Assembly (NCBI GenBank): GCA_900299345.1 | Contig: OMJM01000037.1 | Span: 1-42,024, forward strand | Length of the DNA stretch: 42,024 nt | Direction: 5' to 3' | Origin: a bacterium | GTDB taxonomy: Bacteria > Fibrobacterota > Fibrobacteria > UBA11236 | In this document: positions 1 through 42,024 of the stretch, one piece after another | How positions within the stretch are numbered: the first letter of the stretch is position 1 | Layout: the number at the start of each line of letters is the position of its first letter | Translations under genes and position numbers: made by a program | The notes under the pieces: generated by a model | Seen by the model: only the letters and a program-made list of their open reading frames with translations | Told to the model about the DNA's origin: nothing | Database searches by the model: none

Positions 1-377
1 CCTCTCGCATGGCGCTCGCCGCGTTGACTCAACCAGCGGGCCACGCCCAGGAGGATGGCCATGTGACCGTCGTGACCGCAGGCGTGCATGACACCCGGAG
101 TTTGCGAGGCCCAGGCCAGACCGGATTCTTCACGCAACGGGAGCGCGTCCATGTCGGCGCGCAATGCCACGCAACCCGCCGAGGGATCCTTGCCCGGCCA
201 AAGCGCCACAATTCCTTGATGATTGGAAAAGGTTTGCGGTTCAAACCCCAAAGCTTTCAACTCCGCGATCAAGGCCTCGCGTGTGGAAAACTCCGTGCCG
301 CTCAACTCCGGCTTGCGATGCAGCGAATGCCGGAATTCACTGCAACCGGCGGCAAGCGTGATGAATTGGGAATCCAT
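1..377 (-). CDS. M20 family amidohydrolase/aminoacylase (N-terminal part, cut by window edge)
   Basis: Metal-dependent amidohydrolase of the M20D type (N-acyl-amino acid or hippurate hydrolase group), which removes acyl groups from amino acids or small peptides. Only the first 125 codons lie in the window; the rest is beyond base 1. The start is the ATG at 377-375. Visible family signatures are RADMDALP at about residues 73-80 and MHACGHDGHMA at about 97-107, where the Cys and His residues bind the metals. No signal peptide is seen, so it is probably cytoplasmic. It follows the M23 peptidase by only 18 nt, which suggests cotranscription and perhaps a shared role in handling cell-wall or peptide fragments (inference). 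The substrate cannot be read from this fragment. Confidence 0.85.
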   Translation of the reverse strand, partial: MDSQFITLAAGCSEFRHSLHRKPELSGTEFSTREALIAELKALGFEPQTFSNHQGIVALWPGKDPSAGCVALRADMDALPLREESGLAWASQTPGVMHACGHDGHMAILLGVARWLSQRGERHAR

Positions 378-395
378 GCGAGAAACCCCAAGCGA

Positions 396-1316
396 TCAAA
401 GCGCGGAAAGTGCGCCGTTCTGGTTTTCCGGAGGCAGAAGATAACGCAGCGGGTCGATGCGCTCCCCCCGGTACAACATTTCCATATGCAGATGCGGGCC
501 CGTCGTCGCTCCGCTTTGTCCGATATTTCCGATGATTTGCCCGCGCGCCACGGTTTCTCCTTCATGCACGCGCACCTGCTGCATATGCGCGAAAAATGTT
601 TCCACACGATCCGTGTGACGGATATGGACGTACCAGCCCCACAAGGGATCCTGACCCACGGAAGCGATCTGGCCGTTGCCGGGCGCATAGATGCGGGAGC
701 CGGGACGCAGGCTGAGATCCACTCCACTGTGAAAGCTGCGCCGTCCCGTGAATGGGTCCGCGCTTGGCCCGAAGGGACGCATGACCAGCGCGCCTGCTTC
801 CAACGGGAACGCCGTCGGGAAACATTCCGCCAGCTCGCGATTTTTGGCAAGGACGAACAAGGAGGAGTCGAAAAACAGAGAAGCATCCTGTACGCGTTTC
901 AAATCCCGTTCAATACTTTCCTTGGTCGGACTTGATGTGGTTTTTTCCGAATAAAAAAAAGCGAATCGAGAGGTGTGTGTTGCCGGTCGATTCACCGGAG
1001 ATTCCATTCCGGTGGCCATTAAAGCGCGAATGCGAGCCGCTTCCAGACTGTCGAGATCGCCTTTCAACCCGGCGGCATCGCGCTGGAGCGAGAGCGTTTT
1101 TTCGCGCAAAGCACGATTCTCACGCTCCAGCCGCAGCCGTTCCCGTTTCCGCCCCGGGTTTTCATGCAACGGACCCATGAGCACCAGCCAGAAGCCGATC
1201 AAGCACAAGGGAATGGACGTGAAGAACAATGCGATACCAACTTTGCGCGGCAGGGAAATCATGCGCGCATGCGAGGGATCGCGGGGGAAAAAATGGATGC
1301 GGATTCTGCGGTCCAT
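396..1316 (-). CDS. M23 family metallopeptidase (LytM-type, membrane-anchored)
   Basis: Probable zinc endopeptidase or regulator acting on peptidoglycan cross-links in the periplasm, 306 aa. The N-terminus is cytoplasmic and basic, followed by one membrane segment (about residues 25-48). A Lys/Arg/Glu-rich coiled coil follows (about 55-98). The C-terminal LytM domain (about 175-293) carries H196-x3-D200, H244 and the H275-x-H277 pair, the full zinc/catalytic set, so the enzyme looks active rather than a degenerate NlpD/EnvC-like regulator. A GGAGG ribosome site lies 9 nt before the ATG at 1316. It sits between a small coiled-coil gene and the M20 gene in a three-gene minus-strand group. A coiled coil plus LytM layout is typical of envelope-division and cell-shape hydrolases; the exact target is unknown. 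Confidence 0.9.
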   Translation of the reverse strand: MDRRIRIHFFPRDPSHARMISLPRKVGIALFFTSIPLCLIGFWLVLMGPLHENPGRKRERLRLERENRALREKTLSLQRDAAGLKGDLDSLEAARIRALMATGMESPVNRPATHTSRFAFFYSEKTTSSPTKESIERDLKRVQDASLFFDSSLFVLAKNRELAECFPTAFPLEAGALVMRPFGPSADPFTGRRSFHSGVDLSLRPGSRIYAPGNGQIASVGQDPLWGWYVHIRHTDRVETFFAHMQQVRVHEGETVARGQIIGNIGQSGATTGPHLHMEMLYRGERIDPLRYLLPPENQNGALSAL

Positions 1317-1340
1317 GGCTCGGCGCCTCCGGCCGCAGTT

Positions 1341-1655
1341 TCAGCGGGAAGCTTTTTCTTTTTTGATTTGAGCCAATTTGGCTTCCAGAGCCGTTATTTC
1401 CTGCTCGTGACGGGCAATTTCGGTTTGAAGTTCCGTCACTCCGGCGCGTCCCATAAATGCTCCGATGGAACCTTCGAGAAGGGCGGTGTGCGCTTCCTTA
1501 CCCAGTTCGGTATAGGCCCGAATGAGTTTCCGGCGTTCGGCCATGAGATCCAAGTGCAGCTTGCCGGTTCGGGCCGCCTCTTCAATCCGGGCAGCCGAAG
1601 TTTGGGCGCCGGATAAAACTCTGGATTTGAGGCGTTCAAGAAAGGTGTAATCCAT
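1341..1655 (-). CDS. Small coiled-coil protein of unknown function
   Basis: 104 aa with no signal peptide or membrane segment. The sequence is almost wholly helical and charged. The second half (about 70-100) shows heptad-like spacing of Leu/Ile/Ala with Glu/Lys, so a coiled coil is likely. A GAGG element lies 8 nt before the ATG at 1655. It is the first gene of the minus-strand group leading into the M23 peptidase (24 nt gap), so it may help that peptidase or be structural. I do not recognise a family. It is divergent from lepB across about 110 nt. Confidence 0.7.
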   Translation of the reverse strand: MDYTFLERLKSRVLSGAQTSAARIEEAARTGKLHLDLMAERRKLIRAYTELGKEAHTALLEGSIGAFMGRAGVTELQTEIARHEQEITALEAKLAQIKKEKASR

Positions 1656-1764
1656 GCGATTCCTCGGACTGTCACTCTGCCTGAAAAGGCTTTGCGGCGG
1701 TGGGATTCCGCTAATCTAATAAGATTGCTTTTATGTATCTTGACCACTTTCCAAGCGAAAAAAG
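1656..1764. promoter_or_regulatory. Divergent intergenic region, probable promoters for the M23 group and lepB
   Basis: About 109 nt separate two divergent genes, so promoters for both must lie here or in the flanking coding ends. The segment is A/T-richer than its surroundings, notably around 1715-1765. I could not pick a convincing -35/-10 pair on either strand, and the ribosome site before lepB is only a run of A residues with one G. Confidence 0.4.
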
Positions 1765-3060
1765 ATGAAATCCGAACAAAAACCCGACTCCAAGGGCTTT
1801 CGCGGCGCGTGGCGGACATTCACCCGGGAATTCGTCATTCCGATCGGGATGGCGTTGATTTTCATCCAGTTCGTGATCCAAGCGTTCAAGATTCCCTCCG
1901 CCTCCATGGAGGATTCCCTGCTCATCGGGGATTTTCTGCTGGGGCTCAAGTTTGTTTATGGATCGCCGGTTCCGTTTTCGCATCAACGACTTCCGGCTTT
2001 GCAGGAACCCAACCCCGGGGAAGTGTTCATCTTCCACTATCCCGGAGATCCGGAATACCCCGAAGGCAAGCCTGAACGCTACCACTTCGTGGCCAATCTC
2101 TTCCTGTTCGGCAACCTGTATTGGGACAAGACGCCGGGTCCCGGCGAGAACAGTCTTGTGTGGTATGCTCCCAAGGATTTCATCAAGCGTTGCGTGGCGA
2201 AAAGCGGTCAGACCTTGCAGGTTTCCCACCAACACGTGTTTGTGGACGGAAAGGAGTTCACCCTCCCACCCAAAGGCAAATACCGTGAGGATCGGGGTTA
2301 TGATCCCATTCGCGACAGCCTAAGCATTCGTCTCCCCATGCCGGGGGAGACATTGGATCTGGATACGATGAGCCTGACGCGGGCTGCGTGGATTCGCTCT
2401 TTGGCGATTCAGGAGAATCCGGGTAGCAAGGTCGAAATGCGTCTGGATCTCTGGCGAGATTCCGTCATGGCCAACGATTACATCCTGCCCTACGTGAACG
2501 GAGACGCCAGCAATCCCAATCATCAAGCTGCTCTCTATTATCTGGGCATGCCCTTGAGTCATCGCAGCTCGGGCGCGTTGGATTACTGGCACGCCGAGAA
2601 CGTGCCCTTCTGCCATATCCAGGAGCTCGCCCGCACGGGGTTCCTGCGTGTGGCGGATATCATCCCCCCCCAGTTCCGCAAGACCGGCGGACGCAGGGAG
2701 GAACAGAATGAATACTACATGGGCAATTATCTGGAGTTGCTGGCGCAGAACATCCGCGCGCAAGGTGAGGAAGCCCATCAGAATTACCGGATCAAGGCTT
2801 CCTTGGTTATCGATGGAAACGTTTCGACCAAGTACACCGTGCGGAGGACCTGCTACTTCATGATGGGCGATAATCGGGACAACTCCTCGGACAGCCGCTA
2901 CTGGGGGCTGCTCTCGCGTGACAATGTCAAGGCACGAGCCTTCATCATCTATTTCTCATTCCAGAACGACGACAACTCATTCAGCTTCACCAACCCCCTG
3001 AGCTGGCTCACCATTCCCGCCAAAACCCGGTGGACGCGCCTCGGCAAACTCATCGACTAG
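1765..3060 (+). CDS. lepB: Signal peptidase I, long form with a large internal insertion
   Basis: Membrane-bound serine protease (family S26) that cleaves signal peptides from exported proteins. The membrane anchor is at about residues 23-41. Box B SASMEDSLLIGD follows directly, with nucleophile Ser47. The general-base Lys141 is in FIKRCV, and box E MGDNRDNSSDSR is at 367-378. At 431 aa it is much longer than typical enzymes. The extra length is mainly a block between about residues 175 and 355, between the catalytic Lys region and box E. Similar long forms are known in the Bacteroidota/Fibrobacterota group. All catalytic parts are present, so it should be active. The next gene, a lipoprotein, starts 38 nt downstream after a G/C hairpin. 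Confidence 0.95.
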   Translation: MKSEQKPDSKGFRGAWRTFTREFVIPIGMALIFIQFVIQAFKIPSASMEDSLLIGDFLLGLKFVYGSPVPFSHQRLPALQEPNPGEVFIFHYPGDPEYPEGKPERYHFVANLFLFGNLYWDKTPGPGENSLVWYAPKDFIKRCVAKSGQTLQVSHQHVFVDGKEFTLPPKGKYREDRGYDPIRDSLSIRLPMPGETLDLDTMSLTRAAWIRSLAIQENPGSKVEMRLDLWRDSVMANDYILPYVNGDASNPNHQAALYYLGMPLSHRSSGALDYWHAENVPFCHIQELARTGFLRVADIIPPQFRKTGGRREEQNEYYMGNYLELLAQNIRAQGEEAHQNYRIKASLVIDGNVSTKYTVRRTCYFMMGDNRDNSSDSRYWGLLSRDNVKARAFIIYFSFQNDDNSFSFTNPLSWLTIPAKTRWTRLGKLID

Positions 3061-3084
3061 CCCCCCTCTCCCACCTAAGGGGGG
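3061..3084 (+). repeat. C-run/G-run hairpin between lepB and the lipoprotein gene
   Basis: CCCCCCT at 3061-3067 pairs perfectly with AGGGGGG at 3078-3084, directly after the lepB stop codon. A second G-run (AAGGGGG, 3086-3092) follows and probably serves as the Shine-Dalgarno for the ATG at 3099. The stem could partly terminate lepB messages or modulate translation of the lipoprotein by pairing with the alternative G-run. There is no T-tract, so it is not a classic terminator. Confidence 0.55.
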
Positions 3085-3098
3085 CAAGGGGGCTGGCA

Positions 3099-4541
3099 AT
3101 GCTCCGCTTGTGCGGTGCATGTTTCGCCGCGACTTTTTTTCTGCGTTGCGCCCATGTTGAACCCCCTCCCGGAGGGCCGGTGGATGCGATTCCTCCCAAG
3201 GCCGTCGCGGTATATCCGCAACCGGGAGCGCTCAAAGTTCCTCGGGATGCCGTCCCGGCCGTGCAGTTCTCGGAATGGATCGATCGCAGCACGGGACGTG
3301 GGCAGGTCATCATCTCTCCTCCCTTGCCGGGCAAGATCAAGACCGAAGTGGATGGCGATCGTTTGCTCATCCATCTCCCGCGCAAATCGGGTGGGCTCCG
3401 GCCCAATACTCCTTACCGGGTGACTGTCCGGGCATCGCTCAAGGATCTCCACGGTGTCTCCATGGGAAACCCCGTTTCCTTTACGTTCACCACCGGAGAA
3501 TCTTTTGATTCCGGAAGGGTAACGGGTCGCGTCTTTGTTCCTGATGCAAAAGCACCGGCGCTTGCGGCGCTTTACCGGATGGGTCAGCGCGACGCGGGTT
3601 CCGTGCTGCCGCGCATGCTACTGGAACAGGAAGTCTTTCGCCCTGATTCCCTGCCGAATCCCTGGAGCGAACTTCCCGCATTCGTGTCGCAGGCGGATTC
3701 CACCGGGGCCTTTGCGTTCGATTCCATCACCCAGGGCGATTATGCATTGCTGGCTTTTCAGGACATCAACGGAAATCTTCTACCCGATTTCGGCTTTGAG
3801 CCTGTTGGAATCGGTCCCGGTGACCTGCAACTTTCTCCTCGTGCCGCGAACCAGTCCCTGGCGTTGTCGCTTCTGGATACCACTGGTGTGCATGCCGGGC
3901 AAGCCGATACCAATTGGACTTTGGTCTTTGTCGATCCGTCGGATGCCTCGGGAAAATTTCGCAAACGGCAAAATGATTTGCTTCCGGGGTCGGAATATCG
4001 CCTTCGCAGCAGCCTGTCCCTGAACGCGGAACGCTGGAGCCTTTTGCAGGAGCATCTGGAAGCCAGAAAGGACACCGTGCCTGTCGGATTGGAAATCAAA
4101 GCGCTGGATTCCACGGACTTTTCCCTGCATCTTGCGAACCCACTGCACATGGGACAAAGCCTGCGTTTGCGGCTTAAGACGGGGGACACGACCTTTCGCG
4201 TGCTGGCTTCTGTCAAGGCTCTGGACTCGTTGCATCTCGGCGGCCTGAAGTTCCAAGTTCCGGATGTCTGGCAACGCTGGATGTTCGTTCTGCAAACAGT
4301 GCCGCCCTCCGGTGAACAGGTTCTAAAGCCGATCGGGAATGCGGTGGCCGTGGATGCGTTGGCGTCGGGGACCTATCGGCTTTCCGCTTTCCTCGATCGC
4401 AACGAAGATGGGACTTGGAATCCGGGAACGCTACGTCCCTGGGTCCCGCAGGAGCCATGGTCCGTGGCGCTCGACTCCATCGAGGTATTGCCGGGAACCG
4501 CCGTGGACCTGACGTCCCGGCTTTCGGACAAGAAGCCGTAA
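3099..4541 (+). CDS. Lipoprotein with N-terminal Ig-like (Big_5) domain
   Basis: Exported 480-aa protein. I chose the ATG at 3099 because it is preceded by a G-rich ribosome site and opens a short hydrophobic signal ending in FFLRC. An in-frame ATG at 3030 would lie inside lepB. Cys17 followed by a GGP motif and then IPPK resembles the start of Bacteroidota-type lipoproteins with a bacterial Ig-like domain (about residues 30-130: sheet-rich, ending in FTFTTG). The rest (about 130-480) looks like further beta-sandwich repeats, including Asp-rich turns such as DINGNLLPDFG and DRNEDGTWNPG near 220 and 440. It is probably anchored in the outer membrane. The lipobox is odd, with Arg just before the Cys. 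The specific role is unknown. Confidence 0.8.
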   Translation: MLRLCGACFAATFFLRCAHVEPPPGGPVDAIPPKAVAVYPQPGALKVPRDAVPAVQFSEWIDRSTGRGQVIISPPLPGKIKTEVDGDRLLIHLPRKSGGLRPNTPYRVTVRASLKDLHGVSMGNPVSFTFTTGESFDSGRVTGRVFVPDAKAPALAALYRMGQRDAGSVLPRMLLEQEVFRPDSLPNPWSELPAFVSQADSTGAFAFDSITQGDYALLAFQDINGNLLPDFGFEPVGIGPGDLQLSPRAANQSLALSLLDTTGVHAGQADTNWTLVFVDPSDASGKFRKRQNDLLPGSEYRLRSSLSLNAERWSLLQEHLEARKDTVPVGLEIKALDSTDFSLHLANPLHMGQSLRLRLKTGDTTFRVLASVKALDSLHLGGLKFQVPDVWQRWMFVLQTVPPSGEQVLKPIGNAVAVDALASGTYRLSAFLDRNEDGTWNPGTLRPWVPQEPWSVALDSIEVLPGTAVDLTSRLSDKKP

Positions 4542-4574
4542 ACAAAAAAACCGAAGTATTAACTTTACCGCGTC

Positions 4575-5084
4575 ATGAGCGGCGCATTTGTTCCCATTGC
4601 CTCGAGCCTTGAAAAGGCCACGCTGGAACGTCTCGAGAAATATCTCGCGCGCCATGGCATTGAGTGCCGCGTGCATCACGCCGCCGAACATACGGAGCGT
4701 TTTTCGCTTTCAGTCGCGGAGGCGGATGTCATCAAAGCGCAGCGTGTGCTCGAGGAGATCGCGTTGCTGGGAGGAGACACACTGTCCGCCGAGGAAGTGG
4801 TCGAACTCCGCTGCGATGAAAATGAGCGCACCGAGATCTCTGCCTGGTTGCAACTCCTCCTTGACGAACAGGACGAGGAAGGATCGCCCATTTTCTATTA
4901 CCGTCCATATTACGAATCCATGCTCGACACGCTGCACGCCGAAGGCAAGGTTGAAGCGCCGCTGTTCCTGTTGCGCGGCTTGCGTCCCTTCCTTCCCGCC
5001 TCTCACAAGCGTGTGGTGATGAGCGTCGCCCTGCGGGAGTTCTTCGATCTCGTCGAAGCCGTTTCGGCGGATGAAGACGCGTAG
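4575..5084 (+). CDS. Hypothetical protein with DUF2007-like N-terminal domain
   Basis: 169 aa, no signal peptide, acidic, presumably cytoplasmic. The first 65 residues have the look of the DUF2007/putative signal-transducing fold: an early FVPIAS strand, then a helix with a 'which residue replaces the 2-aa gap' pattern, an HGIECRV strand, and a final helix with VLEE. Similarity is judged by eye only. The remainder (about 75-169) is helical and matches nothing I recognise. It lies 33 nt after the lipoprotein gene and 26 nt before the exonuclease gene, so it probably belongs to the same transcript. Confidence 0.65.
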   Translation: MSGAFVPIASSLEKATLERLEKYLARHGIECRVHHAAEHTERFSLSVAEADVIKAQRVLEEIALLGGDTLSAEEVVELRCDENERTEISAWLQLLLDEQDEEGSPIFYYRPYYESMLDTLHAEGKVEAPLFLLRGLRPFLPASHKRVVMSVALREFFDLVEAVSADEDA

Positions 5085-5110
5085 GGAGCCTTCTGTCCTC
5101 GAACAAGCCG

Positions 5111-5701
5111 TTGGAAACATTTGTCGCCGTGGACGTCGAAACCACGGGCCTTGATTTTGAAACCGAGCGCCTGATCGAACTGGCGGCGGTCCGTTTTGAA
5201 AACGGAAGCGTTGTCGCGGAATTTCAGGCTCTGCTCCCGCCCGGCAAAACACTGACGGCCATTGCGCGGCTGCTCACCGGATTGAACGAGACGGAATTGA
5301 ACGCGGCGCCGCCGGTGGCCGACACGCTCAAGGCCTTTCTGGCGTTTGCCGGAACGCTTCCGCTGGTGGCCCACAATGCCGGTTTTGACGGCACGTTTCT
5401 CCGTCTTGCGCTGGAGCGTGAAGAGTTGCCCCCGTTGCCGGGCCCATGGCTCGATTCCCTGTTGCTGGCGCGCGCCGCCTGGCCGGAATGGGAAAACCAT
5501 CGGCTGGATTTTTTGGCGGGACGGTTGAGCATACCGCGCGATGCCGAACACCGGGCCCTTCCGGACGCGCGTCGGGCCGGGGAAGTTTTCATTGCGGCAC
5601 AACGCAGTTTGCGGGATTCGGCTTCACCGGCGACGTGGCAAATGTTCGCAAAACTGGCGGCGACATCTGCGGGATGGAAGTTGGTTTTTTCCGGTGAATA
5701 A
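5111..5701 (+). CDS. DEDDh-family 3'-5' exonuclease (DnaQ/DinG N-domain type)
   Basis: Predicted 3'-5' DNA (or RNA) exonuclease of 196 aa. The active-site set is complete: D8 and E10 in VDVETTG, D93 in HNAGFDGTFL, and H147/D152 in EHRALPDA. The start appears to be the TTG at 5111, since no in-frame ATG lies nearby and the homologous domain begins at once. The fold is closest to the exonuclease domain found at the N-terminus of Gram-positive DinG proteins and in PolIII epsilon. Its last codons overlap the GTG start of the following degenerate helicase gene, so the two are translationally coupled and together resemble a split DinG. It is probably involved in DNA repair or replication-fork processing. 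Confidence 0.88.
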   Translation: METFVAVDVETTGLDFETERLIELAAVRFENGSVVAEFQALLPPGKTLTAIARLLTGLNETELNAAPPVADTLKAFLAFAGTLPLVAHNAGFDGTFLRLALEREELPPLPGPWLDSLLLARAAWPEWENHRLDFLAGRLSIPRDAEHRALPDARRAGEVFIAAQRSLRDSASPATWQMFAKLAATSAGWKLVFSGE

Positions 5702-7436
5702 GACCTGGTCCATCCGGGAAATCTCCCCGAAAGAAAATGAACATGACATCGCCTTGAACGAGGCGGTGCAGGCTGCATCCGATGGGTCGCGAGTTTTGCT
5801 GTGTGTACCGGATACCGGGACACAAGCCGCACTTCGGTTGTTGTGGGATCATTCCAGGCTCCGGTTGGAAGTACTGCCTGAACCACAGGGTTTTCTGTGC
5901 CGGAAACGTCTGGAAGAAGTGGTTGCTCGTTGCGAAGGCTTGCCGTTGGAAGAACGCGAGGCGGCGATTCCGTTGGTGGCATGGGCCGCTCAAACCGCTT
6001 CCAGTCGCATTGCGGAGTGCCGCGGGTTTTACCCGGAGCGTCATCGTGTTCTCTGGTCGCGGGTTTGCTGCGATACCTATGCCGACGATCCCGGAGCCTT
6101 GTCGGCGCGCAATGAAGCTGAAAAAGCCGATGTCGTTCTGACGACGCAATCCGCATTGTTTGCGCATTTGCGACTCGACGGCGCGCTGCTGCCGGCCTGC
6201 GACACGGTGATCTTCGTCTCGGCGCATACGTTGGTCGACGCGGCGCGCAAGGCATTCGGGCGCGAGGTCATGTTTTTCGGTCTGCGCAACATCCTGCAAC
6301 TATCAAGGCGCGCAAAAGAAGAGCCCTGGGTGGAGCTTGAAAAAATGCTCCAGCGGTTTTTTCAGAAGGCCGGCAAGCAGGCGGTCAAACTCCGGCAGCA
6401 AAACGAGAGTCGGATTCGTTATTCACAACCCTTGTCGTTGGCGTTCGGAGCGGATCCTGCACCGTTGATCGCCGCACTGAAGGAATGCGAAGATCTGGCA
6501 GTCGGGTCTGATTTGCGGCGCGTGGCGGATCGGTTGCGAGTGTTTCGGATGGATTTCGAAAATCTCTGTGAAGCCCGCGACGCCGGACAGGTGTATTGGT
6601 TGGAGGAATTCACCAATCCACATAAAGCCGCGCTGCGTTCGATGCCCTTGGATCTCTCGGAAAGTTTCGGATCGAATCTGCAAGCCTTGTTCGAAGGCGG
6701 GTTGTTTCTTTCTCCTGCCGTGGCGTTGCCGAACGGGGGAGGCAAATTCTTTCTGAGTTTTCTGGGAATGGATACATCGATTTCATTGCACAGAACACCG
6801 GATGCCCATCCGTCTCGTTTCCTGCTTGCGCCTTTTGTTCCTGCGGGAGCGACGACGGAATCCGCCCAGGCCTTTTCCCGGTTTTTGTTCGAGGCGGCCG
6901 CGCCATTTTTGGAGCATGGGCTCGTTGTCCTCTTTCCCCACCTTGGAGCGCTGCGATCCGTATATCGGGAGCTTGGAACGTTGTTGCCTCCACACGTCCC
7001 GCTGTGGGCGCAACACGTGGATGGCAACCGCGAAACATTGACCAAGCTATTTGCTTCGGCACGGGGCGGATTTATTCTAGCCACGGAGGGCATGGAGGGA
7101 TTGCGTGATTGCGAAGGGAAACCACCGGCGTTGGTGATTGCCACGCGCATGCCGTTACCCTCCCCGCGCGAACCGCTGTGGGAGGCATTGGGCGAGCAGG
7201 TGCGTGCCCATGGAGGCAATCTTCGTTTCGCGTTGTCGCATCCCGCTGCTGTCCTGAAGCTGAAGCGGGAATTGGCGCCTTTTCGAAAAGACGGTTTGAA
7301 AACCATATGGCTGTTGGATGCGCGTGCTTCGTCGGAAGGTTTGGGAGCCTATGCAGCCAAGGCGTTGGATTGCGAAGCCGTGGTCGCGCCGGATTTGAAC
7401 GCATTGCAGGTGTTGACGCGGGAAACGTTCGGTTAG
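5694..7436 (+). CDS. DinG-like helicase homologue lacking nucleotide-binding motifs
   Basis: 580 aa from the GTG at 5694, which overlaps the exonuclease stop by 8 nt. The layout follows DinG/XPD superfamily 2 helicases. Where Walker A should be (about residues 34-45) there is LLCVPDTGTQ, without the GKT. The DEAH box position reads FVSAH (174-178). The C-terminal Q-x-x-G-R-x-x-R motif VI is replaced by a stretch with no GR pair. Yet the ADVVLTTQSALFAHL segment (about 145-159) and the LATEGMEGLRD plus MPLPSPREPL segments (about 460-490) clearly match DinG. Cysteines at 69, 80, 109 and 125/126 could still hold the FeS cluster. It is long, open and coupled, so it looks maintained, probably as a non-catalytic DNA-binding partner of the exonuclease (inference). 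Confidence 0.75.
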   Translation: MNKTWSIREISPKENEHDIALNEAVQAASDGSRVLLCVPDTGTQAALRLLWDHSRLRLEVLPEPQGFLCRKRLEEVVARCEGLPLEEREAAIPLVAWAAQTASSRIAECRGFYPERHRVLWSRVCCDTYADDPGALSARNEAEKADVVLTTQSALFAHLRLDGALLPACDTVIFVSAHTLVDAARKAFGREVMFFGLRNILQLSRRAKEEPWVELEKMLQRFFQKAGKQAVKLRQQNESRIRYSQPLSLAFGADPAPLIAALKECEDLAVGSDLRRVADRLRVFRMDFENLCEARDAGQVYWLEEFTNPHKAALRSMPLDLSESFGSNLQALFEGGLFLSPAVALPNGGGKFFLSFLGMDTSISLHRTPDAHPSRFLLAPFVPAGATTESAQAFSRFLFEAAAPFLEHGLVVLFPHLGALRSVYRELGTLLPPHVPLWAQHVDGNRETLTKLFASARGGFILATEGMEGLRDCEGKPPALVIATRMPLPSPREPLWEALGEQVRAHGGNLRFALSHPAAVLKLKRELAPFRKDGLKTIWLLDARASSEGLGAYAAKALDCEAVVAPDLNALQVLTRETFG

Positions 7437-7462
7437 GGCCGGGTTCGACTATCTTCTCCCTC

Positions 7463-7942
7463 ATGCTGCTGCGTTTTATCCTCGGGTTGTCTGTATCGCT
7501 GTTGGCCGGGTGCTACAGTTTTTCGGGAACGACGTTGCCATCCCATCTGCGCAAACTCGTGATTCATTCCGTGGAAAACCAGACCTTGGAGCCTTCGCTG
7601 GCGGATCAGATCACGCGTGGTTTGCAAGATGGATTCCGCAGTCGAAGCAATCTTCAGCAGGTGAATGAAAACGGGGACGCGGAACTTTACGGCGCGTTGA
7701 CGCAATACTCGCAGTCACCGCAAAGCACTTCGGGGGACAAGGTGGCCACGTTCCGGGTGGACATGCTGATGCGCGTGGTGTTCGTGGATCGTGTCAAGGG
7801 CGATACTTTGTACCGCGACGACCGCGTGCCGGGTTACGGGTTTTATTCCCCGGATAATGGCGAAACCGAGGCCACGGGCCGCCAGCGTGCGGTGGACAAT
7901 CTGGTCAAGGTCGTGCTGGACAACACCGTCTTGGCGTGGTGA
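7463..7942 (+). CDS. lptE: LptE-family outer-membrane lipoprotein (LPS assembly)
   Basis: 159-aa lipoprotein that plugs the LptD barrel and helps insert lipopolysaccharide into the outer membrane. The ATG at 7463 opens a signal peptide with lipobox LLAGC (Cys17). Family features follow: YSFSGTTLPSH right after the Cys, then VENQTLEPSLADQIT, a beta strand ADLYG-like segment, and the ERVxGYGFYSP-like motif (DRVPGYGFYSP at about 123-133). The C-terminal helix (RAVDNLVKVVLDNTV) also fits. Its stop codon lies at the edge of a perfect palindrome. It is 26 nt after the DinG-like gene. Its presence implies LPS or a similar outer-membrane glycolipid. Confidence 0.82.
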   Translation: MLLRFILGLSVSLLAGCYSFSGTTLPSHLRKLVIHSVENQTLEPSLADQITRGLQDGFRSRSNLQQVNENGDAELYGALTQYSQSPQSTSGDKVATFRVDMLMRVVFVDRVKGDTLYRDDRVPGYGFYSPDNGETEATGRQRAVDNLVKVVLDNTVLAW

Positions 7943-7985
7943 CGTTGCCACAGGGGCGGGATTGTCCCGCCCCTGTGGCAACGTC
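7941..7985. repeat. Perfect 21-bp palindrome (REP-like), overlapping the lptE stop
   Basis: 7941-7961 and 7965-7985 are exact reverse complements with a 3-nt TTG loop. The core GGGGCGGG / CCCGCCCC is shared with the palindrome at 10308-10350. The TGA stop of lptE overlaps the left arm. GGG and five T residues follow on the plus strand, so it may also act as a transcription terminator or 3' mRNA stabiliser before dapF, whose ATG is 20 nt downstream. Confidence 0.85.
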
Positions 7986-8004
7986 GGGTTTTTATTTTGA
8001 TCCC

Positions 8005-8844
8005 ATGCGATTCATCAAGATGCAAGGTACGGGCAACGACTATGTCTACGTGGATGCTTTCCGCGAGAAGGTGGAAAATCCGGCCGTGCTTGCCGAGAAG
8101 ATTTCCCACCGTCGTTTCGGAGTGGGCGCCGATGGCCTGATCCTCATCAAGCCCAGTCCCGGCATGGACGCCGAGATGGAGATGTACAACGCCGACGGAT
8201 CCCGCTCCGAAATGTGCGGCAACGGTCTGCGTTGTGTGGCAAAGTATGTCCACGACACGTATGCGCCGGGCAAGGCGGACTTTCGTTTTCTGACCGGCGC
8301 GGGCTTGCGCGAAGCGCATATTGTCCGTCGCGATGAAGCCGGGCGCGCCGAACAGGTGCAACTGGATATGGGTGTTCCCATTTTCAAGGGATTGGATATC
8401 CCGACGACGTTCAACGAACCCGAAGTGTTTCGCAAGACCATCGAAGTCGGCGGGCGCAAATTGGAATTCAGTTCCGTGTCCATGGGCAATCCGCATTGCG
8501 TGATCTATGTGGGCGATGTCAAGAATTTTCCCGTCGAGCAGATTGGGCCGCTCATCGAGCACCATGCGTGGTTTCCGCGCCGCGTCAATGTCGAGTTTGT
8601 GCAGGTACTCTCGCCTTCCGAGGCCATTCAGCGGACTTGGGAGCGCGGCTCCGGGGAAACCTGGGCCTGTGGCACCGGTGCGGCAGCCGTGTCCGTGGTG
8701 GGTCGCAAGCTCGGCGTGACGGGTGACCGCCTCACGATTCACCTCACAGGTGGTGATTTGTTGCTGGAATATTCCGGCGAGGGATCAGTGAAGATGACGG
8801 GCAACGCCGTCGAAGTGTTTCGCGGCGAATTTTCCGCGTCCTGA
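8005..8844 (+). CDS. dapF: Diaminopimelate epimerase
   Basis: Converts LL- to meso-diaminopimelate for lysine and peptidoglycan synthesis, cofactor-free, in the cytoplasm. 279 aa from the ATG at 8005, which gives the standard N-terminus MRFIKMQGTGNDYV. The two catalytic cysteines are in MCGNGLRC (C71) and ACGTGAAAV (C222). The substrate motifs NADGSRSEM and GNPHCVI are present. The length is normal. The start lies 20 nt after the large palindrome. The ribosome site is weak. It is convergent with the SPOR gene (16 nt apart). Confidence 0.97.
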   Translation: MRFIKMQGTGNDYVYVDAFREKVENPAVLAEKISHRRFGVGADGLILIKPSPGMDAEMEMYNADGSRSEMCGNGLRCVAKYVHDTYAPGKADFRFLTGAGLREAHIVRRDEAGRAEQVQLDMGVPIFKGLDIPTTFNEPEVFRKTIEVGGRKLEFSSVSMGNPHCVIYVGDVKNFPVEQIGPLIEHHAWFPRRVNVEFVQVLSPSEAIQRTWERGSGETWACGTGAAAVSVVGRKLGVTGDRLTIHLTGGDLLLEYSGEGSVKMTGNAVEVFRGEFSAS

Positions 8845-8860
8845 TTTTTACTGAGTGCGG

Positions 8861-9295
8861 CTATTGCCGCACGACGAAACCCTGGATTCCCCGTTCCGCA
8901 AGATCCGCCAGCATGTCCTCGGCATCCTGTCGTGTGGCAAAACCGCCAAGACGCAGTTTGTAATAGGGAGGATCGAAAATCACATCCACTTTTTCGCCCA
9001 ACGTTTGTTCGAGGAAGGTTTTGCGCGACTGCGCGGAATCCAGATCGGAAAGCGCGTCCACTTGAACTCGAAATGCGGAAGCTTTGGTCAGCGAAGTGGA
9101 CGTATCGGTGTTTTCCGGCTGCGGGACGGGGCTTTCCGTGGATCGGAAATCGGCCGGTTTGATGGTGGGCAGTGCTATCGGATGAGCGTCGATCAAGCTG
9201 TCCACCGCATTAGGCGGGGAGAAATTGCGCGCGGAATTCTGTGTTCCAGCCGGAACCATGACCGTAAGCGCCATCAACAGGAGCAGGAATTTCAT
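8861..9295 (-). CDS. Exported SPOR-domain protein
   Basis: 144 aa. The ATG at 9295 opens a clean signal peptide (MKFLLLLMALTVMVPAG). A GTG at 9343 would add an unlikely polar N-terminus. After a Pro/Ser/Thr-rich linker (about 20-70) comes a SPOR domain (about 73-143): FRVQVDALSDLDSAQ, a central helix, YYKLRLGGFATRQDAEDML and a final strand. SPOR domains bind denuded glycan strands at division sites, so it probably localises to the septum in the periplasm. It is divergent from the cupin gene (50 nt) and is the smaller of two SPOR proteins in the window. Confidence 0.82.
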   Translation of the reverse strand: MKFLLLLMALTVMVPAGTQNSARNFSPPNAVDSLIDAHPIALPTIKPADFRSTESPVPQPENTDTSTSLTKASAFRVQVDALSDLDSAQSRKTFLEQTLGEKVDVIFDPPYYKLRLGGFATRQDAEDMLADLAERGIQGFVVRQ

Positions 9296-9345
9296 CCAAT
9301 GAAAATTGCATTTTGCGGGAGGGTTTTGTGAATGGGAGGACACGC

Positions 9346-9780
9346 ATGATTCCGAATTCCCTGAGGCTGTTTGCCGTGACGGTTACGGTGGTTTTTTCTG
9401 GTGGAGTGTTTGCCGGCGAAGCCGATTACAAGGCGCAAGTCAAAAGCACCATGCTTCTCCAAACGGATACCACGGCCGCGGGTCAGCCGATTCGGTATTT
9501 GCCAACGGACAAACCCGAAGTCACCGTGCGCATCGTCGAGATTCCTCCGGGCGGAGAAACCGGATGGCATACCCATCCGGTTCCGGGATACGGGTACATC
9601 CTCTCGGGACAATTGACGCTGGAGGTGGAAGGAAAGAAGACGTTGACGTTCGACTCGGGTCAGGCTGTCATCGAATCCGTGGACCTGTTGCACAACGGAA
9701 AAAATCTCGGAACAAAGCCGCTCAAGATTCTGGCGTTTTTCACGGGAGAAGCTGGTAAGCCGCATACCATCAAGAAATAA
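9346..9780 (+). CDS. Exported cupin-domain protein
   Basis: 144 aa. The ATG at 9346 has an excellent ribosome site (GGGAGGA, 5-nt spacing) and opens a signal peptide ending near GVFAGEA. A single cupin fold follows, with the metal-binding motif WHTHP (H75, H77), the GYGYILSGQL strand and a later His at 116. It is thus a small periplasmic beta-barrel, probably metal-binding. Homologues of this shape are often annotated only as cupin proteins, so substrate and reaction are unknown. Confidence 0.8.
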   Translation: MIPNSLRLFAVTVTVVFSGGVFAGEADYKAQVKSTMLLQTDTTAAGQPIRYLPTDKPEVTVRIVEIPPGGETGWHTHPVPGYGYILSGQLTLEVEGKKTLTFDSGQAVIESVDLLHNGKNLGTKPLKILAFFTGEAGKPHTIKK

Positions 9781-9857
9781 CGGAATTCTTTTCTTCCTGT
9801 CGTGAAGTTGAACGATTTTCCAAGCCGGACCGGGGGCCTGAGTATATCTTTGCCCCC
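9781..9857 (+). promoter_or_regulatory. Gap before the TPR-like gene; TATATC box close to the start codon
   Basis: The 77-nt gap carries TATATC at 9843-9848, only 10 nt before the ATG at 9858, and no purine-rich ribosome site. If this is a -10 box, the transcript would have almost no leader. No matching -35 was found at normal spacing. Confidence 0.3.
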
Positions 9858-10319
9858 ATGACCCAGGACGAAATCGAAGAACTTCTCAATGGGGCCATGG
9901 ATCTCATGGCCGATTTCCGCGAGGACGAGGCAGAAGAGATCATCAATACGCTGATCGCCCAGTTGAAGTCCAAAATGAATTCCACGCCCGAGGATGCCGA
10001 TCGGTATTATTACTGGGGGCGCAGTCTGGCATTGCTGGAGGAAAATGAGCAGGCGCTGTTGCGGTTTGAAAAGGCCTTGAAAGCCAAACCGGACCACGAA
10101 GGTGCGCTGTGGGAGACCACCACCTTGCTCCTGTACGAACTCGACCGGCCCGAGGGAGCCAAGGCCATTCTTGAGCAAAGCCTGATCCCACTTTTTCCGG
10201 GCAACGAACTGTATACCGAAGCATTGGCCGCGGCAGAGACGCTGATTCGCCGACGTGGTCCCAAGGCAATGCCCAAGGATGTTGAAGAAGAAGATTCCGA
10301 AGAAGCACCGCCCCGGTAG
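9858..10319 (+). CDS. Small TPR-like acidic protein
   Basis: 153 aa, cytoplasmic, very acidic. About residues 45-125 form paired helices typical of tetratricopeptide repeats (YYYWGRSLALLEENEQALLRF, then a second ALWETTTLL unit), suggesting a protein-interaction role. The N-terminal 40 residues form another helical pair rich in Glu/Asp. The last residues, APPR and the TAG stop, are encoded inside a palindromic repeat. It is convergent with scpB. No specific family is recognised. Confidence 0.7.
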   Translation: MTQDEIEELLNGAMDLMADFREDEAEEIINTLIAQLKSKMNSTPEDADRYYYWGRSLALLEENEQALLRFEKALKAKPDHEGALWETTTLLLYELDRPEGAKAILEQSLIPLFPGNELYTEALAAAETLIRRRGPKAMPKDVEEEDSEEAPPR

Positions 10320-10350
10320 GGGCGGGATTATCCCGCCCCTACCGGGGCGG
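10308..10350. repeat. Perfect 20-bp palindrome containing both stop codons of convergent genes
   Basis: 10308-10327 and 10331-10350 are exact reverse complements around a TTA loop. On the plus strand it encodes the last codons CCG CCC CGG TAG of the TPR-like gene. On the minus strand the same four codons end scpB. The core GGGGCGGG / CCCGCCCC matches the palindrome at 7941-7985, so this is a repeat family. It may act as a bidirectional terminator, although no T-tract follows. Confidence 0.9.
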
Positions 10351-11064
10351 TTCCATTCCCAGCGACAGTTGTTCCGGTTCCATATCCGGTTGCTGCTCTT
10401 CCCGAACCTCGCCTTCCGCATTCAATTGCGGAATCAGGGATTGTGCATTCAGGATTCCTTCGAATTCAGAGAGCCGCGGTAGATCGTCGGGCACGCGGCT
10501 GATGCCGAAGTAGCGCAAAAAATCACGCGTCGTGTGGTAGGTGAAGGCATGGCCCATGCCATCCGAGCGCTTGCCGATATCGATGAGCTTCTTGTCCAGA
10601 AGAGTCTTCAGGCTGCCGTCCGCATTGACGCCGCGAATAGCCTCGATTTCAGCCTTGGTGATGGGTTGCTTGTAGGCCACGATGGCCAAGGTTTCCAGAG
10701 AAGCCTGCGAAAGGCGGCGCGGCGCGGACTCCTTGAACATCCTGCGGATCCACGGAAAATATTTCGGCAGGGTGCGGATGCGGAAACTGCCGTCCACTTC
10801 GACGATCTCAAAAGGCATGTCCGTGGATTCGAGCGAGTGGTTGAGGCCTTTCACCAGCTGGCGCAGGTGGGGGAGATCCCATTCATCACCGAGGATTTCG
10901 CGCAACGTGCGGCCGTTCTGGAAATCATGCGACGCGAACAACAGGGCGCACAGAAGTTTGTCCGGCGGAGGTGCCCACGTCGGAAGCAATTCGATTTCGG
11001 TTTCATCCTCCACCGAATCTGGAAGCGTCTGCTCTTCGGCTGGCTGTGTCGTTTCTTCGCTCAC
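10339..11064 (-). CDS. scpB: Segregation and condensation protein B
   Basis: Kleisin partner of the SMC-ScpAB condensin complex, needed for chromosome organisation and segregation. 241 aa with two winged-helix domains. The ESAPRRLSQASLETLAIVAYKQPITKAEIEAIRGV stretch (residues about 114-148; only its hallmark ALETLAIVAYKQPIT-like core is diagnostic) is the family signature. The first 30 residues are a low-complexity acidic tail. The start ATG overlaps the scpA stop by 4 nt (ATGA). The 3' end (PPR, stop) lies in the palindrome described at 10308. Confidence 0.93.
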   Translation of the reverse strand: MSEETTQPAEEQTLPDSVEDETEIELLPTWAPPPDKLLCALLFASHDFQNGRTLREILGDEWDLPHLRQLVKGLNHSLESTDMPFEIVEVDGSFRIRTLPKYFPWIRRMFKESAPRRLSQASLETLAIVAYKQPITKAEIEAIRGVNADGSLKTLLDKKLIDIGKRSDGMGHAFTYHTTRDFLRYFGISRVPDDLPRLSEFEGILNAQSLIPQLNAEGEVREEQQPDMEPEQLSLGMEPPR

Positions 11065-12074
11065 GAATCATCCTCTTCCAGTCCCGCGACTGTTTCGTCG
11101 GGACCGGTGGTATCCAAGGCTGCTGCCGCAAGGGATTCCAGCGCGGCGGCATCCGGTGTGGCGCCACCCTCGGCGCGCAGTTCCTGCTCCAGTTGTAACA
11201 AAATTTCATCGAGTGCGGTGCGGGCCGCGCGCTTGCGGATTTGATCCTGCACCCATTCCACGAGACCAGTCTTGAATTCCGGCAAGGGATCGATTTGTGT
11301 TTCGGAACCTTCGACCTTGGGCGCGACCAGTTTGGTATACACCCAGATGCCGCCCATGGTGTGGTTCTGGCGCAATTCGATGCGATCCAGCTTACAGAGC
11401 TCGAGTACTGCCATGAAGGTCACCACGCGCACGATGCGGCGGGGATCGGTGATAAACAGATCGTCGAAGGGTTTGCGTCCGGTTTCAATCAACTCGGTCT
11501 CGACGTGCTGCATGCGATCCTCGATGGTGACGTCGTCAATTTCCACCTCGTGGACGGGAATCACGGGGCGCTGCTGCAGCACTGTGCGGAACGCGACCAG
11601 CAGATCATAAATCCCGGCCTCGTGCTCTCCGTCCAGCGTGGTGTTGTCCGACGGTCCGCGACCTTCCGAACGGCCGCGGGGAAAGGATCCGAAATTCCGA
11701 TCTTCAACGCCACGCAGGGCGCGCGCGGCACCTTTGAATTTCTGATACTCGAGCATCTGCTCAATCAACGCCTGTCGATCGAGCTGGTATTCCATCTCTT
11801 CCAACTCGTCTTTTTCATCGGCCGGCAGAAGTTCACGGGCCTTGAGGCGCATCAAGCGCGAGGCCATGACGAGAAATTCCCCGGCGTTGGCGAGGTTCGC
11901 TTGATCCACGTGTTCGAGATACTGGAGATACTGATCCGTGATGGTGGCAATCGCAATGTCCCGGAGGTTGAGCTCGTTTTTCTCAACCAGGTACAGCAGC
12001 AGATCGAGCGGTCCTTCGAAAACCGGAAGCCGGACTTCGTAACCGGGATCCTGAAGCTGGGCCAAAGTCGTCAT
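11061..12074 (-). CDS. scpA: Segregation and condensation protein A (kleisin)
   Basis: Kleisin subunit bridging the SMC heads with ScpB. 337 aa, longer than the usual 240-270. The N-terminal motif VRLPVFEGPLDLLLYLVEKNEL (about 14-35) is diagnostic, as is the following DIAIATITDQYLQYLE helix. The extra length lies mainly in the middle (about 120-150, with a Gly/Arg/Ser-rich run) and the acidic C-terminus. The start overlaps the glmS stop by 4 nt, so translation is coupled along glmS-scpA-scpB. Confidence 0.93.
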   Translation of the reverse strand: MTTLAQLQDPGYEVRLPVFEGPLDLLLYLVEKNELNLRDIAIATITDQYLQYLEHVDQANLANAGEFLVMASRLMRLKARELLPADEKDELEEMEYQLDRQALIEQMLEYQKFKGAARALRGVEDRNFGSFPRGRSEGRGPSDNTTLDGEHEAGIYDLLVAFRTVLQQRPVIPVHEVEIDDVTIEDRMQHVETELIETGRKPFDDLFITDPRRIVRVVTFMAVLELCKLDRIELRQNHTMGGIWVYTKLVAPKVEGSETQIDPLPEFKTGLVEWVQDQIRKRAARTALDEILLQLEQELRAEGGATPDAAALESLAAAALDTTGPDETVAGLEEDDS

Positions 12075-13897
12075 TCGACGGTCACACTCTTCGCGAGATT
12101 GCGGGGGGTATCCACGTCGCAGCCGCGCGACACGGCAATGTGATAGGCCAGTAATTGCAAGGGAACCACCGCCAGCAACGGACTCAGCATGGGCAAAGTC
12201 TTGGGAATATGGATGATGTGATCGGCGATTCCCTTGAGCTGGCCCTCATCCGCATCGGTCACCGCGAGGATGCGACCGCCGCGCGCCTTCACCTCTTGCA
12301 TGTTGGAGACCACCTTGTCGAACAGTCCGTCGGTGGGACAAATGACCACAGTGGGCATGTCGGCGTCGATGAGGGCAATCGGACCGTGCTTCATCTCTGC
12401 GGCGGGATATCCTTCGGCATGGATGTAGGAGATTTCCTTGAGTTTGAGCGCTCCCTCGAGCGCCACGGGATAGTTGTAGCCACGACCCAGATACAGGAAG
12501 TTGCGGTGGTTCTTGTATTGCTCCGCGATGGCCTTGATGGCGTCATTCTGCTTGAGGATTTCCGAGATCTGTCCCGGGATGGCCTGCAATGCCTTGCAGA
12601 TACGCATGCCTTCGTCGGGTCCGACCTTGCGCATGCGACCCAGCAGCAAGGCGATCAGGTTGAGCACCGCGACTTGCGAGGTAAAGGCCTTGGTGGAGGC
12701 CACGCCGATTTCTGGTCCGGCGTGCAGATAGACGCCGCCATTGGTTTCGCGGGCGATGCTGCTTCCCACGACATTGCAAATGCCCAGTACGGTCGCACCC
12801 TTGCTTTTGGCTTCGCGCAGCGCGGCCAAAGTGTCTGCCGTTTCTCCGGATTGTGAGATGACGAACACCACGGTCTTGTCATCGATGATGGGGTTGCGGT
12901 AACGGAACTCAGAGGCGTATTCGACTTCGACCGGGATTCCCGCCAGATCTTCGATGACGTATTCACCGACCTTGCCGGCGTAAAACGACGTACCGCAGGC
13001 GACGAGCAGGATGCGTTTGATCCCGCGCAATTCGGGTTGCACGAGGTTCAGACCCTGCAACTTGGCAGTTCCTGAGTCGGCGATCAGGCGGCCGCGCAGG
13101 GAGTTGACGATGGTTTCCGGCTGCTCGAAGATTTCCTTCAGCATGAAGTGCGGGAAATTTCCCTTGGCCACCTGATCCGCGCTGAACTCGATGTTCTGCA
13201 CTTCACGCCGGACTTCGGCGCGCGCCTGGTTGGTAATGCGGTAGCCTGTCGGAGTGATTTCCACCATGTCGTTGTCGTCCAGGTAGGCAACCTTCTTGGT
13301 GTATTGGACGATGGCGGAAGCATCCGACGCGAGGAAGTTTTCGCCCTTGCCCACGCCGAGCACCAGTGGGCTGCCGCGCCGCGCGCCGATGAGCACGCCC
13401 GGCTCATGCGCGGAAACGACCACGATCCCGAAGGCGCCTTCAAGATGCGCCAGCGCATCGGCCACGGCCTGCGCCAGATTGCCCTTGTAAAACTTGGACA
13501 CGAGATGGACGATGACTTCGGTGTCCGTCTCGGATTTGAAGAGCACCCCGTCTTTTTTGAGGCGTTCCTTGATCAGGGAATAATTTTCGATGATGCCGTT
13601 GTGCACCACGGCAAAATTGCCATCCTCGCTGGTGTGTGGATGGGCGTTGGGAACGGATGGCGCTCCGTGCGTGGCCCAGCGTGTATGGCCGATGCCGACG
13701 TGTCCCTTTAAGGGATGGGAGTGAAGGGCAGCTTCCAATTCGGACAGCTTGCCCTGTGCTCGCACGAGATCGAGGCCTTGTCCGTTTTGTCCACAAACTC
13801 CCGCGCTATCATAACCGCGGTATTCGAGTTTGCGCAAACCGTTGATGAGGACTTCCTGCGCCTTGCGTTTTCCGGTATAAGCAACGATTCCGCACAT
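12071..13897 (-). CDS. glmS: Glutamine-fructose-6-phosphate aminotransferase (isomerising)
   Basis: Makes glucosamine-6-phosphate from fructose-6-phosphate and glutamine, the first step to UDP-GlcNAc for peptidoglycan and LPS. 608 aa, standard length. The N-terminus MCGIVAYTG gives catalytic Cys after Met removal. The glutaminase domain (about 1-235) is followed by two SIS isomerase domains, and the canonical end PRNLAKSVTVE is present. The ATG at 13897 is 9 nt after the glmM stop and uses an AGAGG site within the glmM end. No glmS ribozyme is possible in so short a gap. Confidence 0.98.
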   Translation of the reverse strand: MCGIVAYTGKRKAQEVLINGLRKLEYRGYDSAGVCGQNGQGLDLVRAQGKLSELEAALHSHPLKGHVGIGHTRWATHGAPSVPNAHPHTSEDGNFAVVHNGIIENYSLIKERLKKDGVLFKSETDTEVIVHLVSKFYKGNLAQAVADALAHLEGAFGIVVVSAHEPGVLIGARRGSPLVLGVGKGENFLASDASAIVQYTKKVAYLDDNDMVEITPTGYRITNQARAEVRREVQNIEFSADQVAKGNFPHFMLKEIFEQPETIVNSLRGRLIADSGTAKLQGLNLVQPELRGIKRILLVACGTSFYAGKVGEYVIEDLAGIPVEVEYASEFRYRNPIIDDKTVVFVISQSGETADTLAALREAKSKGATVLGICNVVGSSIARETNGGVYLHAGPEIGVASTKAFTSQVAVLNLIALLLGRMRKVGPDEGMRICKALQAIPGQISEILKQNDAIKAIAEQYKNHRNFLYLGRGYNYPVALEGALKLKEISYIHAEGYPAAEMKHGPIALIDADMPTVVICPTDGLFDKVVSNMQEVKARGGRILAVTDADEGQLKGIADHIIHIPKTLPMLSPLLAVVPLQLLAYHIAVSRGCDVDTPRNLAKSVTVE

Positions 13898-13906
13898 GTG
13901 AAAAAA

Positions 13907-15244
13907 TTACCTCTTCTCGACCGTCAGACACAGCCGTTCCGCTTCCTCGCGATTTGGCGCTTCGGCGATGATTCTCGCCACGGGTTCCGTGTTGGAGGGG
14001 CGCACGTGAACCCAGCTTCGATCCCAAGCGAAGCGCAAACCGTCCCGGCGATCCACCTCCGCTCCTGCAAAAGTGTTCTCCAGATGGGCATATAGCTCCG
14101 TAAGGCTTTTACCACCCAGTTCGAATTTGCGCTTGTCGATATGATAGGATGGAATTTCCGACACCAAGGTGGACACGGTTGCCCCGCGTTCGGCAAGATT
14201 TTGCAAGGTCATGGCCACAGCCAGAATTCCGTCCCGGCCGTAGTGCAGATCGGGAAGGATGATGCCGCCGTTGCCCTCGCCGCCGATGACGCTGCCGTTT
14301 TCGCGCATCGCCACGGTCACGTTGACTTCGCCCACCTTGGCCCTTGCCGCTTTCACTCCGTGCTTGGCCGCGATGTCTTCCACCATGCGGCTGGTGGAGA
14401 GGTTCACGGTCACCGGGCCTTTGCGCCGTCGTAGCATGAATTCCACTGCCAATGCCAAAGTGTATTCCTCGCCAATGGCTTCGCCGTGTTCGTTCACCAA
14501 GGCGCAGCGATCTGCATCAGGATCCGTGGCAAAGCCGACGTCACATTTTTTTTGGAGGACCAGATTCCGTAGATCGGAAAGATTCTCCGGCGTGGGCTCA
14601 GGGATATGGGGGAAAATACCATTGGGTTCCACATGCACAGCGTGGATCTGGCATCCCAGTTTCTCCAACAGCCGGGGGACGATGAGACTGCCGGCGCCGT
14701 TGACACCGTCGTAGGCCACCTTGAATTTCCGTTTGCGGACGAGCTCCACGTCGATGCAGTCGAGATCGAGAATGGCCTGAATGTGTCCATCATCAGCGCC
14801 GCTGGATTGAGAAATGGTTCCGACGCCGGCATATCCCTGCCATTTGAATTGGCGGTTGTCCACGATGGAGAAAAGTTTCTGGACTTGCGCCTCGTCGAGA
14901 AAAATTCCCTCGTGGTTCAGAAATTTGAGGGCGTTCCACTCGATGGGATTGTGCGAGGCCGTGACGATGATTCCAGCGTCGGCCTTGAGCTGCAGAACAG
15001 CCATTTCCACGGTCGGTGTCGAGGCTATGCCCAGCATGATGGCATCGGCTCCCGAGGCCTGCAAAGCGGCGGCCACGCACCCCTCGACCATGGCTCCCGT
15101 GGGGCGGGTGTCGCGGCCCACAACCACCTTTTTCGCGCCCAATAACTGGACAAAGGCATTGATATATTCGGAGATGACCAGAGGGTTGAAATCCGGGCCC
15201 ACGATGCCGCGGATGCCGGAGACGGAACGCATGAGGACGGACAT
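13907..15244 (-). CDS. glmM: Phosphoglucosamine mutase (alpha-D-phosphohexomutase family)
   Basis: Converts glucosamine-6-phosphate to glucosamine-1-phosphate, the step after GlmS. 445 aa. The phosphoserine loop TASHNP has Ser97. The metal loop DPDADR is at 241-246, the sugar loop GEGNGG at 322-327 and the phosphate-binding RPSNTEP near 415-421. The IEWNALKFL wording after the serine loop is the Bacteroidota/archaeal subtype. Its position just ahead of glmS supports GlmM over a generic phosphomannomutase. It is the first gene of the glmM-glmS-scpA-scpB operon. An alternative ATG exists four codons in. Confidence 0.92.
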   Translation of the reverse strand: MSVLMRSVSGIRGIVGPDFNPLVISEYINAFVQLLGAKKVVVGRDTRPTGAMVEGCVAAALQASGADAIMLGIASTPTVEMAVLQLKADAGIIVTASHNPIEWNALKFLNHEGIFLDEAQVQKLFSIVDNRQFKWQGYAGVGTISQSSGADDGHIQAILDLDCIDVELVRKRKFKVAYDGVNGAGSLIVPRLLEKLGCQIHAVHVEPNGIFPHIPEPTPENLSDLRNLVLQKKCDVGFATDPDADRCALVNEHGEAIGEEYTLALAVEFMLRRRKGPVTVNLSTSRMVEDIAAKHGVKAARAKVGEVNVTVAMRENGSVIGGEGNGGIILPDLHYGRDGILAVAMTLQNLAERGATVSTLVSEIPSYHIDKRKFELGGKSLTELYAHLENTFAGAEVDRRDGLRFAWDRSWVHVRPSNTEPVARIIAEAPNREEAERLCLTVEKR

Positions 15245-15300
15245 GTGCGGAAGATACTTTGTTTGGAAAACTTGCGCTGTTTTCTTGTAGATTAGCCGCT
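15245..15300. promoter_or_regulatory. Divergent gap between glmM and the DsbD-alpha-like gene
   Basis: 56 nt between two divergent starts. On the plus strand TTGGAA (15263-15268) and TAGATT (15288-15293) resemble -35 and -10 boxes, but the 19-nt spacing is long and the match is weak. Promoters for the glmM operon must also be here or just inside the neighbouring gene. Confidence 0.3.
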
Positions 15301-15756
15301 ATGAAAATTTTACCGGTTTTCCTGTTCGCAGCCTCCATTGCCATGGCGGGTGTCACCCCCAAAGTCACATATCATTTTGAGCCTAACGGATTCAAAGGTG
15401 ATTCGACCCGGCTTGTGGTTCATGTCAGACTACCCGCAGGTTGGCACATCCAGTCCAATGCTCCGCTGGATTCGTTCTTGATTCCTACCACGGTTCGAGC
15501 CGAGGGAAAAGATCTCGCTTTTGGCACGGCACTTTTCCCCAAGCCCGTGGAAAAAGAGTACCCTGCCCTTGGAGGAAAGGTCGCGTTGTTCGAGGGTGAA
15601 ATCGATATCAAGGTTCCCGCCAAACGGAATGGAACGAAAGTGAAACCCGAGGTCTTGAAAACCGTGAAAGTGAAACTCGGATATCAGGCTTGCAATGACA
15701 CGCAGTGTCTGCCGCCCAAGGAAATTGAGGCGGTGATGGAATCAAAATCGAAATGA
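15301..15756 (+). CDS. Stand-alone DsbD N-terminal (alpha) domain-like protein
   Basis: 151 aa, exported. A signal peptide MKILPVFLFAASIAMAG is followed by a single immunoglobulin-like beta domain. The motif GYQACNDTQCLPPKEI (about 127-142) has the two cysteines of the DsbD alpha domain, which passes electrons in the periplasm to partners such as cytochrome c maturation or DsbC-type proteins. The DsbD membrane and gamma domains are absent here, so it depends on a partner elsewhere. It could serve the cytochrome c of the nirK product (inference). Its stop directly abuts the rimO stop with no gap. Confidence 0.8.
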   Translation: MKILPVFLFAASIAMAGVTPKVTYHFEPNGFKGDSTRLVVHVRLPAGWHIQSNAPLDSFLIPTTVRAEGKDLAFGTALFPKPVEKEYPALGGKVALFEGEIDIKVPAKRNGTKVKPEVLKTVKVKLGYQACNDTQCLPPKEIEAVMESKSK

Positions 15757-17106
15757 TTAAACGAGGCGGCCTTCGAGATCGTATTCGCGTGCGTCTGTGA
15801 TGAACACGCGGCGGAAGCTGCCAATTTCCGCATCCGCCGGGCCGTGAATCAAAACCCGGCCATCCACTTCGGGCGCGTCGCCTTCCGTGCGTCCCACAAA
15901 GTGGTGCGATTCGCCCTCAGCCACGGAATCGATGATGACTTCCACCGTGGAACCGATGCGGGCCTGGTTGTCCTCGGTCGCGATTTCGCGCTGGAGATCC
16001 ATGACTCGGCCCAACCGTTCTTCCATCACCGGCGTGGGAATTTTTTCCGGCAAATCAAAGGCGTGGGTGCCTTCCTCGTCGGAATAAGTGAAACCGCCCA
16101 GATGCCGGAAACGGGTTTCTTCCACCAGTTCCAGCAAATCCTTCACATCGTCATCCGTTTCGCCCGGATAACCCAACAGCACTGTTGTGCGCAATGAAAT
16201 TCCGGGAACCGATCGGCGCAGGCGGGACAATTGCTCGCGTAGGCTGGCGCGTGAGTAATTGCGGCGCATGGCCTTGAGCATCCGATCGCTGGCGTGTTGC
16301 ACGGGCATGTCGAGGTATTTGCAGACGCGCGCTTCCGAAGCCATGACGTCGAGCAACCCGTCGGTGAGAAAAGCGGGGTAGGCGTACATCAAGCGGAACC
16401 ATTGGATTCCGGTTTCACGCAGCAGTGTCTTCAGCAGCCCTTCGAGGTTTTCCGTGCCGCCACCTTCGCGGCCGTAGAAGGTGAGGTCCTGCGCGATCAG
16501 GGAGATTTCCTTGATGCCCCACGATTCCAGTTGCTGTGCTTCGGCCACGATATCCGCGACGTTCCGGCTGCGTTGCTTGCCGCGCATTCCGGGGATGGCG
16601 CAGAATCCGCACACGCGGTTGCAGCCTTCGGCGATTTTCAAAAAGGCGTGATGCGATTCCTCGCCCATCAAGGTTCTGGGCGAAGCGCCGACAAGGCAAT
16701 CCGACGGCAACGTGGAAGCGAGCCCAAGACGTTCCAGAATTTCTCCGGGCTTGTAGGTACCCACAAGCAAATCCGCTTCGGGGATCTCCTTGTGCAACTC
16801 GGTCAAGTAGCGTTGCGACAGGCAGCCGGCCACCACCACCTTTTCCCCGCGCTTGCGGTTCTGAATTGCCCCCAGGATTTCCTGGATGGATTCCTCTTTC
16901 GCCGCTTCGATGAAACCACAGGTATTGATCACCGTGACGTCGGAGGGGTCTTCTTCACGGGCCAGGGTGAAACCCGCGCGTCCGAACTCGCCGAGGATGT
17001 TTTCGCTGTCCACCTGGTTTTTGGAACAACCCAAGTTGACGATGCGCACCTTGTGCGATTTCCGGATCACGCTGGAAACGGATGAATTGGATGGCGATTT
17101 AGGCAC
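15757..17106 (-). CDS. rimO: Ribosomal protein S12 methylthiotransferase
   Basis: Radical SAM methylthiotransferase that adds a methylthio group to an Asp of ribosomal protein S12. 449 aa from a GTG at 17106. The N-terminal UPF0004 domain has cluster cysteines C27, C63 and C95. The radical SAM motif C162-x3-C166-x2-C169 is in GCNRVCGFCAIPGMRGKQRSR, where the wording is RimO-type, not MiaB-type. A TRAM domain closes the C-terminus (about 375-449). It lies 33 nt after the SPOR lipoprotein gene. Confidence 0.93.
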   Translation of the reverse strand: MPKSPSNSSVSSVIRKSHKVRIVNLGCSKNQVDSENILGEFGRAGFTLAREEDPSDVTVINTCGFIEAAKEESIQEILGAIQNRKRGEKVVVAGCLSQRYLTELHKEIPEADLLVGTYKPGEILERLGLASTLPSDCLVGASPRTLMGEESHHAFLKIAEGCNRVCGFCAIPGMRGKQRSRNVADIVAEAQQLESWGIKEISLIAQDLTFYGREGGGTENLEGLLKTLLRETGIQWFRLMYAYPAFLTDGLLDVMASEARVCKYLDMPVQHASDRMLKAMRRNYSRASLREQLSRLRRSVPGISLRTTVLLGYPGETDDDVKDLLELVEETRFRHLGGFTYSDEEGTHAFDLPEKIPTPVMEERLGRVMDLQREIATEDNQARIGSTVEVIIDSVAEGESHHFVGRTEGDAPEVDGRVLIHGPADAEIGSFRRVFITDAREYDLEGRLV

Positions 17107-17139
17107 AGCAAAAAGAGAGAACGCGAAAACCGAGGACGA

Positions 17140-18180
17140 TTACCAGGTCGGAAGCGTTCTCCGTGTGTTGGTGGAAGTGTCGGATCCCGTGGTGGCCGGA
17201 GCATCCATGGGACGGTAATAGCCTTCCCGCGCAAATGGGCTTTGCATAGTATCGCCTTCTTTCAAACCCTCACGCGTGGGAGCTTCGTGCGGCAAGGAGC
17301 TTTCGACAGGCGTATGTGATGCCGGTGCAGGTGCCGCAGCGGCCGGAGCCGTTTTGGCAGGCGCCGTCATTGACGATGCGGGTGCTGTCTTGACAGGTGT
17401 CGAAGCCGGTGTGGTTGCCGGAGCCGATGTGGCGCTGGAAGGCATTGCCGCAGGCGCAGAGTAGGACGGAGAGGATGAGGAAGTGGATGGTTCGACATCC
17501 AATCCAATATGGCGCGTGGTGGAAGATTTGGGTTCGGGCGCCGCCTCGTCCACGACCTTGGGCGTAACCACCGCACGGGTGGCGGCGGGTTTTGGCGCCG
17601 GCGCGGGGGGTGTAACGGCCGCCGCGGGAGTTGGGTGGGGAGGAGAAGGAAGGGGCGCGGCTTTTGCAGGAGCCGGTTCCGGAGCAACGCTGGATCCACT
17701 TCCTGCTCCGACGCCATCATTGGCTTTCGCGTCCACCCAGAATTCGTAGCCCTGCGGTGTCAGGCTTTCCTGACCAAACGCAGCGGCTTCTTCACGTGTG
17801 GCAAAATCGCCAATACGCACGCGGTAAAAGGTTCCGGAAAGTTCCGAAGTGGGATTTTCGACTTCCGCGACATAGGCCGGAAAACCCAGACCGGAAAGTT
17901 TTTCAACCAATGCATCGGCGCGGGAACGCGTTTGGAAAACCAATACCTGAACCACATATTTTCCACCGGCGGAGAACGCATTGCTTGAGACGCCGTGCCG
18001 CGTGGATTTTGCTTCGCTATTGGGATGAAAGGTCGCGGGTTCCGAGGCGGACATGGATGATGCCTCTTCCTTGGGAGCCGCTTGCGCTCCTTCAAGGTCG
18101 GCTTGGGCATTTTTGCTTTTGCAGCCTGTCGCGAGGAAAACGGCAGCGGCCACTGTCGTCCATGCCATCCAATTTTGCAT
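17140..18180 (-). CDS. SPOR-domain lipoprotein with long Pro/Ala/Ser/Thr-rich tail
   Basis: 346 aa. The ATG at 18180 is chosen because it opens a signal peptide with lipobox LATGC (Cys20) and follows a purine-rich site; an upstream frame extension reads into non-coding A/T-rich DNA. A SPOR domain spans about 73-150 (YVVQVLVFQTRSRADALVEKL, then FYRVRIGDFATREEAAAF), predicted to bind glycan at the septum. Residues 155-346 are a low-complexity tail rich in Pro, Ala, Ser and Thr, likely unstructured and reaching into the periplasm. It probably acts in cell division or envelope organisation. The layout is inverted from the usual SPOR-at-the-end form. Confidence 0.82.
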   Translation of the reverse strand: MQNWMAWTTVAAAVFLATGCKSKNAQADLEGAQAAPKEEASSMSASEPATFHPNSEAKSTRHGVSSNAFSAGGKYVVQVLVFQTRSRADALVEKLSGLGFPAYVAEVENPTSELSGTFYRVRIGDFATREEAAAFGQESLTPQGYEFWVDAKANDGVGAGSGSSVAPEPAPAKAAPLPSPPHPTPAAAVTPPAPAPKPAATRAVVTPKVVDEAAPEPKSSTTRHIGLDVEPSTSSSSPSYSAPAAMPSSATSAPATTPASTPVKTAPASSMTAPAKTAPAAAAPAPASHTPVESSLPHEAPTREGLKEGDTMQSPFAREGYYRPMDAPATTGSDTSTNTRRTLPTW

Positions 18181-18461
18181 AAGGCCCCTTTCCCTTTGGG
18201 GGAAGCGTCTTTTTCGGGAATTTAACGCCATTTGTGAAATTCCAAAGGTTGAAAAATTATTCATAATTGCACGGTTAAAAACAGCGAAAAAAGGCATCAA
18301 AGCCCAAATCCATGCAATTAGGCCATTTTCAAGCAAGACGCAAATGGTGTAACCGCTTATTTCATCTTGACATAGACCATTTTCTCTTAATAACTTCCCA
18401 CCCCCGAACTGAACCGAACCTTATATTTAGTGACAGACGGAAAAGAGGTGAATACAGACAG
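18181..18461. promoter_or_regulatory. AT-rich divergent intergenic region with rpsU promoter
   Basis: 281 nt without a gene, much richer in A/T than the neighbours. On the plus strand a perfect TTGACA at 18367-18372 is followed 15-18 nt later by an A/T stretch (TTAATAACT, 18387-18395) that could hold the -10. This would give rpsU a leader of about 60 nt. A purine-rich AGAGGTG (18444-18450) lies 11 nt before the rpsU start. The promoter of the SPOR lipoprotein should lie in the left half; I could not define it. Confidence 0.5.
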
Positions 18462-18662
18462 ATGACAGGCGTAATCGTGCGACCCGGAGAGTCCTTTGAA
18501 AAGGCGCTCCGTCGTTTTACCAAGACTTGCGAAAAGGCTGGAATCCTCTCCGACGTGAAGAAGAACCAGCGTCACGAGAAGCCTTCCGAAGAGCGGAAGC
18601 GCAGGCTGAACTCGGCCATTCGCAGAGCCATCAAGGAAAGAATGGAAGCCGGCGGAATCTAA
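18462..18662 (+). CDS. rpsU: 30S ribosomal protein S21
   Basis: 66 aa, highly basic, small-subunit protein at the 16S rRNA 3' end involved in translation initiation. It begins MTGVIVRPGESFEKALRRF and has the conserved KCEKAGIL-like helix (TKTCEKAGILSDVK) and basic C-terminus typical of the family. It is monocistronic: its own promoter lies upstream and a strong intrinsic terminator directly downstream. Confidence 0.95.
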   Translation: MTGVIVRPGESFEKALRRFTKTCEKAGILSDVKKNQRHEKPSEERKRRLNSAIRRAIKERMEAGGI

Positions 18663-18690
18663 CCCCGGTGGACGCGAAAGCGTGAAGGCA

Positions 18691-18720
18691 AAGGCTCCGT
18701 TCGCGGAGCCTTTTCTTTTT
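18691..18720 (+). terminator. Rho-independent terminator of rpsU
   Basis: AAGGCTCCG (18691-18699) pairs with CGGAGCCTT (18704-18712) across a stable TTCG tetraloop, followed by a T-rich tract to 18720. It sits 28 nt after the rpsU stop and is the clearest terminator in the window. Confidence 0.95.
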
Positions 18721-18763
18721 CCCCCGGAACTTTTTCAATTTTGTCAGCGAGGAAGATGCAGGG

Positions 18764-19495
18764 ATGATTTGGCGCGTTCTCAAGGTTCTTGCCTTCATGC
18801 TGAGCCGCCTTTTGGGATATCTCTTCCTCGGCGTTTTCGCCCGATCGCGGCGCGAGGCCTATGTGCGTCGCATCTATGTGCAATGGGCGCGATACTCTCT
18901 GGAGATTTTTTCCGTCGAACTGGAAGTTATGGGCCGGGAACTGGTGCCACCCGAAGGGACCGTTCCCCGGATATTTCTCGTTAATCACCAGAGCCAGCTT
19001 GATATTCCCGCGATCGTCGCGGCGCTGGGACAAACCGTCGGTTTCGTGGCCAAGCAGGAGTTGTCGCGTATTCCGATTCTTGCCTACTGGATGCGCAAGG
19101 TCGGGTGCGTGTTCATCGATCGTTCCAACAAACGGGAAGCGCGCGCCTCGATGGAGAAAGCGGCAGAGGCCATGGCAGAGCGCTCTTTCGTGGTGTTTCC
19201 TGAGGGAACGCGCAGCAAGACCGGGGAAATCCTGCCCATCAAGCTGGGTGGTCTGCGTATGGCGATTCTCGCCGGAGCGCAGGTGGTTCCGGTGCGTATC
19301 CGTAATACCCGCGCTGCCTTTGAATCCCGCAAACCGGGAATGAAGGAGCCCATGTCGGTTCAAGTGCAATTTTTCCCGCACGTGGACACGCGCGGCATGG
19401 CCGACGAAAAAACTTCCTGGCTGAAGATCAAGGATTATCTGGAAGAATGCTGGGGAGTTCCCAGTAGTAATTCCGCAGCCTCGTCGGCGCGGTAG
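18764..19495 (+). CDS. plsC: 1-acyl-sn-glycerol-3-phosphate acyltransferase
   Basis: Transfers an acyl chain to lysophosphatidate to make phosphatidate, at the inner membrane. 243 aa. An N-terminal hydrophobic segment (about 5-27) is followed by the catalytic NHQSQLD box (NH-x4-D, 74-80) and the substrate motif FPEGTRS (145-151). The C-terminal 20 codons overlap the end of lipA on the other strand by 61 nt. The Ser/Ala-rich tail (PSSNSAASSAR) is thus encoded opposite lipA. The assignment to PlsC rather than another family member is by length and motif. Confidence 0.9.
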   Translation: MIWRVLKVLAFMLSRLLGYLFLGVFARSRREAYVRRIYVQWARYSLEIFSVELEVMGRELVPPEGTVPRIFLVNHQSQLDIPAIVAALGQTVGFVAKQELSRIPILAYWMRKVGCVFIDRSNKREARASMEKAAEAMAERSFVVFPEGTRSKTGEILPIKLGGLRMAILAGAQVVPVRIRNTRAAFESRKPGMKEPMSVQVQFFPHVDTRGMADEKTSWLKIKDYLEECWGVPSSNSAASSAR

Positions 19496-20313
19496 GACGA
19501 ACGCACCAGCGGTCCGGACTGGCAGACCGCGATACCCTGCTGCAGCGCAAAGTCGCGTAGCTCATCAAACTCTTGAGGAGGCACATAGCGTTGCACCGCC
19601 AGATGTTCCTTGCTGGGCGGCAGATACTGGCCGATGGTGAGAATGTCCACGCGGAGATCTGCGATATGGCGGATGATGGCTTCCAGTTCCTCGCGTGTTT
19701 CACCCACACCGAGCATCAGACTCGTCTTCGTAATGAATCCGCGTTCCTTGGCTCGTCGCAACACGGCGCTGGTGTCGCGGATGTTGGCGCGTCCCCGCAC
19801 TTCGCGCTGCAGGCGCTCCACGGTTTCGAAGTTGTGGTTGAGTACATCCGGCTGCGCATCCAGCACGATGTCGATCAAATCGAAACGTCCCTGCAAATCT
19901 GGGATTAGCACTTCGATGCGGCAATCGGGATTCTCCGCCCGGGTCCGCATTATGGTTTCAGCCCAGACTTCCGCACCTTGATCCGGCAAGTCGTCCCGAG
20001 CCACGGAGGTGATGACCACGTATTTCAAGCCCATCAGTCGGACGGATTCGGCCACGCGTCCCGGTTCCTCGCGATCGTACGAGCCGGGTTTTCCCTTGGG
20101 CACGTCGCAGAATCGGCAACCGCGCGTACAGGTATTTCCCAGGATCATCACGGTGGCGGTTCCTTGCGCCCAACACTCGCCCTGATTGGGGCAGTTGGCG
20201 CTTTCACACACGGTGTGTAATTGGTGCGAGCGCACAATGTCCTTGACACGCGCATAGTCTTCACCGCCCGGAATGCGGGCTTTGAGCCACAGAGGTTTGC
20301 GTTCGGGAATCAT
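19435..20313 (-). CDS. lipA: Lipoyl synthase
   Basis: Radical SAM enzyme that inserts two sulfurs into octanoyl-protein to make lipoate for 2-oxoacid dehydrogenases and the glycine cleavage system. 292 aa from ATG 20313, whose first base pairs overlap the methyltransferase stop (ATGA). The auxiliary cluster motif C36-x4-C41-x5-C47 and the radical SAM C62-x3-C66-x2-C69 are both present. The C-terminal RSSYRA supplies the serine ligand. No lipB is seen in the window. The end overlaps plsC by 61 nt. Confidence 0.95.
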   Translation of the reverse strand: MIPERKPLWLKARIPGGEDYARVKDIVRSHQLHTVCESANCPNQGECWAQGTATVMILGNTCTRGCRFCDVPKGKPGSYDREEPGRVAESVRLMGLKYVVITSVARDDLPDQGAEVWAETIMRTRAENPDCRIEVLIPDLQGRFDLIDIVLDAQPDVLNHNFETVERLQREVRGRANIRDTSAVLRRAKERGFITKTSLMLGVGETREELEAIIRHIADLRVDILTIGQYLPPSKEHLAVQRYVPPQEFDELRDFALQQGIAVCQSGPLVRSSYRADEAAELLLGTPQHSSR

Positions 20314-21365
20314 CCGTCTTTCTTTGCGGAGATCAACGAGTAGTTCATCGAAGTGGGAACGCGAAGCGATGAGGGTTTCAAACCGGCTTGTGTCAGCCAG
20401 TTGTAATGTTCCCCGCGACTGTAGATGCGGCCCTTTGTCACCCAGAAGAGATGTGCGGAATATCCGATGGCATCCATCGGGCCATCCAGTTCCTCGTTGA
20501 GGAATTCGTCGTGGACCCACAGTTCGCCGCCGGGATTCAACGCAGCCGCAAAACGTTTGGCCAATTGCTCGCAGGTTTCCGTGGGCCAGTCGTGAAACAA
20601 ACTGAAGGCCAGCAGAATGTCGGTTTTCGGCAACTCATCCGCCAGCATGTCGCCGCCCAGAAACCGCACGCGCTGTTTGATGTCCGCCGCAGCGGGATTT
20701 TTGGCGCAGAATTTTTGCAGACACTCTTCGGCCACCTTCAATACGGCAGGACGATCCAGCACCGTGGCGGTTCCTTCCGGATTTGCCAGCAGCCACGCGT
20801 AGGAATAGAAACCCGATCCTCCGGCCACATCGAGCAGATGTTTTTTGCCTTTAGGCAGAGCATTGGCGGTGAGAGGAGAAAGGTGTTCGGCGCGACCTGC
20901 AAGCCGCAAGGTAAGTGTGCGCGCGGTTTCGGGATCGTCCATGGGCGACGCCCCGTCACCTTCCTTGATATAAGCGGTCCCCTGCGACGGAACCTCGCGT
21001 GGCCCGTCATGCCGCAGGCGTTGCGCCATTTCCACCACGCCGGGATCCTCGGACATGAATTGGAGATACCCGAGGAAATTCGGGTCCATGCCCAAGGTCA
21101 AATAACGGCCCTGATCGGTCAGGGAAAATTTTCCTGCCGCATCGCGACGAAGAAATCCCATCGCGCACAAGGCGGGAATCAGTACCATCACGGCGCGTTC
21201 CTTCAATCCCAACGCCTGTTGAAGTTCCGGGAGAGTTCTGGGCCCGTCCGAGAATTGCTCGAAGACATTGAGATGATGCGTGGCCGCGACCAGCAGACGG
21301 GTCTGCTGGATGGCGCGCGAATGCCGCATGATGGGCGCAAGTTCGGGAATGTTGGGAGCGATCAT
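20310..21365 (-). CDS. SAM-dependent methyltransferase, O-methyltransferase family 2 type
   Basis: 351 aa, two domains. The N-terminal winged-helix dimerisation part (about 15-90: LPELQQALGLKERAVMVLIPAL, then a GxFSLTDQGRYL-like segment) precedes a Rossmann methyltransferase with the SAM motif LLDVAGGSGFYSYAWL (about 178-193) and a later HDWPTE acidic/His segment. This is the architecture of acetylserotonin/hydroxyneurosporene O-methyltransferases. The substrate is unknown. It shares a 4-nt overlap with lipA, but a direct functional link to lipoate is not evident. It starts 59 nt after the oxidoreductase fragment. Confidence 0.85.
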   Translation of the reverse strand: MIAPNIPELAPIMRHSRAIQQTRLLVAATHHLNVFEQFSDGPRTLPELQQALGLKERAVMVLIPALCAMGFLRRDAAGKFSLTDQGRYLTLGMDPNFLGYLQFMSEDPGVVEMAQRLRHDGPREVPSQGTAYIKEGDGASPMDDPETARTLTLRLAGRAEHLSPLTANALPKGKKHLLDVAGGSGFYSYAWLLANPEGTATVLDRPAVLKVAEECLQKFCAKNPAAADIKQRVRFLGGDMLADELPKTDILLAFSLFHDWPTETCEQLAKRFAAALNPGGELWVHDEFLNEELDGPMDAIGYSAHLFWVTKGRIYSRGEHYNWLTQAGLKPSSLRVPTSMNYSLISAKKDG

Positions 21366-21424
21366 GGAGGGGAAAGGTAAATCCCCCGACGGTAAGGATA
21401 ATCGCGCAAATTAGCGTTGATGGT

Positions 21425-21706
21425 TTACGTTTTTTCCACCCGCGCAGCGCAATGCTTGTACGATGGTTGTCGGGAATAGGGGTCGAATTCCCCCCGCGTT
21501 AACACATTGATCCCTTCATAGTGCATTGGCAGAAAGAGTTGTCCGGGTTGTACCGTGGCCGCGAAAAAGGCGCGCGCCCGCACTGTTCCACGCCGCGTCC
21601 TGATTGTAATCAATTCCTCGGGTTCGATGCGCATCCGTTCTGCATCGCCGGGATGAATTTCGACGTAACATTCCTTCGGATACAACTTGCGCAACACCGT
21701 AGGCAT
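21425..21706 (-). pseudogene. C-terminal fragment of a molybdopterin oxidoreductase (nitrate-reductase-like)
   Basis: A reading frame of 93 codons from a possible ATG at 21706 matches only the final molybdopterin-dinucleotide-binding part of NasA/NapA-type oxidoreductases: YVEIHPGDAERM, TIRTRRGTVRARA, QPGQLFLPMHY and a final FDPYSRQP with CAARVE before the stop. The catalytic bulk (over 500 residues) is missing. Upstream it runs into an FGE fragment in another frame, so it looks like a deletion remnant. It cannot bind a cofactor usefully alone. Confidence 0.75.
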
Positions 21707-22223
21707 TGATGGAACCGTTTCCCAGGGAGGAGGTGTCTGAAACCGGCCTGCCGTACCATTCGAGAATCCGTGCGGAGTATGAGGCGGAATCTTCGCCTGA
21801 AGGAACGACCTGCGCCACGCGTCCCCATTCCCGGGTGCTCGGGAGCCTTTTGCCCAGCGCAGAGCAGTAGTCCTTGGCTGCGTACCATGAAATCTGTGAA
21901 GCGGGGCGTAGAAGGCTTCCGTGAGGCGGTTCAAAATCCCCCGTCCAAGAGGCGAGGTAGGTTGAATCTGCGAAGATTCTTTTCACCGCCGACTTTCTCC
22001 ACCGGGGGTGTTTTTGCACGAACGCGAGGTAATCTCCGATCGTCACGGGTTCTTGGTCCAAACGAAAAGAAGGCACCCGGATTTTTCCGCTCTCGCCCTT
22101 CGCCTGAAACGGAGGGATGAAATCACCCTCGGGTACCCGCATCATTTCCCCGGCGTGAAGGATCGTGAAGGCACACAACGCGAACACGGCGGGGATTTTC
22201 GAAATATCCTCCCTATTTTCCAT
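21700..22223 (-). pseudogene. Truncated formylglycine-generating-enzyme (SUMF1)-like protein
   Basis: Begins with a signal peptide (from ATG 22223, overlapping the nirK stop by 11 nt) and follows the FGE-sulfatase fold: MMRVPEGDF, then DQEPVTIGDYLAFV, ISWYAAKDYCSALGKRLPSTREW and GNGSINAYG. The family would next continue with a D-x-x-GNVWEW-type core, which is absent. Instead the sequence switches near 21690-21706 to oxidoreductase DNA, and the FGE frame runs on with unrelated residues to a stop near 21516. It is downstream of nirK, so it may once have been an accessory of that locus (inference). It is probably non-functional. Confidence 0.72.
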
Positions 22224-23631
22224 GCCCCGAATCTTCCACTTCGTCAACGGTCACTGGCTCCCCTTTGTTTCCGAAGCTGTTGCGCACGTAAGTCAGCACG
22301 CTGGCGATCGTGACGTTGTCGAGATCGAGCTTGGGCATGACTCCGTTGTACTTCTCACCGTTCACAGTGATTTCCTGTTGCAGGCCGTTCCTGACGATCT
22401 GGATGGATCGTTTCTTATCCGCCATCAAGAAGTCGGATTTTGCCAGTGGTGGGAAAGAGCCGGCCAAACCCTGGCCTTGCGGCTGATGGCAGGCCGCGCA
22501 TATCTGAGTGAAGGTCCGTTGTCCTTTCTCCATCATCTGTGGGGTACTTAGGACCACTTTCTTCGGTTCAGATTTTTTGGGCGTTTCCACGGATTGAATG
22601 GCACCTCCCTCCGGATGGTAGATCTCATCAAGTTGCTTGCCGGAATAGATGTCCTTGTTGTCGTCACCGCTCACTTTGAGGATGCCAAGAGAGCCCTTGT
22701 TGAAAGTCCGGAAAATGGAATGATCCACAAGAATGTATTTGCCTGGAACCTCCACCTTGAACTCGACAATCGAGGAGCCGCCCGCGGGAATCAGCGTGGT
22801 CTGGACATTCTGCTGGTTGATCTCCGTACCTCCCTCCGTCCGGACGTGATCGAAAATCTCGCCGATGACGTGAAAGGAGGATATGAGGTTGGGGCCTCCG
22901 TTTCCAAGATATAACCGAACGGTTTCCCCGGCCTTGGCGGTGAGCGCCTTGTCATCCACCAGCGAGCCCACGGATCCATTGAACACCACGTAGTCGGGTT
23001 CCTCCTTAACGGCCTTCTCCATCGAGAAGGGTTGCAGGCCCTCCTCGCCGTACTTTCCCTGTGTGTAGAATTCACCCTGCATGACGTAATACTCCCTGTC
23101 CACCTTGGGCAGCCCCTCCTTGGGTTCAACGAGGATCAAACCGTACATGCCATTGGCGATGTGCATCCCGACAGGCGCGGTGGCGCAGTGATACACGAAC
23201 AAACCCGGATTGATGGCTCGAAATGAGAACTGCGATGTGTGTCCCGGAGCAGTGAAAGAAGAAGCTGCGCCGCCTCCCGGCCCCGTGACTGCATGCAGAT
23301 CGATGTTGTGCGGCATCTTGTTGTCCGGATGGTTGGATAGATGGAATTCCACCTCGTCCCCTTCACGGACACGGATGAACTTTCCGGGAACGTCTCCACC
23401 GAAGGTCCAGAAAGTGTACTGAACACCGGCGGACAGCGTCTTGACCACTTCTTTGACCTCCAGATGGACGACGACTTTGGCGGGTTGTTTTCTCGCGATG
23501 GGCGGCGGCACCGCCGGGGCGGAAGTGAGAACCGCATCTTCTGTTCCGGAAAGCAGCCCTTGTGCCTGGGCCGCAAATGCTAGAACCATCAATCCCGCTG
23601 TTATATTCCTGATGGAAAGTGGATTACTCAT
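22213..23631 (-). CDS. nirK: Copper nitrite reductase fused to C-terminal cytochrome c
   Basis: Periplasmic reduction of nitrite to nitric oxide. 472 aa from ATG 23631 with a signal peptide (about 1-25). All copper ligands are visible: type 1 H108, C149, H157, M162; type 2 H113, H148, H304; catalytic D111 and H254. The C-terminal domain (about 365-455) carries a haem motif CAACH (378-382) and a likely axial Met432, giving a fused electron donor. Such NirK-cytochrome c fusions are known. The absence of a denitrification cluster around it (only fragments) suggests nitrite reduction stands alone, or that partners are elsewhere. Confidence 0.95.
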
Positions 23632-23763
23632 GGAACCCTCTCTTGGAATGTGTTTGAAGATCCAGAGAGCGAAAAACAAGCCATGCCGTTTGGCGTCAAT
23701 CTGCGGCGTATTTATTTCTTGGAGAGAGAAATCTTGCCAAAATGGCTTGTCACGATGGCACGA
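23632..23763. other. Intergenic region upstream of nirK
   Basis: 132 nt between nirK and the end of a lipoprotein gene on the same strand. I searched for a TTGAT-N4-ATCAA (FNR/NNR-type) box and saw none. No convincing promoter was recognised. A purine-rich AGAGAGG lies just before the nirK ATG. Confidence 0.4.
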
Positions 23764-24336
23764 TCAAAACAGCAGCATCAACGGCGGGTTGTAATCCATC
23801 CCGTCGTTCATGCCGTTCTTGCGCTTCGTCTCGCCCTTCATGCGCGAAAGAATTTCCTTGGCAAGCATACGAGGGACGTGCAGCGACAAAAATTCTCCGG
23901 GCACATTGTCCTTGGCGGATTGCCGGATTTCCCATGTGGCATCTTCGATCTTTCCGTTGCGCTCCGCCTGCAACGTTCCGGCTGCGAAACTTCCGGAGTT
24001 TCCCGAACCTGATTGCAAGTGTTGAATGGTCACCGTGACGCGTACGGTCGAGCCCGCGCTGTCCTGCGCTTCCTCCTGTTTCTTGAGGAAGAGCTGGTAG
24101 TGAAACTCGGACAGTAAGGCGTCATGTGTTTTCGTCGCATCAAGTCCCGCACGGGACAGTTCAACCCCGACCACGGAATCCAACGGCACCAAACGGAGGA
24201 AGACGCGATCGCTTGAGGTGACATGGATTTGGGACGTGGGTTTGTTGCCGGTGGACATTGTGGCGCAAGCGGAAAGGCAAAGCGACGCGAATCCCAAAGA
24301 CGCGGCCAAAGACAGGGCGGATTTTGTGTTTTGCAT
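23764..24336 (-). CDS. Putative lipoprotein of unknown function
   Basis: 190 aa. ATG 24336 opens a signal peptide with lipobox LSAC (Cys24); a TTG nine bases upstream is possible but less likely. The mature part mixes beta strands (VFLRLVPLDS, VRVTVTIQHLQSG) and a Gly/Ser-rich turn, followed by a helix and a basic, Met/Asn-rich tail. It vaguely resembles small outer-membrane lipoproteins that estimate additive transport-like sums, but I recognise no family. Divergent from the adenosyltransferase gene across 29 nt. Confidence 0.6.
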   Translation of the reverse strand: MQNTKSALSLAASLGFASLCLSACATMSTGNKPTSQIHVTSSDRVFLRLVPLDSVVGVELSRAGLDATKTHDALLSEFHYQLFLKKQEEAQDSAGSTVRVTVTIQHLQSGSGNSGSFAAGTLQAERNGKIEDATWEIRQSAKDNVPGEFLSLHVPRMLAKEILSRMKGETKRKNGMNDGMDYNPPLMLLF

Positions 24337-24358
24337 GGGGGTCAAAATACGTTATATT
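24331..24358 (+). promoter_or_regulatory. Likely promoter of the adenosyltransferase gene
   Basis: TTGCAT (24331-24336) and TATATT (24353-24358) are separated by 16 nt. The expected start of transcription is within a few bases of the ATG at 24366, so the message could be leaderless or nearly so. The -35 lies inside the start of the divergent lipoprotein gene. Confidence 0.5.
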
Positions 24359-24365
24359 CGCGGCC

Positions 24366-25007
24366 ATGTCCGTGCGCATCAACAGGGTTTATACTCGTAG
24401 CGGGGACGACGGCACCACAGCCCTGATTGGGGGCGTCCGCGTTTCCAAGGATCATATTCGGGTCGAGGCCTATGGTTGTGTGGATGAATTGAACAGCTTC
24501 GTGGGCCTAAGTCGTTCCGCCATTGCGGCTGAAAAGGTCCTGACTGCCAAGGATCGCAAGGAACTCGAAAATCATTTGCGGAAAATGCAAAACCAGCTTT
24601 TCGATCTGGGAAGCGTTCTCTCCGCTCCCCAAGGCGGTGGATGGGAAGGCATGCCCTTGCCGGGCGCCGAAGCGGTGGCGGAATTGGAACGCTCCATGGA
24701 CGCGATGCAAAAATCTTTGAAGCCGCTTGAATCCTTTGTCCTGCCCGGTGGTTCCTGGCCCAACGCCTGGTTGCATGTGTGCCGCACGGCGTGCCGTCGT
24801 GTGGAGCGCCGCGTGTTGACATTATCGCGCGCGGAAAAAGTGCCCCCCGAAGCCATTCGTTATTTGAACCGTCTGTCGGACTGGTTCTTCGTGGCCGCGC
24901 GCTACGTGGCCCATCGCGCCGGCGCAACGGAATATCTGTGGGAATATCCTGAGAAAAAGAAAAAAACTTCTGCTACGCGGAAATCCCGGTCTCGATCCGT
25001 TCCTTGA
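24366..25007 (+). CDS. Cob(I)alamin adenosyltransferase, PduO type
   Basis: Attaches the adenosyl group to reduced corrinoid, making coenzyme B12. 213 aa from ATG 24366. The N-terminal ATP-binding motif YTRSGDDGTTAL (about 9-20) and the helix with VDELNSFVGL (39-48) are diagnostic, as is the LPGGSWPNAWLHVCRTACRRVERR helix (about 124-147 in outline). It is a cytoplasmic trimer. The C-terminal 20 residues are basic and lie opposite the neighbouring SRPBCC gene (35-nt overlap). No other B12 genes are in the window, so it probably serves salvage. Confidence 0.93.
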   Translation: MSVRINRVYTRSGDDGTTALIGGVRVSKDHIRVEAYGCVDELNSFVGLSRSAIAAEKVLTAKDRKELENHLRKMQNQLFDLGSVLSAPQGGGWEGMPLPGAEAVAELERSMDAMQKSLKPLESFVLPGGSWPNAWLHVCRTACRRVERRVLTLSRAEKVPPEAIRYLNRLSDWFFVAARYVAHRAGATEYLWEYPEKKKKTSATRKSRSRSVP

Positions 25008-25413
25008 GCGCCAAAGCCAGATTTGCCGCGGAACGCTGATAGGCGTCTTCCATTTTGGAACGACGAAAGCGCAAACCCAAACCGGTCACATAAACTTCGG
25101 CGATGAATTGAACGCCTTCACCGCGCTCCTTCATGCGGAAGATCCATTCCTCCCGCAGAAACCATTCGCCCCAACGATGATGGGTTTCAAAGCTGAAATA
25201 CTTGGGGGCCGTACAGGCGGTGACTCGAAATTCGATCGGGCGCGGAGGAATACCGGAAAATTTCACTGTTGTTTTGAGGTGTGAATCCAGCGTCGCTTCA
25301 CCTTCGACAGCAGTGAACACGGGATTCCATTCGGGATAGCGGGGGAAATCGACAAGGATGTTCCATGCGGTTTGCATGGGGACATTGAGGTCTGTTTCAT
25401 AGGCGATCTTCAT
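24973..25413 (-). CDS. SRPBCC (START-like) domain protein
   Basis: 146 aa, cytoplasmic. The sequence follows the START/polyketide-cyclase fold: an N-terminal strand MKIAYETDLNVPMQTAWNIL, the DFPRYPEWNPVF loop, repeated antiparallel strands and a long C-terminal helix (about 120-143). Members bind small hydrophobic ligands; no catalytic residue set is evident. Its start overlaps the terC stop by 4 nt (ATGA), so it is cotranslated with TerC. Function unknown beyond the fold. Confidence 0.8.
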   Translation of the reverse strand: MKIAYETDLNVPMQTAWNILVDFPRYPEWNPVFTAVEGEATLDSHLKTTVKFSGIPPRPIEFRVTACTAPKYFSFETHHRWGEWFLREEWIFRMKERGEGVQFIAEVYVTGLGLRFRRSKMEDAYQRSAANLALALKERIETGISA

Positions 25414-26120
25414 GAAGCGGAATCGGCCGTCTTGGATTTTGCGCGGTGTTTCATCCAGAGGTAGACGATCACGACGAGTCCGGCACCGAGACTCGATCCT
25501 CCCATATGCACGTGAGGAATGTCCTCGAAATACTTTCGCAGGGCGGGATCTCCGACGATCATTTCGCCGCCCACCTTGCCCAGCACCATGGCGCCCAGCA
25601 GCACGATGACCGGAAAGCGATCCATGAGTTTGGAAAGCATGCCGCTCGCGAACATCACCAGCGGAATGGACAATCCGAGTCCGAACCAGAGCAGCAGGGC
25701 GCTGCCCTTGGAAGCGCCCGCCACGCCCAGTACGTTATCCAGGGACATGGTGAAATCGGCGACCATGATGATCCAGATGGCGTGGAACATGGTGCGGACC
25801 TGACGGCTCGCGGGATCGGCATCCTCGTTTTCGGAAAGCAGTTTGAGCGCGATCCACAGAATCAACAAACCGCCGACGAGCTTGAGATAGGGGACTTGCA
25901 TGAGATGCGATGCGATGAAGGTGAAGGCAATCCGCATCACCGCCGCGGCTCCGGCTCCGATGATGATGCCAAGGCGCCTTTTTTCCGCCGGCAAAGTCTT
26001 CACTGCCAGTGCGATGACAATCGAGTTGTCCCCCGAAAGAATGACGTCGATGAGGATGATACTGAAAAGGCCGCTTAGGAAAGCCCCGTTCCAGCCGAAT
26101 TCTATTACCGAATGTTCCAT
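25410..26120 (-). CDS. TerC-family integral membrane protein
   Basis: 236 aa, seven or so membrane segments. The start is the ATG at 26120; a longer frame extends over the divergent gap without homology. The two metal-site motifs DVILSGDNSIVIA (about 24-36) and FTMSLDNVLGVAG (about 121-133) carry the Asp/Asn pairs conserved in TerC/Alx/YceF-type proteins, which export Mn2+ or load exported metalloproteins. Divergent from mscS over 61 nt. No yybP-ykoY-type riboswitch was recognised in the leader. Confidence 0.88.
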   Translation of the reverse strand: MEHSVIEFGWNGAFLSGLFSIILIDVILSGDNSIVIALAVKTLPAEKRRLGIIIGAGAAAVMRIAFTFIASHLMQVPYLKLVGGLLILWIALKLLSENEDADPASRQVRTMFHAIWIIMVADFTMSLDNVLGVAGASKGSALLLWFGLGLSIPLVMFASGMLSKLMDRFPVIVLLGAMVLGKVGGEMIVGDPALRKYFEDIPHVHMGGSSLGAGLVVIVYLWMKHRAKSKTADSAS

Positions 26121-26181
26121 GAATGCCCGCCTTTTGGTCGAACGGACAAGGTAACAAGAGCCCGCTTTGTAAATTGTGTTC

Positions 26182-27264
26182 ATGAATTTGAAGCAAGCCC
26201 TGTCACATCCCTTTTTCCAGCACCATTTTCTGGGCAATACCGTCCGCGCCTATTTCGACTGCGTCTTGACCATTCTGATCGGCATGGCCGTGGTGTGGAT
26301 TCTCGAGAAGTTGATCCTGCGCTGGATCGAGCGATTGACGCGTCATACCCAGACCACGCTGGACGATTTTCTGGTGGCCACCTCACAGAAGCATGTGCTC
26401 CCGGCGCTTTATGCCATCATCGTCTTTCTCGGCGTGCGCGATCTTTCCCTGAAGACCTCTGTCGTCAACGGATTGCGCGCTGTGGTCACCGTGCTGGTGG
26501 CGGTACAGGGCGTGCGGCTCGCAGTTTCCATTGCGCAGGAACTGTTGGAGCGCGAAATGGCGCGCCGCGCCGGCGCGGAAAGTGTTGGAGATCAGGAGAA
26601 GAAGAGCGTCCGCGGCATTCTCACTTTGATCAAGCTTGTGGTCTGGGTGCTGGCCTTTGTGCTTGTGTTGGATAATCTGGGCATCAAGGTTTCGACCTTC
26701 GTCGCGGGCCTCGGCATCACCGGCATCGCATTGGCACTCGCGGCGCAGGCCATTCTCGCCGATCTCTTCTCCTACTTCGTGATCTTTTTCGATCGTCCTT
26801 TTCAGGTGGGCCACGCCATCAAGGTCGGGAATTTTCAGGGCGAAGTAGAGAGCATCGGCATTAAAACCACACGACTGCGCAGCCTTTCCGGAGAACAGGT
26901 GGTGATGTCGAACAAATACCTCACCGACAATCAGGTGCAGAACTTCAAGGTGATGTCGCGCCGACGCGCATTGCTCGTGTTCGATGTGGAATATGGAACA
27001 CTTGAGGACAAACTGCGCATCATTCCCGATGCCATTCGCTACATCGTCACCTCATTTCCGGACGCGACCTTCGATCGCGCTCATCTCAAGGAGTTCGGCG
27101 AGTCCGGTTTGCGCTTCGAAGCTTGTTATTTCGTCGAGACGCCGGACTACAAGCGCTATCTCGATGTGACTCAGGAAGTTATCCTCAGACTTCGCTCGCG
27201 CCTCGGTGAATTGGGAATTGCTTTTGCCTATCCCACACGCACAGTTCACGTAATTCAAGGCTGA
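26182..27264 (+). CDS. Small-conductance mechanosensitive channel, MscS family
   Basis: Inner-membrane channel that opens under turgor stress. 360 aa from ATG 26182 (a GTG two codons upstream is an alternative). About five membrane segments: four in residues 20-170 and the pore helix at about 172-200 with GITGIALALAAQAILADLFSY, the Gly/Ala pattern typical of the pore. The beta domain (FQVGHAIKVGNFQGEVESIGIKTTRLRS) and cytoplasmic C-domain follow. It has two to three extra N-terminal segments over E. coli MscS, like medium-size homologues. Confidence 0.92.
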   Translation: MNLKQALSHPFFQHHFLGNTVRAYFDCVLTILIGMAVVWILEKLILRWIERLTRHTQTTLDDFLVATSQKHVLPALYAIIVFLGVRDLSLKTSVVNGLRAVVTVLVAVQGVRLAVSIAQELLEREMARRAGAESVGDQEKKSVRGILTLIKLVVWVLAFVLVLDNLGIKVSTFVAGLGITGIALALAAQAILADLFSYFVIFFDRPFQVGHAIKVGNFQGEVESIGIKTTRLRSLSGEQVVMSNKYLTDNQVQNFKVMSRRRALLVFDVEYGTLEDKLRIIPDAIRYIVTSFPDATFDRAHLKEFGESGLRFEACYFVETPDYKRYLDVTQEVILRLRSRLGELGIAFAYPTRTVHVIQG

Positions 27265-27393
27265 TTCAAGACCGAAATTGGGACGGCTGTCGTATGCCGG
27301 AAATCCCATTGAAACACGACTGAAATACGGCAAATCTTCTTTTTTCATCGCAAAATCGGGGTTCTCAAATCAAACCCGCCCCGAGGAGGAAAA
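27265..27393 (+). promoter_or_regulatory. Leader region of the porin-pst unit
   Basis: 129 nt with no gene. The promoter of the phosphate uptake unit is expected here. TTGAAA occurs near 27310 but no good -10 at 16-18 nt. I could not identify a Pho box (repeated CTGTCAT-like units). A strong ribosome site (GAGGAGG) lies immediately before the ATG at 27394. Confidence 0.4.
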
Positions 27394-28869
27394 ATGGATC
27401 GCAAACTCAGAATACTTTTCGCTGCCAGCATGATGCTTACAGCCATGGTGTCGGCGCAGGACAGCGTCAAGGTTCCTTTGGAGGAGCAGATCTCGAATGT
27501 CAAGGGACAGATCGATGGTCTGAACGAAGACTATCTGGCCGCCAAGGCCACTGTTGACGGCCTCAGCAAACTCAAGTTCGGCGGTTACATCCAGGCGCAA
27601 TGGCAGCACACGGGTGACTTTGGTCTCGTGGATAGCACCAGCCCCGCCGATACCGTCAACAATGCGACTTTCAACGGCGGCGGCTCCCCGACAGTGGCGG
27701 GTGGAAATTTTCCGGGTCAGGCCAACCAGCGCTTTCAGATTCGCCGCGCGCGTCTCAAGGCCACTTACTCGGGCTTGGACAGCAAGTACGTCCTTGAAAT
27801 CGACGCGCTTCCCAGCGGCATCAGCGTGAAGGATATTTATGTCCAGCTGACCGAACCCTGGCTCAAGACCTTCAGCTTGACCATGGGTAATATGGACATG
27901 CCTTTTGGTTTTGAGATCGGGTACTCCTCCGGTGCGATGGAATCTCCCGAACGCTCCCGCCTTGAGAACAACATCTTTAAGGGCGAAAAGCAGTTGGGTG
28001 CGAAGATCGAAGTCAATCCCACCGAAAAGATGGGTTTGCTGCAATACATCAACCTGAAGGCCGGATTGTACACGGGCACGGAAGGTGGTACTGGTGGCAC
28101 GGGTGACGAAGTGGATCGCAAGCTGGAATTCATTGGTCGTGCCGGTTTCAAGGCTCCGTTCAATGACCTCGGCCTCGACATCGATGGTGGTGTTTCGTGG
28201 TTGATGGGTAAAACTCAGACAGGTTCCGACTCAGTGTTCAAGATGTCCGGCGACACGGGCTTTGTACCCACCACCGGCAACAAGCCCAAGTGGGGCGAGT
28301 GGAAATACTTCGACCGTAAGGCCATGGGCGTTGATGCTCAGCTCTATTACGACATTCCCGTGATCGGCGGGCTTTCGCTGCGCGGCGAATACGTGCAGGG
28401 AACAGAGCCGGGAACTGCGGGATCGACAAACGCCTATACGAACGCCGGCGCAACGGATACTGTCGATGCGACCGCTGGAAAGATGTACATCCGCAAGTTC
28501 AGCGGTTTTTACGTGCAATGGGTGCAGAACCTCGGCCCGAAACTCCAATCCGTCCTTCGTTTCGACCAGTATGATCCGAACACGGACGCCAAGGGAACCT
28601 CCATCGGCGACGCCTCCATTTCCAATCACCTTACGCCGGGTACCAAGGTTTTGAATCTCACCGACCTTAAGTACACCACGCTGGGATTGGGCCTCACGTA
28701 CTACTGGGATGCCAACTTGAAATTCTTGGTGTACTACGACATCCCCACTAACGAGAAGATCAACTCCAGCACTCCGACCAACACGCTGGCGAAAAAGAAC
28801 GCTTTGCTGCCTTACACCAAGGACATTGACGACAACGTCCTAACGGTTCGCATGCAGGTGAAGTTCTAG
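27394..28869 (+). CDS. Phosphate-selective-type outer-membrane porin (OprP/OprO family)
   Basis: 491 aa. A signal peptide ends at VSAQ, then a short coiled-coil stretch (about 30-58) typical of this porin family, then a beta barrel beginning KFGGYIQAQWQ. The family hallmark QRFQIRRARLKATY (about 112-125) is present, and the protein ends in a beta strand with terminal Phe (VRMQVKF), the outer-membrane insertion signal. Placed directly before pstS, it likely forms the outer-membrane channel feeding phosphate to the periplasmic binding protein. Confidence 0.9.
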   Translation: MDRKLRILFAASMMLTAMVSAQDSVKVPLEEQISNVKGQIDGLNEDYLAAKATVDGLSKLKFGGYIQAQWQHTGDFGLVDSTSPADTVNNATFNGGGSPTVAGGNFPGQANQRFQIRRARLKATYSGLDSKYVLEIDALPSGISVKDIYVQLTEPWLKTFSLTMGNMDMPFGFEIGYSSGAMESPERSRLENNIFKGEKQLGAKIEVNPTEKMGLLQYINLKAGLYTGTEGGTGGTGDEVDRKLEFIGRAGFKAPFNDLGLDIDGGVSWLMGKTQTGSDSVFKMSGDTGFVPTTGNKPKWGEWKYFDRKAMGVDAQLYYDIPVIGGLSLRGEYVQGTEPGTAGSTNAYTNAGATDTVDATAGKMYIRKFSGFYVQWVQNLGPKLQSVLRFDQYDPNTDAKGTSIGDASISNHLTPGTKVLNLTDLKYTTLGLGLTYYWDANLKFLVYYDIPTNEKINSSTPTNTLAKKNALLPYTKDIDDNVLTVRMQVKF

Positions 28870-28915
28870 GCCGCCACACAGGAACACGAAAAAGAAACAC
28901 CAAGGAGAAACTCAA

Positions 28916-29719
28916 ATGAAGATTCAGAAGATTTCCGCGGCGCTGCTTTTGGGGGCTCTGCCTCTCTTCAGCGCCACCACCATCACGGTCAAGGGTTCGG
29001 ACACCATGGTCATCATGGCGCAGCGCTGGGCCGAGGCGTACATGGCTGACCACACCGACGTCGTCATCCAGGTGACAGGTGGCGGTTCGGGTACCGGCAT
29101 CTCGGCACTCATCAACGGCGCCACCGACATCTGCGATGCCTCGCGTCCCATGAAGAGCAGTGAACGCGAGAGCCTCAAGATGCGCTTCAGCAGCCTCGGC
29201 GTTGAAGTCAAGTCCGCCAAGGACGGGCTTTCCGTTTATTTCAATGATGCGAACCCTGTGGAAGGTCTCACCATGGCCCAACTCAAGGACATCTACACCG
29301 GCAAGATCAAGAACTGGAAGGACGTGGGCGGTGCGGATGCCAAGATCGTGGTCTATGGCCGCGAGAACAATTCCGGAACCTACGTGTTCTTTCGCGACAA
29401 CGTGCTCAAGGGAGAGGACTATGTCTCTTCCATGCAATCGTTGCCGGGAACTGCCGCAGTGGTGAATGCCGTGGCCAAGGATCCGCTGGGCATCGGCTAC
29501 GGTGGAGCGGCATACGGGAAAGGCATCAAGTTCGCCAAGATCAACGGCATCGCGCCCAGCGCGGAAACAGTGAAGGACGGCACATACCCGCTCACGCGTT
29601 ACCTGTACATGTATCTTCGCGGTCGCCCGACCGGCGAAATCAAGAAGTACATCGACTGGATTCTGAGCCCCGCAGGTCAGGCAGTTGTCACCAAGGTGGG
29701 TTACTTCCCGGTCAAGTAG
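28916..29719 (+). CDS. pstS: Phosphate ABC transporter, substrate-binding protein
   Basis: Periplasmic phosphate receptor, 267 aa. A cleavable signal peptide (about 1-20) is followed by KGSDTMVIMAQRWAE, the TGGGSGTGISALINGATDI phosphate loop and RENNSGTYVFF, all typical of the short PstS subgroup. A strong AAGGAG site precedes the ATG. The 46-nt gap from the porin suggests cotranscription; a hairpin follows. Confidence 0.95.
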   Translation: MKIQKISAALLLGALPLFSATTITVKGSDTMVIMAQRWAEAYMADHTDVVIQVTGGGSGTGISALINGATDICDASRPMKSSERESLKMRFSSLGVEVKSAKDGLSVYFNDANPVEGLTMAQLKDIYTGKIKNWKDVGGADAKIVVYGRENNSGTYVFFRDNVLKGEDYVSSMQSLPGTAAVVNAVAKDPLGIGYGGAAYGKGIKFAKINGIAPSAETVKDGTYPLTRYLYMYLRGRPTGEIKKYIDWILSPAGQAVVTKVGYFPVK

Positions 29720-29745
29720 GGAAACACTGAAAACAGATAAAAATG

Positions 29746-29773
29746 AAACGCGATCCCCCGAGGGATCGCGTTT
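29746..29773 (+). repeat. 12-bp hairpin between pstS and pstC
   Basis: AAACGCGATCCC (29746-29757) and GGGATCGCGTTT (29762-29773) are exact complements around a CCGA loop. There is no T-tract. Such intercistronic hairpins commonly stabilise the upstream message or partially terminate, giving more binding protein than permease; that role is inferred. Confidence 0.8.
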
Positions 29774-29801
29774 GCATTGAAAAAACGGAAAAGAAGAGAC
29801 G

Positions 29802-30806
29802 ATGAAAAAACGCTTCAGACCCGGAGAATTCCTGATCGAACGATCGATTCAGGGTGTCGCGTTTATCTCGTTGCTTTTCATCTGCCTGATCTTCGTCTTC
29901 GTGTTTCGCGAGGCGGTTCCGCTTTTCACGGGAAAGGCGGATGTTGTGACGGCCCACGAAGAAGTGGGCGCGGCGGAAACCTACGGCGAGGATGCTTCCG
30001 CTCCGTTGCCGCAGGCGCAACAGGAACTCGAACAAAAACACGTACCGTTCCGTGCCGCAGCGTTGACGGCCAAAGACTGGCAACCCGTTTCGCTGGAACC
30101 CAAATACGGATTGTGGCCATTGCTGGTGGGCAGTCTCAAGGTGACCTTCATCGCACTCTTGTTGGCCGGACCTATCGGTATTTTCGCCGCACTTTACACG
30201 TCCACCTTCGCTCCCAAATGGGCGCGCGAAGGAATGAAACCTGTCATTGAAATCCTCGCCGGATTTCCTTCTGTGGTTGTGGGCTTCTTCGCCCTCGTAG
30301 TGCTGGCTTCCATTTTGCAAAACCTCTTCGGATTTCAATACCGGCTGAATGCGTTCACCGGCGGCGTCGCGATGGCGCTGGCCGTGGTTCCCATTGTCTA
30401 TACCGTGTCCGAAGATGCGTTGGCCGCAGTTCCCAAGGCGTTGACCGAGGCCAGTCTGGCCTTGGGTGCCACGCGCTGGGAGACGGCCCTGTTCATTGTG
30501 CTCCCGGCGGCCACTCCGGGAATTTTCGCGGCCATGATTCTGGGTTTCGGTCGGGCCTTCGGCGAAACCATGATCGTTCTCATGGCCACGGGAAATGCCG
30601 CATTGCTCACGCCTTCGCTGACCGATCCCGTGCGGACCCTGTCCGCCACGATCGGTGCGGAAATGGCCGAAGTGGTGTTCGGCGACATTCACTATCGCGT
30701 GCTGTTCTTCATCGGTGCCTTGCTCTTCATCATATCGTTCAGCCTCAACGCCATCGCCGAGTTCTTCGTGCGCCACCGCCTCATGAAGCGGTTCAAGGGG
30801 GCGTGA
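29802..30806 (+). CDS. pstC: Phosphate ABC transporter permease PstC
   Basis: Inner-membrane permease subunit, 334 aa. One N-terminal membrane segment (about 18-40) is followed by a periplasmic loop of about 60 residues (45-105), longer than in E. coli, then the five-segment BPD permease domain with the EAA-type loop [13 protein letters not shown] (about 224-236). It forms the channel with PstA. It is followed by pstA after 1 nt. Confidence 0.94.
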   Translation: MKKRFRPGEFLIERSIQGVAFISLLFICLIFVFVFREAVPLFTGKADVVTAHEEVGAAETYGEDASAPLPQAQQELEQKHVPFRAAALTAKDWQPVSLEPKYGLWPLLVGSLKVTFIALLLAGPIGIFAALYTSTFAPKWAREGMKPVIEILAGFPSVVVGFFALVVLASILQNLFGFQYRLNAFTGGVAMALAVVPIVYTVSEDALAAVPKALTEASLALGATRWETALFIVLPAATPGIFAAMILGFGRAFGETMIVLMATGNAALLTPSLTDPVRTLSATIGAEMAEVVFGDIHYRVLFFIGALLFIISFSLNAIAEFFVRHRLMKRFKGA

Positions 30807-30807
30807 C

Positions 30808-31713
30808 ATGAAGCTGTCGAAAACAGTGACCGGCAGGATAGTGGTGGGCTTCACGGCCTTTTGCGCTTTCTCCGCAGTCGCGGCTGTAGCGTGGATCATG
30901 GGCACCATCATCTGGGGCGGTCACAGCCACATCTCGTGGGCGTTTCTTTCGCAGGCACCGACCGAGGGCATGACGGAAGGCGGAATCTTTCCCGCCATCT
31001 TCGGGACCTTCCTGCTGGTGGTGATCATGTCTCTGGTGGGCGTGCCTGTGGGAACCATCACGGCGATTTACCTCAGTGAATACGTGAATCGGGAATCCAA
31101 ACTGGCGCAGATCATCCGCTTTGCGGTCAACACGCTGTCGGGCATCCCGGCCATCGTGTTCGGTCTGTTCGGGTTGGGCTTCTTCATCCAGTTCACGGGA
31201 AAGAATCTCGATCGCGTTTTCTCACCTGACGCATTGCACTGGGCGCAGCCCAACATCCTGTGGGCCAGTCTCACCATGGCATTGCTCACCTTGCCGGTTG
31301 TGATTGTTTCCGTGGAGGAGGCCATCAAAACCGTGCCGCGTGAATTGCGTGAAGCTTCACTGGCGCTGGGCGCCACGCGTTGGCAGACCATCCGCCGTGT
31401 CGTTCTGCCGGGCAGCCTCGGTGGCATTCTCACAGGGGCCATTCTGGCCGTGAGTCGCGGCGCCGGTGAGGTTGCGCCTATTCTGTTCACGGGAGCAGCG
31501 TATTTTCTTCCGCAACTTCCGACGCATTTTTCGGATCAATTCATGGAGCTTGGCTATCACGTGTTCATCATGACGACGCAATCCACGGACGTGGAAAAAA
31601 CCCTTCCCATCCAGTACGCGACCACGCTGGTTCTGCTGGCGCTCACCTTCACCCTCAACTTTTCCGCCATTGCGTTGCGCGCCCGTTTGCGCCGCCGGCG
31701 GATGGCGGCCTGA
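30808..31713 (+). CDS. pstA: Phosphate ABC transporter permease PstA
   Basis: 301 aa inner-membrane subunit. An N-terminal membrane segment, a short periplasmic loop with [11 protein letters not shown], then the permease domain with [21 protein letters not shown] (about 182-202). The C-terminus is basic ([12 protein letters not shown]). It is spaced 1 nt from pstC and 2 nt from pstB. Confidence 0.94.
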
Positions 31714-31715
31714 AC

Positions 31716-32486
31716 ATGAACGAACCGACGAAAATATCCAAGCTCACCGTACGGAACCTCAATCTCCACTACGGTTCCAAGCACGCCTTGCATGACGTGG
31801 GGCTGGACATGGGCGCCAATCGAGTGACGGCCTTGATCGGCCCTTCCGGTTGCGGCAAGTCCACGTTTCTGCGGACCTTGAATCGCATGAATGATCTCAT
31901 CGAGAATGTGCGCATCTCGGGTGAGATCAAGGTGGATGGACAGGACATCTATGCCGACGGAATCGACACGGTTGATCTCCGCAAGCGCGTGGGCATGATT
32001 TTTCAGAAGTCCAACCCCTTTCCCAAGTCCATCTACGAGAACGTGGCGTACGGCCCACGCATTCATGGGCTGAAGGATAAGGCGGAGATGGACGCGCTGG
32101 TGGAAAAGAGCCTGCGCCGCGCCGCGTTGTGGGACGAAGTCAAGGACGAACTGCAGAAGAGCGCCTTTTCGCTCTCCGGGGGTCAGCAACAGCGTTTGTG
32201 CATCGCGAGGGCGCTGGCCGTGGGACCCGAGGTGCTGCTCATGGATGAACCCGCCTCCGCGCTCGATCCCATTGCCACGGCCAAGATCGAGGAGCTGATT
32301 TACGAGTTGAAGGAGCGATACACCATCGTAATCGTGACCCACAACATGCAGCAGGCCGCCCGCGTGTCAGATGACACGGCGTTCTTCTACATGGGCCGGT
32401 TGGTTGAGTTCGACGCCACGGAAAAGATTTTCACCAGTCCGAAGAACAAGCAGACAGAGGACTATATTACCGGAAGGTTCGGTTGA
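31716..32486 (+). CDS. pstB: Phosphate ABC transporter ATP-binding protein
   Basis: 256 aa ATPase that drives phosphate import. Walker [10 protein letters not shown] (about 43-51), the signature [15 protein letters not shown] (about 153-167) and Walker [13 protein letters not shown] (about 173-184) are intact. The Pst-specific phrase [14 protein letters not shown] follows the Walker A helix. It ends 1 nt before phoU. Confidence 0.97.
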
Positions 32487-32487
32487 C

Positions 32488-33144
32488 ATGGAACGGCATT
32501 TTGAAAGAGAGCTGACGGAGCTCAGCCACAAGCTGGAACAGATGACCTCGTTGTGCGGTGAGGGCTTGCGCGCCGCCGCGCGCGCCTTCAACGAGGCCGA
32601 CACCGCTGCTGCGGAACCAGCATTCCAGAACGAACGTCGCATCAACCAGCTGGAAATCGAAATCGATCATTCCGTGGCGGATTGTTTTGCGTTGTTCCAG
32701 CCCGTGGCGGTGGATCTCCGCTTCCTGCTCGCCATCCTCAAGATCAACAACGATCTGGAGCGTATCGGCGATCACGTGGTCAACATCGCCCAGTCGGCCG
32801 TCACCAGCGCTTCGCAACCCAAGGCTTCCCGCCTCGAACTTCCCCGCATGCTCGATGTGACCATCAATATGTTCGCGGACGCCAGCCGCAGCTTCTTTTC
32901 CCGCGATTTGGAAACAGCCCGCGCGGTGCTCGAAGCCGACGACATGGTGGACGGACTCAACCGTTCCAACACGCGCGAGGCGATTCAAATGGTGAAGGCC
33001 GGTACGATGGAGTTGGAGCAGGCGCTGGAATTGATGCGCATCTCACGCAATCTGGAGCGCATCGGTGACTTGTCGACCAACATCGCCGAGGAAGTCATCT
33101 TCCATGTGCAGGCCAAGGTTGTTAAACACCACGTTGAGGAATGA
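32488..33144 (+). CDS. phoU: Phosphate transport system regulatory protein
   Basis: 218 aa, two three-helix repeats (about 5-105 and 110-210). Each carries the metal-binding E/DxxxD-type pattern, seen in NNDLERIGDHVVNIAQ (about 87-102) and SRNLERIGDLSTNIAE. PhoU restrains the PstSCAB transporter and signals phosphate status to a PhoR-type kinase; no phoB/phoR is in the window. It ends flush with the SEC-C gene on the other strand. Confidence 0.95.
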   Translation: MERHFERELTELSHKLEQMTSLCGEGLRAAARAFNEADTAAAEPAFQNERRINQLEIEIDHSVADCFALFQPVAVDLRFLLAILKINNDLERIGDHVVNIAQSAVTSASQPKASRLELPRMLDVTINMFADASRSFFSRDLETARAVLEADDMVDGLNRSNTREAIQMVKAGTMELEQALELMRISRNLERIGDLSTNIAEEVIFHVQAKVVKHHVEE

Positions 33145-33621
33145 TCACATTCCGATCAACGGTCCGCAACATTTTTTGAATTTTTTGCCGCTGCCGCAAA
33201 TGCAGGGATCGTTGCGCCCCGTCTCCGAATAATTCTTGCGGAAAGTTTCGCCCTTCACGCTGCCGTCCTCCCGGATGGAGTCGCGAAAACGCGGGCCCAC
33301 AACCTCGACACAGATTTCCCAGCTTCCGGCGGCAGGGAAACGCCCGGTCTCGCGGAGATAACCGAAGAACCCTTCCAGCAAACTCGGAATGGATCGTCGA
33401 GCCTCGACGGGGATATTGAGTCGCCCCATGTCCTGTAGCAACACAGCTTCTACCGTTTTTGCGGTGAGTGTTTCGAGTGATTCTGCGCCTCGGTTCGCAG
33501 CCTGCTCGAAAAAGGCTCGCAATACTCCGTCGGCGTGCTCCTTGATCGCGGAATCGAGGAACAACAATCGTTCCGATCCGAGATAATCGTCGAGGTAGGA
33601 TTCGGTTTGTGGAGAAATCAA
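33145..33621 (-). CDS. SEC-C zinc-motif protein
   Basis: 158 aa. The start appears to be the TTG at 33621, overlapping the thiG stop (TTGA) with a GGAAGG ribosome site 6 nt upstream. A longer reading frame reaching 33852 is unlikely because it lies inside thiG. The C-terminus holds the SEC-C metal motif [19 protein letters not shown], a zinc-binding tail also found on SecA, with Cys/Cys...Cys/Cys ligands. The N-terminal helical part has no recognised function. Such proteins bind zinc and perhaps ribosomes or SecB; this is unsettled. Confidence 0.85.
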
Positions 33622-34391
33622 CGCAGACCTTCCAACGGGCTGCTGGCAGAGCCGTACAGCTTGCGTGGAATGCGTCCTGCCAGGAAGGATTCCCGTCCCG
33701 CCTCGCACGCCGCGCGAAATGCGCGTGCCATGCGCACGGGATCCTGCGCACAGGCGATGCCGGTGTTGCACAAGATTCCATCCACTCCTAATTCCATGGC
33801 CAGTGCGAGATCCGAAGCCGTGCCCATCCCTGCGTCCACAATGACGGGACACGAGAGTGATTCCATGATGATGCGGATGTTGTTTGCGTTCAAGACGCCC
33901 TGTCCGCTACCGATGGGGGAGCCGGCAGGCATTACGGCGGCAACACCGAGGTCTTCCAGTTTTTTTGCCAGCACCGGATCGTCGTTGGTGTAAACAAGTA
34001 CGGTGAATTCTTCCTCGACCAGTTTTTTTGCGGCCTCGTATGTTCCGAAAGGATCCGGGAGCAGGGTTTTTGCTTCGGAAAGCACTTCGAGCTTGATGAG
34101 GTTCATCCCTTGAGCGCGCGCCAGTCGCGCGATGCGCAGGGCATCTTCGACATTGAAGGCCCCGGCTGTGTTCGGCAGCAAGGCGTATTTCTTGGTGTCG
34201 ATGAAGTTGAGGATGTTCTCTTCTTCCGGACCTCCGAGCTTGACACGGCCCAAGGCGACCGTGACCATTTCAGCCCCGGAAGCCTCATGGGCCTGGCGCA
34301 TGATTTCGAAATTGGGATACTTACCTGTGCCGATGATAAGACGCGAACGGTAGGTTCGTCCGCCGATGACAAGAGGTTTATCGTGGATCAT
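33618..34391 (-). CDS. thiG: Thiazole synthase
   Basis: Forms the thiazole phosphate ring of thiamin from DXP, glycine imine (or Tyr-derived) and ThiS thiocarboxylate. 257 aa TIM barrel. The Schiff-base Lys100 is in NLIKLEVL. Also visible are [35 protein letters not shown] and [13 protein letters not shown], the family hallmarks. thiS, thiH/thiO and thiF are not in the window. I saw no TPP riboswitch in the 105-nt upstream gap. Confidence 0.96.
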
Positions 34392-34435
34392 GCCGGAAAA
34401 ATGCTAAAAATCGCAACTCCTTGCCTCACAGCGGG

Positions 34436-34464
34436 TTGATGGGGATGTTCAAGGCGATTATCTT
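34436..34464 (+). promoter_or_regulatory. Possible rpmE promoter
   Basis: TTGATG (34436-34441) and TATCTT (34459-34464) are 17 nt apart, each matching the consensus at four of six bases. It would give a leader of about 25-30 nt for rpmE. Moderate support only. Confidence 0.35.
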
Positions 34465-34496
34465 TATCCCCCTAATTTGCACCCGGAGTTTGTGTC

Positions 34497-34760
34497 ATGA
34501 AGGCCGATATCCATCCGAAATACACGCTGCAGACTTTCAACTGTTCTTGCGGCAACCTGATCGAGCTTCCCAGCACCATTCCGGGACAGGGCATTGAAAT
34601 CTGTTCCAATTGCCACCCGTATTACACCGGCAAGCAAAAACTGCTGGATTCCGCGGGCCGTATCGAGAAGTTCACTTCGCGTTATACGACCGTCGTGGGC
34701 GGCGCTCGCAAGAGCCGCAAAGCCGCTCCCGCTGCCAAGGAAACCGCGAAGGCCGAATGA
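34497..34760 (+). CDS. rpmE: 50S ribosomal protein L31, zinc type
   Basis: 87 aa, large-subunit protein. Begins MKADIHPKY; the four zinc ligands are C16/C18 (in NCSCGN) and C37/C40 (in CSNCHPYYTGKQ), so it is the zinc-containing paralogue. The C-terminal tail is extended by about 17 Ala/Lys-rich residues. Its last base pairs overlap the start of yqhQ (ATGA). The rpmE-yqhQ pair echoes the common bacterial order that continues with prfA-prmC; here those are 4 kb away. Confidence 0.95.
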   Translation: MKADIHPKYTLQTFNCSCGNLIELPSTIPGQGIEICSNCHPYYTGKQKLLDSAGRIEKFTSRYTTVVGGARKSRKAAPAAKETAKAE

Positions 34761-35743
34761 GTCCCGTGCGGTCCCTGTTCCTCCGGGTTCAAGGCGGCCT
34801 TTTCCATCTGTTGAATCACCAGCCTGAAACCATCGGCGGACAAGCCGTGGTCGAAGGCGTCATGATGCGCAGTCCGACCCGCCTTTCGGTGGCCGTGCGC
34901 GCTCCGGACGGACGCATTGCGCTGCAGGATCGTCCCTTCGTTTCCTTTTCAAAGCGGCACAAAATTTTGGGATTGCCCGTATTGCGTGGCGGTGCTTCAC
35001 TGGTCGAGTCGCTGTATCTCGGCATGCAATGCCTGAACTGGTCGGTCAAGATTCAGGAGGCAGGTTCGGTCAAAGAGGAAAAAGAGGAAGTTCCCACCAC
35101 CGCTATGCAAAAAGCAAAGACGGTCCTCCCCTTGTTTCTCTCGTTTGCTGCGGCGCTTGCGCTGTTCCAATTGCTGCCTTACGGCGTGGCTGCGTTCGTC
35201 ACTGGCGGAAGCCACAGTCACCCACAAAACCCTGTGTTGTTCAACTTCGTCGCCGGTTTGATCCGCATCAGTCTGTTGCTGGCGTATCTGTGGGGTCTTT
35301 CATTCCTGCCCGATCTCAAGCGCGTGTTCCAGTACCACGGCGCGGAGCACAAATCGATTTTTGCCTATGAGAAAAAAGCACCGCTGGAGATTCCCACCGT
35401 GGCACAGCAGACTCGGTTTCATCCGCGCTGCGGAACGTCTTTCATCTTGATTGTCGCGCTGACCTGCATGCTGTTCTTTTCGATTTTCGATTCGATCGTG
35501 CTGCATGGATTACACTACGCCTATCCCAACTTCCTCGTCCGTTTTCTGATCCACCTGCCGTTTGTTCCGCTCGTGGCCGGATTGGCGTTTGAAATCCTCC
35601 GCCTCTCCGGTAAACATCAGGATTCAAAATGGATTCGTCCCTTCATTCTGCCGGGCCTGTGGCTGCAGAAGATTACTACACAGGAACCGGAAGAAGCGCA
35701 GATTGAAGTGGCGCTGGTTTCGGTCAAAGCCTCGCTGGCATAG
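34757..35743 (+). CDS. yqhQ: YqhQ-like DUF1385 membrane protein
   Basis: 328 aa. Start ATG 34757 overlaps the rpmE stop. The N-terminal IGGQAVVEGVMMRSP (about 26-40) and the central FQYHGAEHKSIFAYE and RFHPRCGTSFILIV motifs define the DUF1385 family. Membrane segments lie at about 122-145, 155-175, 222-245 and 255-280. Function is not established; the conserved HGAEHK and HPRCGTS residues suggest a metal site. The pairing with rpmE is conserved in many bacteria. Confidence 0.9.
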   Translation: MSPVRSLFLRVQGGLFHLLNHQPETIGGQAVVEGVMMRSPTRLSVAVRAPDGRIALQDRPFVSFSKRHKILGLPVLRGGASLVESLYLGMQCLNWSVKIQEAGSVKEEKEEVPTTAMQKAKTVLPLFLSFAAALALFQLLPYGVAAFVTGGSHSHPQNPVLFNFVAGLIRISLLLAYLWGLSFLPDLKRVFQYHGAEHKSIFAYEKKAPLEIPTVAQQTRFHPRCGTSFILIVALTCMLFFSIFDSIVLHGLHYAYPNFLVRFLIHLPFVPLVAGLAFEILRLSGKHQDSKWIRPFILPGLWLQKITTQEPEEAQIEVALVSVKASLA

Positions 35744-35761
35744 ACCGTCTGTTGTGGAGGA

Positions 35762-37576
35762 TTAAGCCTCCAATTCTTCCCATCGTTTGAACGCTTCTTC
35801 CAATTCCCGTTCCAACTCTGTCTGTCTGACTTTTGCCGCCGCAATCTCGGCTGCAGGTTTCTTGTAAAACTCTGCGGTTCCCATGGCTTCCACCAACTTC
35901 GCCTGCTCCGCTTCCAAAGCTTCAATCCTGCCGGGCAAGGCTTCGCGCTCTTTTGTTTCTTTGAATGTCAGTTTTCTGGGTTTGGAAGGTTCGCTCGCTT
36001 CGACTGTACTCGGTGAGCGATTTGCCTTCTCCTTGGAACGTTCGTCCCGGTCACTGAGCGTAGTCGAAGTGACCGCCCTTGCTTCATCTTGCCGTTTCCA
36101 ATCACTCCAGCCGCCGACGAATTCTTCCACGCCTCCGGCCGGGCCAATTGCCAGTACAGACGTGGCCACGTTGTCCAAAAACTCGCGATCATGGCTGACG
36201 ACCAGGACGGTTCCCTCGAACTCCACCAGCAATTCTTCCAGCAACGTCAGCGTCTCCACGTCGAGATCGTTCGTGGGTTCATCCAGCACCAGCACGTTGC
36301 CGGCTCGCGTGAACAACTTGGCGAGCAGCAGCCGGTTTCGTTCGCCACCGGAAAGCGTTCCAGCCTTGACAAGGGCGCGTTGCGGATCGAACAGGAATTC
36401 CTGTAGATAGGACATCACATGCTGTTTTTTGTCGTGGACGGAAACGAATTCCTGTCCTCCCGCAATGTTGTCGCGTACAGACAATTCGGGATCGATTTGT
36501 GCGCGCATTTGATCGAAGTACAGGATTTGCAGCGAAGAGCCTTGATGCACGCTGCCGCGTTGGGGTTTGATTTCTCCCAGCAACAGTCGCAACAAAGTCG
36601 TCTTGCCCGCGCCGTTGGGACCCAGAATCGCCACCTTGTCCCCGCGTTGAATCACGGTGGAACATGAGGTAATCACAGATTTGTCCCCATAGGAAAAAGC
36701 GAGGTTGTGTGCTTCGATCACCTTGTTGCCGGAGCGCTCGCCTTCGTTGACCCGCATCTGGACCGTGCCCTGCCGTTCTCGGCGCTGCGCCCGTTCAAGT
36801 CGGTTGGCCTCGAGCATGCGCATGCGGCCTTCGTTGCGGGCGCGGCGTGCTTTGGGGCTGCGGCGAGCCCATGCTTCCTCCTGCGCCAGCTTCTTGTCGA
36901 ACACCGCCCACTCCCGTTCCTCCACTTCCAGCAAGGCTTCCTTGCGCACGAGAAAGGTGTCCCAGTCGCAAGTCCAGTCGAAAAGTTTCCCGCGATCGAG
37001 TTCCAGAATGCGTGTGGCCATGCGGCGAAGAAAGGCCCGGTCGTGCGTAATGAACAGCAATGCCTTACGCGAAGAACGCAACACATCCTCCATCCAGTCG
37101 ATGGAGTCGATATCGAGGTGGTTGGTGGGTTCGTCCAGCAACAGGGCATCCGGATCCGAGGCCAACGCCTTGGCAAGCAGTACACGCCGTTTTTGTCCCC
37201 CAGACAAAGAAGCGAAGGGGGCGTTGGGCTGCAGGCCCGCCAAGCCGATCCAGCGTTCCGCCTCCAGTTCGACCTTCCATGTGCCTTCGATGGCATGTTG
37301 CACGGCTCCCTGGGCCACGATTTCCGCGACTGTGCCGGGGAGATCTTCGGGAATATCCTGAGGCAAATACGCGATGCGCATACCGGGAGTGGTGATGATT
37401 TCACCGGCGTCGGGCTGCGGGGCTCCCATCAACAGGCGCAAGAGGGTGGTCTTGCCCGCGCCATTGCGGCCCGTGAGGCAGACGCGTTCTCCCGCCTCAA
37501 TCATGAAAGAAACGTTGTCGAGTAGTGGCGGTCCGCCTATGTGATAGCGCAGGTCCCGCATTCCAAAAAGAGGCAT
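35762..37576 (-). CDS. uup: ABC-F ATPase, Uup type
   Basis: 604 aa cytoplasmic ATPase with two nucleotide-binding domains. Domain 1: Walker A GRNGAGKT (36-43), signature LSGGQ (124-128), Walker B LLLDEPTNHLD (145-155). Domain 2: GPNGAGKT (319-326), LSGGE (408-412), VLDEPTNDLD (430-439). A C-terminal coiled coil (about 535-604) marks the Uup subgroup, which acts on branched DNA and on ribosomes. The linker between domain 2 and the coiled coil (about residues 501-529) is encoded by an inverted pair of palindromic repeats. Confidence 0.93.
   Translation of the reverse strand: MPLFGMRDLRYHIGGPPLLDNVSFMIEAGERVCLTGRNGAGKTTLLRLLMGAPQPDAGEIITTPGMRIAYLPQDIPEDLPGTVAEIVAQGAVQHAIEGTWKVELEAERWIGLAGLQPNAPFASLSGGQKRRVLLAKALASDPDALLLDEPTNHLDIDSIDWMEDVLRSSRKALLFITHDRAFLRRMATRILELDRGKLFDWTCDWDTFLVRKEALLEVEEREWAVFDKKLAQEEAWARRSPKARRARNEGRMRMLEANRLERAQRRERQGTVQMRVNEGERSGNKVIEAHNLAFSYGDKSVITSCSTVIQRGDKVAILGPNGAGKTTLLRLLLGEIKPQRGSVHQGSSLQILYFDQMRAQIDPELSVRDNIAGGQEFVSVHDKKQHVMSYLQEFLFDPQRALVKAGTLSGGERNRLLLAKLFTRAGNVLVLDEPTNDLDVETLTLLEELLVEFEGTVLVVSHDREFLDNVATSVLAIGPAGGVEEFVGGWSDWKRQDEARAVTSTTLSDRDERSKEKANRSPSTVEASEPSKPRKLTFKETKEREALPGRIEALEAEQAKLVEAMGTAEFYKKPAAEIAAAKVRQTELERELEEAFKRWEELEA
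35991..36074. repeat. Inverted repeat pair inside uup
   Basis: Two related units face each other: CTTCGACTGTACTCGGTGA (35998-36016) and, reverse-complemented, TCACTGAGCGTAGTCGAAG (36051-36069). Each also has its own short stem: TCGCTC/GAGCGA (35991-35996 with 36015-36020) and GGTCACT/AGTGACC (36049-36055 with 36068-36074). The unit is the kind of dispersed palindromic element (REP/BIME-like) seen in many genomes, here within a coding sequence and kept in frame. Confidence 0.8.
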
Positions 37577-37644
37577 GGGGAGAGTAAAGGTAGCAGGATA
37601 CCGCTGGGTGGGGCGGGTTTGCTAGAATAACACGGAGAATCCCC

Positions 37645-38688
37645 ATGCCTCCCAAACGCCATACGCCTGACTGGCAGAACATCACCGATGAGGAGCTGCT
37701 TCGCTATCGCATTCGTGACATGGGATTGCAGATACCGGGGACGGTCCTCGAATCGCGCGTGGCCCGGTTGTACACCGAGTTGCAGGAAAAGGGAATCACC
37801 TTCCATCCCGCATGTTACCTCGCGGATGAATGGTTGTGCCCGGATCGCGAACCGATCATCGGGATTCCTTTTTATCTCGCGCAACCCCGCCTCGTGGCCA
37901 TTGAAAAACGAATGATGCTGGAGGCCGAGGGGTCCACAGAAGAGTGGTGCATGAAGCTGCTCCGCCACGAATGCGGCCACGCTTTGAACTACGCCTACTG
38001 TTTCTTCACAGACCGCAACTGGCGCAAGTTGTTCGGGCCGTTCGAAGCGCCTTATTATCACGTCACCTACCGCACCAAACCGTATTCGAAGCGCTATGTC
38101 CTTCATCTTGAAGACAATTATGCGCAGGCGCATCCCGACGAGGACTTCGCCGAAACCTTTGCTGTGTGGCTTGATCCCGCGCACGATTGGCGGGTTCGCT
38201 ATCGAGGCTGGCCCGCGCTGAAGAAACTGGAATACGTCGATTCGCTCATGCGTGAAGCGGCCGGACGTCCGCCGCTGGTCACCACCACATCCCAGTCCTG
38301 GGCGGCGGCACGCATGACATCCACCTTGAGCGCGTTCTATGATCGTAAGCGCAAATACCTCGGCGCCGAGTTTCCCGGCTATTATGATCCCGGGTTGCAG
38401 CGCATCTTCCGCGTACCGGCAGAAAATGAGCCGGCGGACAAGGCCTCGAACAGGGCGGAGTATTTTCTGCGCAAGCACCGGAAGGCGCTTCTGCAATGCA
38501 TCGCCCTGTGGGTTCCACAGCGGAAATACGATGTGGATCGCCTGTTGGAAAAACTCATGGCGCGCTGCCTTCATCTCGACTTGCGGTTGCGCAAGTCCCC
38601 GGAGGAAACCTTGCTCGCGGTAAACTCATTTGTCACGGCCATTCTCGCGTCTTTGCAACGTTTCAACGGCGTCCATGAGGGGAAATAA
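37645..38688 (+). CDS. Putative zinc metallopeptidase (Peptidase_Mx-like)
   Basis: 347 aa, cytoplasmic (no signal peptide). Signature regions: DEWLCPDREPIIGIPFYLAQPRL (about 61-83, in outline), the catalytic HExxH as RHECGHALNYAY (H108-E109...H112) and HPDEDFAETFAVWL (163-176), where E170 is the likely third ligand. This order matches the family annotated as putative zinc-binding metallo-peptidase. The C-terminal 130 residues (about 215-347) have no known motif. It is directly followed by an ATP-grasp ligase (start next to stop), so the two probably act together. Substrate unknown. Confidence 0.8.
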   Translation: MPPKRHTPDWQNITDEELLRYRIRDMGLQIPGTVLESRVARLYTELQEKGITFHPACYLADEWLCPDREPIIGIPFYLAQPRLVAIEKRMMLEAEGSTEEWCMKLLRHECGHALNYAYCFFTDRNWRKLFGPFEAPYYHVTYRTKPYSKRYVLHLEDNYAQAHPDEDFAETFAVWLDPAHDWRVRYRGWPALKKLEYVDSLMREAAGRPPLVTTTSQSWAAARMTSTLSAFYDRKRKYLGAEFPGYYDPGLQRIFRVPAENEPADKASNRAEYFLRKHRKALLQCIALWVPQRKYDVDRLLEKLMARCLHLDLRLRKSPEETLLAVNSFVTAILASLQRFNGVHEGK

Positions 38689-39720
38689 ATGAAGCGAACC
38701 CCGAAGAAAAAACTCCGAATCACCGCCATCGTCGAGCAGGCGAACACGCTCAAGGAGGATCCGCAGTTCGAAGGCAAACCCAAGGAACCTTCCATGGAGC
38801 ACGATGTGCTGCGCGCCCTGCGGCAGTTGGGGCACGAGGTGACCGTGTTGCCCGTATTCGATTCCATCGAGCCCATGGTCGAAGGGATTGAAAAAAATCC
38901 ACCGGATCTGGTGTTCAATCTCGCAGAGCAGTTCGCCAACGATCGCCGCCACGACAAGAATCTCGCCGGTTTGTTGGAGATGATGGACATTCCCTTCACC
39001 GGCACCGGATCGGCGGGATTGATGCTTTGCCGGGACAAGGCCCTGTGCAAGCAACTGCTCGCCACATGGAATGTGCGTGTTCCGGATTTTTGGGTGTTCC
39101 CCTTGGGACGGCCTTTGAAGATCCCGCGACGCCTCAAATTTCCGTTGGTGGTCAAGCCCGCTTACGGTGACGGCTCCGAGGGAATTTCCAATGCATCGCT
39201 GGTCAAGGACGACGTGGAAATGAAAGAGCGCGTCGCGATGATCCATGAGCGCTTCTCACAGGATGTCATCGCCGAGGAATACGTTGAGGGGCGCGAGATC
39301 TACGTCGGCGTCCTCGGCAACGATCGCCTCACGGTGCTGCCGCCTTACGAGGTTCGCTTTGGCAAGGCTCAGGAAGAATCGGGTCCCGTGCTTGCCACCT
39401 ATCGTGTCAAATGGAATAAGCAATATCGGGAGAAATGGAACATCGAATTCGGATTCGCGGACGTCGAGCGCAAAGTCTGGGCACGCATTGCCGATGCCTG
39501 TCGCCGTTCTTATCGTATTCTGCAATTGTGCGACTACGCCCGTGTTGATTTGCGTGTGACACCGGATGAGCGGGTCTATATCCTCGAGGCTAATCCAAAT
39601 CCCGACATCACGCAGGGTGAGGAGATGGCCGAATCGGCGCGCAAGGCCGGAGTTCCGTACAAGCAGTTCATCCAGAAAATTGTGACTCACGCTCTGGCCC
39701 GGCAAACTTCTCCAACGTAG
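38689..39720 (+). CDS. ATP-grasp ligase, D-Ala-D-Ala-ligase-like
   Basis: 343 aa. The ATP-grasp core is visible: [20 protein letters not shown] (about 105-124), nucleotide Lys156 in [33 protein letters not shown] (196-211), and the metal site VDLRV...[10 protein letters not shown] (E300, N302). Family members join a carboxylate to an amine via acyl phosphate. The N-terminal strand and FNLAEQ segment resemble D-Ala-D-Ala ligase, but the NPNPD ending differs from the usual E-x-N-T-x-P-G, so it is not a standard Ddl. Coupled to the metallopeptidase (0 nt gap). Substrate unknown. Confidence 0.85.
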
Positions 39721-39806
39721 GGGCGTGGCGCTGGCCTCGATACACGCGGCTTCATTTGTGTCCTATGGGCCGCGCACTCGGCCAGCGATTCTACCTTTCA
39801 CTCCCC

Positions 39807-40892
39807 ATGGATTTACGCGATCAGGCGCGCAAGGCAATCGAGCGCAGCGACGAAATCGAACACAGACTACAAAGCCCCGAAGCGCTTTCGGATATGGCCA
39901 AAGTCGCCGAATTGTCCAAACAGCACAAGGGCCTGCAAGAATTAGTCGTCAAGTCGCGTGACTTTTTGGGTTTGCTGCAGGAAGTCGAGGATTGGCGCAA
40001 AGCCGCGCAGGACGGATCGGATGCCGAGCTTCAACTGCTTGCCCAGGCCGAAGTCAAACGCATTGAAGAGGAATTGCCCGGGCGCGAGCAAGAATTGAAA
40101 TTCCTCCTGGTTCCCAAGGATCCTGCTGACGAGCGCGGAGCCATTCTCGAAATCCGCGCCGGGACCGGCGGCGATGAAGCCAGTTTGTTCGCGGGCGATC
40201 TCTACCGCATGTATCAGTATTATGCCCTAGCCCGGAAGTGGAACATTCATGTGGTCGACTCCAACGAAGGAACCGTGGGCGGTTACAAGGAGATCGTGGC
40301 TGAAATCACCGGTGAAAGCGTTTACGGTACTTTGAAGTATGAAAGCGGCGTGCATCGTGTGCAGCGCGTTCCCGACACCGAAGCACAGGGCCGCGTGCAT
40401 ACTTCCGCGGCCACGGTCGTGGTGATGCCCATCGCCGATGAGATGGACGACATCCAGATCAAGGATGAGGAAATCCGCGTGGACACTTTCCGTGCCGGCG
40501 GCGCGGGTGGCCAGCACATCAACAAAACCGATTCCGCGGTGCGCATCACGCATATTCCCACCGGCATTGTGGTTGCCTGCCAGGATGAACGCTCGCAGCA
40601 CAAGAACCGCGCCAAGGCCATGAACGTGTTGCGTTCGAAGCTGTTGGACGCGCGCCTTGCGGAGCAAGAGGCCAAGGAAGCGGCTTCACGCAAGGCCCAG
40701 GTCGGAACAGGCGATCGATCCGCGAAGATCCGCACTTATAACTTCCCTCAGGGTCGGGTCACGGATCACCGCATCGGGTTGACGCTGTACAAGCTTGACG
40801 CGGTGATGAACGGTGATCTCAAGGAATTGCTCGACGCGCTGGGCATGGAAGCCAGCGCCGAGAAATTGCGTGCGTTGGAACGCCAGGCCTGA
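39807..40892 (+). CDS. prfA: Peptide chain release factor 1
   Basis: Terminates translation at UAA and UAG. 361 aa from ATG 39807, matching the usual N-terminus; an upstream in-frame ATG would add 17 unrelated residues. The codon-recognition tripeptide reads PDT (189-191, the PxT of RF1 rather than SPF of RF2). The catalytic GGQ is at 234-236 in [18 protein letters not shown]. The GGQ glutamine is the target of the next gene's enzyme. The gap to prmC is 5 nt. Confidence 0.97.
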
Positions 40893-40897
40893 TCGTT

Positions 40898-41743
40898 GTG
40901 CCCCAACTTCTGGAAGTCCTGACCAAAGCATCATCCCATCTCAAGGAAAAGGGAGTTCCGAATCCGCGTCTGGATGCGGAACTGTTGCTTGCCCACGCGC
41001 TGGGACTCAAGCGTCTCGATCTGTATCTCCAGTTTGATCGGCCGCTGGCCGAAACGGAACTCGAGGTTTACCGCGACTTCATTCGTCGCCGCTCACGTCG
41101 CGAACCATTGCAGCATATCGAAGGCGAGGTTGCATTCCGTGAGTTGAAACTCAAGTCCGATCGACGCGCGTTGGTTCCTCGTCCTGAAACCGAATTAATC
41201 CTCGACGTACTCAAGAAGCATTTGCCTTCGATCGTTCGGCCCCGCATTCTCGATATCGGTACTGGCACCGGCGCCATAGCGCTCTCCATCATCCGGGAGT
41301 TTCAGAACGCGGAGGTTTGCGCGAGCGATATATCTCCGCCTTGTTTGGAACTCACTCGTGAGAATGCGCGTTTGAATGAATTGGTTGAACCGGAACTTGT
41401 ACTCGGGAATTTATTCGAACCTTTTGCCAGAGAGCGACGTTGGCATGCAATCGTTTCCAATCCGCCATACATCGGAGAGAATGAAATCGCTTCGTTGGAG
41501 CCGGAGGTTCGTGATTTTGATCCCCGTAATGCATTGGTAGGCGGAGCTCAAGGATGGGAACTTCCGCTGATCTTGTTGGAGTTGGCATTATCCCGTTTGG
41601 AGGAGTCTGGAATCCTCATTATGGAGATAGGTCCTTCCCAATACGAGCTTTTAAAGGCTCGCGCCTTTGAACTAGGCTGGAATCACACCGAAAGCTTTCA
41701 GGATTATCAACAAAACCAACGCTTTATAGTCTTAAAAAAGTGA
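40898..41743 (+). CDS. prmC: Release factor glutamine methyltransferase
   Basis: N5-methylates the GGQ glutamine of RF1/RF2. 281 aa from GTG 40898. The N-terminal helical domain (about 1-80) binds the release factor; the Rossmann domain has ILDIGTGTGAIAL (SAM motif, about 115-127) and the catalytic NPPYI (about 186-190). The conserved LVPRPETE (about 90-97) precedes it. Placed directly after its substrate gene prfA, as in most bacteria. Confidence 0.96.
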   Translation: MPQLLEVLTKASSHLKEKGVPNPRLDAELLLAHALGLKRLDLYLQFDRPLAETELEVYRDFIRRRSRREPLQHIEGEVAFRELKLKSDRRALVPRPETELILDVLKKHLPSIVRPRILDIGTGTGAIALSIIREFQNAEVCASDISPPCLELTRENARLNELVEPELVLGNLFEPFARERRWHAIVSNPPYIGENEIASLEPEVRDFDPRNALVGGAQGWELPLILLELALSRLEESGILIMEIGPSQYELLKARAFELGWNHTESFQDYQQNQRFIVLKK

Positions 41744-42024
41744 AAAATTCGTCAAATATCCCATTTTACTCACAGTGAACAAACATATGTTGATAGTTTC
41801 TGTTTATAGACAAAAAATTCTGAAATTTTTGACGAAAATAGGACCTTTTTTAAGGCCAAATCATCTTGATATTGGCCCTAACTCGTTCTAAATTAAACAG
41901 TTCCCCATTTAAGAATAAATGGGTAGTTCTTCCTTCGTGGAGAACGAGCTTTTTTGAGAGTCTGTAGAAGAGAGTAGCGAGAGCGAGCGTGGTGATGTTC
42001 GTGCTTTAGGGCATGGGCATAGAG
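41744..42024. other. AT-rich, hairpin-rich tail after prmC; no confident gene
   Basis: 281 nt, clearly richer in A/T than the coding DNA. It holds a near-palindrome CAAAAA...TTTTTG (about 41812-41832), GGCCAA/TTGGCC around 41858-41876, CCCATTTA/TAAATGGG (41904-41911 with 41916-41923) and a terminator-like structure described separately. On the minus strand a frame is open from the window edge to a TAA at 41895-41893 (43 codons, His/Arg/Lys-rich); it may be the end of a gene outside the window or chance. No family is recognised. Confidence 0.5.
41882..41955 (+). terminator. Terminator-like structure with alternative stems
   Basis: CTCGTTCT (41882-41889) pairs perfectly with AGAACGAG (41941-41948), enclosing the CCCATTTA hairpin, and is followed at once by C and six T residues (41950-41955). 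A competing hairpin GTTCTTC/GGAGAAC (41926-41932 with 41939-41945) uses the same right arm. It could end prmC transcription or attenuate a gene beyond the window. Confidence 0.55.

Follow-up and report, generated by a model that had tools for sequence, protein, structure and literature searches.

RESULTS

The window, the whole 42,024-nt stretch of DNA that was analyzed, comes from the genome of an uncultured member of the Fibrobacterota (G000; 2.24 Mb in 91 contigs). On its forward strand, which carries all parts of the exonuclease-DinG pair, a 196-amino-acid (aa) exonuclease open reading frame (ORF) with a TTG start (positions 5111 to 5701; RNase_T, E = 7e-23) overlaps a 580-aa, motor-dead DinG-like ORF with a GTG start (5694 to 7436; Helicase_C_2, E = 5.5e-7). 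Both matches exceed the Pfam cutoffs, and the 580-aa protein comprises an Arch domain, a pseudo-FeS region, and two RecA-like domains. The gene order around the pair is signal peptidase, Big_5 lipoprotein, a DUF2007-like gene, exo-DinG, LptE, and dapF. The same order, including the DUF2007-like gene, was found in the window's genus-mates and in the sister genus, and an intact-motor relative from family f4 and the f5 genomes share it except for the DUF2007-like gene. Since dead and intact lineages have the same gene order, the exo-DinG loci are orthologs, and gene order together with the tree backs the assignment of the window pair to ExoDinG. An initial sequence-only reading had proposed that the pair copies the exonuclease-helicase order of Gram-positive DinG; this was borne out, as the pair is the ortholog of S. 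aureus, B. subtilis, and Listeria DinG. A type IV CRISPR neighborhood was absent (the neighbors at window positions 1765 to 8841 are signal peptidase, the Big_5 lipoprotein, LptE, and dapF), and PADLOC matches to typeIV_DinG and DEDDh were set aside as generic fold matches without defense context.

The first ORF encodes a DEDDh 3'-5' exonuclease in which alignment located all five catalytic residues: D8 and E10 in motif Exo I (VDVETTG; 5132 to 5140), D93 in Exo II (HNAGFD; 5387 to 5389), and H147 and D152 in Exo III (HRALPD; 5549 to 5566). The five residues, already noted as complete in the sequence-only reading, were unchanged in 46/46 aligned sequences. By BLAST, the window exonuclease is 60 to 68% identical to the exonuclease half of the fused same-genus orthologs, and we infer from its sequence that it is active.

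The helicase-like half has lost its ATPase site. The alignment columns agreed with the original observation that the Walker A Lys, DEAH, and motif VI residues are missing from the 580-aa protein. Walker A is degenerate (EISPKENEHDIAL, 5718 to 5756; family consensus, EAGTGxGKSLAYL); motif II reads VIFVSAH (6207 to 6227), with VSAH instead of DEAH, so that D and E are gone and H is retained; and motif VI reads KLKRELAPFRK (7257 to 7289; consensus, xLRQGxGRLIR), in which the Q, the G, and the Arg set of QGxGRxxR are gone. The proposal that cysteines 69, 80, 109, and 125/126 are candidate FeS ligands did not hold up. C69 (5898 to 5900) aligns with the first cluster Cys and is the sole residue remaining at a cluster position (it is N or S in 2/3 sister genomes); Cys 80, 109, and 125/126 are not at cluster positions, and the three-Cys block that forms the remainder of the cluster and reads SCLGEKCPHYxKC in intact relatives has been deleted from the window lineage, at RVCCDTYADDPGALSA (6060 to 6107). 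With the set of four cluster cysteines incomplete, the domain is a pseudo-FeS one.

Loss of these residues was not accompanied by loss of the predicted fold. The family profile could be aligned over the entire length with S. aureus DinG (SaDinG; 8zef) at E = 3.8e-48. A phmmer search with the single window protein found no match in the PDB, SaDinG being reached by the family profile only, and the NCBIfam DinG/YoaA models matched the 580-aa protein far under their equivalog cutoffs. An AlphaFold2 model of the protein had a mean pLDDT of 91, and Foldseek matched it to CasDinG (top), E. coli DinG, XPD, and SaDinG, with TM scores of ≤0.74 by query length. A model of the fused ortholog from G002 (L052; pLDDT, 85.8) matched SaDinG 8zef best among PDB folds, along its whole length (E = 4e-35). 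In agreement with the DinG layout first noted, the 580-aa protein is predicted to have the DinG/XPD fold.

We then considered whether the division into two genes is a general property of this enzyme. The overlap of 8 nt (GTGAATAA, 5694 to 5701) places a putative GTG start within the exonuclease stop. All three same-genus orthologs are encoded by one fused ORF (847, 878, and 906 codons); thus, the single polypeptide typical of ExoDinG is found in the three genus-mates, the window has two frames, and within the genus the split is private to the window genome. The description of a split DinG with an 8-nt overlap was therefore correct for this genome but does not extend to its relatives. Where G002 has an ~39-aa linker, the window has 10 nt; the net loss of 107 nt shifts the frame right at the boundary. 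The split could reflect a true fission that relies on reinitiation, a frameshift of recent origin, or an error in the sequence. If it is a true fission, the halves would be made by termination-reinitiation from the overlapping frames and would then rejoin noncovalently. That it is instead a sequencing or assembly artifact or a very recent frameshift of a fused gene is a serious possibility, to which we give somewhat less than an even chance. The fused genes of all three genus-mates point that way, as do the absence of a Shine-Dalgarno-like sequence just before the GTG at 5694 and a six-T run (5685 to 5690) adjoining the junction, where one base less would join the frames. However, the linker is also ~36 aa shorter than that of G002, which indicates a real deletion at the junction; a start-stop overlap is a usual arrangement for coupling; and a separate, well-formed fission with ribosome-binding sites occurs in g11/g14 (see below). 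An artifact would account for the split alone and is compatible with the interpretation of the motor developed below.

The relatives compared included Fibrobacteres/Fibrobacteria metagenome-assembled genomes and Fibrobacter, and the family was found in 158 of 168 Fibrobacterota genomes. (No ExoDinG homolog was found in G010, of the same order, or in G012, of f4, though close relatives have one, which reflects either gene loss or incomplete assembly.) Walker A, DEAH, and motif VI were intact in 15/15 ordinary class representatives and in 9/9 from other classes (SaDinG apart), and the Walker Lys was missing from all 22 representatives of the four dead groups, namely, f1 (g1 and g2), g11/g14, g15, and g12 of f5. 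In g1, the window genus, loss of the motor residues is complete and includes all three genus-mates, so the loss is ancestral to the genus; the window helicase is 42 to 56% identical to these orthologs by BLAST. The sister genus, g2, has GTGR in Walker A (K to R) and a G-to-N change in motif VI. Intact motifs in close relatives, which would have pointed to recent decay and against the sequence-only reading, were not found: each of the three genus-mates is motor defective, and so is the sister genus. On the question raised in that reading, whether orthologs also lack the motifs and always follow the exonuclease, the genus-mates all lack them and have the helicase half fused to the exonuclease.

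The rpoB tree places the dead-motor groups apart. With rpoB, a single clade of all dead groups was rejected (p-AU, 6e-52), and with the exonuclease domain its rejection was marginal (0.042); a clade of g11, g12, and g15 was rejected by rpoB (0.022) and not by the exonuclease domain (0.093); and a clade of g11 and g15 was rejected by neither (rpoB, 0.095; exonuclease domain, 0.18, with g14 included). A parsimony reconstruction on rpoB with two changes requires regain of a dead motor, which we judged implausible. Short of such a rebuilding, it is certain from these tests that the motor was lost at least twice in the Fibrobacterota, and three or four separate losses are most likely. A search for a paralog that might supply the motor found none: the searched dead-motor genomes had no DinG-family protein (PF13307) besides ExoDinG, and in the two f5 genomes the sole PF13307 match is itself under the cutoff.

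Gene structure and FeS ligands also vary among these groups. In g11/g14, the exonuclease and helicase occupy separate frames in ten examined genomes (L041, L042, and L118 to L125), and the helicase starts mostly have clear ribosome-binding sites (e.g., AGGAGAATTTATG) or an ATGA overlap; this fission is well formed and separate from the split in the window. One 1,488-codon frame in G054 (L048, 5327 to 9790; f5 g12) joins a Big_5-like lipoprotein, the exonuclease, and a dead DinG and is either a fusion or the result of a lost stop between neighbors. The FeS cysteines are retained in g11, g14, g15, and g12 and not in f1. Conversely, L039 (G014) has intact ATPase motifs with only the first and last FeS cysteines left, and L045 (G021), from a Fibrobacter, has intact ATPase motifs and HSHHENC in the FeS region. 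FeS loss and motor loss are thus decoupled in both directions.

If the motor is dead, the retained fold may serve to bind the strand. In the SaDinG crystal, motor domain 2 (MD2) carries seven nucleotides and the exonuclease site another four, and contacts with single-stranded DNA (ssDNA) are made or supported by K801, F804, F823, R858, and Y864 (PMC12345164). In g11/g14, g12, and g15, these five MD2 contacts are kept at 65/65 sites (K or R being accepted at 801), a count that represents three groups and not 13 independent cases, because members of one group share ancestry; none of these sequences retains the Walker Lys or the motif VI Gln, Gly, or first Arg. Retention of the contacts with loss of the ATPase residues is the sequence pattern expected if a halted motor still holds its strand. 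The sister genus g2 keeps 4/5 contacts. In the window, K801 corresponds to R485, F804 to L488, and F823 to R511 (7146 to 7226), R858 is kept as R544, and Y864 corresponds to L550 (7323 to 7343). All four g1 genomes show these changes (F804 to L, F823 to R or K, and Y864 to L, with R801 and R858 kept), and K336/K338 are lost as well. With three of five contacts substituted and K336/K338 lost, strand holding in the window genus, if any, would be by different chemistry. The platform there has been remodeled, and its ligand may be ssDNA gripped through charge, an RNA, or a protein.

These results fit an ExoDinG that has lost its ATPase motor and kept its fold and that works as an ATP-independent exonuclease with the ex-motor as a substrate-binding platform; for the locus as a whole, we consider this the probable reading, though by no means a secure one. 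Such an enzyme would be able to work without ATP, because the B. subtilis Walker A mutant K290A keeps exonuclease activity (PMC12525004), as does the Listeria DEAH mutant E465A in vitro (PMC12774634). It would act as a 3'-5' exonuclease on single strands of DNA and/or RNA. By analogy with MD2 of SaDinG, the ex-motor, no longer moving, would bind the strand upstream of the 3' end and would feed it to the nuclease site or restrain it there. We infer this strand-holding role, above all for the window protein itself, with 3/5 MD2 contacts substituted in its genus.

The substitutions in g1 also raise the possibility that the ex-motor, at least in the window genus, does not hold ssDNA and is instead a docking or regulatory subunit for a protein partner or a structured RNA, such as pre-rRNA. 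The aromatic residues that contact ssDNA have consistently given way to Leu and Arg/Lys in the four g1 genomes, and Listeria DinG acts on unprocessed rRNA with an exonuclease that does not need DEAH in vitro (PMC12774634). On the other hand, R801 and R858 are kept in g1, and in the remaining dead-motor groups the ssDNA contacts are preserved exactly. We regard this explanation as rather unlikely. We take much the same view of a fuller form of it: the Fibrobacterota would repeatedly turn a helicase-nuclease into a nuclease without a motor, and the ex-motor of the window genus, its stacking residues swapped for basic and aliphatic ones and, in the window genome, parted from the nuclease, would by now be a ligand-binding or regulatory subunit in its own right within an exonuclease of two proteins.

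Selection on the dead motors was assessed by dN/dS (NG86) and by mismatch counts per codon position. Among dead helicases, dN/dS was 0.067 to 0.110 for g11 pairs and 0.15 to 0.19 for g2, overlapping the range of intact helicases (0.065 to 0.14). For the window and its nearest ortholog (G002), the nominal value of 0.125 is only indicative because dS is saturated; mismatches at the three codon positions were 0.347/0.234/0.600. Measured against an outside genus-mate, the branch leading to the window showed no acceleration (L033 is 48% identical to the window and 50% identical to L032). Within the window genus, the exo-DinG protein is faster evolving (47 to 58% identity) than LptE or dapF (66 to 84%). 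Dead motors are thus under purifying selection, with dN/dS of 0.07 to 0.19 where measurable, and the low ratios indicate that the dead helicase is kept. The sequence-only reading had proposed selection for DNA binding or for guiding the nuclease. Selection on the dead motor stands, and the contact residues retained in three other groups support such a role at the residue level, but 3/5 are substituted in the window's own genus; the observation was largely right and its interpretation partly so.

The same data bear on whether we are looking at decay in progress, in which the nuclease matters, the helicase half is eroding, and the split in the window is a further step toward loss. Motif loss is graded, from g2 (Walker K to R, motif VI G to N) to complete loss in g1; the helicase half is less conserved than the exonuclease half (58 versus 68% identity to G002); and within the genus only the window is split. 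Yet frames of >500 codons are open in all dead-motor representatives, dN/dS is about as low as in intact orthologs, the window branch is not accelerated, and the model is confident (pLDDT, 91), so that we find decay improbable, distinctly more so than a change of ligand. A fully functional helicase with unrecognized, displaced motifs is next to inconceivable: no support for it was found, and the Walker A, DEAH, and motif VI columns contain no substitute residues in an alignment that matches SaDinG and the intact orthologs from one end to the other.

DISCUSSION

Motor-dead ExoDinG has evolved repeatedly in the Fibrobacterota and is probably an exonuclease that works without ATP, its pseudo-motor serving as a platform for the substrate. 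Helicase folds that lack ATPase activity and are kept as strand-handling parts of a nuclease machine have a precedent in AddB and RecC of AddAB and RecBCD, which differ in belonging to SF1 and in acting in large multisubunit complexes that recognize Chi. Like known ExoDinG proteins (S. aureus DinG 8zef/9ii8, B. subtilis, and Listeria), the window enzyme has an N-terminal DEDDh exonuclease followed by DinG with Arch and (pseudo-)FeS domains. Exonuclease activity of B. subtilis DinG is ATP independent (PMC12525004). In the known members, Walker A, DEAH, and motif VI are intact and ATP is hydrolyzed, whereas the enzyme described here has no ATPase site left and, in the window, is divided between two frames. 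The Caulobacter-type pExoDinG (PMC11981726) is also an exo-DinG fusion with one half predicted to be catalytically dead, but with the roles reversed, its nuclease being dead and its helicase intact; here DEDDh is complete. CasDinG, which provided the top Foldseek matches of the window helicase, shares the DinG fold with pseudo-FeS; in contrast, it is an active ATPase without an exonuclease partner, and its type IV CRISPR context is missing here. In B. subtilis MrfA-MrfB, a DEDDh exonuclease and an SF2 helicase cooperate as separate proteins, but MrfA is an active 3'-5' helicase (PMC12345164). The motor-dead class is not in the DinG review (PMC11981726), and no description of it was found in a full-text literature search, most subscription papers being outside the reach of that search.

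The need for the helicase half of ExoDinG as a motor has been disputed, and ATPase-dead Bacillus and Listeria mutants keep exonuclease activity in vitro. S. aureus DinG was reportedly first described as having no helicase activity and was later shown to have it. In the Fibrobacterota, evolution has run this experiment several times: the motor was lost, the nuclease and the fold stayed, and most groups also preserved the residues that bind the strand. These natural ATPase-free enzymes offer a way to ask what the DinG scaffold contributes to the nuclease, and because the cysteines persist without the ATPase in g11, g14, g15, and g12, loss of the FeS cluster and loss of the ATPase can be separated.

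Two further features of the locus were observed. Directly upstream of exo-DinG in f1 genomes lies the gene for a DUF2007-like protein (169 aa; window 4575 to 5084; E = 0.006, below the cutoff), and none was detected adjoining exo-DinG in f3, f4, or f5. Between LptE and dapF (window 7940 to 7986), a 20-bp perfect inverted repeat is followed by a T-rich tail and resembles a strong intrinsic terminator.
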